Position numbers and translations under genes: made by a program. Under the pieces are notes generated by a model. It ran no database searches, was not told the DNA's origin, and saw only the letters and a program-made list of their open reading frames with translations. A stretch of DNA of 64,000 nt from Petrotoga sp. 9PW.55.5.1 (GTDB taxonomy: Bacteria; Thermotogota; Thermotogae; Petrotogales; Petrotogaceae). The DNA is taken from NCBI RefSeq assembly GCF_003265365.1, contig NZ_AUPM01000010.1, positions 1-64,000 of the forward strand, in the 5' to 3' direction. Shown one piece after another: positions 1 to 64,000 of this stretch (its first letter is position 1; each line of letters begins with the position of its first letter).

Positions 1-1
1 T

Positions 2-1339
2 GAAAGTATAGTCTTATTAAAAAACAAAGATAACGTACTACCAATAAAAAAAGAAGGAACCATAGCGGTAATAGGAGGATTTGCGAAAAATCCAAGATAC
101 CAAGGTGGAGGAAGTTCGCACGTTAACCCAACAAAATTAGACAACGCATTAGAAGAAATAAAAAAGATAGTACAAGGAAAAGCAAAGATTTTATACGAAG
201 AAGGGTATAACACAGACAACGATGAAATAAACAACGAACTAATAGAAAAAGCAAAAAAAGCTGCAAAAGAATCAGAAATAGCAGTAATATTTGCAGGATT
301 ACCAGAAAGATACGAATCAGAAGGATACGACAGAGAACACATGAAAATGCCAGAAAACCACAACAAACTAATAGAAGAAGTAAGCAAAGTACAACCAAAT
401 ACTATAGTAGTACTAAGCAACGGATCACCGGTAGAAATGCCCTGGGTAGACAAAGTAAAAGGGATAATAGAAAGTTACTTAGGGGGGCAAGCAGGTGGTG
501 GAGCAGTAGCAGACGTACTATTTGGAGAAATAAACCCAAGTGGGAAACTAGCAGAAACATTTCCCAAAAAATTAAATCATAACCCATCACACCTCAACTT
601 TCCAGGAGAAGGAAACAAAGTAGAATACAAAGAAGGGGTATTCGTAGGATACAGATACTACGACAAAAAAGAAATAGAACCACTATTCCCGTTTGGTTAC
701 GGATTAAGTTATACAAACTTTGAATACTCAGATATAACCATTGACAAAAAAGAAATAACAGATCAAGAAACAATAAAAGTAAAAGTGAAAGTAAAAAATA
801 CGGGGAAAGTAAAAGGCAAAGAAATAGTTCAGTTATACATAAAAGATGTAGAAAGCACATTAAACAGACCAGAAAAAGAGTTAAAAGGATTTGAAAAAAT
901 AGAATTAGAACCAAACGAAGAAAAGATAGTAACGTTCACTTTAGACAAAAGGGCATTTGCATATTACAATCCAGAAATAAAAGACTGGCATGTAGAAAGT
1001 GGAGAGTTTGAAATACTAATAGGGAAATCATCAAAAGAGATAGTATTGAAAGAAAAAGTAAAAGTAAACTCAACGGTTAAAATAAAAAAGAAATTTCACA
1101 GAAACTCAACGGTTGGAGATTTAATGGAAGATCCAGTAGGTGTTCAAATAATGAATGAACTTATTCAAAAACTAAGTAAAGTTGGAGGAATGTTCTCAGA
1201 AGATGACCACAAAAGTAATGACATGGTACTAGCAATGATGAAATATATGCCTTTAAGAGGTCTAATTAACTTTGGAAAAGGCGAGTTCACAGAAGAGATG
1301 TTGAAAGAGATTCTAGAAAAGGTAAATGAAGAAAGATAA
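2..1339 (+). CDS. Glycoside hydrolase family 3 beta-glucosidase, C-terminal part (5' end outside window)
   Basis: The frame is open from the window edge, and 445 residues are visible. This is the C-terminal half of a GH3 enzyme that cleaves beta-linked glucose or xylose from oligosaccharides. The visible part runs from the (alpha/beta)6 sandwich ([15 protein letters not shown], then [12 protein letters not shown] and [23 protein letters not shown]) through the [15 protein letters not shown] segment to a fibronectin-III-like domain, and ends in a helical tail ([10 protein letters not shown]...). The catalytic nucleophile Asp lies upstream of the window, so substrate specificity cannot be judged. 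No signal sequence can be checked. Codon use is odd: Ile is almost always ATA and Asn mostly AAC until about position 1060, then it relaxes in the tail. A strong hairpin follows the stop. Confidence 0.93.
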
Positions 1340-1350
1340 AACTAATAATC

Positions 1351-1390
1351 ATGGCATGAGGCGCTCTTTAGAGCGACTTGTGCCATATTT
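1351..1390 (+). terminator. Stem-loop terminator after the GH3 gene
   Basis: A 16-bp stem (arms 1351-1366 and 1371-1386, TTTA loop) has one mismatch and two G-U pairs. The outer arms read ATGGCA and TGCCAT. Only a weak T-rich tract (ATTTAATTT) follows, so termination efficiency is uncertain. It lies 11 nt after the GH3 stop and separates that gene from the downstream block. Confidence 0.65.
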
Positions 1391-1465
1391 AATTTGCAAA
1401 AAATTGGAGGTTTACTTATAAATATATTAATTCAAATTTATCAGACTAAAATGAGGGGTGATTAA

Positions 1466-1540
1466 GTAAACGAAGAAGCAAAAGAGTTGAGTGAAATATC
1501 AACAGAGTTAAAAGGATTAGTTGAGAGTTTTAAGATTTGA
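1466..1540 (+). pseudogene. Remnant of the 3' end of a methyl-accepting chemotaxis protein
   Basis: This in-frame stretch of 24 codons ends in TGA and encodes VNEEAKELSEISTELKGLVE followed by SFKI. That is the pattern of the extreme C-terminus of bacterial chemoreceptors (heptad A..L..is.eLk.lV..FKI). The codon before it is TAA and no usable start exists, so no receptor can be made. Two other bits lie just upstream: a Shine-Dalgarno-like GGAGG at 1406-1410 and GAGGGGTGAT at 1453-1462. The best reading is a deletion scar that removed most of a receptor gene beside sugar-utilization genes. Chance similarity in a short peptide cannot be excluded. Confidence 0.55.
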
Positions 1541-1608
1541 TTGTTAAAATAAAAAATAAATGAAATTTCAAAAACAAAAAACATAAAAAACCAGTGAGGA
1601 ATAATAAA

Positions 1609-3984
1609 TTGCAAATATCTTTAAATGGAAAATGGCAAGTATATGACAATGAAAAAGAGTTTGAATTTGAAGGAAATGTACCAGGAACAGTTCAAGGCGA
1701 CCTTGTGGATTTGAAACTTATGCCTCACCCTTATATAGGGAAAAATGAAGGACTTTTTAAAAGGCTTGAATGGAAAGATTGGGTCTATGAAAAAAGTTTT
1801 AATATCGATGATATAGATCAAGGAAAAAGATATGATCTGGTTTTAGAGGGTGTAGACACACTAGCAAATATATATATAAATGATCAGTATGTAGGAAAAA
1901 CAGAAGATATGTTCATTGAATACAGATTTAATGTAAAAAAATATCTAAAAGTTGGAGAAAATTCTATAAAAGTAGAAATACTATCACCTATCGACTTTCC
2001 AAAAAGATTGGAAAAAAATTATGGGAAACTTCATGCTGGTGAAGAAACAGCAAGAGTGTATATAAGAAAAGCGCAGTATTCATACGGTTGGGATTGGGGA
2101 GCAAGAATAGCTACAAGTGGAATATATAGAAATATATATATAGATAGTTATAAAGACGGGAGAATATTTGGCTCTACTGCATATTTAGAAGATTTAAATG
2201 GGAAAGTTACTTTTACTGGTTATGCTGATATCGATACTGATAAGCTAGAAGATTATCATGTTGAAGTAAGTTTAAATGATTCGTTGACTTTTTCTTTACC
2301 AGTTTTTAGAAGTAATGAAGGATTTAAATTTAAGGAAACAAAAACTATAGAAGATATTAAGCTATGGTATCCTCATGATTTAGGAGAAAGCTATCTTTAC
2401 AAAGTCGGATTCAAACTTAAGAGAAATAACGAAGAAATTTATTCAGAAGAGAAGAAAATAGGATTTAGAATAGTAAGGGTTATAAGAGAAAATGATGGAG
2501 AAGGAGAAAGTTTTATATTTGAAATAAACGGAAAAAAGATCTTTGCTAAGGGAGCTAATTGGATACCTGCTGAAAATATTTTAAGTTGGCTTAAAGGCAG
2601 CGATTATGAAAAACTAATACAAATGGCGAAAGATGCCAATATGAATATGCTACGAGTTTGGGGTGGGGGACTCTACGAAGATCCTACTTTTTATAATATA
2701 TGTAATGAAGTCGGTATTTTAGTTTGGCAAGATTTTATGTTTGCGTGTGCGGAATATCCTGACCATATTGAATGGTTTAGGAAATTAGCTAATGAAGAAG
2801 TAAAACAGAATGTAATAAAATTGAGACATCATCCAAGTATAGTACTTTGGTGTGGTAATAATGAAAATAACTGGGGCTTTGAAGAATGGGATTATAAGAT
2901 AAAAGTTGATGGAAAAAATTTAGGTAATAGATTGTATTTAGAAGATTTCCCAAAAATATGTAGCGATGAAGATCCTTCAAGATTATATTGGCCATCAAGT
3001 CCGTATGGAGGAATTAAGGCAAACTCTAATCAAGCAGGAGATAGACATGTTTGGGAAATATGGTCCGGTTGGCAAGATTTTAAACATTACCCAAAAGATA
3101 CATCTAAATTTGTGAGTGAATTTGGATTTCAAGCTGCACCAGATCCTCAAACTATAGATTATTTTGCATTAGCCAAAGAAATGGATATATTTTCTAAGGT
3201 CATGTTAAATCACAACAAACAGGTAGAAGGACCTGAAAGACTTTTAAAATTCATAAATAATCATTATGGTTTAGTTAATAACTTTGACTCTATAATATAT
3301 CTCACCCAGTTAAATCAAGCTGAAGCTATTAAAACTGGTGTTGAGCATTGGAGAAGTAGAAAATACAAAACAGCTGGAACTCTTTATTGGCAAATTAACG
3401 ATTCTTGGCCTGTTTTTAGTTGGGCTTCGATAGATTATTTTAAAAGACCAAAAGGGCTATATTTCTACACCAAGAGGTTTTATAACCCCGTATTACCTAT
3501 CGCAAAAATCAAAGATGATAAAATTGTTGTTTCAATAATTAACGATGGAAATTCCTTGAAAGCTGATTTAGAATTTCAACTTTGGTCTCTTGATGGAAAT
3601 TTAATAGACAAGAAGAGTTATGCAGAACTGTATATTTCTGAAGATACAGTAATTACTATTGACAATATATGTGCAAAAGATTTCGAGATAAATAATACAA
3701 TCGCCTTTCTAAGGATAAAACAAAATGGAAAAACTATAATTGAAAACCACGAACTGTTTGCAGATCTTAGAATAAATAGATTAAATGATCCTGAAATATT
3801 CTACAAAAAAGATGGAGACAGTCTAATACTTGAATGTAAAAAACCAGCTCTAGGAGTTAATATTAGAGTTGATGGAGAAAATTTTACGGAAGACAACTTT
3901 TTTGCACTTTTTCCAAATAATTCAAGAATTTTGAAAAACGTTGTGGGAGAAATAAGTATAAAAAGCGCATATGATTTTATTTGA
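1609..3984 (+). CDS. Beta-mannosidase, glycoside hydrolase family 2
   Basis: A predicted cytoplasmic exo-acting enzyme of 791 residues that releases mannose from beta-mannosides. GH2 architecture is visible: the jelly-roll sugar-binding domain (SLNGKWQVYD, then YSYGWDWGARIATSGIYRNI), an immunoglobulin-like domain, and the TIM barrel starting near FAKGANWIPAENIL, which is typical of beta-mannosidases. The acid/base Glu is in VLWCGNNEN (about E419) and the nucleophile in VSEFGFQA (about E504). The length fits the family. I place the start at TTG 1609 because GTGAGGA at 1594-1600 acts as its Shine-Dalgarno; an in-frame GTG at 1594 is the alternative. No signal peptide is seen, so substrates are probably imported oligosaccharides. 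VOC and LacI genes follow closely, probably in one operon. Confidence 0.92.
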   Translation: MQISLNGKWQVYDNEKEFEFEGNVPGTVQGDLVDLKLMPHPYIGKNEGLFKRLEWKDWVYEKSFNIDDIDQGKRYDLVLEGVDTLANIYINDQYVGKTEDMFIEYRFNVKKYLKVGENSIKVEILSPIDFPKRLEKNYGKLHAGEETARVYIRKAQYSYGWDWGARIATSGIYRNIYIDSYKDGRIFGSTAYLEDLNGKVTFTGYADIDTDKLEDYHVEVSLNDSLTFSLPVFRSNEGFKFKETKTIEDIKLWYPHDLGESYLYKVGFKLKRNNEEIYSEEKKIGFRIVRVIRENDGEGESFIFEINGKKIFAKGANWIPAENILSWLKGSDYEKLIQMAKDANMNMLRVWGGGLYEDPTFYNICNEVGILVWQDFMFACAEYPDHIEWFRKLANEEVKQNVIKLRHHPSIVLWCGNNENNWGFEEWDYKIKVDGKNLGNRLYLEDFPKICSDEDPSRLYWPSSPYGGIKANSNQAGDRHVWEIWSGWQDFKHYPKDTSKFVSEFGFQAAPDPQTIDYFALAKEMDIFSKVMLNHNKQVEGPERLLKFINNHYGLVNNFDSIIYLTQLNQAEAIKTGVEHWRSRKYKTAGTLYWQINDSWPVFSWASIDYFKRPKGLYFYTKRFYNPVLPIAKIKDDKIVVSIINDGNSLKADLEFQLWSLDGNLIDKKSYAELYISEDTVITIDNICAKDFEINNTIAFLRIKQNGKTIIENHELFADLRINRLNDPEIFYKKDGDSLILECKKPALGVNIRVDGENFTEDNFFALFPNNSRILKNVVGEISIKSAYDFI

Positions 3985-3997
3985 GGAGATGAATGAC

Positions 3998-4405
3998 ATG
4001 AATTTTAATTTTGATCATTTGGCAATTACCGTTTCAGATCTAGAAAGATCTATAAAATTTTACAGAGATATTCTTGGTTTTAAAGTTTTAGGGAAATTAG
4101 TTCAGGATAATGGTAATTTCATCATAGTTTATATAGATATGGGAGACAAAGTTTTAGAATTATTCTATTTTACAGAAAAAGGGGAAAATACTTTTTCTTT
4201 AAAAGAAAAAGATATTGGAATAAAACATTTTGCTTTTAAAGTAGAAAGTGTAGATAAGACTTTTAATTATTTAAAAGAAAAAGGGATAGAATTCACTATG
4301 GAACCTACGAATGCAGAAGGCGGGGTTAGAATTGCTTTCTTCAAAGATCCTGATGATATTTTAATAGAAATAATTGAAGGAAAGCTAACTTTGGAAAATT
4401 ATTAA
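3998..4405 (+). CDS. VOC superfamily (glyoxalase I-like) metalloprotein
   Basis: A compact protein of 135 residues with two beta-alpha-beta-beta-beta repeats of the vicinal oxygen chelate fold. The four expected metal ligands are present: His in FDHLAITV, Glu in VLELFYF, His in IKHFAFKV and Glu in LIEIIEG. This is the glyoxalase I / methylmalonyl-CoA epimerase pattern, but the substrate cannot be told from sequence. In-frame ATGs exist at 3971 and 3989; ATG 3998 is chosen because GAGGAG sits 8-9 nt upstream. It starts 13 nt after the mannosidase stop and is followed within 20 nt by the LacI gene, so it is co-transcribed with a sugar block. Confidence 0.85.
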   Translation: MNFNFDHLAITVSDLERSIKFYRDILGFKVLGKLVQDNGNFIIVYIDMGDKVLELFYFTEKGENTFSLKEKDIGIKHFAFKVESVDKTFNYLKEKGIEFTMEPTNAEGGVRIAFFKDPDDILIEIIEGKLTLENY

Positions 4406-4425
4406 CGTTGTTTGAGGGGAGAGAT

Positions 4426-5430
4426 ATGACAACTATTAGAGATATTGCAAAGGCTTCTGGTTTTTCTATTGCAACAGTTTCACGAGTTCTTAACGGAAGT
4501 GATAAAGTTACAGAAGAAACAAGGAACAAAATTTTAAGAGTAATAAAAGAAATGGAATATAGAAGAAGCGAGAGTATAAAAGGAAGTTTATTTAGAGCAG
4601 TTGGAGTATTAGTTCCAGATTTAAAAGCTGATTATTATGGAATGATAGCCGAAGGAATCGAAGAAGCCTTGTTACGAAACAATTATGAAATGTTTCTTTC
4701 GACTTACAGGCATTCCTTAAACAAGGAAAAGCAGGCTTTAGAGGAATTTTTTGCAAGAAAAGTTGATGGAGTTATCTTATGTACTACTTATGATGATGAA
4801 GAATGTTTAGAAAAGTTTCTAGAAGCCGGAATACCTATAGTCGCTATAGATAGAGAAAATTCTGATCTAAAAATTGATATTGTTACAATAGATAATTACT
4901 CTGCTTCTTTTGAAGTTGTAAAATATCTTTATAAAATGGGTCATAGAAAAATTCTATATGTTCAAGGGCTCATGGAAGTATATTCGGCAAGAGAAAGAAA
5001 AAAAGCTTTTGAAGATTTTTCAATAAAAAATAAAGATCTAGAAGTCACATTCGTTTCTGCAGGGTTTGATCCTGAAGAAGGGTATAATGCTGTGAAGAAA
5101 CATCTTGATACTTATGGGAAAACTTTTACTGCTATTGCCTTTTCTAATGACTGGGTCGCTTTAAGTGGAATCAAGGCTATGAAAGAAAAAGGAATAGATT
5201 ATCCCAACGATGTTTCCATTATTGGTTTTGATGATGCAACTTTCGCCAAATATCTTCATCCATCTTTGACTACTGTTAGGCAACCAACTTATGAAATGGG
5301 TTTGAATGCAGCAAAATTATTGATAGAAAAGCTAGAAAGGAAAAGGGAAAGTAGGGTAAAAAGGCGGATGATTCTTCCAACAGAGTTAATAATAAGAGAT
5401 TCCGTGAAAGATATTAATCCAGTTTTTTAG
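4426..5430 (+). CDS. LacI-family transcriptional regulator
   Basis: A repressor of 334 residues. The N-terminal helix-turn-helix and hinge are textbook LacI (TTIRDIAKASGFSIATVSRV then LNGSDKVTEETR), followed by a periplasmic-binding-protein-like sensor domain (AVGVLVPDL, DGVILCTTYDD, VAIDRENSD, IGFDDATFAKYLHPSLTTVRQP). The sensor probably binds a sugar released by the neighbouring glycosidases (inference from position). The start is ATG 4426 with GAGGGG about 7 nt upstream; an upstream in-frame TTG at 4408 has no such site. It is the last gene of the mannosidase-VOC-LacI cluster, so self-regulation of that operon is likely. No operator was identified. Confidence 0.93.
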   Translation: MTTIRDIAKASGFSIATVSRVLNGSDKVTEETRNKILRVIKEMEYRRSESIKGSLFRAVGVLVPDLKADYYGMIAEGIEEALLRNNYEMFLSTYRHSLNKEKQALEEFFARKVDGVILCTTYDDEECLEKFLEAGIPIVAIDRENSDLKIDIVTIDNYSASFEVVKYLYKMGHRKILYVQGLMEVYSARERKKAFEDFSIKNKDLEVTFVSAGFDPEEGYNAVKKHLDTYGKTFTAIAFSNDWVALSGIKAMKEKGIDYPNDVSIIGFDDATFAKYLHPSLTTVRQPTYEMGLNAAKLLIEKLERKRESRVKRRMILPTELIIRDSVKDINPVF

Positions 5431-5469
5431 AAATACTTCAAAATCTTTTCTAAAAATATCTAAAGCTTC

Positions 5470-5478
5470 TGTTATAAT
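5470..5478 (+). promoter_or_regulatory. Extended -10 promoter for the M55 peptidase gene
   Basis: TGTTATAAT matches the extended -10 form (TGnTATAAT) and lies 37 nt before the proposed start codon of the next gene. No good -35 is seen at 16-18 nt. This suggests that the peptidase gene, and perhaps msrA, is transcribed separately from lacI. Confidence 0.5.
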
Positions 5479-5514
5479 ATTTATTAAAAAAAAGAAAAAA
5501 ATGAGGTGATTTCT

Positions 5515-6324
5515 ATAAAAGTCTATATTTCTTTCGACTTTGAAGGACTGGGGGGTATAACTCAATGGAGTGATGTCACCAAAAAAGATAAAGAATACAA
5601 ACAAGATTATGCCATCAGGCAATTAAGAGCACTTTTGGAACCATTAAAAAATCATGAAGTAACTTTATCTGATTCACATGCTGAAGGCGATAACATCCCT
5701 TGGACATTAACTGATGATTTTTCTAATATAAAATTGATTAGTGGTGGAATTAGAAAGTATTATATGATGAATGGGATAGATGAATCTTTTGATAGAGCAA
5801 TATTTTTTGGATATCATTCCGGTGTAGGGGAAAGGTATTCTACGATGGATCATACTTATTCAAGTTCTTCTATTCATAATATTTGGATCAATAATATTGA
5901 AATGAATGAAACTTTGATAAATGCCGCATATGCAGGAATATTTGATGTTCCTTTAACCTTAGTTGTAGGAGATGACAAGTTAAAAAAACAGATAAAGCCT
6001 TATTTTAAAAATCTTTATTATGTTGAAACTAAAAGATCTTTAGGTAAATATTCTGCAGAACATAAACCTATGAAACTTTTATTAGAAGAAATAAAAAACA
6101 CAACTGAAAATATGCTGAGTAAAGGGAAAGAGCAATTTGATGTTTTTAAATTTAATTCTCCTGTTGAGATGAAAATAGAGTTTTCCGATACTTCAAAAGC
6201 AGACATGGTCGAATCTATGCCGTTAGTTGAAAGACTAGACGGAAGAAGAGTAAGAATTACAAATACTGATTACAAAGTAATCTTTGAAGCTCTTTTAGCA
6301 ATGACTTATATTTGTGAATCCTAA
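5515..6324 (+). CDS. M55 family D-aminopeptidase (DppA-like), probable ATA start
   Basis: A zinc peptidase of the M55 family, which removes N-terminal D-amino acids from peptides. The N-terminus KVYISFDFEG is the family signature, with the Asp and Glu that supply the first metal ligands. Further conserved parts are LSDSHAEGDN, FGYHSG and the VVGDD segment. The length is 269 residues, as in DppA. GAGGTGA (5503-5509) is followed after 5 nt by ATA 5515, which sits exactly at family residue 1 and places the metal ligands at residues 8 and 10. The only other start is GTG 5506, which lies within the Shine-Dalgarno itself and would add three residues. No peptide transporter genes adjoin it, and msrA follows by 28 nt. 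Confidence 0.88.
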   Translation: MKVYISFDFEGLGGITQWSDVTKKDKEYKQDYAIRQLRALLEPLKNHEVTLSDSHAEGDNIPWTLTDDFSNIKLISGGIRKYYMMNGIDESFDRAIFFGYHSGVGERYSTMDHTYSSSSIHNIWINNIEMNETLINAAYAGIFDVPLTLVVGDDKLKKQIKPYFKNLYYVETKRSLGKYSAEHKPMKLLLEEIKNTTENMLSKGKEQFDVFKFNSPVEMKIEFSDTSKADMVESMPLVERLDGRRVRITNTDYKVIFEALLAMTYICES

Positions 6325-6352
6325 AAGTAACAAAAGAAGAGGTGATTAAATA

Positions 6353-6862
6353 ATGACTGAAAAAGCGATTTTTGCTGCTGGTTGTTTTTGGGGTGTGGAA
6401 CATTTGTTTAAAAAGGTTGAAGGAGTGATAAGTGTAACAAGCGGTTACACTGGAGGGACTGTAGAAAATCCGAGCTATGAACAAGTTTGCAGCGGAAATA
6501 CTGGTCATGCAGAAGCGGTTCTGGTAGTTTATGATCCAAATAAGGTTAATTATGAAACATTGGTAAGATATTTTTTTGAAATACATGATTTCACACAAGA
6601 AAACGGTCAAGGGCCAGATATTGGGGAACAGTATAGAAGTGAAATATTTTATCTTGATGAAGAACAAAAAAGGATTGCTGATAAAGTAAAGAAAGAGCTT
6701 TTGGATAGGAATTTGAAGGTAGTTACAAAAATAACAAAAGCAACAGAGTTTTATAATGCAGAAGATTATCATCAACATTACTATGAAAAGACAGGTAAAA
6801 AACCTTACTGCCATTTTAGAAGGAAAATTTTTAAAGATGATTACGTAAAAATTCTGTTTTAA
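6353..6862 (+). CDS. msrA: Peptide methionine-(S)-S-oxide reductase MsrA
   Basis: Repairs oxidized methionine (S-sulfoxide) in proteins. The length of 169 residues is standard. The catalytic cysteine lies in [10 protein letters not shown] (Cys11), and the family segments [43 protein letters not shown] and [12 protein letters not shown] are all present. The start ATG has GAGGTGAT upstream. No MsrB domain is fused or adjacent, unlike many anaerobes. It lies 28 nt after the M55 peptidase gene and probably shares its transcript. Confidence 0.96.
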
Positions 6863-6885
6863 TGATTATTAATTATGATATAATT

Positions 6886-6894
6886 ATCTGCGTT
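6886..6894 (+). promoter_or_regulatory. Extended -10 promoter upstream of the metallophosphoesterase gene
   Basis: TGATATAAT fits the extended -10 consensus. It lies 71 nt before the ATG at 6966, in the 103-nt gap after msrA. The region 17 nt upstream (TTATTA) is a poor -35. Confidence 0.5.
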
Positions 6895-6965
6895 AGTTAT
6901 TGTCTAAAAAATAAAGTTTAGTTTTTTTCAAGTAGAGATTATCGTGTTAATCTGGAGGATTTTTA

Positions 6966-8135
6966 ATGAAAGTTTTTCTAAGCGATTTACATATTGGCCT
7001 TGGTAATGAAGCAGACGATTTTATTTATGATGAACAAATGATTAAGTTGCTGGATGAATTAGAAGAAGAAAGATCAGAACTTTTTATAGTTGGCGATTTT
7101 TTAGAATTAACAAATTTAGTAAATGATGGTCAGTTAATGGATACCGCTAATGAGTATGCTGATAGTTTTGATCTTTCTCTTATAGATGAAATTTTTAGAA
7201 GTCATAAAAAACTTTTAGAGAGATTCCAAAACTTCTCAAAGAAAAATAAAATGTATTACATAGTGGGAAACCACGATTACTATATACTTTTAAATAGTAA
7301 ATTAAAAGAAAAAATAAAAGAATATTTTCATAATTGTGAAATTTTACCCTATTATTATGATCCTAAGATTAAGTTATTTGCTATACATGGCAATCAGTTT
7401 GATATCGTCAATAGATTGAGCAAAGACGAGGAAGGAAATCTTCTTCCTCCCTTTTCAGATTATATGAATAAGTATATGAATTTTTACTTTGGTAAGGTAG
7501 CAAGCGAAATCTTACCCTCTGAACTCTTTTCTGATTATCAAAATATTTATCCCCAGTTGGATGTTTTTAAGTGGCTTGAAAATATTAAAGAGAAATATGG
7601 AATAAAATATAATTTAAAAAACAATTGGATAGAGAATTTCACTAAATTAATTAAGACACCTCAGGTGAAAAAATGGCTGAAGTCTAACTTTCCTGGTGTA
7701 AATGTGCTTTCTAATATATTTGTCAACAATATTGGAGGTTTAAAGTTAGGCGAAGGCATAGTAAGAGTGGGGATGTTTTTTAGAAGCGTTCGTAATTCTA
7801 ACTCTTTATTAATGAAGTCAGAAAAACTTTTAAATGAAGAATTTTATATTCCTGAAAGGTATCTCTTGGGTTACACCGATCATGATCTTTCTTTTGCTGA
7901 AGGCGAAATAAAAACAATAATAATGGGACACAATCATAGAGCCTCTTTTAACATTATATCAAACAATGGATCAAAAAAATATTATGTAAACACTGGTACA
8001 TGGAAGTTTATGGTAAATAGAAATTATGGAATCGACAACAATGAGTTTATTAAAAAGAAATTAATTTCCTATCTATTAGTAAATGATTCAAAAATAGAAC
8101 CTACTTATAAATTAGTGAGGGAAGAAGCGGTGTAG
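6966..8135 (+). CDS. Calcineurin-like metallophosphoesterase
   Basis: A dinuclear-metal phosphoesterase of 389 residues. The ordered motifs are SDLHIG at residue 6, VGDFLEL (about 44), VGNHDYY (about 102), AIHGNQFD and MGHNHRA (about 320), which together form the full ligand set of the family. The arrangement resembles LpxH-like UDP-diacylglucosamine hydrolases, but the protein is considerably longer, with an inserted region around residues 150-270. No lipid A genes are in view and Thermotogae are not expected to make lipid A, so the substrate is unknown. The start ATG has CTGGAGG upstream. It stands alone between an extended -10 promoter and ppdK. Confidence 0.88.
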   Translation: MKVFLSDLHIGLGNEADDFIYDEQMIKLLDELEEERSELFIVGDFLELTNLVNDGQLMDTANEYADSFDLSLIDEIFRSHKKLLERFQNFSKKNKMYYIVGNHDYYILLNSKLKEKIKEYFHNCEILPYYYDPKIKLFAIHGNQFDIVNRLSKDEEGNLLPPFSDYMNKYMNFYFGKVASEILPSELFSDYQNIYPQLDVFKWLENIKEKYGIKYNLKNNWIENFTKLIKTPQVKKWLKSNFPGVNVLSNIFVNNIGGLKLGEGIVRVGMFFRSVRNSNSLLMKSEKLLNEEFYIPERYLLGYTDHDLSFAEGEIKTIIMGHNHRASFNIISNNGSKKYYVNTGTWKFMVNRNYGIDNNEFIKKKLISYLLVNDSKIEPTYKLVREEAV

Positions 8136-8280
8136 TTCCGCTTTAAAATTGTTTATTAAATTTTACTGAAATGAGAAAAAGAAAAAAAGTTTTTAAAATA
8201 TAATATAAAAAGTGCTTTTTTGATTTTATTAAGAAATTTATATTTAATAGCAAAATTAAATTAGTTTAGGAGGGGAAAAA

Positions 8281-10941
8281 ATGGCAAAAAAATATGTTTA
8301 TGTATGGAACAAGAATAGAGTAGAAGGTAACTCTAAAATGAAAAACTTATTGGGTGGAAAAGGCGCCAACTTAGCTGAAATGGCTTCGCTTGGTTTACCA
8401 GTTCCTCCAGGTTTTACTATTTCTACGGAAGTATGTAAGTATTATTGGGAACATGACAAAAACTTTCCTGAAGATCTTAAACCAGCAGTAGAAGAAGCAA
8501 TTAAAGAATTAGAAAATGTGTCAGGAAAGAAATTTGGTGACAAAAATAACCCTTTACTAGTTTCTGTTAGATCTGGGGCTGCAATATCTATGCCTGGTAT
8601 GATGGATACCATATTAAACTTAGGTCTTAATGATGTATCTGTTGAAGGTATGGCAAAGTTAACTAACAATGAAAGATTTGCGTGGGATTCCTACAGGAGA
8701 TTCATTCAGATGTTTGGGGACGTTGCACTTGGTATTCCGCACGAAAAATTCGAAGAAGCCTTAGCTGAAGTAAAGAGCGAAAAAGGTGTAAAGCAAGATA
8801 TAGAATTAGATGCTGATGACTTCAAAAAGGTTGTAGAGTTATATAAAAAATTATATAAAGAAGAGGGGAAAGAATTCCCCCAAGATCCCATGGAACAATT
8901 ATGGATTTCTATAGAAGCCGTTTTTGGTAGCTGGAATAATCCTAGAGCTATAAAATATAGGCAAATTAATGAAATGGACAAAGAAGGTTTGCTTGGTACT
9001 GCTGTAAACGTAGTTGCAATGGTATTTGGAAATATGGGAGAAGACAGTGGAACAGGTGTTGCTTTCACACGTGACCCAAATACTGGAGAAAAGAAATTCT
9101 ACGGAGAATTTCTTACCAACGCACAAGGTGAAGACGTTGTTGCAGGTATAAGAACTCCAAAAAGTTTAGATGAGTTGAGAAATATCAACCCTAAGGTATA
9201 TAACCAATTGTTGGAATTGATGGATAAATTAGAAAAACACTTTAGGGACATGCAAGATGTTGAATTCACCGTAGAAAGAGGCCAGTTGTTCTTATTACAG
9301 ACAAGGAGCGGGAAAAGAACAGCGGCGGCGGCCGTAAAGATAGCGGTAGATATGGAAAAAGAAGGATTAATTGATAAAAAAGAAGCTGTAATGAGAGTTA
9401 AACCAAGCGATATAGAAAAATTGTTACATCCTTTATTTGATGCAGAAGAATTGAAGAAAGCTCAATACATTGGAAAGGGGTTACCGGCTTCTCCTGGCGC
9501 GGCAACAGGGAAAATAGTTTTTAGTGCCGATGATGCAGAAAGTGAAGCAAAAAATGGTGAAAAAGTAATATTAGCAAGGCCAGAAACCTCGCCAGAAGAT
9601 GTTGGTGGTATGAACGTTGCTGAAGGTATATTGACATCCCGTGGCGGAATGACTTCTCATGCCGCAGTTGTAGCTAGAGGTATGGGGAAAACCGCTGTTG
9701 TAGGAGCAGAAGATATCGTTATTGACCTGAAAAATAAAGTAATAAGATCCAATGGAGTTGAATTAAAAGAAGGAGATTGGATCTCCATTGACGGTAATGA
9801 AGGTAAAGTTTATGCTGGAAAGGTTAAGACAGTAAGACCTGAAGGATTAGCTGGAGATATTTCTACGCTGCTTGAATATGCTGACGAAGTGTCAGATTTA
9901 GGTGTGAGAGCAAATGCAGATATTCCAAGAGATGCGAAGGTAGCAAGAGAATTTGGAGCACAAGGTATAGGGTTATGTAGAACAGAACATATGTTCTTTG
10001 GTCCTGAAAGAATAACCAAGATGAGAAGAATGATTGTTTCTAAAACTGAAGAGCAACGAAGAGCCGCGTTAGAAGAATTATTGCCTTTCCAAAGATCGGA
10101 TTTCAAAGGATTATTTGAAGAAATGGAAGGCTTCTCTGTTACGATAAGGCTTTTAGATCCACCACTTCACGAATTTGTTCCTGAAACTGATGAACAAATT
10201 AAAGAGGTTGTAAAAACATTAGGTGTAAGTGAAGATGAGCTGAGGCAAACCGTTAAAGATTTAGAAGAGTTCAACCCAATGATGGGTCATAGAGGTGTTA
10301 GGTTAGCTATTACCTATCCTGAAATTGCTGAAATGCAGACAAAAGCGATAATTTTAGCAGCTATTGATATGATTAAAGAAGGTAAAAAAGTTAAACCAGA
10401 AATTATGATTCCGTTGGTTGGAAATGTAAAAGAACTCACAATACTTAAAGATTCAATAAAAGAAATAGCTGATGAATTAATAAAAGAAAATGGAGTAGAT
10501 TTAGAATACAAAATTGGTACAATGATAGAAGTTCCTAGAGCATGTGTTGTAGCAGATCAAATAGGTGCTGAAGCAGATTTCTTTAGTTTTGGTACAAATG
10601 ATCTTACTCAGCTTGGTTTAGGTTTCTCAAGAGATGATTATGGGAAATTTGTAGGTGATTATATAGAAAAAGGAGTTTATGAAAAGGATCCATTCCAACA
10701 AATAGATAGAGAAGGGGTAGGAAGGTTAATAAAGCTCGCCCTTGATGGAGGGAGATCAGTTAATCCACAATTAAAAGTTGGGATTTGTGGAGAACATGGA
10801 GGAGATCCTTACTCCATAGAGTTTGCTCATTTAGTTGGATTAGATTATGTCAGCTGTTCTCCATATAGAGTTCCTGTTGCACGGTTAGCTGCTGCTCAGG
10901 CTGCAGTAACGTACAAAAGAGGAAAAAGTGTAAATTATTAG
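8281..10941 (+). CDS. ppdK: Pyruvate, phosphate dikinase
   Basis: Interconverts pyruvate + ATP + Pi with phosphoenolpyruvate + AMP + PPi; in PPi-using anaerobes it often runs in the glycolytic direction. The length of 886 residues is typical. Visible parts are the ATP-grasp domain (LLGGKGANLAEMASLGLPVP, SVRSGAAISMPGMMDTILNLG), the swivelling phosphohistidine domain (SRGGMTSHAAVVARG) and the TIM-barrel PEP-binding domain with GICGEHGGDP, VSCSPYRVPVARLAAAQA and the catalytic Cys in CGEH. The start ATG follows TTAGGAGGGG. It is monocistronic, with a clear terminator just downstream. A TATAAT at 8199-8204 may be its -10, but no -35 accompanies it. Confidence 0.97.
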   Translation: MAKKYVYVWNKNRVEGNSKMKNLLGGKGANLAEMASLGLPVPPGFTISTEVCKYYWEHDKNFPEDLKPAVEEAIKELENVSGKKFGDKNNPLLVSVRSGAAISMPGMMDTILNLGLNDVSVEGMAKLTNNERFAWDSYRRFIQMFGDVALGIPHEKFEEALAEVKSEKGVKQDIELDADDFKKVVELYKKLYKEEGKEFPQDPMEQLWISIEAVFGSWNNPRAIKYRQINEMDKEGLLGTAVNVVAMVFGNMGEDSGTGVAFTRDPNTGEKKFYGEFLTNAQGEDVVAGIRTPKSLDELRNINPKVYNQLLELMDKLEKHFRDMQDVEFTVERGQLFLLQTRSGKRTAAAAVKIAVDMEKEGLIDKKEAVMRVKPSDIEKLLHPLFDAEELKKAQYIGKGLPASPGAATGKIVFSADDAESEAKNGEKVILARPETSPEDVGGMNVAEGILTSRGGMTSHAAVVARGMGKTAVVGAEDIVIDLKNKVIRSNGVELKEGDWISIDGNEGKVYAGKVKTVRPEGLAGDISTLLEYADEVSDLGVRANADIPRDAKVAREFGAQGIGLCRTEHMFFGPERITKMRRMIVSKTEEQRRAALEELLPFQRSDFKGLFEEMEGFSVTIRLLDPPLHEFVPETDEQIKEVVKTLGVSEDELRQTVKDLEEFNPMMGHRGVRLAITYPEIAEMQTKAIILAAIDMIKEGKKVKPEIMIPLVGNVKELTILKDSIKEIADELIKENGVDLEYKIGTMIEVPRACVVADQIGAEADFFSFGTNDLTQLGLGFSRDDYGKFVGDYIEKGVYEKDPFQQIDREGVGRLIKLALDGGRSVNPQLKVGICGEHGGDPYSIEFAHLVGLDYVSCSPYRVPVARLAAAQAAVTYKRGKSVNY

Positions 10942-10958
10942 ATATATCCACAAATTAT

Positions 10959-10988
10959 AAGGGGATTTTACATCCCCTTTTTCTTTTT
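10959..10988 (+). terminator. Rho-independent terminator of ppdK
   Basis: A stem AAGGGGAT / ATCCCCTT (10959-10966 and 10972-10979) with a 5-nt loop is followed by TTTCTTTTT. It lies 17 nt after the ppdK stop. Confidence 0.85.
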
Positions 10989-11014
10989 GAAATTTACCAA
11001 AAATTTGGTAAAAT
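10987..11014 (+). promoter_or_regulatory. metF promoter with a palindromic operator in the spacer
   Basis: TTGAAA (10987-10992) and TAAAAT (11009-11014) are separated by 16 nt. A perfect inverted repeat, TTTACCAAA-AA-TTTGGTAAA (10993-11012), fills the spacer and enters the -10, which is where a repressor would bind to block RNA polymerase. The start codon of metF lies 44 nt further on. No SAM riboswitch-like fold was seen in the short leader. Confidence 0.6.
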
Positions 11015-11057
11015 TGTGACTAAATAGTTGTTATCTTTATTTCCGGGGTGATAAAAT

Positions 11058-12005
11058 TTGAAAATAATTGATTTTATATGTCAATCTGAAAAACCTATTT
11101 TATCATTTGAAATCATTCCTCCTCAGGTTGGTGAGAGCATTGATTCAATATTTAAAGCAATTGACAATTTGATTGAATTTTCACCGAAATTTATTAATGT
11201 AACAAAACATGCGGATGAGATCGAATATTTGGAAGAAAACGATAAAATAGTGAAAATAATCAAAAAGAAAAGGCCTGGCACAGTTGGAATAAGTGCATCT
11301 ATAAAACATAGGTATAATATAGAAGTTGTACCCCATCTAATATGTACAGGAATTAACAAATATCAATTAGAGGAAATATTGGTCGATCTAAATTATCTGA
11401 AGATAGATAATGTCCTTGTATTAAGAGGAGATAAAAAGAAATACACATGGAGAGAAGACGGAGAATACGATCATGCTTATCAATTGGTAAAACAGATATC
11501 AGACATGAATAAGGGTATATATACAACTCCAACAAAAGAACATAATCCTACTAATTTTTGCATTGGAGTTGCAGGATATCCTGAAAAACATTTTGAATCA
11601 CCAAACTTTGAAAAAGACCTTGAATATTTAAAATTAAAAGTTGATATGGGCGCAGAGTTTATTATAACTCAAATGTTTTTTGATGTAGAATATTATTTAA
11701 ATTTTGTTCAAAAGGTAAGAAATTTTGGAATAGAAGTACCAATAATTCCAGGCATAAAACCAGTAGCTAGTAAGAAATCGTTGTATAATATTCCACAAAA
11801 TTTTCATGTAAATATACCGAAAAACATGGTTGAAGATTTTGATAATGCAGTTACTGCTCAAGACGAATTCAGTGTAGGGGTTAAACATACCGTCGATTTA
11901 ATAGCAAAATTATTAGAATTAGGGGTACCAGGAATACATCTTTTTACAATGGGGAAAGGGAAGATAATTAAAGCAGTTTTAAAAGAATTCAGGGAAGTAT
12001 TTTAG
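11058..12005 (+). CDS. metF: Methylenetetrahydrofolate reductase family protein (MetF)
   Basis: A TIM-barrel flavoprotein of 315 residues that reduces 5,10-methylene-THF to 5-methyl-THF for methionine synthesis. Family features are LSFEIIPP near the N-terminus, VVPHLICTG, the LVLRGD segment, IGVAGYPEKH and the GAEFIITQMFFD / IPIIPGIKP stretch; the C-terminus ends with GVPGIHLFTMGKG. The start is TTG with GGGGTGAT 6 nt upstream. It is transcribed alone from a promoter that carries a palindromic operator and ends in a terminator. No metH or folate genes are nearby. Confidence 0.92.
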   Translation: MKIIDFICQSEKPILSFEIIPPQVGESIDSIFKAIDNLIEFSPKFINVTKHADEIEYLEENDKIVKIIKKKRPGTVGISASIKHRYNIEVVPHLICTGINKYQLEEILVDLNYLKIDNVLVLRGDKKKYTWREDGEYDHAYQLVKQISDMNKGIYTTPTKEHNPTNFCIGVAGYPEKHFESPNFEKDLEYLKLKVDMGAEFIITQMFFDVEYYLNFVQKVRNFGIEVPIIPGIKPVASKKSLYNIPQNFHVNIPKNMVEDFDNAVTAQDEFSVGVKHTVDLIAKLLELGVPGIHLFTMGKGKIIKAVLKEFREVF

Positions 12006-12019
12006 TAATAAACAGATAA

Positions 12020-12050
12020 AATAAAAACTGGTAATTAGCCAGTTTTTATT
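12020..12050. terminator. Bidirectional terminator between metF and tRNA-Trp
   Basis: A 12-bp stem, AATAAAAACTGG / CCAGTTTTTATT (12020-12031 and 12039-12050), has a 7-nt loop. T-rich arms on both strands let it serve metF on plus and tRNA-Trp on minus. Confidence 0.75.
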
Positions 12051-12097
12051 TTGCTTTCATGAATTTAATTTTTGAGGAGGCAAAAGGATAGAAGTTA

Positions 12098-12173
12098 TGG
12101 CACGCCCGGAGGGACTTGAACCCCCAGCCTGCGGTTTTGGAGACCGCCGCTCTACCAATTGAGCTACAGGCGT
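12098..12173 (-). tRNA. tRNA-Trp (anticodon CCA)
   Basis: A 76-nt cloverleaf on the minus strand. The 5' acceptor arm ACGCCTG pairs with CGGGCGT, the D arm contains AGCTCAATTGGTAGAGC, the anticodon loop is CTCCAAA (anticodon CCA), the T arm contains GGTTCAAGTCC, and the 3' CCA is encoded. A good promoter lies just upstream and a terminator downstream, so it forms its own transcription unit. Confidence 0.96.
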
Positions 12174-12184
12174 ATCGCTATGTA

Positions 12185-12213
12185 ATTATAGCACAAAAAA
12201 ATAAATACTTCAA
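12185..12213 (-). promoter_or_regulatory. Promoter of tRNA-Trp
   Basis: Read on minus: TTGAAG (12213-12208), a 17-nt spacer, then TATAAT (12190-12185) with an extended -10 TGC before it. The expected start site is a few nt before the tRNA 5' end at 12173. Confidence 0.75.
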
Positions 12214-12489
12214 GAGTATTTTTCTTTAAATTAAAGTGAATTGATTTGTTAACATTGTTTTGGTATGCTTATTAATAAAGAAAAACAACCTATCGGTTGA
12301 AAAAAAGATAAGTATTTTTATATTATAAAAATATTAACATAATAGTAACCTTAAATTATAGCAGAACTTTTACTTTTTTCATACTTTTTACCAAATATCT
12401 TTTTTTTTATAGTATACTAAGAAAGGATTTGTTTTGGCATTAAAAATAAAAAGAAAATTCCTAATAATTCACCACTTATGAGGTGATCA
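12214..12489. other. Intergenic region upstream of ffh
   Basis: With the tRNA-Trp promoter this gene-free stretch exceeds 300 nt. It is very AT-rich. On the minus strand it holds a second extended -10 (TGCTATAAT, 12363-12355) and, 50-60 nt downstream, a CAACC-GATA-GGTTG hairpin followed by TTTTTC (about 12302-12285), together a possible short transcript. An AT hairpin (arms 12313-12321 and 12325-12333) lies between them. On plus, TATACT at 12413-12418 could be the ffh -10, but no -35 fits. No coding potential was seen. Confidence 0.4.
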
Positions 12490-13812
12490 ATGGTGTTTGA
12501 CAGTTTACAAAAAAAACTCTCGGGAGTTTTTAAGAGTTTATCAGGAAAAGGGAAATTAACCGAAAAGAATATAAAAGATGCTATGAGAGAAGTAAAGCTT
12601 TCTCTTTTAGAAGCTGATGTTCATTATAAAGTGGTAAAAGAATTGATAGATAAAGTTAAAGAAGAAGCTCTGGGAGAAAAAGTATTGGAAAGTTTAACTC
12701 CCGATCAAGAGTTTATAAGAATAGTTAGAGACGATCTGATTGAATTAATGGGTGGAAAAGAGAATAACAAAATTACGGTATCTCGAAACCCAGGTTTTAT
12801 AATGTTAACGGGGTTACAAGGAAGTGGAAAAACAACAACAGCCGCTAAATTAGCTAATTTCTACAAAAAGAAAGGCAAGAATCCATTACTTGTTGCAGCA
12901 GATACTTACCGTCCTGCAGCGATAGATCAATTAATTCAATTAGGAGAAGATATTGGAATACCTGTTTTTACAGGCGATAAGTATAATGCTGTTAAAATTG
13001 TTGAAGAAAGCAAAAAATACGCTGAAAAACTTTTACACGATATAGTTATTGTCGATACGGCTGGAAGATTGCATATAGATGAAAAGATGATGGAAGAGCT
13101 TGAAAAGATAAAGGAAATAATAAGTCCTGATGAAATACTGATGGTAGTAGATTCTATGGTAGGGCAAGATGCTGTTAACTCTGCTAAAGATTTCAATGAT
13201 AGACTAGATTTATCAGGATTCATCGTAACAAAATTAGATGGTGACTCCCGTGGCGGTGTGATTATTTCTATAAGGTATATAACAGGGAAACCTGTGAAAA
13301 TGGTGGGAATTGGAGAAAAGATAGAAGATTTAGAAGAGTTTTTTCCTGATAGATACGTGGGAAGAATATTAGGAATGGGGGATGTGCTCTCCTTTATCGA
13401 AAAGGTTGAAAAAGATATAGATAAAAAGAAAGCAGAAGAAGATGCAGAGAGGTTTTTGGAGGGAAAATTTGATTTAATGGATTTTTTAGAGCAAATTAGA
13501 CAAATAAAAAAAATGGGTCCTTTAAGTAATTTATTAGAGATGGTACCCGGTGTTCCCAAAGGTCAAGTTGATGTTAGCAAAGGAGAAAATGAATTAAGAA
13601 AGTTTGAGGCCATAATCAATTCTATGACTTTAAAAGAGAGAAAAAGTCCACGTATTCTCACATATTCTAGGAAACAGAGAATAGCGAAAGGAAGTGGAAC
13701 AACACTTCAAGATATCAATAGGTTATTAAAATCATACGATCAGCTAAAAAAAACAATGAAACAAATGAGGAAATTTAAAGGGAAAAAATTGATGAAAAAT
13801 CTACCTTTTTAA
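12490..13812 (+). CDS. ffh: Signal recognition particle protein Ffh
   Basis: The SRP54 GTPase, which with 4.5S RNA directs ribosomes making membrane proteins to FtsY. It has 440 residues: an N domain, the G domain with GLQGSGKTTTAAKLA (P-loop, about residues 107-121), DTYRPAA, DTAGRLHID, TKLDGDSRGG and a GIGEKIEDLEEF motif, then the methionine-containing M domain starting near FDLMDFLEQI. The start ATG follows GAGGTGATC. It heads a conserved operon: rpsP starts 40 nt later, then khpA, rimM, trmD, a methyltransferase, rplS and lepB. Confidence 0.98.
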   Translation: MVFDSLQKKLSGVFKSLSGKGKLTEKNIKDAMREVKLSLLEADVHYKVVKELIDKVKEEALGEKVLESLTPDQEFIRIVRDDLIELMGGKENNKITVSRNPGFIMLTGLQGSGKTTTAAKLANFYKKKGKNPLLVAADTYRPAAIDQLIQLGEDIGIPVFTGDKYNAVKIVEESKKYAEKLLHDIVIVDTAGRLHIDEKMMEELEKIKEIISPDEILMVVDSMVGQDAVNSAKDFNDRLDLSGFIVTKLDGDSRGGVIISIRYITGKPVKMVGIGEKIEDLEEFFPDRYVGRILGMGDVLSFIEKVEKDIDKKKAEEDAERFLEGKFDLMDFLEQIRQIKKMGPLSNLLEMVPGVPKGQVDVSKGENELRKFEAIINSMTLKERKSPRILTYSRKQRIAKGSGTTLQDINRLLKSYDQLKKTMKQMRKFKGKKLMKNLPF

Positions 13813-13852
13813 AGCAAATATTATTTTTTAAAATAAATGTGGAGGTGTATCA

Positions 13853-14185
13853 ATGGTAAAAATTAGATTGAACAGGATGGGTAGGAGACATCAACCATTT
13901 TATCGTATAGTTATAGTTGATTCTAGGAATAAAAGAAGTGGAAAGTATATAGAGTCCATTGGATATTATGACCCCTTAAACGAATCAAATCAATACAAAG
14001 TTGACGAAGATAAAGCTTTAGATTGGCTTTTAAAAGGTGCTCAGCCAACAGATACAGCAAGAAGAATCTTAAGGAAGATGGGGGTTATGAAAAGGTTTGA
14101 TGAGATTAAATATAAATCAACAAAAGAAAAGAAATTGAATAAAACCGAAGTATCCCTAGAAAATGAAGGAGAAACCGTTGAATGA
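13853..14185 (+). CDS. rpsP: 30S ribosomal protein S16
   Basis: A small-subunit assembly protein. The N-terminus [20 protein letters not shown] is the S16 signature, followed by [10 protein letters not shown] and a [19 protein letters not shown] helix. It has 110 residues with a charged C-terminal tail longer than in many bacteria. A strong GGAGGTG precedes the ATG. Its stop overlaps the ATG of khpA by 4 nt, which indicates translational coupling. Confidence 0.98.
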
Positions 14186-14412
14186 AGCACTTAATATCAG
14201 AAATAATAAACAAAATAGTTAAGCATCCAGAAGATGTAAAAATAAATGAGATTGAAGAAGAGGGTACTATAATTTTTGAAATATTCGTTAATCCAGAAGA
14301 TGTTGGGCAAATAATAGGAAAAGATGGAAGAACAATAAAATCTATAAACATACTATTAAACGCAGCAAAAAAAGATTCCGAAAGGAAATTTATTTTAAGA
14401 GTAATTAGGTGA
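14182..14412 (+). CDS. khpA: KH-domain RNA-binding protein KhpA
   Basis: A 76-residue protein that is a single KH domain. The GxxG RNA-binding loop is in [12 protein letters not shown], preceded by VNPEDVGQ. KhpA proteins bind structured RNAs and in Firmicutes pair with KhpB. Its position between rpsP and rimM is conserved in Thermotogae and Firmicutes. Its ATG overlaps the rpsP stop, and its stop is followed closely by the rimM start. Confidence 0.94.
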
Positions 14413-14417
14413 GTAAT

Positions 14418-14984
14418 TTGAATAGTTTAAAAAATCTTTTGGACAACAAGATATCTGTGGGTAAGATCGTAAACAGTCACGGTGTGAAAGGCGAAGTCAA
14501 GATATTACCTTTCACTAATTTAAAATCCTTAATTAGAGAATTAGATCATGTTATATTATTTAATCCCTCTAATAAAAGCTTCTTCTTTAGTAAAGTTTTG
14601 AAAGTAAAGGATTTAAATAGATTTTATGTGTTAGCTCTACAAGGTGTCACAAATATTGATGAAGCAAAAAAGATGATGGGATACGAAATTTACACAGATA
14701 TGAAAAATCTTCCATATCTTGAAGAAGATGAATATTATTGGTTTGAAATTTTAGAGTCAAAAGTTTATTATGAAGATGGAGAATATATAGGACAAGTTCA
14801 AGAAATCATAGAAACTGGAGCAAATGATGTTATTTCAGTTGTCAAAGAAGAACCAAACGGAGAAACAAAAGAAACACTAATACCTATGACGGATTATTAC
14901 ATAGTTGATTTGAAAAAAAATGAAAAGACGATCATAACAAAAAAGATGGATTGGTACAATGAAGGAAAAGAAGATGCCGATTGA
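14418..14984 (+). CDS. rimM: 16S rRNA processing protein RimM
   Basis: A maturation factor for the 30S head that binds S19. It has 188 residues: an N-terminal barrel (VGKIVNSHGVKGEVKILPFT) and a C-terminal PRC-barrel (YYWFEILESKVY ... VQEIIETGANDVISV, TLIPMTDYYIVDL). The start is TTG 14418, with AGGTGA 5 nt before it; an in-frame GTG at 14409 falls inside that site and is less likely. The end overlaps trmD. Confidence 0.93.
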   Translation: MNSLKNLLDNKISVGKIVNSHGVKGEVKILPFTNLKSLIRELDHVILFNPSNKSFFFSKVLKVKDLNRFYVLALQGVTNIDEAKKMMGYEIYTDMKNLPYLEEDEYYWFEILESKVYYEDGEYIGQVQEIIETGANDVISVVKEEPNGETKETLIPMTDYYIVDLKKNEKTIITKKMDWYNEGKEDAD

Positions 14985-15744
14985 AATAAAAGTTCTTTCC
15001 ATTTTTCCAGATATGTTTGATATTATAAAAAAATATGGGGTTATAAAAAGAGCTTTAGATAAAAATCTGGTAAATATAGACTTAGTAAACATAAGAGATT
15101 ATACAAGAGACAAACATAAAGTAACGGATAAGCCCGGTTATGGTGGAAATAACGGCATGGTTATGTTAGCTGAACCCTTTTATAGATTTTATGATGAGTA
15201 TCTTTCTTTGAAAGGCCATAAACCTTATGTAGTATTACCTTCCCCTCAAGGAAGTATTTTTAATAACGATATAGCTTTCGAGTTATCGCAAAAAGAAGAA
15301 TTGATATTTTTTTGTGGAAGATATGAAGGAATAGATGAAAGAGTCAAAAATATTATAGATATAGAGATTTCAATTGGTGATTATGTTCTAACTGGTGGAG
15401 AAATTCCCACAATGGTTATGATTGACTCCCTACTTAGGTTCATTCCAGGAGTTGTTGGAAAAAAAGAAAGTGTTGAGAATGATTCTTTTTTTAATGGACT
15501 TTTAGATCATTCACATTATACTAAACCCGCAGATTTCAAAGGTATGAAGGTTCCAGACGTTCTTTTAAGTGGGGATCACGGAAAAATTGAATCTTATAGG
15601 AAAAAAGATAGTTTGCTTAAAACGATAATAAAGAGGCCAGATCTTTTTATAAAAAAAGAGCTTGATTTCGAAGAAAAAGAATTATTAGTAGAAATTATTA
15701 AAGAAATGATCAACAAAAACACAAAATACTTTGAGAGGTCTTGA
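14974..15744 (+). CDS. trmD: tRNA (guanine-N1)-methyltransferase TrmD
   Basis: Makes m1G37 in tRNAs and so prevents frameshifting. A SPOUT-fold protein of 256 residues with the trefoil-knot motifs FCGRYEGIDERV, IGDYVLTGGE and PGVVGKKESVENDSF; DKPGYGGNNGMVM varies from the usual GGGxGMVM. The C-terminal domain begins near LLDHSHYTKPADFKGMKVP. ATG 14974 is chosen, with AAGGA 7 nt upstream; an in-frame ATG at 14959 is possible. It overlaps the end of rimM and is followed after 1 nt by the next methyltransferase gene. Confidence 0.96.
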   Translation: MPIEIKVLSIFPDMFDIIKKYGVIKRALDKNLVNIDLVNIRDYTRDKHKVTDKPGYGGNNGMVMLAEPFYRFYDEYLSLKGHKPYVVLPSPQGSIFNNDIAFELSQKEELIFFCGRYEGIDERVKNIIDIEISIGDYVLTGGEIPTMVMIDSLLRFIPGVVGKKESVENDSFFNGLLDHSHYTKPADFKGMKVPDVLLSGDHGKIESYRKKDSLLKTIIKRPDLFIKKELDFEEKELLVEIIKEMINKNTKYFERS

Positions 15745-15745
15745 A

Positions 15746-16309
15746 ATGCTTGATAAAGTTTATGTGGCCCTGATACATTATCCTATACTCAAAAAAGACG
15801 GGACAATAGTATCAACAGCTGTTACAAATTTTGATGTTCATGATATATCAAGAAGTTGTAAAACATACAATATTAAAAAATATTTCTTAGTAAGTAATTT
15901 GCCTGCACAAAGAAAAATAGTTGAAAGAGTTATTGATTATTGGGTCTATGGCCATGGCGGAGAATTTAACCCAAACAGAAAGCAAGCGCTAGAAATATTT
16001 GAAATGGAGCATTATTTGGAAGACGTTATTGAAAGAATAGAAGAAATCGAAGGAGAAAAACCTAAAATAGTCTTTACATCAGCTAAGGCAAGAAAAAATG
16101 TTGTTACTCATGAAAAGTTAAAAGATATTATCAGAACATGTAAAGATCCAATCTTAATACTATTTGGTACTGGATGGGGAATGCCGGAAGAGATTAGAGA
16201 AATATCTGATTATGATTTGGAACCAATCAAAGCAAATTCAGAATTTAACCACCTTTCTGTTAGAGCTGCTGTAGCTATAACATTAGATAGATTGATAGGT
16301 GAAAATTAA
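15746..16309 (+). CDS. SPOUT-fold RNA methyltransferase (TM1570-type)
   Basis: A 187-residue protein of the RNA methyltransferase family found between trmD and rplS in Thermotogae. Visible features are VYVALIHYPILKKDGTIVST, the DVHDISRSCKTYNI segment, LILFGTGWGMPEEI (the SAM-binding knot region) and a FNHLSVRAAVAITLDRLIG C-terminal helix. The RNA target is unknown. ATG 15746 has AGAGGT 6 nt upstream and begins 1 nt after the trmD stop; an in-frame TTG at 15731 is less likely. Confidence 0.88.
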   Translation: MLDKVYVALIHYPILKKDGTIVSTAVTNFDVHDISRSCKTYNIKKYFLVSNLPAQRKIVERVIDYWVYGHGGEFNPNRKQALEIFEMEHYLEDVIERIEEIEGEKPKIVFTSAKARKNVVTHEKLKDIIRTCKDPILILFGTGWGMPEEIREISDYDLEPIKANSEFNHLSVRAAVAITLDRLIGEN

Positions 16310-16343
16310 AAATTAAATAAATTGATTTTGGGAGGTTTTTAAA

Positions 16344-16703
16344 ATGGATAAATTGATAAATGCTGTAGAAACAAATTATAAAAAAGAAGAAATTCCTGAA
16401 ATTAGGCCAGGAGATACGGTCAGGGTTAATGTAAGAGTTGTAGAAGGTGAAGGAGAAAGGAAAAGAGAAAGAATTCAACCATTTGAAGGAATTGTTTTAA
16501 AAATAAGAGGGTCCGGATTAGGTAAATCATTTACCGTTAGAAAAATAGGGGCAGATAGGGTAGGAGTGGAAAGAATATTTCCATTTCATTCACCATCAAT
16601 CAGCAGTGTAGAAGTTTTGAGGAAAGGTAAAGCAAGAAGAGCAAAATTATACTATTTAAGAGATGTAAAAGGTAAGATAAGGATTAAAGAGAGAAAGGAT
16701 TGA
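16344..16703 (+). CDS. rplS: 50S ribosomal protein L19
   Basis: A large-subunit protein at the 30S interface. Characteristic parts are [53 protein letters not shown] and [16 protein letters not shown]. It has 119 residues, a normal length. The ATG has GGGAGG 9 nt upstream. Its TGA overlaps the TTG at the head of lepB. Confidence 0.98.
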
Positions 16704-17674
16704 GCCTTTTGAAAGAGGCTACTAAGAAAAAGATAAGAGATGAAACTTTGGATTGGATATATGCAATTATATATGCTGTAATTTTTGGAACCATCATCAG
16801 ATTATTTGTATTTGAAACGATGATGGTTCCTACACCATCTATGGTACCCACCATTCAAGTTTATGATAGATTGTTCGTTGAAAAGGTTACTTACGAATTT
16901 TCAGAACCACAAAGAGGTTCTATCGTTGTTTTTTGGACACCTTTTGTAGATATACGCGCCCAACAACAATTAAGAGCTTTCGACAGATTTATGGATTTCT
17001 TTGCACCGTCTGAATTTGATGGACATGTAAAATATGTAAAAAGGTTAGTTGGTAAACCTGGTGATACAATAAGGTTAGTGCCTGTTGAAGATGTATTTTG
17101 GCAAGATCTAAAAAGTGGAAATATTTCTGATTTTCCTGAATGGTTAGAATTCATTATCGAATATTATGAAACAGTAGATTACATTCCTTCACAAATAAAA
17201 AATAAGGTTTCAAGATTAGAGATAAATGGGGAAATATTTCCTGGGTTTGAAAATATATACTACTTGCGAGATGCTATCTTTGAGGACCCAAAATTTTATG
17301 ATTACATAGCCTATCCAGAAAGATATAGCTACGAGATAGTAACCTCCGATCTTTTTTTTATGTACAAAGATAACTTCACAGGTAGATTAATTCCAGCTAA
17401 ACCGACTATTGAATGGTATAAACAGATGCGAGACACCCTTTTATTTACAGATTTTTATGAAAACGAACTATCTAGATTGAACTTAAATTCTTTAATATAC
17501 AAAGATGAAGACGGACTTGTGAATATAAAAGTTCCTGAAGGTTATTATTTCTTCATGGGAGATAATACATTAGAAAGTCAAGATAGTAGATTTTTTGGTT
17601 TTGTGCCAATAGAAAATGTTATAGGAACAACGTTTTTGAGAATATATCCATTCGACAGATTTGGAAAGATATAA
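16700..17674 (+). CDS. lepB: Signal peptidase I
   Basis: A membrane serine protease that cleaves signal peptides of exported proteins. One N-terminal membrane segment ([20 protein letters not shown], about residues 19-38) precedes the catalytic Ser in [10 protein letters not shown] (about S47) and the Lys in [11 protein letters not shown] (about K114); the C-terminal motif is [12 protein letters not shown]. At 324 residues it is longer than a minimal signal peptidase because of an insert of roughly 130 residues between the Lys box and the GDN box. The start is TTG 16700, overlapping the rplS stop, or TTG 16709, which has better spacing from AAGGA. It is the last gene of the ffh operon. Confidence 0.94.
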
Positions 17675-17679
17675 AAAAC

Positions 17680-17703
17680 AAACCGCCATAAAGGCGGTTT
17701 TTT
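17680..17703 (+). terminator. Terminator of the ffh-lepB operon
   Basis: AACCGCC (17681-17687), a 5-nt loop, GGCGGTT (17693-17699) and a T-run to 17703. An A-rich tract precedes the stem, so it may also act on minus for tRNA-Ser. Confidence 0.88.
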
Positions 17704-17711
17704 AAATAATA

Positions 17712-17799
17712 TGGCGGAGACGGTGGGACTCGAACCCACACGGGGTGTAACCCCATCGGTTTTCAAGACCGACGCCTTAGCCAATTAGGCTACGTCTCC
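17712..17799 (-). tRNA. tRNA-Ser (anticodon TGA)
   Basis: An 88-nt class II tRNA on minus with encoded CCA. The acceptor GGAGACG pairs with CGTCTCC, the anticodon loop is CTTGAAA (TGA), the long variable arm contains GGGGTTACACCCC, and the T arm is GGGTTCGAGTCCC. It lies between lepB and rsmG, opposite to both. Confidence 0.96.
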
Positions 17800-17835
17800 A
17801 ATTATAAAATTATTTAAGCTGAATAATCCATAAGA

Positions 17836-17864
17836 ATTCTATCATAAAAGGGGTACTTTGTCAA
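17836..17864 (-). promoter_or_regulatory. Promoter of tRNA-Ser
   Basis: Read on minus: TTGACA (17864-17859), 17 nt, then TAGAAT (17841-17836). The predicted start is about 30 nt before the tRNA 5' end. The -35 box overlaps the start region of rsmG on the other strand. Confidence 0.65.
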
Positions 17865-18541
17865 TGAATAGTTCTGAAGATAAGGTAAAAAAATTGACTA
17901 AATATGTTAGCTTATTAGTAAATTATCCTGTAAATTTAACTGCTTACAAAGATGAAAAAGAAGCTTTTGATAACCTTGTATTGGATAGTTTGACTCCATT
18001 AGAAAAGGAAGACATTTTAGATGGAGTAAAGAGCGTTGCTGATATTGGAACTGGAGGAGGAATCCCCGGTTTAGTTTGGGCTATATATTTTCCGGAAAAA
18101 GAGTTTTATCTTGTTGATAGTATATATAAAAAAGTAGATGCTCTTCAATTTTTTATTAATAAACTGGATTTAAAAAATGTTCATGTTTTTTGTGAAAGAG
18201 CAGAAAATTTTGCAAAAAACTACAGAGAGTATTTTGATTTTGCTACCTGCAAAGCGTTAGCAAGAAGTGATATTGCACTTGAGTATTTAGCCCCTTTGGT
18301 GAAGGTTGGAGGGTATATTTCTCTTTTTAAAGGTCCTTTTTATTTTAAAGATGAATTATTATACACAAAAAATGTTTTGAATAAATTGAAGATAATAGAA
18401 TATAAGAACATAGAATACGAAACCGGTAAGGAAAAGAAAAAGAGATATTTCATTTTGTTTAAAAAAACTGATTACACTCCTAAAAACTTTCCAAGACAAA
18501 CAGGTATTCCTAAAAAACATCCATTAGGTGAAATACTATGA
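17864..18541 (+). CDS. rsmG: 16S rRNA (guanine-N7)-methyltransferase RsmG
   Basis: Makes m7G in the 16S 530 loop region (family knowledge). It has 225 residues. The SAM-binding site is VADIGTGGGIPGLVWAI, followed by FYLVDSIYKKVDALQFF, FDFATCKALARSD and LAPLVKVGGYISLFKG. The C-terminus (PRQTGIPKKHPLG) is typical of the family. ATG 17864 lies 10 nt after AAGGGG; an in-frame TTG at 17858 is also possible. The stop overlaps the ATG of the next gene (ATGA). Confidence 0.95.
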   Translation: MNSSEDKVKKLTKYVSLLVNYPVNLTAYKDEKEAFDNLVLDSLTPLEKEDILDGVKSVADIGTGGGIPGLVWAIYFPEKEFYLVDSIYKKVDALQFFINKLDLKNVHVFCERAENFAKNYREYFDFATCKALARSDIALEYLAPLVKVGGYISLFKGPFYFKDELLYTKNVLNKLKIIEYKNIEYETGKEKKKRYFILFKKTDYTPKNFPRQTGIPKKHPLGEIL

Positions 18542-19317
18542 TAAGACTAGTTGTTGATGATGCACGTGAAGGTTCTTTAAATATGGCGATAGATTTAGCT
18601 GTTGCAGAACTATCAAACGTAAAAAAAGTTCCAACTCTTCGGATTTATGAGTGGAGTAAACCAACCTTATCGTTGGGTAGAAACCAGAAAACTAAAAATC
18701 TTAATTGGAGTTTTATAGAAAAAAAAGGTATTGATGTCGTTAGGAGGCCTTCGGGAGGAAGAGGAGTTCTACATAACAAAGAGATAACTTACTCTTTTTC
18801 AATATCTAAATCTAGTAATTTATTACCTAACTCACTTATGGATAGTTACATGAAAATCTCAAGAGCTCTTATAGAATCATTTCTTCAATTGGGAATAGAA
18901 TCTCATATGGAACCTTCTAAGAGTAAAGGTTTAACAAAAGACTTTTGTTATGATGCTTCTTCTTTTTATGAAGTGAAAGTAAACGGGAAAAAACTTATTG
19001 GTAGCGCCCAATATAGAAACCCATATTTTATTCTTCAACATGGCTCAATCCCTATAAAATTTGATTATGAATCCTATATAAATTCCTTTAACTATGCTAA
19101 TTCCGAAAAAATAAAAAGCCATTTGTTAAATTCAACTATTGATATAGAAAATATCTTAAAAAGGCCTTTATCAAAAAAAGAATTAGCTGACGCTTTTAAA
19201 ATAGGTTTTGAAAAAGTTTTTAATGATGATTTATTTATAGATTCAATAGATCGCTTAGAGTTAGAATATGCCCAGAAAATTAAAGATAGATTCATCGTTG
19301 TGGAGGGAAACTACTGA
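18538..19317 (+). CDS. Lipoate-protein ligase / octanoyltransferase family protein (LipM-like)
   Basis: A 259-residue protein of the BPL/LplA/LipB fold. Motifs are LSLGRNQ, VRRPSGGRGVLHNKEITYSF, NGKKLIGSAQYR (active-site Lys) and FILQHGSIPI. A Cys in KDFCYDASSFYEVKV aligns with the catalytic Cys of LipM octanoyltransferases, which build lipoyl groups on GcvH-like carriers. LipM is therefore favoured over a true lipoate ligase, but not proven. It is coupled to rsmG by ATGA. Its last 26 nt overlap the end of the convergent flgJ-like gene. Confidence 0.82.
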   Translation: MIRLVVDDAREGSLNMAIDLAVAELSNVKKVPTLRIYEWSKPTLSLGRNQKTKNLNWSFIEKKGIDVVRRPSGGRGVLHNKEITYSFSISKSSNLLPNSLMDSYMKISRALIESFLQLGIESHMEPSKSKGLTKDFCYDASSFYEVKVNGKKLIGSAQYRNPYFILQHGSIPIKFDYESYINSFNYANSEKIKSHLLNSTIDIENILKRPLSKKELADAFKIGFEKVFNDDLFIDSIDRLELEYAQKIKDRFIVVEGNY

Positions 19318-19585
19318 TAATCTGATCCACCAAAGGAGTTAAACTTTTTTGAGTTAACATATTTGCATATTCCACATTTATCCATTCCTTGAACCATTTT
19401 TCAGTGTTTGATTCAGGAATTAATTTATTTTCTTTAAAAAGTTCGCTATCTTGAGCAGAATTAAGTATCTTTGCAAATATATCAGATACAAAGGCTTCAG
19501 TTGCATCTCTAACATCCATTTTATTAACATTCATTGAATTCACATTGAAGGCAGGACCTATAGGATTTGATGACATCGATGACAT
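19292..19585 (-). CDS. FlgJ-like rod-binding protein (flagellar)
   Basis: A 97-residue protein that consists only of the rod-binding domain found at the N-terminus of FlgJ: DATEAFVSDIFAKILNSA, then WFKEWINVEYANMLTQ. The muramidase domain of proteobacterial FlgJ is missing, as in many other phyla. It probably caps or scaffolds rod assembly in the periplasm. It is the last gene of the mreB-flgF-flgG-flgA-flgH-flgI operon and starts 2 nt after flgI. Its 3' end overlaps the convergent LipM-like gene by 26 nt, and no terminator was seen between them. Confidence 0.82.
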   Translation of the reverse strand: MSSMSSNPIGPAFNVNSMNVNKMDVRDATEAFVSDIFAKILNSAQDSELFKENKLIPESNTEKWFKEWINVEYANMLTQKSLTPLVDQIISSFPPQR

Positions 19586-19587
19586 TT

Positions 19588-20577
19588 CTACATCACCACC
19601 AATTCGGCATATAAATAAGGCTGTGCACTTTGAATAATGGCAATAATATCTTGAGGAGTCGCTCCAGCTGCTTTTAATGCGGTAATAAGATTGGCTACAG
19701 TGGCGGGTTTTCCGCTTATCTTACCTTTTTCTACACTCACACTAAAATTACCGTAACTAACAGTAAAATCAGCTATCTCTACATTACCTCCAAGTACTAT
19801 GGTCCCTGTTCTTTCATTTATAACTATCTTAGCTTTTGCATCTGGTGTAACTTCAACTTCTTCTACCAAAGCTAGAAAAGAAATAACGTCGTCTTGAAAA
19901 TATTCTGGAATTTCAATCCTAACAGAAGAAGGATCCTGAGCCTTTGCAATCTTCAACGAAAAACTAGAATTTATAGCGTTAGCAACTCTTGCGGAAGTTG
20001 TTATATCAGGTTGTTTTAAGTTAATTGTTACAGTATTTTCGTTTACTATTCTTGCAGGAATTTCTCTTTCTATTATGGCTCCACCTGGAATAGTTCCAAC
20101 AGCTTTGTATCTATCTTGTAAGCTTGAAGAAGACCTTGTGTTAGTTCCTCCTGTTAAAACGGGCCCTTGAGCAACTGCATACACCTTATTATCAGCACCA
20201 TACAAAGGAGTTTGTATTAATACACCGTTTTCTAGAGAATCAGAATCTCCTATTGCTGCAACAGTAACATCTAGTCTCATTCCTTCCTTATAAAAAGGAG
20301 GAATATCAGCGAAAACCATTACTAAAGCAGTATTTTCTGTTTCTACAAACGATGTTAGGTTTATATTAAAATTAACAAGCATATTATTCAACATCTCTGA
20401 AGGAACCTCTCCAGAATCCCCTGTTCCATCTAATCCAGTTACCAAACCTATTCCAAACAGTTGGTTATCTCTGGCGCCTCTAAAGTCAGATATGTCTTTT
20501 ATTCTAACTGCTGAAAAGGAAAAAACATTTAATAATAAAAATATAGAAAGTACTAAAAAAATAGTAATTTTTTTCAT
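19588..20577 (-). CDS. flgI: Flagellar P-ring protein FlgI
   Basis: Forms the periplasmic ring around the flagellar rod. It has 329 residues with an N-terminal signal peptide (MKKITIFLVLSIFLLLNVFS). Conserved parts are VRIKDISDFRGARDNQLFG, GLVTGLDGTGDSGE, NMLVNFNI, PPFYKEGMRLDVTVAAIGDS, GTIPGGAIIEREI and ERTGTIVLGGNV. ATG 20577 is chosen with AGAGGTG just upstream; an in-frame GTG at 20586 lies inside that site. It sits 11 nt after flgH. Confidence 0.96.
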   Translation of the reverse strand: MKKITIFLVLSIFLLLNVFSFSAVRIKDISDFRGARDNQLFGIGLVTGLDGTGDSGEVPSEMLNNMLVNFNINLTSFVETENTALVMVFADIPPFYKEGMRLDVTVAAIGDSDSLENGVLIQTPLYGADNKVYAVAQGPVLTGGTNTRSSSSLQDRYKAVGTIPGGAIIEREIPARIVNENTVTINLKQPDITTSARVANAINSSFSLKIAKAQDPSSVRIEIPEYFQDDVISFLALVEEVEVTPDAKAKIVINERTGTIVLGGNVEIADFTVSYGNFSVSVEKGKISGKPATVANLITALKAAGATPQDIIAIIQSAQPYLYAELVVM

Positions 20578-20588
20578 ATCAAACACCT

Positions 20589-21224
20589 CTAAAAGAATAT
20601 ATTAGCAATTCCTGATAATATTGAGGAAATCCACGATGGTTCGCTTGGATCCTGTTGAAATACTATATCTCCATCATACCAGATCTTAGCATTTGCAAGA
20701 TCAGAAGAATAAATGGTTCCGTCCTTCGAAATATATTTTGGGTTAATGTATCCTTCTACAATCATAGTATTTCTATTTTTCCCAACTTTAATCTCTTTTT
20801 CACCTCTTACTTTTAGCAAACCATTTAAGTCTTTTTCTTGTATTACTGCTGATACGAAAAGCTGAACCTGAGCAGATGAAGAAGCGGATTTTTGGTTATT
20901 TTCAACATTGATTTGTGTTGGATTGCTAGCCCCTAAGGGTAAGAAATTTGATAAGTCCACCCCCCCTATATTATTTACAACGGAATTAACACTGTCAACT
21001 GTTGCGCCCTTATAATCAGGCATACTTTCGTTTAGTGAAAGAGATGGATTTTCAGAAACTACTATTGTTATAATATCTCCAATATCAAAAGATTGATTAT
21101 AATTATATATTGAATAAGCTTTATCATCTTCCTTATTCCATAATGATTCTGAAAAGGTTATAGAAAAAGTCAATATAAGAATCAAGAGTAATGAAAAATA
21201 CTTTAAAAATATTGGTCTATTCAT
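20589..21224 (-). CDS. flgH: Flagellar L-ring protein FlgH
   Basis: Outer-membrane ring of the flagellar basal body, 211 residues. Family features are SLWN near the mature N-terminus, FDIGDIITIVVSENPS, a Ser-rich middle, LKVRGEKEIKVGKNRNTMIVEGYINPKYI and SDLANAKIWYDGDI. The N-terminal hydrophobic stretch looks like a signal peptide but carries no lipobox Cys, whereas enterobacterial FlgH is a lipoprotein. Its presence implies a real outer membrane. It overlaps flgA by 8 nt. Confidence 0.94.
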   Translation of the reverse strand: MNRPIFLKYFSLLLILILTFSITFSESLWNKEDDKAYSIYNYNQSFDIGDIITIVVSENPSLSLNESMPDYKGATVDSVNSVVNNIGGVDLSNFLPLGASNPTQINVENNQKSASSSAQVQLFVSAVIQEKDLNGLLKVRGEKEIKVGKNRNTMIVEGYINPKYISKDGTIYSSDLANAKIWYDGDIVFQQDPSEPSWISSILSGIANIFF

Positions 21225-22158
21225 TTTGCCAACCTCCTAAATCAACTAAAAGAATAGGTCCCTGCATTAATTTTCCAGATACGATATTACCATTGTCTAA
21301 ATTTCTAGCACTAACAAATTCTCCAAAGTTAGCATTTGACATGACTCTAGATAAAGTAGACACTTGAACCCCATTAAAATCAACCACTACTGTTACAATA
21401 TCTCCGGCTTTAATATCAGGTAATTTCCTTAAATATATAGAATTCACAATTTCACCTTTTTCAACATTCTTTGTTAATTCGTAATTACCGGATTTTATTA
21501 ATTCTAAATTTGCAGGTTGATAATTAACTTCTAAAATATTCTTTGTTGCTACTTCAGTTAATTCTGTACTTAAAATAGTGCCTCTAGGAATATCTTTATT
21601 GTAAACCAGAACATTTTCATATTTTGATACATCTGCAATTACTGATATATATCTGGTTCTATTTTCTAGATCCACAACTTTAAGTGTTAAGTACACCCTA
21701 GCGCCGTTTCTATAAATTCGTTGAATTTCACATGATTTAACAGTTGTAGGAGCATTACTTAAGTCGATATTATTTATTATCAAACTATCATCAAAACCTT
21801 TTATAACTTCTTTAACAAAATCTACTAGTTTGATTGTTTCGGTATCTAACTGCGGATTTTCTTTTTCGTGTATTATTGTAACTATATCACCTTCAAATAT
21901 TAATTCAAAATCTTTGTAATAGCTACTCAGTAAACCATTTAAAGTTTTTGATAATTCTTCTTGCGAATAAACAATTTTATTGTTCGGAATATAAGAAATA
22001 GTTCTATCGAAAACAATTTCTGGAAAAATATCTTTTAAAGTAAAGTTTCTATCTTCACTATAAATTACTGAAGGTACTTCAAACACAATATTTGAAAAAG
22101 CGAAAAAACTAAATATCAAAAAAAACACAATGTTAAAAATCCATTTTAATCGGTTCAA
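21217..22158 (-). CDS. flgA: Flagella basal body P-ring formation protein FlgA
   Basis: A periplasmic chaperone for P-ring assembly. It has 313 residues, longer than typical FlgA because of an N-terminal region of about 150 residues before the SAF domain (NVLVYNKDIPRGTILSTELTEV, NYELTKNVEKGEIVN, DIKAGDIVTVVVDFNGVQVS). An N-terminal hydrophobic segment serves as signal or anchor. TTG 22158 is the preferred start because GGGAG lies 8-9 nt upstream; an in-frame ATG at 22173 has no Shine-Dalgarno. It overlaps flgH. Confidence 0.86.
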   Translation of the reverse strand: MNRLKWIFNIVFFLIFSFFAFSNIVFEVPSVIYSEDRNFTLKDIFPEIVFDRTISYIPNNKIVYSQEELSKTLNGLLSSYYKDFELIFEGDIVTIIHEKENPQLDTETIKLVDFVKEVIKGFDDSLIINNIDLSNAPTTVKSCEIQRIYRNGARVYLTLKVVDLENRTRYISVIADVSKYENVLVYNKDIPRGTILSTELTEVATKNILEVNYQPANLELIKSGNYELTKNVEKGEIVNSIYLRKLPDIKAGDIVTVVVDFNGVQVSTLSRVMSNANFGEFVSARNLDNGNIVSGKLMQGPILLVDLGGWQNE

Positions 22159-22214
22159 GATATCAACTCCCATTTAATAAACTACTTGTATAAATATGGA
22201 AGGGAGATTATTTA

Positions 22215-23000
22215 TTATCTTTTGATATTTGATACTGTTCTTAACATTTCATCAGCTGTAGTAATTGTCTTCGAGTTAATATCGTACGCTCTTTGGGCAA
22301 CTATCATATCTACCATTTCTTTAACTACATCCACATTAGATTTTTCTAAGTATCCCTGTTGTAAAGCACCGTACCCATCTTGCCCGGGTATCCCCTCTGT
22401 GGGATTTCCTGAGGAAGGAGTTTCGGAATATAGATTATTTCCAATAGGTTTCAACCCTGCTGGATTTAAAAATCTAACGGTAGTTAAATTTCCAACATTT
22501 TGAATGTTTCCATCCCCTAACGAGACGCTAACGATACCATCAGGTGAAACGTTAATTCCCACCGCATTTTGAGGAATTACTATGTTTGGAATTACTAACA
22601 AACCATCACTTGTTGTAAGCCTTCCGTTGGCATCCATCTTGAAAGAGCCATCCCTAGTATAAGCTAAGCTGCCATCTTGCATTTGAACTTGGAAAAATCC
22701 ATCCCCCATTATTGCTAAATCTGTGGAGTTATCAGTAGGCTCTATATTTCCAAGTGTGAAAATTCTTGTTGTTGCAGACAATCTTGTACCATGCCCAACA
22801 TATAAACCAGTAGGCAAAGTAGAACCTTGAGCTGTAGGTGTTCCGGCTTCTCTAACGGAAGAGTATAATAGATCTTGAAATTCTGCCCTTTGTTTTTTAT
22901 AGCCTGTAGTATCAACGTTGGCAAGGTTATTAGAAATGATATCTAATTTTCTTTGCTCAGCATTCATTCCTGTTGCTGCATTGTATAAAGATACTAACAT
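22215..23000 (-). CDS. flgG: Flagellar distal rod protein FlgG
   Basis: A rod protein of 261 residues. The N-terminus LVSLYNAATGMNAEQRKLD followed by SNNLANVDTTGYKKQRAEFQ is the FlgG signature, and the C-terminus QGYLEKSNVDVVKEMVDMIV ... RAYDINSK is the conserved coiled-coil end. GGAGGCG precedes the ATG. It is paired with the flgF-like gene 39 nt upstream. Confidence 0.96.
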   Translation of the reverse strand: MLVSLYNAATGMNAEQRKLDIISNNLANVDTTGYKKQRAEFQDLLYSSVREAGTPTAQGSTLPTGLYVGHGTRLSATTRIFTLGNIEPTDNSTDLAIMGDGFFQVQMQDGSLAYTRDGSFKMDANGRLTTSDGLLVIPNIVIPQNAVGINVSPDGIVSVSLGDGNIQNVGNLTTVRFLNPAGLKPIGNNLYSETPSSGNPTEGIPGQDGYGALQQGYLEKSNVDVVKEMVDMIVAQRAYDINSKTITTADEMLRTVSNIKR

Positions 23001-23039
23001 TTTTTCGCCTCCATTCTTTAGTTAAAGATTAAACATATT

Positions 23040-23762
23040 TTAGAAATTAGAAGTTACTTCAATAAGTTTTGCATTTAATGAGTCACCTGTTGCTACAGCA
23101 CGTTGTAATATATCGAACTTTCTATTTGCCTCTATCATTCTTAGCATCTCATTTAACGCATTCACATTAGAGTTTTCCAAATACCCTTGTTTTAATTCAA
23201 ATGGTGTTGTAGATTCGATTTCTTGACCTGTAAAATAAGTATAGCCATATTTTGTGAAGTTTTCTAAATCAACTATATTCAAGCTTACATCCGTTCCTGA
23301 GATATTACCTTGATTATCCACAAAAAAATCCTCAGGATTAACTAAAATAGGATTATCTTGATTATCTAAAACATAATCTCCTTCTTTTGTAACGAGATAA
23401 CCTTCTTGATTTACAGAGAAATCACCATTTCTTGTATAAAAGAAATTGCCGTTTCTTTCAACTTTAAAAAAACCAGTACCTTCAATAGCAAAGTCAAGTT
23501 TTTCGTTAGTTTCAACCAAAGAACCTTGCGTGGTATCTGGAATAACTTCGTCTAATACAACGGAGCTATATATGTTTCCGATAGAAGTTCCTCTATCTTT
23601 TTCATCTTGGTAAGATCTTATTTCTTTTTCATAGACACTTTTGAATAAATTATAATCTTTCTTGTAACCAACCGTATTTAGATTGGCTAAATTGTTTGAT
23701 ATAGAATCTAATTCTGCGAAAGAGTTGAGCATTCCAGCTGTAGCACCGTATATTCCCCGCAT
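23040..23762 (-). CDS. flgF: Flagellar basal-body rod protein FlgF
   Basis: A rod protein of 240 residues related to FlgG. The N-terminus is MRGIYGATAGMLNSFAELDS then ISNNLANLNTVGYKKDYNLF; the C-terminus is QGYLENSNVNALNEMLRMIE, ANRKFD. It is shorter than FlgG and lacks FlgG-specific residues, and it lies upstream of flgG, so FlgF (proximal rod) is favoured. ATG 23762 follows GGGAGGAAG; an in-frame TTG at 23777 precedes that site. It begins 31 nt after mreB. Confidence 0.87.
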   Translation of the reverse strand: MRGIYGATAGMLNSFAELDSISNNLANLNTVGYKKDYNLFKSVYEKEIRSYQDEKDRGTSIGNIYSSVVLDEVIPDTTQGSLVETNEKLDFAIEGTGFFKVERNGNFFYTRNGDFSVNQEGYLVTKEGDYVLDNQDNPILVNPEDFFVDNQGNISGTDVSLNIVDLENFTKYGYTYFTGQEIESTTPFELKQGYLENSNVNALNEMLRMIEANRKFDILQRAVATGDSLNAKLIEVTSNF

Positions 23763-23793
23763 CGTTCTTCCTCCCAAAAATTTCGAATTCGAA

Positions 23794-24798
23794 TTAGTTT
23801 ACTTGTACTTTGTTTAATAATTCTACATCTTCTAACAAAATTCCTGTACCTCTTGCACAAGTTAGGTGAGGGTCCTCTGGAATATACGTTCTGACACCTG
23901 TTTGTTCTGAAATTAATTTTGCTAATCCTCTTAATCTTGCCCCACCACCGACTACAATAAGCCCATTATTCATTATGTCAGCCGCTAATTCAGGTGGTGT
24001 CTTTTCTAAAATATTTTTTATTTTATTTATTATTTCATTTAAAATAGGTTTGAGTGCATAATAAATATCATCGGAAGTTAATTTTAAAGTAGAAGGCAAA
24101 CCAGTTTTTATGTTCTGGCCTTTAACTTCCATCTCTAAATTCTCTTCATGAGAATGAGCTTTACCAATATCGATTTTCAATCTTTCAGAAGTGGTTTCAC
24201 CGATTAAAAATTTGTATCTTCTTTTCACATACTTCATAATTTCTTCGTCCATAGCTTCTCCAGCTATCTTTATGGTTTCACTAATAACGCAACCACCCAG
24301 ACTTAGTACCGCTAAATCGGTTGTTCCACCACCAATATCTATAACCATATGGCCATCAGGTTCAGTTATATTTATTTCACTTCCAATAGCTGCAGCTAAT
24401 GGCTCACTTATTAGAAACACTTTAGAGGCACCGATTCTACTTCCCGCTTCTTTGACAGCTCTTCTTTCCACGTCCGTTGTTAATGCAGGAATGCCTATAA
24501 TAAGCCTTGGTTTATACATACTGAATCCTCCAGATTTTGCTTTTTGTATAAAAAATCTTAAAACTTCTTCTATTATTTTTGGATCGGTTATTACACCATC
24601 CTGAACGGGTCTAACAATTTGTATTTGAGCTGGGGTTTTCCCCACCATGTTCTTCGCTTCGTGACCAATAGCTAAAATAGATTTCTTATCTTTATCAATA
24701 GCTACCACAGAAGGTTCTTCAAGAATTATGCCTTTACCTTGTTGATAAACCACAAAAGTAGCTGTTCCTAAATCTATACCCAGATCAGACTTAGCCAT
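23794..24798 (-). CDS. mreB: Rod shape-determining protein MreB
   Basis: The bacterial actin that guides lateral wall synthesis under the cytoplasmic membrane. It has 334 residues: SDLGIDLGTATFVVYQQGKG (phosphate 1), EPSVVAID, VIDIGGGTTDLAVLSLGG (phosphate 2) and VVGGGARLRGLAKLI (adenosine site). GGAGGT precedes the ATG. It is the first gene of a run that continues into flgF, flgG, flgA, flgH, flgI and flgJ-like, which ties cell-shape and flagellar-rod expression together. No mreCD are present. Confidence 0.96.
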   Translation of the reverse strand: MAKSDLGIDLGTATFVVYQQGKGIILEEPSVVAIDKDKKSILAIGHEAKNMVGKTPAQIQIVRPVQDGVITDPKIIEEVLRFFIQKAKSGGFSMYKPRLIIGIPALTTDVERRAVKEAGSRIGASKVFLISEPLAAAIGSEINITEPDGHMVIDIGGGTTDLAVLSLGGCVISETIKIAGEAMDEEIMKYVKRRYKFLIGETTSERLKIDIGKAHSHEENLEMEVKGQNIKTGLPSTLKLTSDDIYYALKPILNEIINKIKNILEKTPPELAADIMNNGLIVVGGGARLRGLAKLISEQTGVRTYIPEDPHLTCARGTGILLEDVELLNKVQVN

Positions 24799-24878
24799 AA
24801 TTTACCTCCTAAATTCTTTTAATTTTTAATTTCCATTTTTATATGAGTTAATTCGAACTTATAAATTTACATAAAAAA

Positions 24879-24950
24879 TGTGCCTGGTGGGAATTGAACC
24901 CACATCTTTGGATCCGGAGTCCAACGCTTTATCCGTTAGGCTACAGGCAC
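24879..24950 (-). tRNA. tRNA-Arg (anticodon CCG)
   Basis: The minus-strand cloverleaf has the acceptor GTGCCTG pairing with CAGGCAC and an A discriminator. The anticodon loop is CTCCGGA (anticodon CCG), and the T arm is GTGGGTTCAATTCCCAC. CCA is not encoded, unlike the other four tRNAs here. Its first 10 nt overlap the end of ruvX on the same strand, and mreB follows 80 nt later. Confidence 0.95.
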
Positions 24951-25633
24951 ATTGATTTACAATAAGTAATGCTCTTTGGTAAATTATCTTTGTTTTCTTT
25001 TGATATAATTAAAAGATCGTAATGTTCTTTTAAATCAGATATTAAAGTAGTACTTTTTAGCCCTTTTTTATAGTAATACCAAAATGTCCAAGGGTCATTG
25101 GTGAAGATATCCACATTATGAATGTTCACATCTACTGATATTCTATATAATAAGATATTATCGTATTTTTTTATATCTGACGAAATTTCTTTTATTTCTT
25201 TTGCTATTAATTCCAACCCAATTTTGGGGTTTTGGATATAGCTAGATAATATTAACACGCTGCTACTCTGGTCTTTTGTCTTTTTTACTTTTTTATAATT
25301 TACTTTTCCTTTAAATTGACTATATAAAGTAGAAGTGGTTAATCTTTCGTCTACAAAAAAAATTTTACATCCAAAGATATTTTTTATCTTAATCGCTGTA
25401 TCGATAGTTAAAAATGTTTGATTTGAATATCTACCGGACATAGATATGGGTAATCCAAATATTATTCTATCTTGTTCATTGATTTCTGAAGATTTTAAGT
25501 ATTCTATCAACTTATCTGATTTAACTGTAGCTTTTGGTAAAACAATTTTTATGTCTTCGGTATAGAAAGCAATGCCACAATTGCTCGTTCCATAATCAAT
25601 TGCCAAGGTTTTCACTTTTTTAGGAGTTCCCAT
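24941..25633 (-). CDS. ruvX: RuvX/YqgF family nuclease with C-terminal extension
   Basis: A RNase H-fold protein of the YqgF family, linked to Holliday-junction resolution and 16S rRNA 5' processing. It has 230 residues, while the family norm is about 140. Core motifs are TLAIDYGTSNCGIAFY, IIFGLPISMSG, IFFVDERLTTSTLYS and the conserved Asp in TKDQSSSVLILSSY. About 90 extra residues follow (ISVDVNIHNVDIFTNDPW...), with no fold I recognise. ATG 25633 has GGAGAACG upstream and overlaps the end of the DUF3343 gene by 22 nt. The stop codon lies inside tRNA-Arg. Confidence 0.84.
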   Translation of the reverse strand: MGTPKKVKTLAIDYGTSNCGIAFYTEDIKIVLPKATVKSDKLIEYLKSSEINEQDRIIFGLPISMSGRYSNQTFLTIDTAIKIKNIFGCKIFFVDERLTTSTLYSQFKGKVNYKKVKKTKDQSSSVLILSSYIQNPKIGLELIAKEIKEISSDIKKYDNILLYRISVDVNIHNVDIFTNDPWTFWYYYKKGLKSTTLISDLKEHYDLLIISKENKDNLPKSITYCKSMCL

Positions 25634-25884
25634 ATTATATCGTTCTCCAATTCTACTATTGTATATTCTACACCATTGTTATCTAAAACTTCCTGGGCTT
25701 TCTCCATGTCTTTGTTAGAAATACAAACGATGGGAGCACATGCTTTCAAAACACTTTTAGGGGATGGAAATATTTTGCAAAAAACCCTTTGTTCTTTTAA
25801 TATCTCTTTGATTTCCAAAACACTCGAGTTTTTGTTGAGAATTACAGTATTCAGTTCAAATGTTGTTCTTAAATCATTTTGCAC
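25612..25884 (-). CDS. DUF3343-like small protein
   Basis: A 90-residue protein whose pattern fits DUF3343 (putative Se/S carrier-like): an N-terminal strand FELNTVIL, the central KIFPSPKSVLKACAPIVCIS with two cysteines, and DMEKAQEVLDNNGVEYTIVE. The function is unknown. GTG 25884 is chosen: GAGGGG lies 6 nt upstream, and the codon starts 1 nt after the recJ stop; an in-frame TTG at 25905 is possible. It is coupled to recJ upstream and overlaps ruvX downstream. Confidence 0.65.
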   Translation of the reverse strand: MQNDLRTTFELNTVILNKNSSVLEIKEILKEQRVFCKIFPSPKSVLKACAPIVCISNKDMEKAQEVLDNNGVEYTIVELENDIIWELLKK

Positions 25885-25885
25885 T

Positions 25886-28800
25886 TTATACCCCTCTTGC
25901 TCCAACTTCTGAGAAATTTCCTTTTAATAGGTCTATTAATTCTCGTGTATCTAAATTTTCATAGAATTTTATTATGTGTTTTAATATCCAATTGTCCAAA
26001 ATATTTTCTTCGAAATTAGCACTTTCTCTGAGTTTTTTTAAACTGAATGTATCTATTATCTGAAGATCATCTTTGTATTTTTTAACTAATTGAGCATCTT
26101 CTAACACGTTTAAAACAGTTTGAGAAAAATCATCATCCCCTTCAAAAAGGCTATCATAGATTTCTTTAGTATTATAATGTCCTTCCTGTATAAAATCATA
26201 TGTATTTTTTAAAATTTTAAAAGAGGGATATTTTTTTGAATATTCGTATAATAATTTAACTCTAAAACGATTATTATAGGCTAATATTATCGTTACTTTT
26301 TGATTCTTTTTCATCCAAGTAGAAACCAAATCTAAAAATTCTATGTCTGTTTTAGGTACATCTGTTATGATTAATGTAGGAGGAAACTTTTTAACTTCAA
26401 AAGCTATTCCGTTATTAGAGAAAGATGTTATGTAGAAATTGGCATTTTCGTTTTTAAACTTATCCCTAGCAATTAACTTTTCTCGATAGCTCATAGAATG
26501 ATTGAAGAATTTTATTTCATGTTCAGATACGTTTAATTTTAGATCGAGGAGTTTTGCAAGCGATTTTTGTCTTTCAGAATTATCAAGAACCAGAACTTTG
26601 CTATTTTTATCGTTTGAGTAATCATTCAAAAGTTTTAAAATATTGTTGTTTTCTCGTATTACTTCAAATGCATTATTTTTTGAAAATGATGTAAGAATTT
26701 TATAACCTGAAGCTCTTAAATATTCTTTTAGATTTTCATTGTAAATAGTACCAAAGATACCCACATGATTTCTTTGCAGTATATATCTTCTGAATTTTTG
26801 ATAATAACTTATTTTTTTTATTACAGGATGAAAAAGAGAATAAAAAGGTTCATCTATAATAATTTCAGCGTTAAAAGAATCGAAAATTTTTAAATTCTTT
26901 GCAAATTTAGGTACAGTAACAAAAACAACTTTATGGTCGTTGATAGCATTTTGATCTAATATATAGTTGTTATCAAAATACAAAAATTCTTCGGGAAAAT
27001 AAGCGCTAATTATTTTATAAATATGTTCTAACAAGCTATTAGTAGCTGAAACAACAACAACTTTTTCTTTGTTTTTTAAGCAGATAAATATTTTACTGAG
27101 AATAGTATCGTTTTTTATTTTACTGGGCAGAAACATAGCTACTTTATTTTTAGTCAAGTTTTCGTTCAAGACATTTATATTTGTCACTCTGCTCAATTCA
27201 TTTTTTAAAATTCCATCAACAAAGTATTTTTGTTGAATATCTTCTGATTGAAAGCTTTTTTCAATTTTCAAATCTTGAACATAAAATTTGATATAACTAT
27301 TTTTCAAATTATAAGAGTTTTCTATTCTAAAAGTTCCAGCAAGATCCAAAGGAAATCCTCTTTTTTTATCTGGAATTAATTCCTTTAAGTAGTGTCCTAA
27401 ATCGTATCCTAAAACGTCTATCATTAAAGAATCTTTATTTAGAGTTCCTGAAAAATTTTGGAATCCATTACTGAAAAACTTAAGGTTTTCAAGTTTACCG
27501 TTTCTAATCAAAAAAACTGGTTCTGTATTTCCATGGCCAAAAGGTTCTAACTTTTCTATATCGTCAAACATCCCATCCCAGATCTTGTCTATTTCCATAT
27601 CGATGTCTAATGTAAAAGATAGTTTTTTATCACCGTATATATCTTTGTAGACTTTGTTAATAGATTCTCTCAATTTATCTATGTTTTTAGAAAAAAGTGA
27701 AAATCCTGCTGCAAATTTATGCCCACCGAATTCTTCAAAAATGTTATTTTCATTAACTTTTAAAAAGAGATCCATTAAATCTATACCTTGAGGACTTCTT
27801 CCAGAACCCTTACAGTACTCACCATTTTTTGAAATCATCAAAACAGGTTTATTAAATTGAGCTGAAAGTTTTGAAGCAACGATTCCAAGAACTCCCAAAT
27901 GCCAATTTTCTCCACCTAATACTAAAACGGGATTCGTTTTGTATGTTGGGTATAAATCCAGCAAACTCATCGCATAGAGATATATTTCTTTCTCTGTACT
28001 TTGTCTTCTTGAATTTAATTTTAGCAGTTCAGAAACAGCCTTTTTTAATCTTTCATCATCTTCTTCAGTCAATAATTTAAAGGCAGCATAAGCATCAGCC
28101 ATTCTTCCGGCGGCATTAATTTTAGGAGCGATTTTGAAAGTAATTGTGCGGGAATTTATTTCTGATTCTACTATCTTTAATTCATCTAATAGGTATTTTA
28201 TGCCTTTTGAAGGATTTGATTTTAACTTTTCGATTCCTAATTTTACAAAATATCGATTTTCTGATAATATAGGTACAATATCAGCGATTGTTCCTAAAGC
28301 AACAAGGTCTATATATTCATATGGATCTAAAGTATTATCGAAGTTCTTGAACAAAGCTTGAAGGAGCTTGAAAGTAACTCCCACACCCGCTAAATCTTTG
28401 AAAGGATAGTTGTCATCTTTTCTTTTTGGGTTTAGTATAGCATCAGCTTTAGGAAGGGTATCTTGTGGAAGGTGATGATCAGTAACAATAACTTTCATTC
28501 CTAATTTTTTTGCATAATCTATCTCTTTTAATGAGGTTATACCACAATCTACTGTGATTATATTTTGAAATCCCTTATTTTTTAGTTCATGCAAAGCATT
28601 TTCATTTAAACTGTAGCCTTCCTCTATTCTGGAAGGAATGTAAACAGTTACCTCGAACCCTAAATTTCTTAAACCTAAATACAATACAGAAGAAGAAGTT
28701 ACCCCGTCAACATCATAATCACCAAATATGGCGACCTTTTCTTTTTTTTCTTTTACCTCTTTAAGAATATCCAATGCTTTATCCATATCTTTCATAATCA

Positions 28801-28960
28801 ATGGGTCAAAATTTTCTGACTCCGGACGGTTTAAAAAAATATCAGCTTCTTCTGGATCTGTTATATTTCTAGAAACTAATAACTTTGATAGGAAACCAGA
28901 GATTCCCAACGTTTTTTCAAGATTTTTTGCGAGCAGATTCTTTTTTTTTATAATAAACAT
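25886..28960 (-). CDS. recJ: RecJ-like single-stranded-DNA exonuclease with long C-terminal extension
   Basis: A 5'-3' ssDNA exonuclease in recombination and repair. Residues 1-570 are a normal RecJ core: FGDYDVDGVTSS (81-86 metal site), VDCGIT, VTDHHLPQ (DHH at 161-163), the KINAAGRMADAYAAFKLL region and DHHA1 with FGGHKFAAGFSL (about 411-422), then an OB-like domain. Residues 580-1024 have an SF2-helicase-like rhythm (KEKVVVVSATNSLLEHIYKI, AEIIIDEPFY, PPTLIITDVPKTD) but no Walker A, so this part is probably non-catalytic. ATG 28960 is the only reasonable start. It is coupled to DUF3343 and ruvX. Confidence 0.88.
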   Translation of the reverse strand: MFIIKKKNLLAKNLEKTLGISGFLSKLLVSRNITDPEEADIFLNRPESENFDPLIMKDMDKALDILKEVKEKKEKVAIFGDYDVDGVTSSSVLYLGLRNLGFEVTVYIPSRIEEGYSLNENALHELKNKGFQNIITVDCGITSLKEIDYAKKLGMKVIVTDHHLPQDTLPKADAILNPKRKDDNYPFKDLAGVGVTFKLLQALFKNFDNTLDPYEYIDLVALGTIADIVPILSENRYFVKLGIEKLKSNPSKGIKYLLDELKIVESEINSRTITFKIAPKINAAGRMADAYAAFKLLTEEDDERLKKAVSELLKLNSRRQSTEKEIYLYAMSLLDLYPTYKTNPVLVLGGENWHLGVLGIVASKLSAQFNKPVLMISKNGEYCKGSGRSPQGIDLMDLFLKVNENNIFEEFGGHKFAAGFSLFSKNIDKLRESINKVYKDIYGDKKLSFTLDIDMEIDKIWDGMFDDIEKLEPFGHGNTEPVFLIRNGKLENLKFFSNGFQNFSGTLNKDSLMIDVLGYDLGHYLKELIPDKKRGFPLDLAGTFRIENSYNLKNSYIKFYVQDLKIEKSFQSEDIQQKYFVDGILKNELSRVTNINVLNENLTKNKVAMFLPSKIKNDTILSKIFICLKNKEKVVVVSATNSLLEHIYKIISAYFPEEFLYFDNNYILDQNAINDHKVVFVTVPKFAKNLKIFDSFNAEIIIDEPFYSLFHPVIKKISYYQKFRRYILQRNHVGIFGTIYNENLKEYLRASGYKILTSFSKNNAFEVIRENNNILKLLNDYSNDKNSKVLVLDNSERQKSLAKLLDLKLNVSEHEIKFFNHSMSYREKLIARDKFKNENANFYITSFSNNGIAFEVKKFPPTLIITDVPKTDIEFLDLVSTWMKKNQKVTIILAYNNRFRVKLLYEYSKKYPSFKILKNTYDFIQEGHYNTKEIYDSLFEGDDDFSQTVLNVLEDAQLVKKYKDDLQIIDTFSLKKLRESANFEENILDNWILKHIIKFYENLDTRELIDLLKGNFSEVGARGV

Positions 28961-29085
28961 CTCTCTGGTCCCAAAAAACCTTCCAGTTATTCTCCATATT
29001 AAATTTCTCCCTTCTCTTATTTTTTTCTTTATATATATTATACATTAATAGCTCTAAAATAATAAATAATTAAACAAAACATGTA

Positions 29086-29122
29086 TGTGAACATTCACAA
29101 AGATAATAAAATAATGTATAAT
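29086..29122 (+). promoter_or_regulatory. Promoter with palindrome upstream of the TPR gene
   Basis: TTCACA (29094-29099), a 17-nt spacer and TATAAT (29117-29122) form a near-consensus promoter. A 14-bp inverted repeat, TGTGAA-CA-TTCACA (29086-29099), ends with the -35 box itself and could be an operator. The start codon used is 29164. Confidence 0.75.
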
Positions 29123-29163
29123 ATTCGGGAATGAACGAATCAAGTAAAAGGAGATATTTTTTC

Positions 29164-30540
29164 ATGAAGAAAATTTTCATTATTTTATTAATTTTTTTGT
29201 TTCCTATTTTAGCTTGGACACTTACTCTTGAAGAAATAGAAAATTTATCAAAAAATACTGCTACCTTAAATTTATCTTGGGAGTATTTTCTAGAATATTT
29301 AATTGAAAATCCATCTGATGAAAGAATTTCTGAAGTTGGTGCACTAATATCTGCTAAAATTAATTTGTACAACAAATATAATCTTTTTAAGTTCGCTAAT
29401 TATATCGTCAGTGAAGATATTAAAAACTTTTGTATAAATTTAGGGGTACTTAATACGTCTTTCAAAATCCCTCAAGAAGACACACAGAAAATTCTTTTCA
29501 TATTTCCACAGATTCCACATATTATAGAAGAAATATTTTTAATAGGCGCCTTTAATGAACCTTCGTATAAGTATTTATATAAACTAGATGATTTGCAAAA
29601 CTATATAAAAGTAAATTCTTTTGAAGTATTTATCAAATCGATAATTGAAAAATCTTTATCTTCTCCAGTTTTTTTTGATGAAGATATAGAAAAGTTTATT
29701 GAGACATTTATTCCGAAAAACAATTATGGTTTATTTGAACAGTTTATTTTGAGCAGTACTTATTTAGTTGAAGAAGATAAATATTTAGGAGCTTATAAAT
29801 TACTTACTTTTTTAAAAAAACACAATGCCATAAATCAATCTCTGATAACGTTCACTCAGTTGGAAGAATATTTTCTTATAAAACAAAGGTTGAGTTCATT
29901 AACTGAAGGAGTTTTTTTTGTTGAAAAACAACAATTGTCATCTTTTATACTTGAAATTTATGAAATCGCTTTTGATCTAAATAAGTTATCTATAGAAAAA
30001 AATCTTTTGTATAATCTATTTTATCCATTATTAAAAACCCTGAACTCCAAATTAGAAAACTTACAGGAAAAAGTTCCCATCTATATTGAAGATATTAACC
30101 AAGATATAGATAGCCTAGCCTTTTCTTTCAATGAACAAATAAATGGTGAATTATTAAAATTGCAAATGAATATTAATAGAATAGAAAATTTACCGATGAA
30201 AACAGAAGATAAAGATAATAACAAAGATATAGAAGCTACCCCTGTGGAAAAAGAAAGTAATTTTTATTATATATTTGTACCAATTTTCGCGGGAGTGTTG
30301 TTTATTTTTCTGTTTTTTGAAATCTTTCCCACCTATTCAAAAATAAACTTTCTCTGTAATATCAAAATGGGAAACTATGCCGTACATTTGTCTGAAAAAC
30401 TGGTAATGAAAAATCCTGATGATTATAGAAGTTATCTTATTTTAGCCAAATCTTACGAAGTTAAAGGAAAATATGAAGCCTCTATTAATGCATATAAGAC
30501 GGCTATGAAAATTAAAGAAAAAAAAGAGGGAAGTGAATAA
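29164..30540 (+). CDS. Membrane-anchored TPR protein of unknown function
   Basis: I do not recognise this protein. It has 458 residues: an N-terminal signal peptide (MKKIFIILLIFLFPILAWTL), a long helical region rich in Asn, Glu and Leu that would lie outside the membrane, a single membrane segment near residues 367-388 (FYYIFVPIFAGVLFIFLFF), then a cytoplasmic tail with TPR-like repeats (GNYAVHLSEKLVMKNPDDYR, LILAKSYEVKGKYEASINAY). The start is ATG 29164, with AAGGAGAT 9 nt upstream; ATG 29131 is too close to the -10. It has its own strong promoter and precedes tsaB directly. Confidence 0.7.
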   Translation: MKKIFIILLIFLFPILAWTLTLEEIENLSKNTATLNLSWEYFLEYLIENPSDERISEVGALISAKINLYNKYNLFKFANYIVSEDIKNFCINLGVLNTSFKIPQEDTQKILFIFPQIPHIIEEIFLIGAFNEPSYKYLYKLDDLQNYIKVNSFEVFIKSIIEKSLSSPVFFDEDIEKFIETFIPKNNYGLFEQFILSSTYLVEEDKYLGAYKLLTFLKKHNAINQSLITFTQLEEYFLIKQRLSSLTEGVFFVEKQQLSSFILEIYEIAFDLNKLSIEKNLLYNLFYPLLKTLNSKLENLQEKVPIYIEDINQDIDSLAFSFNEQINGELLKLQMNINRIENLPMKTEDKDNNKDIEATPVEKESNFYYIFVPIFAGVLFIFLFFEIFPTYSKINFLCNIKMGNYAVHLSEKLVMKNPDDYRSYLILAKSYEVKGKYEASINAYKTAMKIKEKKEGSE

Positions 30541-30541
30541 G

Positions 30542-31204
30542 ATTTCTTTTTTAGTAATATCAACAACTTTAAAAGAAACTTTAGTAATACTAAAAGACAA
30601 AAAAAATAAAATTTATAAAAAAACTTTAACGGGGAAAAAATCAGGAAATTATCTCTCTGTTGCTGTGAAAGAAGTTATGGAAAAGGCTAAATTAAGTATA
30701 AAAAGTATAGAAGATTTTGGAGTTGATATTGGGCCTGGTTCATTCACAGGAATAAGGGTTGCTATCTCTACGCTTCAAGGTCTTTTAATAAATGATCCAG
30801 ATAAGGAAGTTTACTCTTTTTTTTCATCTGATATTTTGTATTTTTCTGCTATAAAAAACAGTGTCCTAAAAGAGAAAAAAGTGAGTGTATTGAAAAAAGC
30901 GAGAGAGAATGCTGCTTATGTAACCCTATACGAAAAAGGGGAAATGATTTTCGGACCAGAAATGGTATTTGATAACTCTTTAAATAAAATAATTGGAGAT
31001 AGCGTTTTAATAAACGAAGAGGCAGGTTATTTTAAACAAAGATGTAATTTAAAAAATGAAATAGAAATTATAAATATTGATGAAAAAGTTGTTTTTGAGG
31101 TTGTAAAAAAAAGCAAAAAAGTAAAAATCAAAGATCTAAAGCCTCTTTACCTGCAAAAACCAATAGCTGTTGAAAATTATGAAAAAAATAAAAACAAGAT
31201 TTAA
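30542..31204 (+). CDS. tsaB: tRNA threonylcarbamoyladenosine biosynthesis protein TsaB, possible ATT start
   Basis: Partner of TsaD in making t6A37 of tRNAs. It has 220 residues and an ASKHA fold; the diagnostic motif is DIGPGSFTGIRVAISTLQGL, and the N-terminal strand SFLVISTT aligns with the family's ILAIDTS. It lacks a catalytic metal site, as expected for TsaB. The start is uncertain. GTG 30533 lies within GGGAAGTGA, whereas ATT 30542 is 5 nt after it and aligns with family residue 1. The gene overlaps the end of the TPR gene if GTG is used. Its end overlaps the convergent DUF457 gene by 4 nt. Confidence 0.85.
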   Translation: MSFLVISTTLKETLVILKDKKNKIYKKTLTGKKSGNYLSVAVKEVMEKAKLSIKSIEDFGVDIGPGSFTGIRVAISTLQGLLINDPDKEVYSFFSSDILYFSAIKNSVLKEKKVSVLKKARENAAYVTLYEKGEMIFGPEMVFDNSLNKIIGDSVLINEEAGYFKQRCNLKNEIEIINIDEKVVFEVVKKSKKVKIKDLKPLYLQKPIAVENYEKNKNKI

Positions 31205-31725
31205 TTTTTGTGAACCTTATCAAGTAAAAGATGCAAGGAAAAGCCAACAAAAAAATTCAGACTATAAAAAAGATTTATTGGCGAGCGGTATTTAAAATTC
31301 AAAAAGTATATTAAAACTGAAATAACTACTCCCGTTATAATTGAATGCCACATCCCTCTATGTTTAGTAAGCTTATTAAATATGAAACCCAAAATCATTC
31401 CGATTAAAATTCCTACTACTATTATTAAAAAGGATGATATGTTAGAAGATAAATTAAACTGTTCTATAAATATTTGTTTGTAATCAAAAATATAATAAAC
31501 TGAACCAATTACTAAAAATAGTCTAAAAAATTTGTTGATAAAAGCATTGTGGTGGTCAACATCAGGGAAATCACTTCCTAAAACAAAAAGAAGGAAAGAT
31601 GCAAAAATTTCACTAGGAACATAATAAATATCATAAAAAAAATAACTGTAAATTAGGTTAAAGATTAAAAAGAAGAGAGGAAAGGCTATAATACCGCTAA
31701 TGATATGTGTTTTAAAGTTTGGCAT
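31201..31725 (-). CDS. DUF457/YdjM-family membrane protein (putative metal-dependent hydrolase)
   Basis: A 174-residue integral membrane protein with four or five hydrophobic segments. Conserved polar residues match the YdjM/DUF457 family: His in FKTHIISG, SDFPDVDHHN, KHRGMWHSIITG and FSLHLLLDKVHK. These form a likely metal site within the membrane. The family has been linked to hydrolase activity, but the substrate is unknown. It overlaps the fumarase-like gene by 14 nt and meets tsaB tail to tail. Confidence 0.8.
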   Translation of the reverse strand: MPNFKTHIISGIIAFPLFFLIFNLIYSYFFYDIYYVPSEIFASFLLFVLGSDFPDVDHHNAFINKFFRLFLVIGSVYYIFDYKQIFIEQFNLSSNISSFLIIVVGILIGMILGFIFNKLTKHRGMWHSIITGVVISVLIYFLNFKYRSPINLFYSLNFFVGFSLHLLLDKVHKN

Positions 31726-32221
31726 TGTCTATATCACTCATCTGTTCCTTTTCTTCAAAAGTTAAAACCTCTAAGGGATGATTTTTTGTCCAAACTTCTA
31801 TTATGCCTCCATTTTTTATGTCTTTATATAAAAGCACTTTTGGATCATAAATACCTATAGTTTGAGAAAGAGATTTAAAAAAAGGCCTTTTGTAGTTTTT
31901 TAATTGATTATGAGTTTTTGGAGAAATTTTGTCAATTATTAAGGAATTAGCGCCTCCTTTAAACAGAAAATCGAAGTAATCAGATATTTCTGAAATATCT
32001 ATACTTTTAATCTCCCCATGAGCAAGATTTAGAGTTCCGCTGGTTACGAACTCTCCTAAAAAATTAAACAGAGGTACGCCTTCCAATGTGTAATATTTTG
32101 AAAGTCTTTTTAAAGCATCAGGAGAAACAAGTATAATCTTACCTGTGTAAGAAACTTTGTCCCCGTTTTTTAACTTTCTTATCGTTTCCAGAGAAACAGG
32201 ATAATTTATATTAATAAAGAT
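31712..32221 (-). CDS. Degenerate fumarase/tartrate-dehydratase beta-subunit-like protein, probable ATC start
   Basis: A 169-residue protein resembling the swivelling C-terminal domain of class I fumarases (Fumerase_C): YPVSLETIRKLKNGDKVSYT followed by GKIILVSPDALKRL, the counterpart of GDxVxLTGxIxTxRDAxHKRL. The usual RD and His are replaced by SP and Leu, and no GPTTS or GKGG motif is seen, so catalysis is unlikely. No alpha subunit is nearby. AAGGAGGT (32236-32229) is followed after 7 nt by ATC 32221 with no ATG, GTG or TTG at that point; an in-frame TTG at 32239 lies upstream of the Shine-Dalgarno. It sits 48 nt downstream of rex. Confidence 0.5.
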   Translation of the reverse strand: MFININYPVSLETIRKLKNGDKVSYTGKIILVSPDALKRLSKYYTLEGVPLFNFLGEFVTSGTLNLAHGEIKSIDISEISDYFDFLFKGGANSLIIDKISPKTHNQLKNYKRPFFKSLSQTIGIYDPKVLLYKDIKNGGIIEVWTKNHPLEVLTFEEKEQMSDIDNAKL

Positions 32222-32269
32222 ATTAAAAACCTCCTTCAAAATTCAATTTGAGAATAAAAAATTAGATCT

Positions 32270-32905
32270 TTATGATAACCTTGTAATTATTTCATATGTT
32301 AAAGTTTTCAATGAAACAACAAAATCGACATTTTCTATAGTGACTCTATGATCCTCATTTATTGCAACGGGAGCAAAATTCAGTATACCCTTTACCCCTG
32401 CATCTATAAGTATTTTTGCGACCTCTTGAGCAACGTTTGAGGGTACTGTTAGGATAGCTATCTCAAAATTTATATCAATATCTTTTCTTTTTAACTCTCT
32501 AATATGTTTTATCGTAACTCCTGGTAATAAGGAAGAATTAATTTTTCTTTTATCAATATCGTATGCTGCTACTATTCTGAATTTATTCTTTTCTAATTCA
32601 GGGTAATGAGAAATCGCTGTTCCTAAATTCCCGACTCCAACGATAGCAACATTCCAAAATCTTTCTGTTCCAAGAATTCTCTGGATTCTAAAAAATAATT
32701 GCTCTACATCGTACCCTACTCCTCTTTTCCCAAACTCACCAAAGTACGATAGGTCTTTTCTGACTTGTGAGGCTTTAATATTAAGACCTTCCGCTATCTC
32801 CTTAGAAGAAGTTTTTTTAACTCCCTCATCTAACAAACTTTCCAAAAAACGGTTATACATAGCTATTCTTTTAATTGTAGGTTTTGGGATTTTATTTGAT
32901 TTCAT
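32270..32905 (-). CDS. rex: Redox-sensing transcriptional repressor Rex
   Basis: Binds DNA when NADH/NAD+ is low and releases it when NADH rises, controlling fermentation and hydrogen genes. It has 211 residues. An N-terminal winged helix ([55 protein letters not shown]) precedes a Rossmann domain ([48 protein letters not shown]). ATG 32905 is fixed by an in-frame TAA two codons upstream. No Shine-Dalgarno adjoins it; the nearest lies beyond a hairpin (see that entry). It follows leuS and precedes the fumarase-like gene. Confidence 0.96.
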
Positions 32906-32913
32906 TTTTTAAA

Positions 32914-32956
32914 GAAAGATTCACTAAAAAAATAGTGAAATCTTTCTCCACCTCCT
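32914..32956 (-). promoter_or_regulatory. Hairpin joining a distant Shine-Dalgarno to the rex start codon
   Basis: Read on minus, AGGAGGTG (32956-32949) is followed after 2 nt by a hairpin: left arm 32946-32933, a loop of six T, right arm 32926-32914, 13 bp with one bulged T. After 8 more nt comes the rex ATG. Folding would reduce the effective Shine-Dalgarno spacing to about 10 nt. It could instead act as a leuS 3' structure, but there is no T-run after it. Confidence 0.5.
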
Positions 32957-32960
32957 GTTC

Positions 32961-35450
32961 TTAGTTTTTGATTACAATATTTATTATTTTTCTTGGCACA
33001 TAAATTACTTTTGCTATTTTATTTCCAGAAGTGTATTTTCGAATTTTATCGTCACTTAACGCGATTTTTTCTATTTCATCTTTATTCATGTTTATGTCTA
33101 TTGTTATTTGGGATCTCAACTTTCCGTTGACCTGAACAGCCAATGTAATTTCTTCTGCTTTCAAGGCATTTTTGTCAATTTCTGGCCAATCAGATTCAAC
33201 TATTAAACTTTCTTTACCCAATATCTTCCATAATTCTTCACTTATATGAGGAGCAATAGGTGAAAGCATCAATAAGAAATTTTCAGAAAATTCTCTTAAA
33301 AGGTTTTTATTCCATTTTGTTTCAGGCATATTGTTTAGATAATCACTGAAATCGTTCAATAGTTCCATGAGCGAACTTACAGCTGTATTAAACTGGAAGT
33401 TTCCTTCAATATCGTTGGTTATTTTTGCTATTGTTTGGTGTAGCTTTCTCCTTAAATCTTTCTCTTGTTTTTCTTCTAAATTATAATCATTAACCAATTC
33501 ATAAGAAGAAATTTTATCTATAATTCTCATATAATTATTCCAAACTTTATTTAAGAATCTATAAGCTCCCTCTATACCAGAATCGTTCCATTCTGCATCC
33601 CGTTCAGGTGGTGCCATAAACAAAATATAAGTTCTTAAAGAATCAGTTCCATATTTTTTGATCATTTCGTCAGGAGAAACTACGTTACCCTTTGATTTAG
33701 ACATCTTTGCGCCATTTCTGTAAATCATGCCTTGTGTAAATAAGTTTTTGAAAGGTTCGTCAAAATCAATTTCTCCCAAGTCTTTTAAGACTTTTGTTAT
33801 AAACCTTGAATACAAAAGATGAAGAATCGCGTGTTCTACTCCACCAATGTATTGATCAACTGGCAACCATCTGTTTACATCTTTTTTTTCAAATGGTTTT
33901 TCTTCCAATTTTGCATTTATATATCTCAAATAATACCAAGAACTATCGACAAAGGTGTCCATTGTGTCTACTTCCCTTGTGGCTTTAGCTCCGCATTTTG
34001 GACAATTAACTTCTTTAAAATAAGGATGGTCTATTAGAGGACTTTTCCCGGTAGGTTCAAATTTTACATCCCTTGGTAATTTTACAGGAAGGTCTTCTTC
34101 TGGGACTGGAACAGTCCCACAATTTTCACAATAGATTATGGGAATCGGTGCTCCCCAATATCTTTGTCTAGAAATTAACCAATCTCTTAATTTATACTGA
34201 GTAACAACTTTTCCAATATTGTTTATTTCTAACCATGAGGATATTTTCTCTATTGCCTCTTTATTATCCAATCCAGTAAATTCGCCAGAATTGACAAGTT
34301 TTCCTTCTCCTGTGTAAGCTTCTTTTAGTGTTTCTTCAGTTGAAGTATCTTCTGAAGAATTTATAACAACCCTTATGGGAAGGTTATACTTAACAGCAAA
34401 TTCATAATCACGCTGATCATGGGCAGGGACCGCCATTATTGCACCAGTACCGTATTCATATAATATATAATTCGCAACGTATATAGGTATTTTTTCATTA
34501 TTTACTGGATTTATTGCATAATTTCCTGTAAACACACCTTCTTTTTCAGTACCTTCAGCAGCTCTTTTAAAACGATCTTGTAAACTAACTTTTCTTAAAA
34601 ACTCTTCAACTTTTTCATGGTTTTCTGGGGTGGTTAATTCTTCTACCAATGGGGATTCTGGCGCAAGAGCCATAAATGTTACTCCCCATAATGTATCAGG
34701 TCTAGTAGTAAAAACTTTTAAAGTTTTATCATTACCATCGATTTTAAATTCAACTTCAGCTCCTGTACTTTTACCTATCCAATTTTTTTGCATAGTTTTA
34801 ACATTTTCAGGCCAGCCAGTTAGTTTTTCGATATCGTTTAATAATTTTTCTGCATAATCAGTTATTTTTAAGTACCATTGTTCTAAATGTCGAATTTCAA
34901 CCGTTGTTCCACATCTTTCGCATTTACCGTTAACAACTTGCTCGTTGGCAAGAACTGTCATACAATTTGGGCACCAGTTCACTGGTGCTTTCTTTTTGTA
35001 AGCTAACCCATTTTTATATAATTGTATAAACAACCATTGAGTCCATTTATAATAATCTTCTTTGCATGTAATTACTTCTCTATCCCAATCATAACTTATT
35101 CCTAATCGCTTAATCTGTTCTCTAATAATATTAATATTTTGCATGGTCCAATCCTCAGGATGAATGTTGCCTTTTTCTATTGCGGCGTTTTCTGCAGGAA
35201 GTCCAAATGCATCAAAACCAAACGGATGCATAACGTTGAACCCTCTCATCCTTTTGTATCTGGCTAAAACATCTCCTATAACATAATTTTTCACATGTCC
35301 AACATGTAATGTTCCTGAAGGATATGGAAACATCACCAAATCGTAGAATTTTCTTTCATAATTATCAATTGAAGCTTTAAATACATCTTTTTCTTCCCAA
35401 ATTTTCTGCCACTTTTTTTCGATATCTTGAGGATTATAATTAGTTGTCAC
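32961..35450 (-). CDS. leuS: Leucyl-tRNA synthetase
   Basis: Charges tRNA-Leu. A class I synthetase of 829 residues. The HIGH box is in [13 protein letters not shown] (about residue 49) and the KMSKS box in [17 protein letters not shown] (about 585). The CP1 editing domain has [14 protein letters not shown] and [17 protein letters not shown] zinc knuckle (WCPNCM...CERCG) is near residue 160 and another CP region has CENCG...CPKCG. The start GTG 35450 lies 11 nt after GGAGG. The adjacent ATG would encode only six codons in another frame. Confidence 0.97.
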
Positions 35451-35490
35451 TTTTTGTCATTCCTCCATTGTCTTATATTTTCTTTTGTTA

Positions 35491-35499
35491 ATTATAACA
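35491..35499 (-). promoter_or_regulatory. Extended -10 promoter of leuS
   Basis: On minus, TGTTATAAT (35499-35491) matches the extended -10 consensus. It lies about 40 nt before the leuS start and just past the end of the upstream gene. No -35 is apparent, and no T-box-like structure fits in the short leader. Confidence 0.5.
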
Positions 35500-35506
35500 C
35501 AAACTT

Positions 35507-36118
35507 TTATTTTCCACTGACTGTTGGAATATATAGGTTTAAATCAATCATAATATTAGAAATTTCTTTATTGGGATGCTTAATAAGTCTATACTGTCCG
35601 GGTTCTTTTATAAGAAAAAAGACATTTTCTGGAACCCCGCTTTTAAAAGAAGAATTAAAAGGAACTATATAGGTATATTGAGTTTCAATTGATGGTTCTT
35701 TAAAGAAATAGAATTTATAAGGGTTTAGACCTGGTTTTAAATTTCCTTGAAAAACATATCTTCCTTCTGAATTTCTAAAGGCAACCCAAACATCAGAAGA
35801 TCCTATAATGTATATTTGCATATAACCAGTATCTGAAGGATTATCTAGATTAGTTATAATTAAATCTAAATCTTTCAAATGTTTTTCTAAAAAGTTATTT
35901 GAAACAATAAATTTTTCTACTAGTCCATTTGGTTCAAAATATTCACTCATAACTGAAACTTCTTTTTCTATACCAGTCATCCTATCTTCAATTTTAGAAT
36001 TTAATCTATTGAATTGACTTTGCATATTATTTCTATGTTCAATAATCTTTATCTCGGTAGCTATGGACAAGGCAATAGCCACTAAACTGATTACTAAAAC
36101 GGTAACTTTAAATTTCAT
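35507..36118 (-). CDS. Membrane-anchored coiled-coil protein of unknown function
   Basis: I do not recognise it. It has 203 residues: an N-terminal membrane segment (VTVLVISLVAIALSIAT, about residues 4-20), a heptad stretch (HRNNMQSQFNRLNSKIEDRM, about 28-50), then a beta-rich extracytoplasmic domain (GYMQIYIIGSSDVWVAFRNS, GLNPYKFYF, YTYIVPFNS). ATG 36118 with GGAGG upstream is the start; an in-frame TTG at 36130 is not supported. It overlaps the sigma-factor gene by 11 nt, so the two are translationally coupled and may be functionally linked. Confidence 0.6.
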   Translation of the reverse strand: MKFKVTVLVISLVAIALSIATEIKIIEHRNNMQSQFNRLNSKIEDRMTGIEKEVSVMSEYFEPNGLVEKFIVSNNFLEKHLKDLDLIITNLDNPSDTGYMQIYIIGSSDVWVAFRNSEGRYVFQGNLKPGLNPYKFYFFKEPSIETQYTYIVPFNSSFKSGVPENVFFLIKEPGQYRLIKHPNKEISNIMIDLNLYIPTVSGK

Positions 36119-36746
36119 ATCTGCCTCCAAATATATCTAGTATCTTTTCATACTCTTCTGTTTTTTTCTCAAGTACTTTTTTTATTTTTTGAATAGTATT
36201 GTCAACTTTCTTTGTTGTTGTTTTTAGTTGTTTACTTATTTCTTTGTAAGTATAACCTTTTAACCATAATTCTACAATCTCTGTTTCATGTTTTTCAAGT
36301 TCTTCAAGGCTTTTAGAGATAAAGTATTCTTTAAGATAATCTCTTTTATCTGGGTTAACACTTTGTATATAATAATCTGCGTTTTCTGTAAAATTTTCAT
36401 CAGTACTTTCCATACTCAAAGCTTCTGTAAGCACCTTATGTTTATTACGATTCAAATAAGTTATAAAAGATTTCACTTCTGATGAGATATTCATATATGC
36501 AAAACTAGAGAACTTTGTATTGGCATCCTTCTTGAAATTATATACCGCTTGAATTAAACCAACCAAACCTATTTGTAAAAAATCTTCGAATTCTAACCAA
36601 GTACCATAATATTTTGACACTATAGACTTCACCATAGGTTCAAATTTTTCTAATATTATGCCAAGGGCTTGGTTATCTCCTATTTGTGAAAGTTCGATAA
36701 GTCTATTTAAATTCAAGGCTCTAAGCTTGTAGATATGCCTACTCAT
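36108..36746 (-). CDS. RNA polymerase sigma factor, SigH-like
   Basis: A sigma-70 family factor of 212 residues. Region 2 is clear: NRLIELSQIGDNQALGIILE, MVKSIVSKYYGTWLEFEDFL, QIGLVGLIQAVYNFKKDA, FSSFAYMNISSEVKSFI. Region 4 follows near residues 150-195 (ETEIVELWLKGYTYKEISKQ). The layout matches SigH of Firmicutes and Thermotogae rather than FliA or ECF. The target genes are unknown, and I found no matching promoter class in the window. ATG 36746 is used, with GTGAGGA 6 nt upstream; an in-frame GTG at 36758 lies in that site. It is co-transcribed with the coiled-coil protein. Confidence 0.87.
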   Translation of the reverse strand: MSRHIYKLRALNLNRLIELSQIGDNQALGIILEKFEPMVKSIVSKYYGTWLEFEDFLQIGLVGLIQAVYNFKKDANTKFSSFAYMNISSEVKSFITYLNRNKHKVLTEALSMESTDENFTENADYYIQSVNPDKRDYLKEYFISKSLEELEKHETEIVELWLKGYTYKEISKQLKTTTKKVDNTIQKIKKVLEKKTEEYEKILDIFGGRYEI

Positions 36747-36844
36747 ATAATTCCTCACATTTTGGATGTAAGTTGTTTCATTTTGAACAAAGTAATATTT
36801 TTCGCAATGAGATTACTTTCTATTATACTATAAAGTTGTTATAA

Positions 36845-36875
36845 ACAAAAAAGGGCGCAATGCGCCCTTTTTGTT
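36845..36875. terminator. Bidirectional terminator
   Basis: GGGCGC-AAT-GCGCCC (36853-36867) is extended by A/T pairs (AACAAAAA / TTTTTGTT). The A-run on plus gives a U-run on minus, so it closes the lipoprotein/beta-barrel operon. Confidence 0.88.
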
Positions 36876-36889
36876 ATTTTCAAAAACAA

Positions 36890-38104
36890 CTAAAATCCTA
36901 AAGCAATGCTTGTTTTAAACGATAAGCTCCTCATATCAAAAATCTGGGTGAGTTCTTTATCTGTAAAAGAAAATTCACTTCTACTTTCAAAAATTCTTGA
37001 ATTTATTCCAAAACCCAAACTCAAGTTCCAAAAATCATAATAATTTTCAATACCTAAAGAAAGTGAAAGTAGATTCAATAAAGAAGTTTTGGCTTTAAGG
37101 CCCCAATTAAAGGTTTGCCCTTCAAAATAGTATTCGCCATATGGAATAACATCAAGAACCAATACAGGGATTCTCACAAAGCCAGTAACACCTAACGGAT
37201 ATGAGTACTCTTGTGAAACACTTTGAGATTCAGTTGTTGGAGAACTTTCTTCAGAATCATCTCCAAATAAAGTAATTGTTTCATTATAAGTAATCTCGTT
37301 TGTAACGTTTGCAGGCTTAATTCCTATATTCTTAACAGCAACCCCAAAAGTTGGATCTTTAGGCTCTCCAAAGGTAACTCCTATGTCTATGGCCTGACCA
37401 CCATTAGAAAAAAGTTTGTCAGTAAAAGAATTAAAAGAGAGACTTTCAAGCTCTTCATCATTAAAAGAAGAATAAAGTTCGAGTTTTGCATTCAATTCAG
37501 CGGTCAAAATTCCATCTTCAGTGGAAAACTTATACTCAATATTTGTATCCTTCGAATATAATATAGGCATGAAAAAGTTGTAAGTTAGACCAACTGAAAA
37601 ACTGTCGAAATTATATGAACCATATAGACCTGCTTTAATGGAAGAATCTAAGTCAAATGCGATTGAACCTTCATCAGTTTGATAAATCTCGTTCCCTTCA
37701 GCTATGAGTTTTACTAAATCATTGGGAAAGATCAAATCACTTTTTAGATCTACATTAACTACAGCACCAAGGCCGAAACCAAAGATATTTGCAACGAAAT
37801 GACCGTCGATATTATCTTTTGTATAAAATGTAAGATCAGCTCCATTTAGGGATGTGTATAACTCATTAAAATCAAAAGTAATCTTGGTTGCTGTAAGCCA
37901 GGAAAACATATCTGAAGTACTGTATGCATTTTGATATATTAGTAAATCTGGAGATACTACTAATTCAAAAAAACTTCTATTGCCTGTTGATTCTAACAAA
38001 GCCGGATTAAGTGAGCTTTCAAACGATCTTAAAGCTTCTGAAAATATAATCATGCTAAATGTAGAAATAATTAATAATAATATTATTATCTTTTTCAACT
38101 TCAT
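36890..38104 (-). CDS. Outer-membrane beta-barrel-like protein
   Basis: A 404-residue protein with a signal peptide (KKIIILLLIISTFSMIIFSE) and alternating beta strands ending in a C-terminal Phe (SLSFKTSIALGF), which is the outer-membrane insertion signal. Repeated patterns such as FSVGLTYNFFMPIL and LSLSLGIENYYDFWNLSLGF look like membrane strands. An N-terminal ALNPA-type segment (SSLNPALLES) recalls FadL/PorV-like barrels. The cargo is unknown. It follows the lipoprotein gene by 7 nt and ends at a strong terminator, so the pair forms one unit, likely of the toga. Confidence 0.72.
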   Translation of the reverse strand: MKLKKIIILLLIISTFSMIIFSEALRSFESSLNPALLESTGNRSFFELVVSPDLLIYQNAYSTSDMFSWLTATKITFDFNELYTSLNGADLTFYTKDNIDGHFVANIFGFGLGAVVNVDLKSDLIFPNDLVKLIAEGNEIYQTDEGSIAFDLDSSIKAGLYGSYNFDSFSVGLTYNFFMPILYSKDTNIEYKFSTEDGILTAELNAKLELYSSFNDEELESLSFNSFTDKLFSNGGQAIDIGVTFGEPKDPTFGVAVKNIGIKPANVTNEITYNETITLFGDDSEESSPTTESQSVSQEYSYPLGVTGFVRIPVLVLDVIPYGEYYFEGQTFNWGLKAKTSLLNLLSLSLGIENYYDFWNLSLGFGINSRIFESRSEFSFTDKELTQIFDMRSLSFKTSIALGF

Positions 38105-38111
38105 CCCCTCC

Positions 38112-39233
38112 TCATTCTGCCGTTAAAGATATTGGAATAGTTATATCAGTAACTAAATCTATCCAAAGTGAAACTTCCAAACTACCTTCTGTGTTTAATG
38201 CGTAAGTACCATCGGGTAACCTTATAGAGAATAACAGATTGTATGGGATTTTATTTTTTATATCGTTTATAAAACCTGTTAGATCAAGCACTTCCCCTTC
38301 TTTTTGTCCCGTTGAAATAGTTTTTACAACAGGGTCACCTAATGGATTTTCTTCATCCACATCCCATCCTTGTACACTCAACTTTAGAGATAATCCCGTA
38401 TTATTTTTATAATCCATGTAAAGTTTAAGAGATTCAATTCCATCAAATATATCGCTAAGGATATCATCTTCACTATCTTGACTTCTACCAAAAATATCTT
38501 CGTTTCCAATATCGTCTTCGTTGGAGTATAGTTCAACTTCCTGGCTTATAGTGAATTTGAAAGGAAGAGTAAATAATAGGTTTATAGTTGTATCGTCACC
38601 AGCTACGAATCCTTCGTTAAAAGTTATATCCATATCACTAATTACGATAACTTCTTGAGAATTAAATAGATCAGCAATATCGGTTGGATCTTCAGAATCA
38701 GAGGATAAATGGACTGGCACTGGGTTATCTTTAGCAGTTAACGTAGCCTCAATTGTAACATTTGTTGCATTTCTAGTCTCTAGTTTGACTAAGAGAGATT
38801 CTAGTTCAATATCGTCAAAGATGCCTAAACCCCCTTCAGGAAATGAAGCTATTGTTGCGGGGTCTGACGGAACTATTAGCGTTAGAGTTGTTGAATCACT
38901 ACTTGCAGATATCCAAGCGGAAATATCATTAAAATCACTCACAGGCAACTTTCCTAAAATTTCCTCACCATTAAAAACCTGCATATCCACCTCGTAGGCT
39001 AAATTGTCGGAATCGGAAGTGGTCTTTTTTACCGTTGCATTTTCGAAAATACTTTTTAAATTATCCTCAATCTCTTTAAAATCAAACAGGTCTTCCATTG
39101 CTATACTTTCCTCATAAAGAATCGGTATCTGAAGTTTTGGCGAAGTTTTTATTTCTACTTCTTGAAGAGCACATGATGTTACTAAGAGCATAGAAGCAGC
39201 GATCAAAGTAAATACCAAATAAAACCTTTTCAT
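38112..39233 (-). CDS. Lipoprotein of unknown function, partner of the beta-barrel
   Basis: A 373-residue exported lipoprotein. The signal peptide FYLVFTLIAASMLLVTSCAL has a lipobox (LVTSCA), with Cys near residue 21. The mature part is acidic and beta-rich, with Asp/Asn-rich segments (NEDDIGNEDIFGRSQDSEDD) and DMDITFNEGFVAGDDTTINL. I cannot assign a domain. ATG 39233 has GGGGGTGA upstream; an in-frame TTG at 39248 precedes the site. It is followed directly by the barrel gene, a pairing typical of outer-membrane assembly or surface-layer partners (inference). Confidence 0.7.
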   Translation of the reverse strand: MKRFYLVFTLIAASMLLVTSCALQEVEIKTSPKLQIPILYEESIAMEDLFDFKEIEDNLKSIFENATVKKTTSDSDNLAYEVDMQVFNGEEILGKLPVSDFNDISAWISASSDSTTLTLIVPSDPATIASFPEGGLGIFDDIELESLLVKLETRNATNVTIEATLTAKDNPVPVHLSSDSEDPTDIADLFNSQEVIVISDMDITFNEGFVAGDDTTINLLFTLPFKFTISQEVELYSNEDDIGNEDIFGRSQDSEDDILSDIFDGIESLKLYMDYKNNTGLSLKLSVQGWDVDEENPLGDPVVKTISTGQKEGEVLDLTGFINDIKNKIPYNLLFSIRLPDGTYALNTEGSLEVSLWIDLVTDITIPISLTAE

Positions 39234-39403
39234 TTTTTTCACCCCCAAAAATTTTTCTTACTTAATTATATATTTATAATATATATAATACTATGATTAT
39301 ACAACAAAAAAACTAAAAAAAATCTAAATCGTGTTTTTTTTAAAAGTGAGGAAATTGCAAAATAATTTAATTTTTTTGACTATCTTTCTTAATAATGTTT
39401 AGG

Positions 39404-39490
39404 TATAATGTAAGTACCCATCCCCCCGAAACATCATTATTGATATTTCGGCCCATCCAATGAGGACGCTTATGCGTCCTCATTGTTTTT
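39404..39490 (+). ncRNA. Candidate small RNA with its own -10 and terminator
   Basis: On plus, TATAAT (39404-39409) is followed by a sequence with two stem-loops. The first is CCGAAACATCA / TGATATTTCGG (39426-39436, 39441-39451; one mismatch, TTAT loop). The second is a perfect 12-bp stem (39458-39469, 39474-39485; TTAT loop) directly followed by TTTTT, an intrinsic terminator oriented for plus. No plus-strand gene lies upstream or downstream. The expected RNA is about 75 nt, begins near 39416, and carries CCCATCC twice (39417, 39452). The -35 is weak: TTGACT at 39376 is 22 nt from the -10. Confidence 0.5.
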
Positions 39491-39495
39491 AGCGT

Positions 39496-40215
39496 TTACA
39501 GTCTTTCAACCTCTTCAATTTTCAACTTTTTTATATCCCCAGCTTTGGGTACTAGATCTATACTCCATGGACCAAACTTTACTCTTTTTAGTTCCAAAAC
39601 TTTATAACCTAAAGCTTTTACCATCAATTTTATCTGTCTTTTTTTGCCTTCGTTTATACTTATTTGGAGTATAGATTTATCGCCTTGCTTTTTTATTATT
39701 CTTACTTTAGATTTCAACGTTTTATAACCTGTTTCTAAAGTTATTCCGTTTTCTAACTTACTGATTTCTTTTTGTGTAGGTACAGCATTTATTAGAACCT
39801 CATAGACTTTTGTTACCTTATTTTCAGGCCTTAATAGGTAGTTTGCAATCTCACCATCGTTAGTTAGAAGAATAACACCACTTGCATCATAATCAAGACG
39901 TCCAACGTAAAAGACTTTTTCTTCTATCTTTCCTTTTATTAAATCGTATATCGTTTTTCTTCCAAAATCATCTTTAAAAGTGCATAATACCCATTTTGGT
40001 TTGTTTAGTAGGTAGTATACTTTGTTTTCAGATATCTTTTTTAATAGTGAAAAACTGTATTTTTTATTTTCAAATTCTATGGAATCATCTGTTTTTAATT
40101 GATACCAAGGTTCTTTGACTATTTTTTCATTTACTTTTACACCCTTATTTAATATATACTCAGAGGCCCCTCTTCTACTTAGCGATATTAACTGAAGCGC
40201 TTTTTGTAACGTCAT
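39496..40215 (-). CDS. RsuA/RluB-family pseudouridine synthase
   Basis: Isomerizes uridine to pseudouridine in rRNA (16S or 23S). It has 239 residues. An N-terminal S4 RNA-binding domain (LQKALQLISLSRRGASEYIL ... VKVNEKIVKEPWYQL) precedes the catalytic domain with GRLDYDASGVILLTNDG, where Asp is the nucleophile, and RQIKLMVKALGYKVLELKRV near the end. RluB is favoured by its coupling to scpB, a common arrangement. The start ATG 40215 lies inside the scpB end, a 41-nt overlap, with GGAGG 14 nt upstream. Confidence 0.92.
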   Translation of the reverse strand: MTLQKALQLISLSRRGASEYILNKGVKVNEKIVKEPWYQLKTDDSIEFENKKYSFSLLKKISENKVYYLLNKPKWVLCTFKDDFGRKTIYDLIKGKIEEKVFYVGRLDYDASGVILLTNDGEIANYLLRPENKVTKVYEVLINAVPTQKEISKLENGITLETGYKTLKSKVRIIKKQGDKSILQISINEGKKRQIKLMVKALGYKVLELKRVKFGPWSIDLVPKAGDIKKLKIEEVERL

Positions 40216-40720
40216 TTTTCTTCATTGCCTCCAATTTTTTTAAAGTTTCATCGGGTAAAAGTTCATAAAACTTTTCACTTAGTTTGTAGTATGTATGATT
40301 GTCTTTTTTTATTTTTTTTACCAAGTCATAATCCAGTAATTTTTTTAGTTGATGATAACTATTTTTACCCCTCGTTTTTTCAATTTCAATGGCTCTACTA
40401 TCTCCATTCATAAACAAAATTGCAAGAACTTCAAATTGAGTTTCTGTAAGCTCTAATTTTCTTATATTTGGAAATATCATTGATTTTATTTCGGGTTTTA
40501 TCTCAAACCGGTACTTATTCCCAATTTTGACAAGTTCTACTCCATGTTGATCCCCTATATAATGATAAACAATTTCATTCATATAATCTCTTAGATCGTC
40601 GCTTTTAATATTTAACCTTTTGGATATTTCTTTAAAACTTATCCCATTTGGCTTAGAAAAAATAAGCGCTTCTATCATTCTTATTTCAACATCTATCTTA
40701 TCTTTTTTATCTATATTCAT
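40175..40720 (-). CDS. scpB: Segregation and condensation protein B
   Basis: A winged-helix kleisin-associated subunit of the SMC complex that compacts and segregates the chromosome. It has 181 residues: EIRMIEALIFSKPNGISFKE, ISKRLNIKSDDLRDYMNEIV, then RKLELTETQFEVLAILFMN and the second winged helix (YHQLKKLLDYDLVKKIK). ATG 40720 is used, with GGAAGTGAT 5 nt upstream; a longer in-frame TTG start (40798) lies deep in scpA. It overlaps scpA by 14 nt and the RluB-like gene by 41 nt. Confidence 0.88.
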   Translation of the reverse strand: MNIDKKDKIDVEIRMIEALIFSKPNGISFKEISKRLNIKSDDLRDYMNEIVYHYIGDQHGVELVKIGNKYRFEIKPEIKSMIFPNIRKLELTETQFEVLAILFMNGDSRAIEIEKTRGKNSYHQLKKLLDYDLVKKIKKDNHTYYKLSEKFYELLPDETLKKLEAMKKNDVTKSASVNIAK

Positions 40721-41396
40721 TGGGATCACTTCCAAGATGTTTATTAGATGATTTAATGAAGTATCCATTGCTATAATCAAAAAAACCTCGGTTAACAAGA
40801 ATTAAAGAAGCTAAAAACATTACCAAAAAGTTCAATTTGTTGTGTTTTGAGTATTCAAATAAATCAAATGAATTAAAATGCTCTTTTTTTTCTAAAAATT
40901 CTATAGCATCTTCTATACGATAAGCTTCTTTGATTATTTCTAATTTTTTTTGTTTTGATATATAATCATCAAAAAATTTTACTAATTGGTATTTAACGTC
41001 TTCTTTTTCCATTGATGCCTTATTTTTAACTTTAATAGGTTTCTTTTTTTCTTTTCCAAAATTGTTCTTTATTACTTCTTGTGCCTTTTTTATGATATCG
41101 TAATTTTCAATAGTTGTGTATATATATTCCCTGTGTTTTTTAAATTCTTTGTCTTTATGTGAGTTAGGTAAAATTTCTTTTGATTTTAAAAAAGTTAGAT
41201 ATGAAGCTAATTCTAAAAATTCTCCGATTGAATTTAAATCCTGAAAGTTATTGTTAACGTAATCAACAAAAATATCAGAAATATAACTTACTGATATCTT
41301 TCTAACTGGTATCTTCTTTTCTTTTACTAATTCAACAAGCTTATTAAAAGGTCCTGAAAACACATCCAGTTTTACATCTAACTCTTCAAATGAGAT
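40707..41396 (-). CDS. scpA: Segregation and condensation protein A, probable ATC start
   Basis: The kleisin subunit of SMC-ScpAB. It has 229 residues if started at ATC 41396. The N-terminus ELDVKLDVFSGPFNKLVELV is the ScpA signature (VxLxxFEGPLDLLLxLI), followed by ISVSYISDIFVDYV and ASYLTFLKSKEILP; the C-terminal winged helix holds the FLVMFLASLILVNR stretch. The frame opens after TAA at 41411-41409, and no ATG, GTG or TTG occurs before the signature. GGGAGTGA (41408-41401) lies 4 nt before ATC. The first ordinary start, GTG 41363, has no Shine-Dalgarno and would delete the first strand. It lies 16 nt after trpS. Confidence 0.87.
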   Translation of the reverse strand: MSFEELDVKLDVFSGPFNKLVELVKEKKIPVRKISVSYISDIFVDYVNNNFQDLNSIGEFLELASYLTFLKSKEILPNSHKDKEFKKHREYIYTTIENYDIIKKAQEVIKNNFGKEKKKPIKVKNKASMEKEDVKYQLVKFFDDYISKQKKLEIIKEAYRIEDAIEFLEKKEHFNSFDLFEYSKHNKLNFLVMFLASLILVNRGFFDYSNGYFIKSSNKHLGSDPNEYR

Positions 41397-41412
41397 CTTT
41401 TCACTCCCTTAA

Positions 41413-42390
41413 CTACCATTTTAAATGCATTGCTTCTCTTACTTCTTTCATAGTTTGTTCAGCCACTTTTCTTGCTTTCTCATTACCTTCTAAAGCTATA
41501 TTTTTAGCGTCTTGAAGGGTTGTATTTGCGAGTTTATCCCAAACAGGTTCTAACCTTTTTTTCATGTTTTTTATCAACAACTTTTTACAGTCTATACATC
41601 CTATACCTGCGGTTGTGCATCCTTTTGTTACCCAATCTTTTTCTTCTTGGGAAGGTGTAAAGGCTTTATGATAATCCCATACAGGGCATTTTTCAGGATT
41701 TCCGGAGTCTGTTCTTCTTTTTCTAGCAGGGTCAGTCATCATGGGTAATATTTTTTCTTTTAGCTCTTTTTCATTCGTTTCAATATTTATTATATTTCCA
41801 TAACTTTTGGACATCTTTCTTCCATCTGTTCCAGGAAGTTTGGGAACTTTTGATATTATAGGCTGAGATTCAGGAAATATCTCTTTGTAGGTCATGTTGA
41901 ATTTTCTTGCTATGTCTCTTGTGAATTCAAGATGATAAATTTGATCTTCTCCAACAGGGACCCTGTCACCTTTATATATTAATATATCAGCTGCTTGCAA
42001 AACTGGATAACCTAAAAAGCCTAAATTTGTAAGATCTTTGTTTGAAATATTATTAATCTGTTCTTTGTATGTTGGGATTCTTTCCAATCGGGAAACAGAA
42101 GATATCATGCCAAAAAGGAGATAAAGTTCAGCATGTTCTTTTATTGCCGATTGTATAAATAAAACACTTTTTTCAGGGTCTAGACCAACTGCTATATAAT
42201 GCCTTATAATATCAAGTGTTGATGTTTCTATAATCTCTGGTGTATCATAATGAGAAGTTAGTGCGTGCCAATCGGCTACAAAGAAGAAGTTTTCATTCGA
42301 TTTATTTTGTATTTCAACCCAATTTTCTAAAGTCACGAAATTTCCAATATGTAATTTTCCCGTTGCCCTCATTCCACTTACTACAGTCAT
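41413..42390 (-). CDS. trpS: Tryptophanyl-tRNA synthetase with probable Fe-S cluster motif
   Basis: Charges tRNA-Trp, whose gene is also in this window. A class I synthetase of 325 residues with KLHIGNFVT (14-17) as the HIGH box and GRKMSKSYGN (192-196) as KMSKS. Cys235, Cys258, Cys265 and Cys268 give the spacing Cx22Cx6Cx2C, the [4Fe-4S]-binding pattern reported for Thermotoga maritima TrpRS. The cluster is absent from most TrpRS enzymes. ATG 42390 has GGAGGT upstream. It is followed closely by scpA. Confidence 0.96.
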   Translation of the reverse strand: MTVVSGMRATGKLHIGNFVTLENWVEIQNKSNENFFFVADWHALTSHYDTPEIIETSTLDIIRHYIAVGLDPEKSVLFIQSAIKEHAELYLLFGMISSVSRLERIPTYKEQINNISNKDLTNLGFLGYPVLQAADILIYKGDRVPVGEDQIYHLEFTRDIARKFNMTYKEIFPESQPIISKVPKLPGTDGRKMSKSYGNIINIETNEKELKEKILPMMTDPARKRRTDSGNPEKCPVWDYHKAFTPSQEEKDWVTKGCTTAGIGCIDCKKLLIKNMKKRLEPVWDKLANTTLQDAKNIALEGNEKARKVAEQTMKEVREAMHLKW

Positions 42391-42443
42391 CTATTTACCT
42401 CCGATAAATAAAGATATTCATTAAATTATATCATAATTTATTT

Positions 42444-43598
42444 CTAAGGTGCCTTGAAATTGTAAATCGGGATAATTCTTTCTTTTATTTCAACTGTTTC
42501 TCTTATACTTTCTTCTATTTCATTTAAGGGTTTATAAACCATGGGAGCTTCGTCTATTGTTTTTATGCTAACGGAGGTAGTATAAATACCTTCCATAGAC
42601 TTTTTGTATTCTTCAAGGTTTAGGTTTTTCTTTGCTTGTCTTCTACTCATAACTCTTCCCGCACCGTGAGGTGCAGAGTAATTCCAATCTGGATTGCCTT
42701 TTCCGATACATATTAAACTTCCATCTCTCATATTAATAGGTATAATTAGTTTTTCACCTTGTTGTGCTGAAACAGCTCCTTTTCTGAGAATCATATTTTC
42801 AATGTCAATATAGTTATGAATTGTTGTAAACCTTTCTGAAATCGTTAAATTCATCTTTTCAATTATTTGATCTGCGATTGCTTTTCTGTTTAACATGGCA
42901 TACTCTTGGGTAATCTTCATGTCATGAAGGTAATTATGAAAAGCTTCTTTTTCCAAATAACATAACTGTTTGGGGATATTGCTTTCTACAATGGGTTTAA
43001 CTTTATTTTTCTTTCTTTTTTTCTTTTTTGAAAGAGATTGGCCTGTTAATAATGAATAAGCTAAATTTTGATAATATTCAGCGACCTGTTTCCCTAAAAA
43101 TCTGCTGCCTGAATGTATTAATAGATAAAGATTACTAGAAGAATCTTTATCTACCTCAATAAAGTGGTTCCCTCCACCTAAAGTACCGATACTCAAGATG
43201 GCCCTTTCCAAATCAATAAAATCTCTACATTTTAACTCTAATATTTTACTCTTTTCTATATAAGGGTGAGGTGTTTTTCTTATATTAAATCCAGAAGGGA
43301 TGTCTCTATTTATTAGTTTGTCTAATTTTTCAACGTTCAAATTTTTTTCATGGACTTTCACTACCTCCACTCCACAGCCGATATCCACACCAACTAAGTT
43401 AGGAACAACCTTATCTGTTATAGTCATAGTTGTTCCTATGACACAACCTACCCCCGTATGTGCATCGGGCATTATCCTTATTTTACTTTTCTTAACAAAC
43501 TCTTGATTACACAACTCTTTTATTTGTTTTATTGCCTCTTCTTCTAACTCTTTAGCAAAAACTTTCGCTTCATTGAACTGTCCTTTTATTATAAACAT
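42444..43598 (-). CDS. rtcB: RtcB-family RNA ligase
   Basis: Joins RNA 2',3'-cyclic phosphate or 3'-phosphate ends to 5'-OH using GTP and Mn2+. It has 384 residues, shorter than the 400-480 of classical RtcB. Motifs are IRIMPDAHTGVGCVIGTTM, LVGVDIGCGVEVV (metal Cys), LGGGNHFIEVD, LLIHSGSRFLGK, RKGAVSAQQGEKLIIPINMR and SAPHGAGRVMSRRQAK (GMP-accepting His region). No archease or RNA 3'-cyclase gene is near. It lies upstream of trpS, with a 53-nt gap, possibly in the same transcript. Confidence 0.92.
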   Translation of the reverse strand: MFIIKGQFNEAKVFAKELEEEAIKQIKELCNQEFVKKSKIRIMPDAHTGVGCVIGTTMTITDKVVPNLVGVDIGCGVEVVKVHEKNLNVEKLDKLINRDIPSGFNIRKTPHPYIEKSKILELKCRDFIDLERAILSIGTLGGGNHFIEVDKDSSSNLYLLIHSGSRFLGKQVAEYYQNLAYSLLTGQSLSKKKKRKKNKVKPIVESNIPKQLCYLEKEAFHNYLHDMKITQEYAMLNRKAIADQIIEKMNLTISERFTTIHNYIDIENMILRKGAVSAQQGEKLIIPINMRDGSLICIGKGNPDWNYSAPHGAGRVMSRRQAKKNLNLEEYKKSMEGIYTTSVSIKTIDEAPMVYKPLNEIEESIRETVEIKERIIPIYNFKAP

Positions 43599-43784
43599 AA
43601 TTTAACATCCTCTAAAAGCTTTCTTTGTACTTAAATAATACCACATATTTAAAATATTTTAGGATAAAAAGGCATTTTTAAAGAATTAATAAATGTAATA
43701 AAATCGAGAATGAACTTTTTCTAATTACAGTTTTTTAAAAAAAAGACGATAATAAAGTGATAAATCTAAAAGGATGTGAGAGTT

Positions 43785-45269
43785 ATGGCTTTTAATCCTT
43801 ACATTGGTACGTTTCAATTAACAGGAGCTGTTTCTGGGATGGATACCGGGGCAATGGTAGAAAAACTTATGGAGATAGAACAGCAACCATTACTTAGAGC
43901 TCAAGAGAAATTTGACACACTTCAATATAAGCAAAAACTATGGATGGAAGTTGATAACAAATTAGAAGACTTCTATGATTCTTTAATTAACTTTAAACTA
44001 AAAGGAAATTTAATTCCAAAAAGTGCTTTTTCTTCTGATGAAACAGTTTTAACTGCTTCTGCTAGGGCTGACGCGATAGATACAACATTTTATTTAAAAG
44101 TTAATTCCCTTGCTTCACAAACAGTTTTACTTGGGGAAGGTATAGATTCTGATATTACAAAAAAATCGTCTATAGGAGAAGTTATTTCTGCAACAGGTGA
44201 TTCTACATTTACAATACACAAGGGATCAGATTCTGTTGAAATTACAGTTTCAGATGGGGAAACAATACAAGATCTCATAAATAAAATAAACGAATCCAGT
44301 ATCGGTGTTGAAGCAAGATTTGATGATAAAAACGGTAAATTCTTTTTAATAAATAAAGAAAATGGAGATATAAATATTAGCGTAAGTGCTGAAGCAGATT
44401 CCCATGGAGAACTTTTGTTGACCTCTTTGAACTTAAATGGCACCCCTAATTTAACTCTAGGAAGTTATGCAGAAGTAGAGTTGTCTTTCAATGGTTCTAC
44501 CTCTGTTACAACCTATAGCAATTTGACGGAAAATTCTTTGGATATATTTGATACTACTGTTAATTTAGAATCCACATCAAGTAACTTTGTGAAAGTTTCT
44601 GTAGAACAGGATATAGATAAGAGTGTAGAAGTTATTAAAGAGTTTGTGGATAAATACAATGAAACAATAAATTATATATACGATTTATTACGTGAAGATA
44701 AAGTTACCGGTAAAGCAGAAGATGAGATGACAGAAGAAGATCATATGAAGGGAATGTTGAAGGGTGATAGGAACTTAGAAAACATTTTCTATAAGTTAAG
44801 GAATATGGTGTACTCTTCTACTGATATTTCTGATTCACAGTATAATTCCTTGTTTCAAATAGGCATTTCATCCGGTGATTTTGGAGCAGGTTATGAAAAA
44901 ACAATGAAAGGTTTACTGAGTGTTGATGAGGATAAACTTAGAGAAGCTTTATCCAACGATGCGGAAAGTGTATGGAAATTGTTTGCAACTAACGATAAAG
45001 ATAATAATAAGTTTGGATATGCACAATCTATTCAAAATTATTTATTTGATGTTACGAAATTCAATGGATATATTGATCAAGTTTCTGGAACAAATGGAAC
45101 TATTGGAAATGAAATGAGGCGAATTGCTAAAGAGATGACATCGCTGCTTGAAAGACTTCAGAGGAAAGAAGCACGGTATTATGCACAATTCTCAGCTATG
45201 GAACAAGCTATGCAACAATTAAATATGCAAGGGATGTTTATACAAAACGCCTTTTCAAATAATTCTTAA
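43785..45269 (+). CDS. fliD: Flagellar hook-associated protein 2 (filament cap) FliD
   Basis: Caps the growing filament and helps flagellin fold. It has 494 residues. The N-terminal FliD domain is FQLTGAVSGMDTGAMVEKLM, EIEQQPLLRAQEKFDTLQYK; the C-terminal domain contains SLNDEDKL-like LSVDEDKLREALSNDAESVW KLFA and ends in a coiled coil with LERLQRKEARYYAQFSAMEQAMQQLN. ATG 43785 is chosen, with AAGGATGTGA upstream; an in-frame GTG at 43776 is close. The gene stands alone, divergent from rtcB, and ends at a strong bidirectional terminator. No clear FliA-type promoter was seen. Confidence 0.94.
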   Translation: MAFNPYIGTFQLTGAVSGMDTGAMVEKLMEIEQQPLLRAQEKFDTLQYKQKLWMEVDNKLEDFYDSLINFKLKGNLIPKSAFSSDETVLTASARADAIDTTFYLKVNSLASQTVLLGEGIDSDITKKSSIGEVISATGDSTFTIHKGSDSVEITVSDGETIQDLINKINESSIGVEARFDDKNGKFFLINKENGDINISVSAEADSHGELLLTSLNLNGTPNLTLGSYAEVELSFNGSTSVTTYSNLTENSLDIFDTTVNLESTSSNFVKVSVEQDIDKSVEVIKEFVDKYNETINYIYDLLREDKVTGKAEDEMTEEDHMKGMLKGDRNLENIFYKLRNMVYSSTDISDSQYNSLFQIGISSGDFGAGYEKTMKGLLSVDEDKLREALSNDAESVWKLFATNDKDNNKFGYAQSIQNYLFDVTKFNGYIDQVSGTNGTIGNEMRRIAKEMTSLLERLQRKEARYYAQFSAMEQAMQQLNMQGMFIQNAFSNNS

Positions 45270-45271
45270 AA

Positions 45272-45300
45272 AAATCCCCCGCTTTTTTATCGGGGGATTT
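45272..45300. terminator. Bidirectional terminator between fliD and rpoC
   Basis: AAATCCCCCG (45272-45281), a 9-nt loop, CGGGGGATTT (45291-45300). A/T-rich flanks on both sides let it end fliD on plus and the long ribosomal/RNA polymerase operon on minus. Confidence 0.88.
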
Positions 45301-45310
45301 CAAATTGGTT

Positions 45311-48300
45311 TTATCCTGCTGATTTCTTTTGTTCAGCTTCAGTTACTTCTTCAGGTTTTGCTATTTCGTAATTGAGATTAGAGTATAACTTTAACCCAGT
45401 TCCTGCAGGAATAGGTTGTCCTACAATTACATTTTCTTTTAATCCTTTTAATCTGTCTACTTTTCCTTCTATAGATGCTTCTGTTAGTATTTGTACAGTT
45501 TGCTGGAAGGAAGCAGCTGATAACCAACCCTCTTTTTCCAAAGAAGCTTTAGTTATTCTTAATAATCTTCTTTCATATTTTATGGTATCCTTAGGATTAA
45601 TAAGATATTTTTTAGAAGTTCCTACAATGTGTGATTTTCCATCTTCAGTTTGTAATTCTTTGTAATCTTCATATATTTCAATTTCTTTTATGTTTGTTTC
45701 TATGATTTCGTTCAGTATTTCTTCGTTTAAATCTGTTCCTGGTTCATATATCTTATCTTCCTCTTCCTCATCTTCTACAGGGATTATTACTCTTTTTGAA
45801 AGTTTTTTCCCCAAAACCGTTTCTCGATTTTCAGATACCTTAGAATTTTCTTTTAATATTTGTTCATTTATTTTTTGAACCTTATTAAAACTTACCAGAT
45901 CTCCCGGCATGAAATCGGTGTCTCCGCCGTCTAGGATTTCTATTTTGTTTATCATTTGTCTTATTATTATTTCGAAATGTTTGTCGTGAATGTCGACACC
46001 TTGTTCGGCGTATATCTTTTTAATTTCACTTAATAAGTGATTAGATAAGGCATTGACACCTAATTCTTTTAAGATTTTTCTGGGTTTTATATTTCCTGTT
46101 GTTAGTCTTTGACCAGGTAATACTTTATCTCCTACTTCAACTACAGCTTTTGTTCTATAATCAGATTCATAACTTTCTAATTCTCCGTCTTTATTTTCAA
46201 TGATGATCTTTAATCTTCTACCTCTTTTGTTTTCTGTGTCTCTTTCAATAGCTTTGACTATTCCTTTTGTTTTCGAAAATTCTCCTTCTGGCCCTTTTGT
46301 TTTCTTTCTGGCTTCAAATAGTTCTTCGGCTCTTGGTAAACCCTGTGTTATATCTGAGGCAGTAGCAATACCTCCGGTGTGGAAGGTTCTCATGGTAAGT
46401 TGTGTGCCAGGTTCACCAATAGATTGTGCAGCGATTATTCCAACAGATTCTCCTATATCAACCATTTTATAATTTGATAAGTCCATTCCATAACATTTTG
46501 CACAGATACCGTCATCTGCTTCACAAGTTAATGGAGATCTTATAAATATTGCAGGTCTGACTTTTACTGTTTTGATACCGTGTTTTTCTAATAATTTTGC
46601 TGTTTTTAAATCAATTCTTTCTTGGTATTTTAATAGAGTAGTAATTTTATTATCTACTTCTATTTTTAGATCTTCTCCTGCATATACAAAGTCTACAGAG
46701 CCGTATTCTTTAACTTTTAATGTTTCTTTTCCATGCAGGAATATCTCTTCAATAACATCGTCTGTTACTTCTTCGCCTTTTCTTAGAATAAAGTTTCCTT
46801 CTACTTCTATATCTTCCATTGATTCTAAGAAAGAACCTTTAGGAACATCATCAAGTTTTATGATTTTTTCTGTAGATATTTCAATGTCTTTAACATAATT
46901 AGCTAGAAATAATGAGTCTTTTTCTTTTAATACTTCTCCGCGTTCATATTTTTTATTTGTTTCAGGGTTAAAGATTACATCACCAGTTTCAGGGTCGAAT
47001 ATGTCTTTTGCTAAAACTCTACCGAAAAGGAAATCAGACAAATTTTCAATCTTTGAATCATCAGACCAAAGTTCTCTAGCTTCAATCCCTCTTTCTGTTC
47101 CACAATCATCTTCGGTTATTGTTATGCTTTGAGCAACATCAACCAGTCTTCTTGTGAGATATCCAGCTGTTGATGTTCTTAAAGCAGTATCTGCTGAACC
47201 TTTTCTTGAACCATGAGTCGATGTAAAGAACTCTAATTCGGATAACCCATTTTTGAAGTTAGATGTAATAGGTACCTCGATTATCTTTCCTGAAGGATCG
47301 GCCATCAATCCTCTCATACCTGCCAACTGTTTAAGCTGATCAATATTTCCTCTTGCACCTGATTCGATCATCATCCAAATAGGATTGAAGGTGTATTTTC
47401 TATATGTTTTGGCCGTTTCTACAGTAACTTTTGCAGTGGAATTTTCCCAAATTTTAATTACCTCTTTATACCTTTCATTATCAGTTAGATACCCTTCCTC
47501 AAATAATGATTCTATTTCAAGGACTTCATTTCTTGCTTCCTCTATAAGCTCTTCCCTTTTTGGAGATATCAATACATCTCTTATGGAAATAGTTAAACCT
47601 GATAATGTGGAATAATGAAAACCGAAATCCTTTATACTATCTAAAAGATCGGCTGTTTTGTCAATTCCATGTTTCTCAAAAGTGTTGAATATTAAATCTT
47701 TCAATCCTTTTTTATCCATTTTTTTAGAGTAATTTCTTAAATCTTCCGGGACTTCTGTGTTGAAAATTATTTTTCCAATAGTTGTTTTAATCAATTTGCC
47801 ATTGTTATATCTAAACGCTATTGGTTCATGAAGAGATAATATTGATTTTTTAAGTGTTATTAAGTTATCCTGTAGGTATACATCGGAATCTATTATTTTA
47901 AGATATTCGTATGCATATGTTGCTTCTAAATCGTCTGAAAATATGAAACTTACATTTCCTTTTTTACCAATTTCTGAAACTTTCTCAGGAATTTTAGCAT
48001 TGTTAAACTTTTCGTCTTCGTGCATTGTTAGATAATACGAACCGGCTATTATGTCTTTTCCAGGCATGGATAAAGGTTTACCGTTTGCTGGAGATATTAT
48101 GTTGTAACGAGATAGCATTAGAAATTTAGATTCTGCTTGAGCAACACTAGAAAGCGGAATATGTATAGCCATTTGGTCTCCGTCAAAATCAGCGTTAAAA
48201 GGCGGACAAACCAATGGATGTAATCTTATAGCGTTTCCTTCAATTAATTTAGGTATAAAAGCTTGAATAGATACTCTGTGTAAGGTTGGAGCTCTGTTTA

Positions 48301-50239
48301 ATAACACAGGGTGACCCTTTATAACTTCTTCTAATACCTCCCATGCTTCCGGCATTTCTTTTTCAATTATAGTTTTTTTAAATTTTCTAGCACTTTTACT
48401 TGCAACGTTAGAATCTTTTAATAATTCTGCTAGAACAAACGGTTTAAAAAGTTCTAAGGCCATTTTTTTTGGTAATCCACATTCATGTATTTTTAAATCA
48501 GGACCAACAGCTATAACAGCTCTTCCAGAATAATCAACCCTTTTACCCAATAGATTTCTTCTAAATCTGCCTTTTTTACCTTTTAGTAGATCAGTTAAAG
48601 ATCTTAAAGGTCTTCTGTTTCTATCAGTCATGGGTTTTCCAACACGTCCATTATAGAAGAGGGAGTCTACAGCTTGCTGCAAAATTCTTTTTTCATTTCT
48701 TACTATTATTTCAGGAGCGTCCATCTCTAATAATTTTTTTAATCTGTTATTTCTATTAATTACTTTTCTATATAAATCGTTTAAGTCAGTAGCTGCGAAT
48801 CTACCACCTTCTATTTGAATTAAAGGTCTTAGATCGGGTGGAATTACAGGAATAATATTAGTAATCAGCCATTCTGGTCTATTACCTGATTTTATGAAAT
48901 CTTTGATCAATTTTAACCTTCGTAGTATTTTAACGCTTTTTTGACTTTTCCTGTCCATTTTTTCTAATTCGGCTTCCAATCTTGCTTTTAATACTTCGAG
49001 ATCGATTTTTCTTAACAGTTTCTGAATGGATTCTGCCCCATAACCGCTTTCAAATTGTTCGTATCTATTGATTTGATATATTTGTTCACTTCCGTCTTCT
49101 TTTCTTGCTATTAAATCTTTAACACCAAATTCTTGAAGTTGTTCTAATATTTCTTGAGTTATTTTGATTCCTTTTTCAAATTTCTTACCGGGAAACACGA
49201 TTTCTGAAACTAGTTCCTTATCTATTACTTCTTCTCTTTCTTCTTTAATCTTGGAGTTCAATATTTTCATAACTTCTTCGTAAGCTCTTGCTTCATCTTC
49301 TAGCAATATATCGCCAATTTTCTTGCCTATTCTTTTGGAAAATCTTTTGTCTATATCAGTTATCACAACTATTGGTGTATCTCTTTCAATATCTCTTTCA
49401 ACTTCTATTGAGCCGGGGTAATATTCTAGAAAGAGGGAATACTCCTTTTGTGTCAGATAATCTTCTTCAAATAAAAACCTATCTGCTAGAGGAGTTCCTT
49501 TTTCTACTTCTTGCCCATCTTCCACCATTATGGAAGCCCCTTCAAACATGGGATATTTTCTTTCTATTCCCGTTTCATCTCTGATTATTATCCATGTAAG
49601 CTCTCTTTCCGTTTCAGTCATTTCCTCTTTTATTTCTACCATTCCATCAATATCAGCTATAGGCATTCCTTTCACAGCAACTATTTTTACTGCTGGTTCT
49701 ACTCTTAAATCTAAATATTCCGAATATATTTCAAACTCCCTCTGATATAGAACCTCTCCTGGGAGATATCCTAAATTTTCGTTTTCTGAGCCGCTAAGAG
49801 TTAGATATGCTCTTTCTATAACTCTTTTTGAACCATAGTATATGATATTTTCAAGATCTTTGACGCCGATATTTAATATAATAGATAAGACAGACGGAGA
49901 AGATTTCAAATACCAAATATGAGAAACAGGTGTAGCTAATTCTATGTGACCTATTTTTCTTCTTCTGGCCTCTTTAGATTCAACTTTTACTCCACATCTC
50001 TCACATACTGTTCCTTCATATTTCTTGCCTTTGTATTTACCACAAGCACATTCGTAATCTTTAATTGGTCCAAAGGTTTTTTCACAAAACAGACCATCTT
50101 TTTCAGGTTTTCCTGTTCTGTGGTTAAGTGTTTCAGGCTTTTTAACTTCTCCGCTTGATTGTTCCAAAATACTCTGGGGGGATGCTATCCCAATTCTTAT
50201 CTTAGCAATCTTCCTTTGAAAAGAAGAAATATTTGCCAA
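45311..50239 (-). CDS. rpoC: DNA-directed RNA polymerase subunit beta'
   Basis: The largest RNA polymerase subunit, 1642 residues. The N-terminal zinc site is ECACGKYKGKKYEGTVCERC (about 63-83). The active-site motif NADFDGDQMAIHIPLS and the FNADFDG metal triad are intact, the bridge/trigger region contains SARGNIDQLKQLAGMRGLMA, and a second zinc region holds CEADDGICAKCYGMDLS. An insert of roughly 180 residues after the zinc finger (about 150-330) matches the non-conserved domain seen in Thermotoga and Thermus beta'. The start is TTG 50239, 6 nt after AAGGAGGG. It lies 58 nt downstream of rpoB and is the last gene of the operon. Confidence 0.98.
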   Translation of the reverse strand: MANISSFQRKIAKIRIGIASPQSILEQSSGEVKKPETLNHRTGKPEKDGLFCEKTFGPIKDYECACGKYKGKKYEGTVCERCGVKVESKEARRRKIGHIELATPVSHIWYLKSSPSVLSIILNIGVKDLENIIYYGSKRVIERAYLTLSGSENENLGYLPGEVLYQREFEIYSEYLDLRVEPAVKIVAVKGMPIADIDGMVEIKEEMTETERELTWIIIRDETGIERKYPMFEGASIMVEDGQEVEKGTPLADRFLFEEDYLTQKEYSLFLEYYPGSIEVERDIERDTPIVVITDIDKRFSKRIGKKIGDILLEDEARAYEEVMKILNSKIKEEREEVIDKELVSEIVFPGKKFEKGIKITQEILEQLQEFGVKDLIARKEDGSEQIYQINRYEQFESGYGAESIQKLLRKIDLEVLKARLEAELEKMDRKSQKSVKILRRLKLIKDFIKSGNRPEWLITNIIPVIPPDLRPLIQIEGGRFAATDLNDLYRKVINRNNRLKKLLEMDAPEIIVRNEKRILQQAVDSLFYNGRVGKPMTDRNRRPLRSLTDLLKGKKGRFRRNLLGKRVDYSGRAVIAVGPDLKIHECGLPKKMALELFKPFVLAELLKDSNVASKSARKFKKTIIEKEMPEAWEVLEEVIKGHPVLLNRAPTLHRVSIQAFIPKLIEGNAIRLHPLVCPPFNADFDGDQMAIHIPLSSVAQAESKFLMLSRYNIISPANGKPLSMPGKDIIAGSYYLTMHEDEKFNNAKIPEKVSEIGKKGNVSFIFSDDLEATYAYEYLKIIDSDVYLQDNLITLKKSILSLHEPIAFRYNNGKLIKTTIGKIIFNTEVPEDLRNYSKKMDKKGLKDLIFNTFEKHGIDKTADLLDSIKDFGFHYSTLSGLTISIRDVLISPKREELIEEARNEVLEIESLFEEGYLTDNERYKEVIKIWENSTAKVTVETAKTYRKYTFNPIWMMIESGARGNIDQLKQLAGMRGLMADPSGKIIEVPITSNFKNGLSELEFFTSTHGSRKGSADTALRTSTAGYLTRRLVDVAQSITITEDDCGTERGIEARELWSDDSKIENLSDFLFGRVLAKDIFDPETGDVIFNPETNKKYERGEVLKEKDSLFLANYVKDIEISTEKIIKLDDVPKGSFLESMEDIEVEGNFILRKGEEVTDDVIEEIFLHGKETLKVKEYGSVDFVYAGEDLKIEVDNKITTLLKYQERIDLKTAKLLEKHGIKTVKVRPAIFIRSPLTCEADDGICAKCYGMDLSNYKMVDIGESVGIIAAQSIGEPGTQLTMRTFHTGGIATASDITQGLPRAEELFEARKKTKGPEGEFSKTKGIVKAIERDTENKRGRRLKIIIENKDGELESYESDYRTKAVVEVGDKVLPGQRLTTGNIKPRKILKELGVNALSNHLLSEIKKIYAEQGVDIHDKHFEIIIRQMINKIEILDGGDTDFMPGDLVSFNKVQKINEQILKENSKVSENRETVLGKKLSKRVIIPVEDEEEEDKIYEPGTDLNEEILNEIIETNIKEIEIYEDYKELQTEDGKSHIVGTSKKYLINPKDTIKYERRLLRITKASLEKEGWLSAASFQQTVQILTEASIEGKVDRLKGLKENVIVGQPIPAGTGLKLYSNLNYEIAKPEEVTEAEQKKSAG

Positions 50240-50297
50240 CTCAAATCCCTCCTTGAGGGTATATTTTTATTTAAATTGAATCTAATGCAGTGTTGCT

Positions 50298-53200
50298 TTA
50301 AAGTCTATCTACGTCTAATTCATTTCCATCCTCATCAAATAATTTGATTTCAAGCATTAAACCTTGAAGTTCTTTGGTTAATACCTTGAAACTTTCGGGA
50401 ATACCGGGTTCAGGTAGATTTTCTCCCTTTAATATTGCTTTGTAAACATCATTTCTTCCTTTTATGTCATCGGATTTATATGTAAGCATTTCATTGAGAG
50501 TGTGAGCAGCTCCATGAGCCTCAAGAGCCCATACTTCCATTTCTCCGAATCTTTGTCCACCAAAATGGGCTTTACCACCTAATGGTTGTTGATGAATTAA
50601 AGAGTATGGGCCTGTAGATCTTGCATGAATCTTATCTTTAGCTATATGAGATAATTTCAACATGTACATAGAGCCTACTGCAACAGGAAAATCGAAAGGT
50701 TCTCCTGTTCTTCCATCTCTTAAAACAATTTTACCTGTAGGTTGTTCAGGATTGTCACCCAAGTATAAATTCTTTTCTCTTCTTACTTTACACAATTCTT
50801 CCATTATTTCTTGTTCTGTTGCCCCATCAAATATAGGAGTTGCATAATAATCATTTGTTAACATTGATAGCCACCCCAAGTGTAGTTCTAGAATCTGCCC
50901 AATATTCATTCTTGATGGGACTCCCAAGGGAGAAAGAAGCATTTGAAGGGGTGTTCCATCCGGTAAAAAAGGCATATCCTCTTTATTCAATATCGTTGAA
51001 ATAACCCCTTTGTTCCCGTGTCTTCCGGCTAATTTATCTCCAACTTCTAAGGTTTTCTTTGTTGCGATAAAGACTTTAACGTATTTATTAACCCCGATTT
51101 CTAAAGAGGGGATATCTTTACGATCAAAAACTTGAACATCTATAACTCTTCCTTCTATACCGTGTGGAACAGTTAACGAGGTGTCTTTTACATCTCTACC
51201 TTTATCTCCAAAAACAGATTTAATAAGTTTTTCTTCAGGAGTAGTATCGGATTCGCCTCTTGGTGTAACTTTTCCAACAAGGATATCACCAGAAGATACA
51301 TAAGAACCAACTTTAACTATTCCTTCTTCATCTAGATTTCTTAACAAGTCTTTTTTTACATTTGGTATATCAGAGGTTATTTCTTCAGGTCCTAGTTGTG
51401 TATCCATAGCTTTGGTTTCATATACTTCAATATGAATAGATGTAAAGGTGTCATTTTCAAGTAGTTCCTGACTAACAACCATTGAATCTTCAAAGTTATA
51501 CCCTTCCCACGGAAGAAATCCTACAAATATGTTTTTTCCTAAAGCTAATTCTCCCATATCCATCGAAGGACCATCAGCTATTGGTTCACCTTTTTCAATT
51601 TTATCTCCTACATTTACAATAGGAGTTTGATTTATACACATATCCTGGTTTGAACGTACGTATTTCAATAAAGTATATTCATCTTTTATAGGTTCTTCAT
51701 TAGAATCTTTAACAACATTATTCTCTTCATCAAGTCTTGTTATAATAATTTTTCTACCATCTACGTAATCAACTATTCCTCGATTTTTTGCGATTATCAG
51801 ATAACCTGAATCTCTCGCAGCCAACCATTCTACGCCGGTCCCAACAAAAGGTGCTTCGGGCTTTAAAAGTGGAACAGCTTGTCTTTGCATATTAGATCCC
51901 ATTAATGCTCTGTTCGCATCGTCATGTTCTAAGAACGGAATCAGAGATGCTGAAACAGAAGCAATCTGTTTTGGTGTCACAGAAATATATTCAATTTCAT
52001 CTCTATGGTATAAACTAACTTTTCCAAGGTACCTTGCTTCTATATATTCTTCTGAGAAGATTCCATCTTCACCAATTTCAGCCGAGGCAGGTGCAATTTT
52101 ATATAGTTCTTCTTCTTCAGCAGTTAAATATACAATTTTTTCATAATCAATCTTACCTTGCCGAACTCGATAATAGGGAGTTTTCAAAAATCCGTATTCA
52201 TCAACCTTTGCTAATATAGCCATAGAGGTAATTAATCCAATATTCGCACCTTCGGGAGTTTCTATAGGACACATTCTTCCATAATGGGAATGATGAACAT
52301 CCCTTACTTCAAATTTAGCATGCTCCCTTTTTAATCCACCAGGACCTATAGCAGATAAACGTCTTTTGTGAGTTAGTTCAGCAAGTGGGTTAACTTGATC
52401 TAAAAATTGAGATAATTGGCTAGAGGCAAAAAATTGGTGAAAAGATGTCATCAATGCTCTTGAATTGATTAAAGATTGTGGGCTTATTTTATTGATTGAC
52501 TGGATACCAGTTAATTTTTCCGGAGCATGTTGAATCATTTTAGAAAAAGCTCTTTCAAATTCTATTTGCAATAATTCACCAACAGATCTAACTCTTTTAT
52601 TACCCAAATGGTCCCTAGTATCAAGCCCTTCTGTGTTTTCTTCTAATTGAAGCAAATATCTTGCTGATAATATAATATCCATCTTATCTAGAGATAAAGA
52701 ATTTATTGGGTATCTTATTTTTTCTTCACTATTTTGAGGGATCTCCTTTTTTTCAACTTCTTTTAAATAATCTATATAGGCTTTTCTTAATTTTGTTTGA
52801 ATCTTTTGCCTACCAATTAACGAAAAGTCAAATTTTTCAGGGTTAAAATACATATTATCTATTTCTTCTTTTGCCTTTTGAGCTTTAGGAATTTCTGAAG
52901 GTCTGAGCTTAGAAAATATCTCTTTATATGCTTCTAAAGAAGTCAAAGGACCTTCTTTTTCATATCTTTTTTTCATTCTTTCCATTGTTACTTCTGCGAT
53001 TCTGTTTGCAACAGTAACGCTTTTAATATCGTATTTTTTTAGAAGCTCTAAGACTTCTTTCAATTTCATTCCGGATATAGTTTTTTGAGGAGGATCCATT
53101 TTTTCTAATTCTTGGAACGTTAGATTTGAAAGAACAGTACAATTTAAATAATTAGACAGTTCAACTTCGTCTTCTAAATCTATTTCCTGTGGGAACAAAC

Positions 53201-53861
53201 GTAATATATCCAAATCATTTTCGTATCCTAAAGCTTTTAAAAATAAAAAGAAGTTGAATTTTCTTTTTCTATCAATTCTAACTTGAATAATCTCTTTGCC
53301 AGGATTTGGATTGAACAGTATCTCTAGCCATGCCCCTTTTACAGGGAGAAAATGAGCTATAAACATTTCTTTAGCAGTGTCCGTTTCTTCTTCTTTTATA
53401 AAGTAAATACCAGGAGATCTGACTAGTTGGTTTACTATAACTCTCTCTGCTCCATTTACGATAAAAATTCCTCTATCAGTCATATGAGGTATGTTGCATA
53501 AGAAAATATCATCTTTTTCAATCATTTCACCTGTGGATGTATCGGTTATTCTGACTTTTAAGTAAGCTTTACCTGAGTATGTTAAACCTTTATCCCTACA
53601 TTCGCTCTCACTATTTGTGGGTTCTTCGTATTTTACCTCGAAAAAATCTATTAGAAATTCTTTGTTCTTTTTGCCACTAATTTTTATGGGGACTTTTATT
53701 GGCATGTAACTCTTAATAGTGTTGATAATTTTGTTGGACAAAAAATCTTGGAAAGAATCTTTTTGAATTTTAACTAAATCTTCATAGATTTCAGTTTTTT
53801 CAGGAACTTTTCCAAAAAAATTTCTTTTTCTTTTTCCTACTTCCTGGGTAAGAATATTCAA
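50298..53861 (-). CDS. rpoB: DNA-directed RNA polymerase subunit beta
   Basis: The second-largest polymerase subunit, 1187 residues. Conserved segments are MTDRGIFIVNGAERVIVNQL, the rifampicin region SSQLSQFLDQVNPLAELTHK RRLSAIGPGG, HYGRMCPIETPEGANIGLI, GYNFEDSMVVSQELL, AGRHGNKGVIS and the C-terminal GGQRFGEMEVWALEAHGAAH. Read-through within the rifampicin pocket looks wild type (D516-, H526-equivalents DQ and HKRR present). TTG 53861 follows AGAGGTGG; GTG 53870 lies within that site. A hairpin attenuator precedes it after rplL. Confidence 0.98.
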   Translation of the reverse strand: MNILTQEVGKRKRNFFGKVPEKTEIYEDLVKIQKDSFQDFLSNKIINTIKSYMPIKVPIKISGKKNKEFLIDFFEVKYEEPTNSESECRDKGLTYSGKAYLKVRITDTSTGEMIEKDDIFLCNIPHMTDRGIFIVNGAERVIVNQLVRSPGIYFIKEEETDTAKEMFIAHFLPVKGAWLEILFNPNPGKEIIQVRIDRKRKFNFFLFLKALGYENDLDILRLFPQEIDLEDEVELSNYLNCTVLSNLTFQELEKMDPPQKTISGMKLKEVLELLKKYDIKSVTVANRIAEVTMERMKKRYEKEGPLTSLEAYKEIFSKLRPSEIPKAQKAKEEIDNMYFNPEKFDFSLIGRQKIQTKLRKAYIDYLKEVEKKEIPQNSEEKIRYPINSLSLDKMDIILSARYLLQLEENTEGLDTRDHLGNKRVRSVGELLQIEFERAFSKMIQHAPEKLTGIQSINKISPQSLINSRALMTSFHQFFASSQLSQFLDQVNPLAELTHKRRLSAIGPGGLKREHAKFEVRDVHHSHYGRMCPIETPEGANIGLITSMAILAKVDEYGFLKTPYYRVRQGKIDYEKIVYLTAEEEELYKIAPASAEIGEDGIFSEEYIEARYLGKVSLYHRDEIEYISVTPKQIASVSASLIPFLEHDDANRALMGSNMQRQAVPLLKPEAPFVGTGVEWLAARDSGYLIIAKNRGIVDYVDGRKIIITRLDEENNVVKDSNEEPIKDEYTLLKYVRSNQDMCINQTPIVNVGDKIEKGEPIADGPSMDMGELALGKNIFVGFLPWEGYNFEDSMVVSQELLENDTFTSIHIEVYETKAMDTQLGPEEITSDIPNVKKDLLRNLDEEGIVKVGSYVSSGDILVGKVTPRGESDTTPEEKLIKSVFGDKGRDVKDTSLTVPHGIEGRVIDVQVFDRKDIPSLEIGVNKYVKVFIATKKTLEVGDKLAGRHGNKGVISTILNKEDMPFLPDGTPLQMLLSPLGVPSRMNIGQILELHLGWLSMLTNDYYATPIFDGATEQEIMEELCKVRREKNLYLGDNPEQPTGKIVLRDGRTGEPFDFPVAVGSMYMLKLSHIAKDKIHARSTGPYSLIHQQPLGGKAHFGGQRFGEMEVWALEAHGAAHTLNEMLTYKSDDIKGRNDVYKAILKGENLPEPGIPESFKVLTKELQGLMLEIKLFDEDGNELDVDRL

Positions 53862-53910
53862 AAGAACCACCTCTATATATGTCTAAAAATAATTGATTCA
53901 AAAAATATGC

Positions 53911-53941
53911 AAAAAATCGCATTAGACAAAAGTCCAATGCG
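53911..53941 (-). terminator. Attenuator-like terminator between rplL and rpoB
   Basis: On minus, CGCATTGGAC / GTCTAATGCG (53941-53932, 53927-53918; loop TTTT, one G-U) is followed by a T-run (53916-53911). It lies 69 nt after the rplL stop and 50 nt before rpoB, the classical place for partial termination that sets the ribosomal protein to RNA polymerase ratio. Confidence 0.75.
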
Positions 53942-54009
53942 AATTATATTATATCTTTTTTTTTTGAATAAAAGGTTAAAGGATTACGTCAACTTAATTT
54001 CGAGTTTAA

Positions 54010-54396
54010 TTATTTTAGTTCTACTTCTGCACCTGCTTCTTCTAATTTTTTCTTAATTTCTTCAGCTTCCTCTTTAGGAGCGCTTTCTTTAATAATTGCT
54101 TCGGGAGTACCAGCTTTTTCAACTAAATCTTTTGCTTCTTTAAGACCTAAGCTTGTTATTTCTCTGACAACCTTAATTACACCAATTTTCTTGTCTCCAA
54201 AACTCTTTAAAATAACGTCAAAATCAGTTTTCTCCTCTTCCTGAGCAGCTGCCTGTCCTGGTACAGCTCCTGGAACAGCAGCCATGACTGGCGCTGATGC
54301 TGAAACTCCGAATTCATCCTCTAATGCCTTAACTAATTCCGCTAATTCTCCTACCGTCATATTTTTGATTTCATTTATAAGCTCTTCTTTTGTCAT
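54010..54396 (-). CDS. rplL: 50S ribosomal protein L7/L12
   Basis: The stalk protein that recruits translational GTPases. It has 128 residues: an N-terminal dimerization region ([20 protein letters not shown]), an Ala-rich hinge ([16 protein letters not shown]) and the C-terminal domain ([40 protein letters not shown]). It is preceded by GGAGGTG and starts 22 nt after rplJ. It is followed by an attenuator before rpoB. Confidence 0.99.
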
Positions 54397-54418
54397 CTGC
54401 CAAACACCTCCGAATTTA

Positions 54419-54961
54419 TTAATTTTCTTTTATTTCTTTAATTGCGTTAAATACATAAACTAATTTTCTCAAGTTATCTGATAATGCATTTACTAATCCA
54501 TAAATAGGATTGTTAAGGGACCTGACAATTGTTGCATAAAGTTCCTGTTTTGAAGGAAGTTTTGAATATTCTACGGCTTTTTCAGCATCAAAGATCCGTC
54601 CTTCTAAAACCCCACCTTTGATAAAAGGTTTATTGTTGTGCGCATCAGAAAATTTCTTTACTGCTTTTAAAACTTCTATGGGGTCAGAACTTTTTGCGTA
54701 TATAACTCCCGTACTACCTTCAAAAAAATTCTCAAAATCTTCCAAGTTTTTTTCAGACATTTTAACAGCAGTTTTTAGGAGAGAGGTTCTGTAAACTGAA
54801 AATACAACATCTTCTCCAAACTCTTTAAACAACACCATTCTAAAATCATTACTTTCAGCTACAGACATACCTGTAAAATCTATTAGCATAATAATAGGTG
54901 ATGTTTCAAGGGCATCGATGAACTTATCGATAAGAGATTTTTTACGTTCTTTGGTTAACAA
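54419..54961 (-). CDS. rplJ: 50S ribosomal protein L10
   Basis: Holds L7/L12 dimers on the ribosome. It has 180 residues. Typical parts are [71 protein letters not shown] and [23 protein letters not shown] 54961 lies 8 nt after AAGGAGGTG; the frame stays open further upstream, through the L10 leader RNA, but that part is not protein-like. The leader probably mediates autoregulation by L10-L12. Confidence 0.97.
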
Positions 54962-54980
54962 AAATAGCACCTCCTTATAT

Positions 54981-55115
54981 AAAAAAAACCGCATGAGGTA
55001 GCGGTTTAAAGAAACATAATAATTTCTTTCTAATCCACACCTCGGTAGGCGAGAATAAATCTCTTTAACAGCATGACCTACTTTCTTAGGCACGATATTA
55101 CTATTAATTTTTTAG
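54981..55115 (-). promoter_or_regulatory. L10 leader RNA with a terminator-like hairpin
   Basis: The 167-nt gap between rplA and rplJ contains, on minus, a conserved-looking L10 leader: GTGCCTAAGAAAGTAGG ... CTCGCCTACCGAGGTG ... GGATTAGAAAG (about 55097-55021). This is followed by a hairpin AAACCGC / GCGGTTT (55007-55001, 54992-54986) with a T8 run. The arrangement matches L10(L12)4-controlled attenuation of rplJL. The Shine-Dalgarno of rplJ comes directly after the T-run. Confidence 0.75.
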
Positions 55116-55128
55116 GAACCGATATTAT

Positions 55129-55838
55129 CTATGCTACATTCGTTGAAGTTAGAGAACCGATGTCTATTGTTAACCCAGGTCCCATGGTTGGAGCGATTAC
55201 AGCCTTTCTTAAAAATTTACCTTTGGAATTTTCCGGCTTCATTCTTACAAGCTGCTCTACAGCAGCAATTAGATTTTCTTTCAGATCTTCTTTACTAAAC
55301 GATACTTTACCTAAGGGTATATGAACATTTCCTGTTCTATCATTCCTTACTTCTACTTTCCCGGCTTTAAACTCAACTACAGCTTGAGCAACATCTTCAG
55401 TAACGGTACCGGATTTGGGTGAAGGCATAAGCCTCTTGGGCCAAGAACTTTTCCTAATTTCGCAATCTTTCTCATAATATCAGGAGTTGCGATAGCCACA
55501 TCGAAATCCGTCCAGTTTTCATTTCCAATCTTGTCAACTAGATCATCAGAGCCAACAAAATCAGCACCGGCGTCTTTGGCTTGTTGAGCTTTTTCGCCTT
55601 CAGCAAACACCAAAACTTTAACGTTTTTTCCGGTTCCTTTTGGCAACGATATGGTTCCTCTTACGTTTTGATCACCTTTTTTTGCATCGATTCCTAAGAG
55701 TATGTGTAATTCAACTGTTCCATCGAACTTTGTGTAAGAAATCTTTTTGACTGTATCGAGAGCCTCTTCAATATCGTAGACTTTCTGTTTATCTACAAGT
55801 TTTGTAGCTTCTTTGTATTTTTTACCACGTTTAGGCAT
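55129..55838 (-). pseudogene. rplA: 50S ribosomal protein L1, interrupted by a -1 frameshift
   Basis: L1 forms the mobile stalk at the E site and represses its own operon. The sequence codes for a full-length L1 (about 236 residues) only if a -1 shift occurs at 55428. Frame 1 (55838-55377) gives [20 protein letters not shown] ... GKVLGPRGL and then nonsense; frame 2 (55428-55129) continues as [20 protein letters not shown] to the normal end. The join reads GGC TTA TGC instead of the expected GGC TTA ATG, so one A is missing. AGAGG lies 3 nt before the ATG at 55428, so re-initiation is conceivable. Sequencing error, real mutation and recoding are all possible. Confidence 0.85.
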
Positions 55839-55855
55839 TATTTTCTCCTCCCTTT

Positions 55856-56281
55856 TTAATCCTTTATTTCTATTCCCATATTTCTAGCAGTTCCCGCAAT
55901 AATCTTTGCAGCAGCATCTAAATCTTTAGCGTTAAGATCTTTCATTTTTAATTCAGCTATTTCACGAAGTTGTTTTTTTGTAACTTTTCCAACAACTTCT
56001 TTTCCAGGTTCTTTTGCGCCAGATTTAACACCTGCAGCTTTTTTAATCAAAAAGGATGCGGGAGGAGTTTTTACAATAAAAGTGAATGACCTATCTTCAA
56101 AAACAGAAATTTCAACAGGTAGCAAAGTACCTGCTTGATCAGCGGTCGTTGCGTTAAATTTTTTACAAAACTCCATTAAATTAACTCCATATTGGCCTAA
56201 TGCAGGTCCAACAGGAGGAGCAGGTGTAGCTTTTCCTGCTTCTAATTGTAATTTTACAATTCTTAAAAGTTTTTTTGCCAT
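55856..56281 (-). CDS. rplK: 50S ribosomal protein L11
   Basis: Part of the GTPase-associated centre, target of thiostrepton. It has 141 residues: [55 protein letters not shown] and the C-terminal [24 protein letters not shown]. The Pro-rich thiostrepton-binding region is intact. GGAGGTTG precedes the ATG. It lies between nusG and rplA. Confidence 0.99.
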
Positions 56282-56330
56282 TCTTTACAACCTCCTAGTG
56301 GTTAATGGGATATATCCCTCCCACATGCTT

Positions 56331-57395
56331 TCAATCAATTATTTTTTCTATTTCGCCCAAAGATAACGTGACCGTAGTTTCTCTACCAAACATAGTTACT
56401 ACAACTTGAACTTCTTGCTTTTCTAAATCCAAATGTTTTATTTTACCAGTGAAGTATTCAAAAGGTCCATTAATTATCTTTACATGTTCTCCAATTTCAA
56501 AATCAGTTCTGACTTCTTTTATTTGACGTTTTTCGTAACTTTCTTCCCCTATTAGTCTTAAGATTGCTCTAACTTCATTTTTGCTTAGTTTTACAGGCTT
56601 ACCACCTATATTCAATACGGTAGATACGTAGGGGGCATTTTTTATTAATTTCTCTGTTTCTTTAATATACATCATTTCAACAAATATATAACCAGGAAAT
56701 AAATTTTTCCTTTTAGTTTTTATTATTTTTATCTCTTTATGAAAAGGAGTTTCTCGAATATCTACTCTTCCAGAAAATTTGGATTTATATTCTTTTGATT
56801 CGCTAAGTTTTTCACCAGCACTAATATCATTTCCTAATTTGAAAGTTTCATTTATAAAAGTTTCCCTTGGAACAACATAAATGTCATTTTCATTATTATT
56901 GTTTTTTATTAAAATTCTTTTTACTTTCTCTACAGAAACTATTTCCCCGTCTACATCACTTTTATACTCAAAGTTTTTAGTAAAAGGAGTATCGGTATGT
57001 ACTTTTTTTCCGGTTCTTAAGCCTGATAACAATCCAGAACTTTCAGGGATTAAAAAAGTTTTAGAAAATTTTTTCCCTTCAGTTTCTACTATAATTCTTC
57101 TAAAATTTTTCGATTCAATTACTTTACCAGCGTTTTTGACAAAAATTTCCGGCTCTTTTGCTAGTAAATCTCCTTTTTTGACATCTTTTCCTTTTCTAAC
57201 ATATACTTTTGCTTCTTTGCTAACATAAATCTTTTGAACTCTTTTATTACTATAATTCAATTCTTCAACTTCGGGTATAATTATCTTTCCAAAATACTTA
57301 TTCTCACCAACATTTTTGGCCCTTTCTTCAAGGGTTTCCTTGACTTTATTTTCCATTCCCGAATAAACCTGAAGTATATACCATTCTTTGCGCAT
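56331..57395 (-). CDS. nusG: Transcription termination/antitermination factor NusG with inserted domain
   Basis: Binds RNA polymerase and couples it to the ribosome or Rho. It has 354 residues; most bacterial NusG proteins have about 180. The NGN domain is split: MRKEWYILQVYSGMENKVKE at the N-terminus and FPGYIFVEM near residue 235, with an insert of about 170 residues between them (residues 45-225), as in Thermotoga NusG. The KOW domain is FEIGEHVKIINGPFEYFTGK, IKHLDLEKQEVQVVV. The insert has internal repeats around KVYVRKGKDVKKGDLLAKE. It follows secE by 59 nt. Confidence 0.97.
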   Translation of the reverse strand: MRKEWYILQVYSGMENKVKETLEERAKNVGENKYFGKIIIPEVEELNYSNKRVQKIYVSKEAKVYVRKGKDVKKGDLLAKEPEIFVKNAGKVIESKNFRRIIVETEGKKFSKTFLIPESSGLLSGLRTGKKVHTDTPFTKNFEYKSDVDGEIVSVEKVKRILIKNNNNENDIYVVPRETFINETFKLGNDISAGEKLSESKEYKSKFSGRVDIRETPFHKEIKIIKTKRKNLFPGYIFVEMMYIKETEKLIKNAPYVSTVLNIGGKPVKLSKNEVRAILRLIGEESYEKRQIKEVRTDFEIGEHVKIINGPFEYFTGKIKHLDLEKQEVQVVVTMFGRETTVTLSLGEIEKIID

Positions 57396-57454
57396 TTTTT
57401 AGTTTTCACCACAGCTTATATAACAAATTTTGTTTTATATAACTAACTACCAAA

Positions 57455-57673
57455 TTACTGGGATGGTGCACCAGCACCTCTTAAGAATACAGGATATACC
57501 AACAAGGAGAAAAATTGCAAAAGGCCAAAATCAACCGCAAAGAGATAAACAGCAAAAATTGCGATTACTATTAAAACAACTAGGGTGGAATTAAGTAATT
57601 CTTTTCTTGTTGGCCAATTTACTTTTTTAGCTTCTTGCCATACGGAAGTTAAAAAAACCCAAAATTTAGACAT
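57455..57673 (-). CDS. secE: Preprotein translocase subunit SecE
   Basis: A small single-span membrane subunit of the SecYEG channel. It has 72 residues: an amphipathic helix VWQEAKKVNWPTRKELLNST (the WPTRKE motif is diagnostic) and one membrane segment LVVLIVIAIFAVYLFAVDFG. Its position between rpmG and nusG is conserved across bacteria. AGGAGTG precedes the ATG. Confidence 0.97.
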   Translation of the reverse strand: MSKFWVFLTSVWQEAKKVNWPTRKELLNSTLVVLIVIAIFAVYLFAVDFGLLQFFSLLVYPVFLRGAGAPSQ

Positions 57674-57707
57674 TTTTATACACTCCTAAAATAAGAAATG
57701 AGTATAA

Positions 57708-57872
57708 TTATATCTTTGCTTCAACATGTTGAGTATGTTTTCTGCAATGAGGACAGTATTTCTTCAATTCAATTTTTTCTTTGTAATTCCTGTTTTTCTT
57801 CTTGTAATAATTTCTATTATTACATTCAGTGCATTTTAAAGAGAAAATTATGGTCTGCGTTTTAGTTGCCAT
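57708..57872 (-). CDS. rpmG: 50S ribosomal protein L33
   Basis: A 54-residue ribosomal protein. Two zinc knuckles, KCTECNN and YCPHCRKH, mark the C+ form. The N-terminus is MATKTQTIIFSLKCTE and the middle RNYYKKKNRN. ATG 57872 has GAGGTGG upstream. The frame is open far upstream through two tRNA genes, but that is not coding. It stands between tRNA-Tyr and secE. Confidence 0.97.
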   Translation of the reverse strand: MATKTQTIIFSLKCTECNNRNYYKKKNRNYKEKIELKKYCPHCRKHTQHVEAKI

Positions 57873-57906
57873 TTTTACCACCTCTTTGAAATATGAATAA
57901 AATAAA

Positions 57907-57993
57907 TGGTGGTGAGGGAAGGATTCGAACCTTCGAAGGCAGTCTGCCAGCGGATTTACAGTCCGCCCCCTTTGGCCACTCGGGCACCTCACC
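57907..57993 (-). tRNA. tRNA-Tyr (anticodon GTA)
   Basis: An 87-nt class II tRNA on minus. The acceptor GGTGAGG pairs with CCTCACC, the anticodon loop is CTGTAAA (GTA), the long variable arm contains GGCAGACTGCC, the T arm is AAGGTTCGAATCCTT, and CCA is encoded. It lies 25 nt after tRNA-Thr and 34 nt before rpmG, so it is processed from the same primary transcript. Confidence 0.97.
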
Positions 57994-58018
57994 AATAAGC
58001 TAAGATAAGAAAAATACT

Positions 58019-58094
58019 TGGAGCCGATGAAGGGACTTGAACCCCCAACCTGCTGATTACAAGTCAGCCGCTCTGCCAATTGAGCTACATCGGC
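58019..58094 (-). tRNA. tRNA-Thr (anticodon TGT)
   Basis: A 76-nt tRNA on minus. The acceptor GCCGATG pairs with CATCGGC, the anticodon loop is CTTGTAA (TGT), the T arm is GGGGTTCAAGTCCC region, and CCA is encoded. It is the first gene after the consensus promoter, leading into tRNA-Tyr-rpmG-secE-nusG. Confidence 0.97.
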
Positions 58095-58119
58095 AACATC
58101 ATTACAATAACCGAAGTTG

Positions 58120-58148
58120 ATTATATCAAACCATCTTAACCTTGTCAA
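58120..58148 (-). promoter_or_regulatory. Full-consensus sigma-A promoter of the tRNA/ribosomal operon
   Basis: On minus, TTGACA (58148-58143), a 17-nt spacer and TATAAT (58125-58120) match the housekeeping consensus in all 12 positions. The expected start is near 58113, about 19 nt before tRNA-Thr. It probably drives tRNA-Thr, tRNA-Tyr, rpmG, secE, nusG and the L11-L1 genes. Confidence 0.92.
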
Positions 58149-58383
58149 TGGCTTTTTAGTTAAAAATATATTAAATCGTTTATCGAATTTCAAAATATCC
58201 TCCAAAAAACAAATAACAAAGAATTTATCTTTATATATTTTGTTTTTAACAAAGTTCATGATACAATAATAGTGAGATAAAGGTTTTAGAAAACAATATC
58301 AAGAAAAATATAATTAATCGACGGAACGCTTAATAAAAATGTTTGAGTTTTGTGTGTTTCTTAGTTAGAAGGAGGAGAAGGAC

Positions 58384-60885
58384 ATGTTTGATAATTTTAC
58401 AGAAAGAGCAGCAAAAGTATTTATAGAAGCTCAGAATGAGGCAAAACAGATGGGTCATCCTTATGTGGGTACAGAGCACATCCTGTTAGGCCTTCTGAAA
58501 GTTGGTGGAAAGCAATTAGAAGTAATATTTGAAGAATTCCATCTTTACTATAATTCCATAAAAATGGAAATTACGAATGTTGTAGGAACAAATTCTACTC
58601 AAGGAATAATTGGATCACCTCAACCAACTCCGAGAGCTAAACGTATATTAGAATTAGCATATGATGAAGCTGAATTGATGGGGTTTGGAAAGATTGATGC
58701 AGAGCATTTACTTCTGGGGATATGTAGAGAAGCAGAAGGTATAGCTTCCCATATATTAAAGAGATCTGGAATAAATTTAACCTTGATGAGAAGAGAACTA
58801 ACAGATATGATGATTAAAGGAAAGTCTTCGAGCAGAGGTGAAATTGCCAAAACGGAAGAGCAAGAAGAGAGAAAAAGACAAAAACAGAATGCGCTTAAGC
58901 AGCTAGAAGACTATGGAACTGATTTAACAACTCTAGCTGAAAATAATAAGTTAGATCCTATAATAGGCAGAGAAATAGAGATTAACAGAGTTATGGAAAT
59001 ATTAGCGAGAAGAAAGAAAAATAACCCCGTTCTTATAGGAGAGGCCGGAGTTGGGAAAAGTGCCGTAGTTGAAGGTTTAGCTCAACGAATAGCTCAAGGG
59101 AAAGTTCCAGAAATTCTTAAAAACAAAACAATCTTTTCTCTCGATATAACTTCAATAGTGGCAGGCACAAAATATCGTGGAGAATTCGAAAAAAGAATGA
59201 AAAAACTAATGCAAATACTACAAAAGACCGAAGACATAATACTATTCATAGACGAATTACATATGATTGTCGAAGCTGGCGCAGCCGAAGGGTCTTCAAT
59301 GGATGCTGCGAATGTATTAAAGCCAGCATTAGCAAATGGAGAAATAACTGTGATCGGTTCTACAACGTCTAGTGAATATAGGAAATTTATAGAAAAAGAT
59401 CCCGCCCTTGAAAGAAGATTCCAGAAAATATACGTAACTGAGCCAACAATTGAAGAAGCAATTAATATCTTATCAGGTATTAAATTCAAATATGAAGAAC
59501 ATCATAAGGTATTATACAAAAATGAGGCCATCAACGCTGCAGTACACCTTTCCGCTAGATATATCACAGACAGACATTTACCAGATAAGGCTATAGATGT
59601 AATAGATGAAGCAGGAGCGAAAGTTAGGTTGCAAGCTTTAACATTACCGGACAAATTGAAATTAGAATCTCAAAAATTAGAAGATTTTGAGTTAAAAAAC
59701 AAGAAGAATGATTATGAAAAAAGTTCCGAGGAAATTGAAAAACAAATACAAAAAATGAAAGAAAAATATGATAAATCTTATTCAGAGTGGAGAAATAAGG
59801 CTGAAAATCAAATAATTGAAATAAATGAAGAAAATATAGCTGAAATTATATCAAACTGGACAGGAGTACCACTTAAACAGCTTAGAGCTGAAGAAATGGA
59901 GAAATTATTAAATTTAGAAGCTGTTTTGCACGAGAGAGTTGTTGGACAGGATGAAGCGATCAAATCTATATCTAAAGCTATAAGACGTGCAAGGAGTGGT
60001 TTAAAAGACCCAAGAAGGCCGACAGGCGTTTTTATGTTCTTAGGTCCAACTGGTGTAGGAAAAACAGAGTTAGCTAAAACATTAGCATCTTATCTATTTG
60101 GCGATGAAACTCATCTAGTAAGAATAGATATGAGTGAATATATGGAAAAATTCAGTGTATCAAGATTGGTAGGGGCTCCCCCAGGATACGTTGGATATGA
60201 TGAAGGTGGCCAACTAACCGAAGTGGTAAGAAGAAGACCCTACTCTGTAATACTATTAGACGAGATTGAAAAGGCTCATACCGACGTTTACAATATACTC
60301 TTACAGATAATGGATGAAGGACGGCTAACTGATTCACAAGGAAGGACAGTTGATTTTAGAAATACAATAATTATTATGACTTCGAATTTAGGTTCTGAGC
60401 AAATCAACAAAACTAAAAGAAGCCTAGGGTTTGTAGAAGAAGATACACTGGAAAATGAATACAAAGAAATAAAAAATGAAGTAATGTCGGCAGTAAAAAA
60501 GAATTTTAAACCTGAATTTATAAATAGATTAGATGATGTTATAGTTTTCCATCCGTTGACAAAGCACCAACTAAAAAATATTATCAACATTCAATTGAGT
60601 GATTTGAAGAGTAGGTTAGAGGAGAAGAATTTAAAACTATCTGTTAAAGAAAGCGCGATTGATTTCTTATTAGATAAAGGTTACGATCCGATTTTTGGTG
60701 CAAGGCCTTTAAAGAGAGCTATTCAAAGATATGTGGAAGACCCCCTTTCTGAAGAGATTCTCAAAGGTAAATTTGAAGAAGGTAGTCGCATCTTAGTAAC
60801 TTACCGAAAAACAGATGAAAAACTTGTATTTAGAAAAGGGCCAAAAGCTAAGAAAAAAATAGAAAAGAAAGTGGTCAACAGTTGA
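58384..60885 (+). CDS. clpC: ATP-dependent Clp protease ATPase subunit ClpC
   Basis: A AAA+ unfoldase that feeds proteins to ClpP. It has 833 residues: an N-domain with two Clp repeats (FTERAAKVFIEAQNEAKQMG, YVGTEHILLGLL, then AEHLLLGICREAEG), NBD1 with GEAGVGKS (219-226), a coiled middle domain near 420-480 and NBD2 with GPTGVGKT (554-561), LDEIEKAH and an arginine finger region. The middle domain is short, as in ClpC. The start ATG has GGAGGAG. The preceding gap holds no CtsR-type operator. No ctsR, mcsA or mcsB lies upstream; radA overlaps its stop. Confidence 0.95.
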   Translation: MFDNFTERAAKVFIEAQNEAKQMGHPYVGTEHILLGLLKVGGKQLEVIFEEFHLYYNSIKMEITNVVGTNSTQGIIGSPQPTPRAKRILELAYDEAELMGFGKIDAEHLLLGICREAEGIASHILKRSGINLTLMRRELTDMMIKGKSSSRGEIAKTEEQEERKRQKQNALKQLEDYGTDLTTLAENNKLDPIIGREIEINRVMEILARRKKNNPVLIGEAGVGKSAVVEGLAQRIAQGKVPEILKNKTIFSLDITSIVAGTKYRGEFEKRMKKLMQILQKTEDIILFIDELHMIVEAGAAEGSSMDAANVLKPALANGEITVIGSTTSSEYRKFIEKDPALERRFQKIYVTEPTIEEAINILSGIKFKYEEHHKVLYKNEAINAAVHLSARYITDRHLPDKAIDVIDEAGAKVRLQALTLPDKLKLESQKLEDFELKNKKNDYEKSSEEIEKQIQKMKEKYDKSYSEWRNKAENQIIEINEENIAEIISNWTGVPLKQLRAEEMEKLLNLEAVLHERVVGQDEAIKSISKAIRRARSGLKDPRRPTGVFMFLGPTGVGKTELAKTLASYLFGDETHLVRIDMSEYMEKFSVSRLVGAPPGYVGYDEGGQLTEVVRRRPYSVILLDEIEKAHTDVYNILLQIMDEGRLTDSQGRTVDFRNTIIIMTSNLGSEQINKTKRSLGFVEEDTLENEYKEIKNEVMSAVKKNFKPEFINRLDDVIVFHPLTKHQLKNIINIQLSDLKSRLEEKNLKLSVKESAIDFLLDKGYDPIFGARPLKRAIQRYVEDPLSEEILKGKFEEGSRILVTYRKTDEKLVFRKGPKAKKKIEKKVVNS

Positions 60886-62228
60886 AAAAGTCTGAAAAAT
60901 ACTATGTTTGCAACAATTGTGGTTATGAATCAGATAAATGGTTTGCTAAATGTCCCATGTGTAATGAATTGGAATCCGCGGTAGAGTATACCGCGGATCT
61001 TAATTTAAAAGGGGAACATATAGAAACACCGAATATTATTTTTCTTGATCAAAAAGTTGATCCGCCTAAAAAGATACCTACAAATTTCAAAGAAGTTGAT
61101 CAGGTTCTTAATGGTGGGTTGGTAAAAGGAGCTGTATATTTATTAAGTGGGGAACCAGGTATTGGAAAAAGTACGCTTTTGTCACAAATGGCGAAATTTA
61201 TTGAAGATACAAATGGTTCTATAATATACGTTTCTGGAGAAGAATCAACTGAACAAGTAATTCAAAGGTTTTATAGGTTAGGAATTAATAATAAAAATAT
61301 TGGTTTAGTATTTGAAAGTAATGTTGAATCTATTATTAAATCGTTTGAGAAAAATCATGTAAAACCTTTTGTTGTATTTATTGATTCCATTCAGACTTTA
61401 AAAAGTGAAAATGTAGATTCTTCCCCAGGAAGTATAATTCAAGTAAGAGAAAGTGCACGAAAAATGGTTGAATTTGCGAAAACAAGAAATGTAACGATAA
61501 TATTGGTTGGTCATGTAACAAAAGAAGGTTCTATTGCTGGGCCAAAAATTTTAGAGCACATGGTTGACTGTGTTTTACAAATGGATATAGAAGGAAGTTC
61601 TGGTTTAAGGTTGCTTAAAGTAACGAAAAATCGTTTTGGACCTACAGATGAAGTAGTTTTATTTGAAATTTCACAAAAAGGTTTAAAACCAATAGAGAAT
61701 ATTACCAGTTTCTTACTTTCTGATTATTCAAATGAACCAGGGAATACACTTTCAATAGTTAAGGTAGGTCAAAAACTATTACCAATTGAAATTCAAGCTT
61801 TAGTTAGTAATCCAGTATACGGTTCTCCAAGAAGAGTTACTTCTGGGATACCATTAGATAGACTTTTAATGATTATTGCGGTTCTTTCTAAAAAATTAAA
61901 GTTGCCTTTAGAAAGCAAAGATATCTTTGTTAATACTGCCGGTGGTTTAAGGATAACAGACAGTTCTATGGACGTTGCAATTGCTTTATCGTTAATTTCT
62001 TCTTATTTAGATTTGCCCCTTTCATTTTTTCTAATTGCTTTCGGAGAAATTGGTTTAGATGGAAGAATCAGAGGAATATCCCTTTTGGAAAAAAGAATCG
62101 AACTTGCGAAAAAAATAGGTGCAGAGAATATTATTTCTCCAAAAAAATTTTCTGACAAGAAAATTAAAATAAATGTTGTAGAAAACATAAAAGATTTGAT
62201 AAAATTATTTAAAAAAGGGGAAAATTAA
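60882..62228 (+). CDS. radA: DNA repair protein RadA
   Basis: A branch-migration helicase that aids RecA recombination. It has 448 residues: an N-terminal zinc finger (YVCNNCGYESDKWFAKCPMC), an ATPase domain with GEPGIGKSTLLSQMA (Walker A), VVFIDSIQTL (Walker B) and the diagnostic KNRFG motif in TKNRFGPTDEV, then a Lon-protease-like C-terminal domain without catalytic Ser-Lys activity (VNTAGGLRITDSSMDVAIAL). The start is TTG 60882 overlapping the clpC stop (TTGA). The Shine-Dalgarno is weak, so translation is probably coupled to clpC. Confidence 0.96.
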   Translation: MKKSEKYYVCNNCGYESDKWFAKCPMCNELESAVEYTADLNLKGEHIETPNIIFLDQKVDPPKKIPTNFKEVDQVLNGGLVKGAVYLLSGEPGIGKSTLLSQMAKFIEDTNGSIIYVSGEESTEQVIQRFYRLGINNKNIGLVFESNVESIIKSFEKNHVKPFVVFIDSIQTLKSENVDSSPGSIIQVRESARKMVEFAKTRNVTIILVGHVTKEGSIAGPKILEHMVDCVLQMDIEGSSGLRLLKVTKNRFGPTDEVVLFEISQKGLKPIENITSFLLSDYSNEPGNTLSIVKVGQKLLPIEIQALVSNPVYGSPRRVTSGIPLDRLLMIIAVLSKKLKLPLESKDIFVNTAGGLRITDSSMDVAIALSLISSYLDLPLSFFLIAFGEIGLDGRIRGISLLEKRIELAKKIGAENIISPKKFSDKKIKINVVENIKDLIKLFKKGEN

Positions 62229-62229
62229 A

Positions 62230-63354
62230 ATGGACGAAAAATTGGGAAAGATTTTTAAACTGATGGCTCCGGGAAAACCAATAAGGAAAGGGATAGATAG
62301 GATAATGGAGGCAAATTTAGGGTCTTTGTTATTCTTTTGTTCTCGTCCGGAAGAGTATCTTAAAGATGGACTTATACAACCCGGATTCAAACTTGAATCT
62401 GATTTTTTGCCTGAGAAAATATATGAATTATCAAAAATGGATGGTGCAATTGTTCTAAACGAGAGTGGAACAAAAATTTTAGCCGCGAATGCTCAATTAA
62501 ACCCTGATAAAAACATCTCAAGTTCCGAAACTGGGATGAGACATAAAACTGCGGAAAAGGTTTCTATACAAACAGGAGATTTAACAGTTGCAGTTTCTAA
62601 GAGGCGTAATATTGTTTCAGTTTATTATAATAAAATGAAATATGAATTATTACCTGAGAATGTTCTATTTGCTAGGCTTAATCATGAGATTACTATTGCT
62701 CAAAGATATCGTCAAAGCTTTATGAATCTTTTGGATAATCTTAATATAGAAGAAATGAAAGAGGAGGTTACCCTATTAGATATTGTAGAGATTATTTCTA
62801 AGGGGCAACTAACTTTAAAAATTACACAAAAAGCTGAGAAATATCTTTTAGAATTAGGTGAAATAGCTGGAAGCGCTAAGCTTGAATATGAAGAAATTCT
62901 ACGCACCATTCCTCGCCTTTTAGGGGCAGTGATTATGGATTATGCCTCAAAGGATCTTGAATGCCAAAAACCTGACGAAGCAATTGATATATTTGAAAAT
63001 TTAGATGTTGATGATTTGGTTGATCCTTTTAAAATAGCAAAAACATTGGGTTATGAAAATGTATCTTCTGAAGATGATTTAGAAGAAACATTCTTAACTT
63101 CGCGTGGTTACAGAATACTTTATTCAACTAAATTACCTGCAAGTGCAGTTAGGAATGTTGTAGAAAGCTTTAAGAATCTATCGGAGTTGATGAAAGCAAC
63201 TTTTGAGGAATTAACAAACGTTTCGGGAATCGGAAAGCGCCGAGCGGAAATTATTATAGGTGCATTAAATAAGAAAAAGAAAGAAAAAGAAGAAATTTCA
63301 TTAGATTTATCAAACAACATTGAAAGCAACAATATCCAAGAAGAGGTGAACTGA
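62230..63354 (+). CDS. disA: DNA-integrity scanning diadenylate cyclase DisA
   Basis: Makes cyclic di-AMP from two ATP and senses branched DNA. It has 374 residues: an N-terminal DAC domain with [10 protein letters not shown] (DGA at 71-73) and [16 protein letters not shown] (the usual RHR motif reads RHK here, 104-106), a helical spine, and a C-terminal helix-hairpin-helix ([18 protein letters not shown]). A charged tail of about 25 residues follows. GGGG lies upstream of the ATG, which begins 1 nt after radA. Genes clpC-radA-disA form a conserved trio. Confidence 0.95.
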
Positions 63355-63355
63355 T

Positions 63356-63808
63356 ATAAAAATTTTAGCTAAAAACAAAAAAGCTAAACATGATTATGAA
63401 ATTATTGAAACTATAGAGGCTGGAATTTCTTTAAAAGGAACTGAAGTAAAATCTGCAAAAGATAGTAAGATTAATTTCAAAGATAGTTTTTGTAAGATAG
63501 AAAAAGGTGAAATAATCTTGTACAATATTCATATAAGTCCTTATTCCGGAGCATCAATATTTAATCATGATCCTGAAAGGCCAAGAAGATTATTACTAAG
63601 AAAAAAAGAAATAAGAAGACTTCAATCAAAGGTTCAACAAGAGGGATTTACTATAATACCGTTGGAGTTCTATGTTAACGAAAAAGGGTTGGTTAAGGTA
63701 GAAATAGCTCTTGCAAAGGGTTTAAAAAAATATGATAAAAGAGAGAAGATTGCAGAAAAAGACTATGAAAGGAGAATTAGAAAACAACAAAAATATGAAA
63801 ACATATGA
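63356..63808 (+). CDS. smpB: SsrA-binding protein SmpB with an ATA start codon
   Basis: Binds tmRNA and rescues stalled ribosomes. It has 150 residues, typical length. The sequence [32 protein letters not shown], then [20 protein letters not shown], the [13 protein letters not shown] counterpart [20 protein letters not shown] and [16 protein letters not shown] are all SmpB. The frame is closed upstream by TGA at 63347-63349, and no ATG, GTG or TTG exists before the conserved core (the first ATG would be far inside it). AGAGGTGA ends 6 nt before ATA 63356, which aligns with family residue 1 or 2. It directly follows disA. Confidence 0.93.
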
Positions 63809-64000
63809 AAAAGTAACAGAAGCTATATCAATTGAAGGTTTAACAAAGAAATTTGGTAAGACTGTCGCTGTTGATAATGTTGATTTGAAAATAAATACTG
63901 GAGAAATTTTTGGATTAATTGGTCCTAATGGAGCTGGAAAATCTACTATTATGAAAACTATTTCTACTCTTTTATCCCCAACATCAGGGAAGGTAGAAGT
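63795..64000 (+). CDS. ABC transporter ATP-binding protein, N-terminal part (continues beyond window)
   Basis: The first 68 residues of an ATPase subunit. [20 protein letters not shown] is followed by the Walker [31 protein letters not shown]. This resembles drug- or polysaccharide-export ATPases (CcmA/NatA type) rather than importers. ATG 63795 overlaps the end of smpB by 14 nt and has no clear Shine-Dalgarno. The rest of the protein, including Walker B and signature motifs, is outside the window. Confidence 0.88.

Follow-up and report, generated by a model that had tools for sequence, protein, structure and literature searches.

In the window, i.e. the whole stretch of 64,000 nucleotides that was analysed, scpA, which encodes the chromosome-organising ScpA protein of the SMC-Scp complex, is located on the minus strand between an upstream trpS gene (41413..42390, minus strand; TIGR00233 at 277.8 bits, cut-off 176.75) and a downstream scpB gene (40175..40720, minus strand; TIGR00281 at 71.3 bits, below the cut-off of 89.2). 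The TAG of trpS (41415-41413) ends 16 bases before an ATC codon (41396-41394), and one base separates it from a TAA (41411-41409) that closes the scpA frame upstream of the ATC. The frame then reads GGG AGT GAA AAG ATC TCA TTT GAA GAG TTA GAT GTA AAA CTG GAT GTG TTT TCA GGA. From stop to stop (41408-40707) it comprises 233 codons, and its first ATG, GTG or TTG (hereafter, ordinary start codons) is codon 16, a GTG at 41363-41361 on the minus strand, which encodes the V inside the signature VKLD-V-FSGPF; between the TAA and this GTG, the scpA frame contains no ordinary start codon. The original prediction had given the TAA, the codons GGG AGT GAA AAG ATC TCA and the absence of ordinary starts ahead of the ScpA signature, and on checking the sequence these letters and coordinates proved exact. 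Counted from the ATC, scpA (40707..41396, minus strand) has 229 codons plus a stop codon, and the ATG of scpB (40720) overlaps its 3' end by 14 bases. A short ORF with an ATG (ATG GTA GTT AAG ...) spans the trpS stop and overlaps the scpA start region, and RNA folding around the scpA start showed nothing unusual (z -0.39).

Upstream of the ATC lies an extended Shine-Dalgarno (SD) sequence, AAGGGAGTGA (41401..41410, minus strand), 9 of whose 10 positions are able to pair with the 16S rRNA tail found in this genome (GGATCACCTCCTTT), one of them as a G-U pair. SD scoring was calibrated on 199 ordinary genes sampled from the genome, in which the spacing between the GGAGG-equivalent and the start codon is most often 8 and usually 6-9 (mode 7-9). 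With a score of 9.6, the SD of the ATC falls within the 80th-90th percentile of these genes, and its spacing of 7 is within their mode. The predicted duplex is also much stronger upstream of the ATC (-10.5 kcal/mol) than at GTG 41363 (-3.1 kcal/mol), which has essentially no SD, as the original prediction had stated.

Whole-genome searches recovered scpA in 20 of 21 family members, and its codons were aligned gap-free from FSGPF between the present genome and its five sequenced congeners (G001-G005). The comparison of scpA 5' ends in sister genomes that the original prediction had proposed favours the ATC: this position is ATT in all five, so that an AUH codon (AUA, AUU or AUC) is present in 6/6 genomes of the genus, and the position of GTG 41363 is ATA in all five sisters. 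Counting from the ATT, the frames of these sisters lack ordinary start codons over a stretch of 41-66 codons, the first one being codon 42-67. Their leaders consist of AAGGAGG or GAGGAGG followed by ATCTC, ATCAA or AACGT and then ATA ATT AAC TTT, which places the ATT at spacing 8, the commonest in the present genome, with scores of 8.8-9.4. A strong SD is found within the trpS-scpA gap of all six congeneric genomes, and the AUH codon follows it at an ordinary spacing (7 or 8; scores 8.8-9.6).

A MutS2 tree groups genera g1, g3 and g7 into one fully supported clade (100/100). The aligned codon is ATA in G011 and GTA in the two genomes of genus g3 (G007 and G013). AUH use in scpA is not uniform in this wider clade: in G011 an ATG lies two codons before the aligned ATA, and the scpA frame of G007 includes a GTG, which lacks an SD. 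The G007-type GTG is lost in G013 through a length difference of one base, so that none of the first 40 codons is an ordinary scpA start. The aligned GTA of G007 and G013 (loci L009 and L010) is at spacing 9, with a score of 7.4, and GUA may serve as the start codon there. In most outgroup genera, scpA starts at nearly the same position with an ATG or a GTG. In a more distant genus, scpA of G058 (L024) has an apparent CTG start behind GAGGTGA, where its relatives have TTG. In comparisons among the sisters, 0 of 110 pair-codons differ synonymously within the eleven codons preceding FSGPF vs 106 of 600 in the body of the gene, as would be expected of nucleotide-level constraint on the start region, although this contrast is only supportive because the pairs are not independent.

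The ATC-started protein matches Pfam PF02616 at 26.9 bits (cut-off 24.6), and the gene order is scpA-scpB with scpB overlapping, both being features of ScpA family members. The NCBIfam ScpA profiles match below their equivalog cut-offs (57.1 bits vs a cut-off of 234), which are naming thresholds and do not define the domain family. Judged from these matches and from those to solved structures, which support the assignment, the product is a divergent member of the ScpA family. In alignments with three solved ScpA proteins, Met1 corresponds to approximately residues 0-6 of the ATC-started protein and never to the GTG.

The absence of ordinary starts, the position of the codon, the SD and the conservation of these features are direct observations. 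We consider it highly probable, from the sequence comparison, that translation of scpA begins at a non-canonical AUH codon, namely the near-cognate AUC 41396 in this genome and AUU in the five sequenced congeners, and the prediction of an ATC start is supported by the SD score, the spacing and the alignment with ATT and ATA in relatives. Initiation at a different non-canonical codon, i.e. AAG 41399 or CTG 41369 here or the ATA one codon upstream of ATT in the sisters, is improbable. Although that ATA is likewise invariant in the sisters, it lies at spacing 5, which was found in 9 of 174 ordinary strong-SD genes vs 44 at spacing 8; because it directly precedes the ATT, the exact start codon of the sisters is not absolutely fixed. 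CTG is generally a fairly good near-cognate codon, but CTG 41369 has no SD at a usable spacing and is not CTG in relatives, and AAG 41399 would have an SD spacing of only 4.

Translation from GTG 41363, the first ordinary in-frame start and the choice of a standard gene finder, is less probable still. It would yield a protein of 218 amino acids without the VKLD strand, i.e. the first beta-strand, and the missing residues, which are retained in relatives, match the N-terminal ends of solved ScpA proteins, in agreement with the truncation foreseen in the original prediction. The lack of an SD, the ATA at this position in all five sisters and the remoteness of their own first ordinary codons also argue against it. 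Expression of ScpA by frameshifting or readthrough from trpS, or from the short ORF overlapping the trpS stop, has hardly any probability: the scpA frames of G003 and G004 extend upstream into trpS without a stop, but here the TAA shuts it between trpS and the ATC, leaving no open path from the upstream frame into scpA, and a TrpS-ScpA frameshift product is therefore excluded; furthermore, there is no conserved slippery site, the overlapping ORF varies among species, and the gap carries a strong SD in all six congeneric genomes. A single draft genome could hold a sequencing error, but an error or decay of scpA can be dismissed as next to impossible, given that the missing ordinary start is common to six species, that the ScpA domain and operon are intact, and that the body of the gene is under purifying selection (29 synonymous vs 7 non-synonymous codon differences in 60 codons between this genome and G001).

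If scpA is translated from AUC/AUU, the near-perfect extended SD would position the 30S subunit at this codon, and the initiator tRNA would be accepted there despite the third-position mismatch. We infer that such initiation would be less efficient than from an AUG and could be repressed by IF3, so that ScpA would be kept at a low level compared with TrpS and ScpB within a putative trpS-scpA-scpB transcript. Its level would then track that of IF3 or the state of the ribosome. Both the IF3 control and the low expression are proposed by analogy only. In Escherichia coli, pcnB has an AUU start, and its low-abundance housekeeping product is limited by the start codon; it is a different gene and is not in a trpS-scpA-scpB arrangement.

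Starts other than AUG, GUG and UUG behind strong SDs are of an already known kind. The ATT of E. coli infC and the GTC of Streptomyces sigR are repressed by IF3, and Streptomyces infC is likewise a known AUH-start gene (PMC5472188). The infC genes of E. coli, Streptomyces and Staphylococcus aureus (AUU/AUC/AUA) resemble scpA in being essential genes with an AUH codon behind a strong SD, but infC is autoregulatory, whereas no feedback on initiation is known for scpA. Streptomyces sigR (GUC; PMC5472188), like scpA, precedes an adjacent gene whose product interacts with its own, and in both cases annotation would choose a wrong GTG; the start codons differ (GUC vs AUC/AUU), and repression by IF3, which was measured for sigR, is suggested for scpA by analogy. 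In S. aureus, infC (AUA), cvfC1 (AUU) and ccpN (AUA) have extended SDs; in poor medium, reporter constructs for cvfC1, ccpN and citZ yielded ~10% of the AUG level (PMC13009471). The conserved AUU/AUA starts and extended SDs of cvfC1 and ccpN are similar to those of scpA, but these are different genes whose starts were demonstrated by retapamulin profiling and reporters (PMC13009471), whereas the scpA start is proposed from sequence. Use of an AUH start by scpA was not found in the open-access literature searched.

Other AUH starts in the lineage were surveyed by setting 437 kb of sequence from this genome against 900 kb from G002, a partial sample that yielded 209 conserved non-shadow ORFs, some of which may not be real genes; an ORF was retained if an alternative codon out-scored every ordinary start in both species. 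On this measure scpA ranks first among the 209 ORFs, and credible AUH starts were also obtained for a dppA-like gene, infC, atpC, mutS2 and smpB, all of which have strong SDs. Most of the top rows were rejected as antisense shadows or as genes with a good ATG further in, and tgt and several other candidates as genes in which an ordinary ATG follows the SD. The AUH starts number ~5 of the 209 conserved ORFs sampled, this being the unbiased count because the atpC locus of the present genome was fetched on purpose. Such a proportion is far above the rates reported elsewhere; a reconstruction of start codons found one AUG-to-AUU switch among 61,358 ancestral AUG starts (PMC5622118).

The infC gene, which starts on ATA in the present genome, has this codon at spacing 9 behind GGAAGGTGA or GGATGGTGA in all nine g1/g3/g7 genomes; five of the nine additionally carry a TTG in frame, though it follows the SD by only 3 bases, and the present genome lacks one. 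In the window, smpB (63356..63805, plus strand; TIGR00086 at 191.1 bits, cut-off 119.1) starts on ATA (63356-63358) downstream of the SD GAAGAGGTGA (63340-63349, plus strand), and the start is ATA in 6/6 congeneric genomes and an exactly aligned ATG in other genera. The smpB gene of P. mobilis is entered as 'Frameshift' in Table 3 of PMC4131195, perhaps because its start went unrecognised. The mutS2 gene (L190, G000:C13:14886) has ATT behind GGGAGTGA or GGGGTGA in seven genera of the family, no ordinary codon occurs for at least 30 codons in genomes of g1, g2, g3, g4 and g7, and the start is ATG in g6. In three genomes of genus g14, which belongs to another family, mutS2 is apparently ATA-started (L214, L215 and L217). 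Within the genus, ATA is the start codon of infC and smpB, and ATT that of mutS2.

The atpC gene (L153-L158, L162, L169 and L170), encoding the ATP synthase epsilon subunit, has ATA in the five congeners, with no ordinary codon before codon 30, and ATT in the present genome, ATC in g3 and ATG in most outgroup genera. Its SD contains an in-frame GTG in the present genome and in g3. A similar configuration is seen in the dppA-like gene for an M55 D-aminopeptidase (5515..6321, plus strand): the in-frame GTG 5506 lies inside the gene's own SD, GAGGTGA, and across the genomes compared the dppA SD contains a GTG or ATG in frame. Residue 1, counted from ATA 5515, coincides with position 1 of NF058634, and the ATA/ATT aligns with the ATG of most g6 genomes; ATA 5515 is thus probably the start rather than GTG 5506. 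A GTG inside the SD, as in atpC and dppA, presents the same annotation trap as in sigR. Both atpC (ATT/ATA/ATC) and the dppA-like gene (ATA/ATT) are very probably AUH-started as well, and in smpB, mutS2, atpC and dppA the AUH codon occupies the position of the outgroup ATG. The lineage would contain at least four, and probably six, genes with AUA, AUU or AUC starts, and scpA probably belongs to a small set (infC, mutS2, smpB, scpA, and probably atpC and dppA) sharing this device.

The possible novelty lies in the scale of AUH use within one lineage, since the papers found describe such starts almost exclusively in infC and in isolated genes, and the ATG-to-ATA/ATT replacements seen here align exactly between genera. 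On balance, we lean towards the view that AUA, AUU and AUC are ordinary minor starts in this group, serving a few percent of genes and persisting at genus to family level, rather than a rare infC-type device, with very strong SDs and perhaps an altered IF3 permitting them and with annotation truncating or losing the genes concerned. Given AUH starts in scpA and several other genes, standard gene-finding rules would misplace or miss real starts in this group. If confirmed, the rule of AUG, GUG and UUG starts in bacteria would fail measurably in one lineage, gene finders would be mis-calling essential genes in it, and it would offer a natural system for studying how strong SDs and IF3 set start-codon choice.

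With regard to permissive factors, unusually strong SD pairing is a plausible one; SDs in Thermotoga are unusually strong (PMC3636130). The initiator tRNA was rejected as a cause, the G002 initiator retaining the three G-C pairs of the anticodon stem. IF3 has been reported to disfavour weak third-base pairs (PMC10158994), and an altered IF3, as suggested by residue comparisons, is a lead only, because one of the family's substitutions, M at 129, is likewise present in an IF3 of solved structure. Numbered on an E. coli IF3 sequence, the putative equivalents of R129 and R131 are M and L throughout the family (L044 and its relatives), and K at the putative R168 equivalent is confined to the g1/g3/g7 clade.
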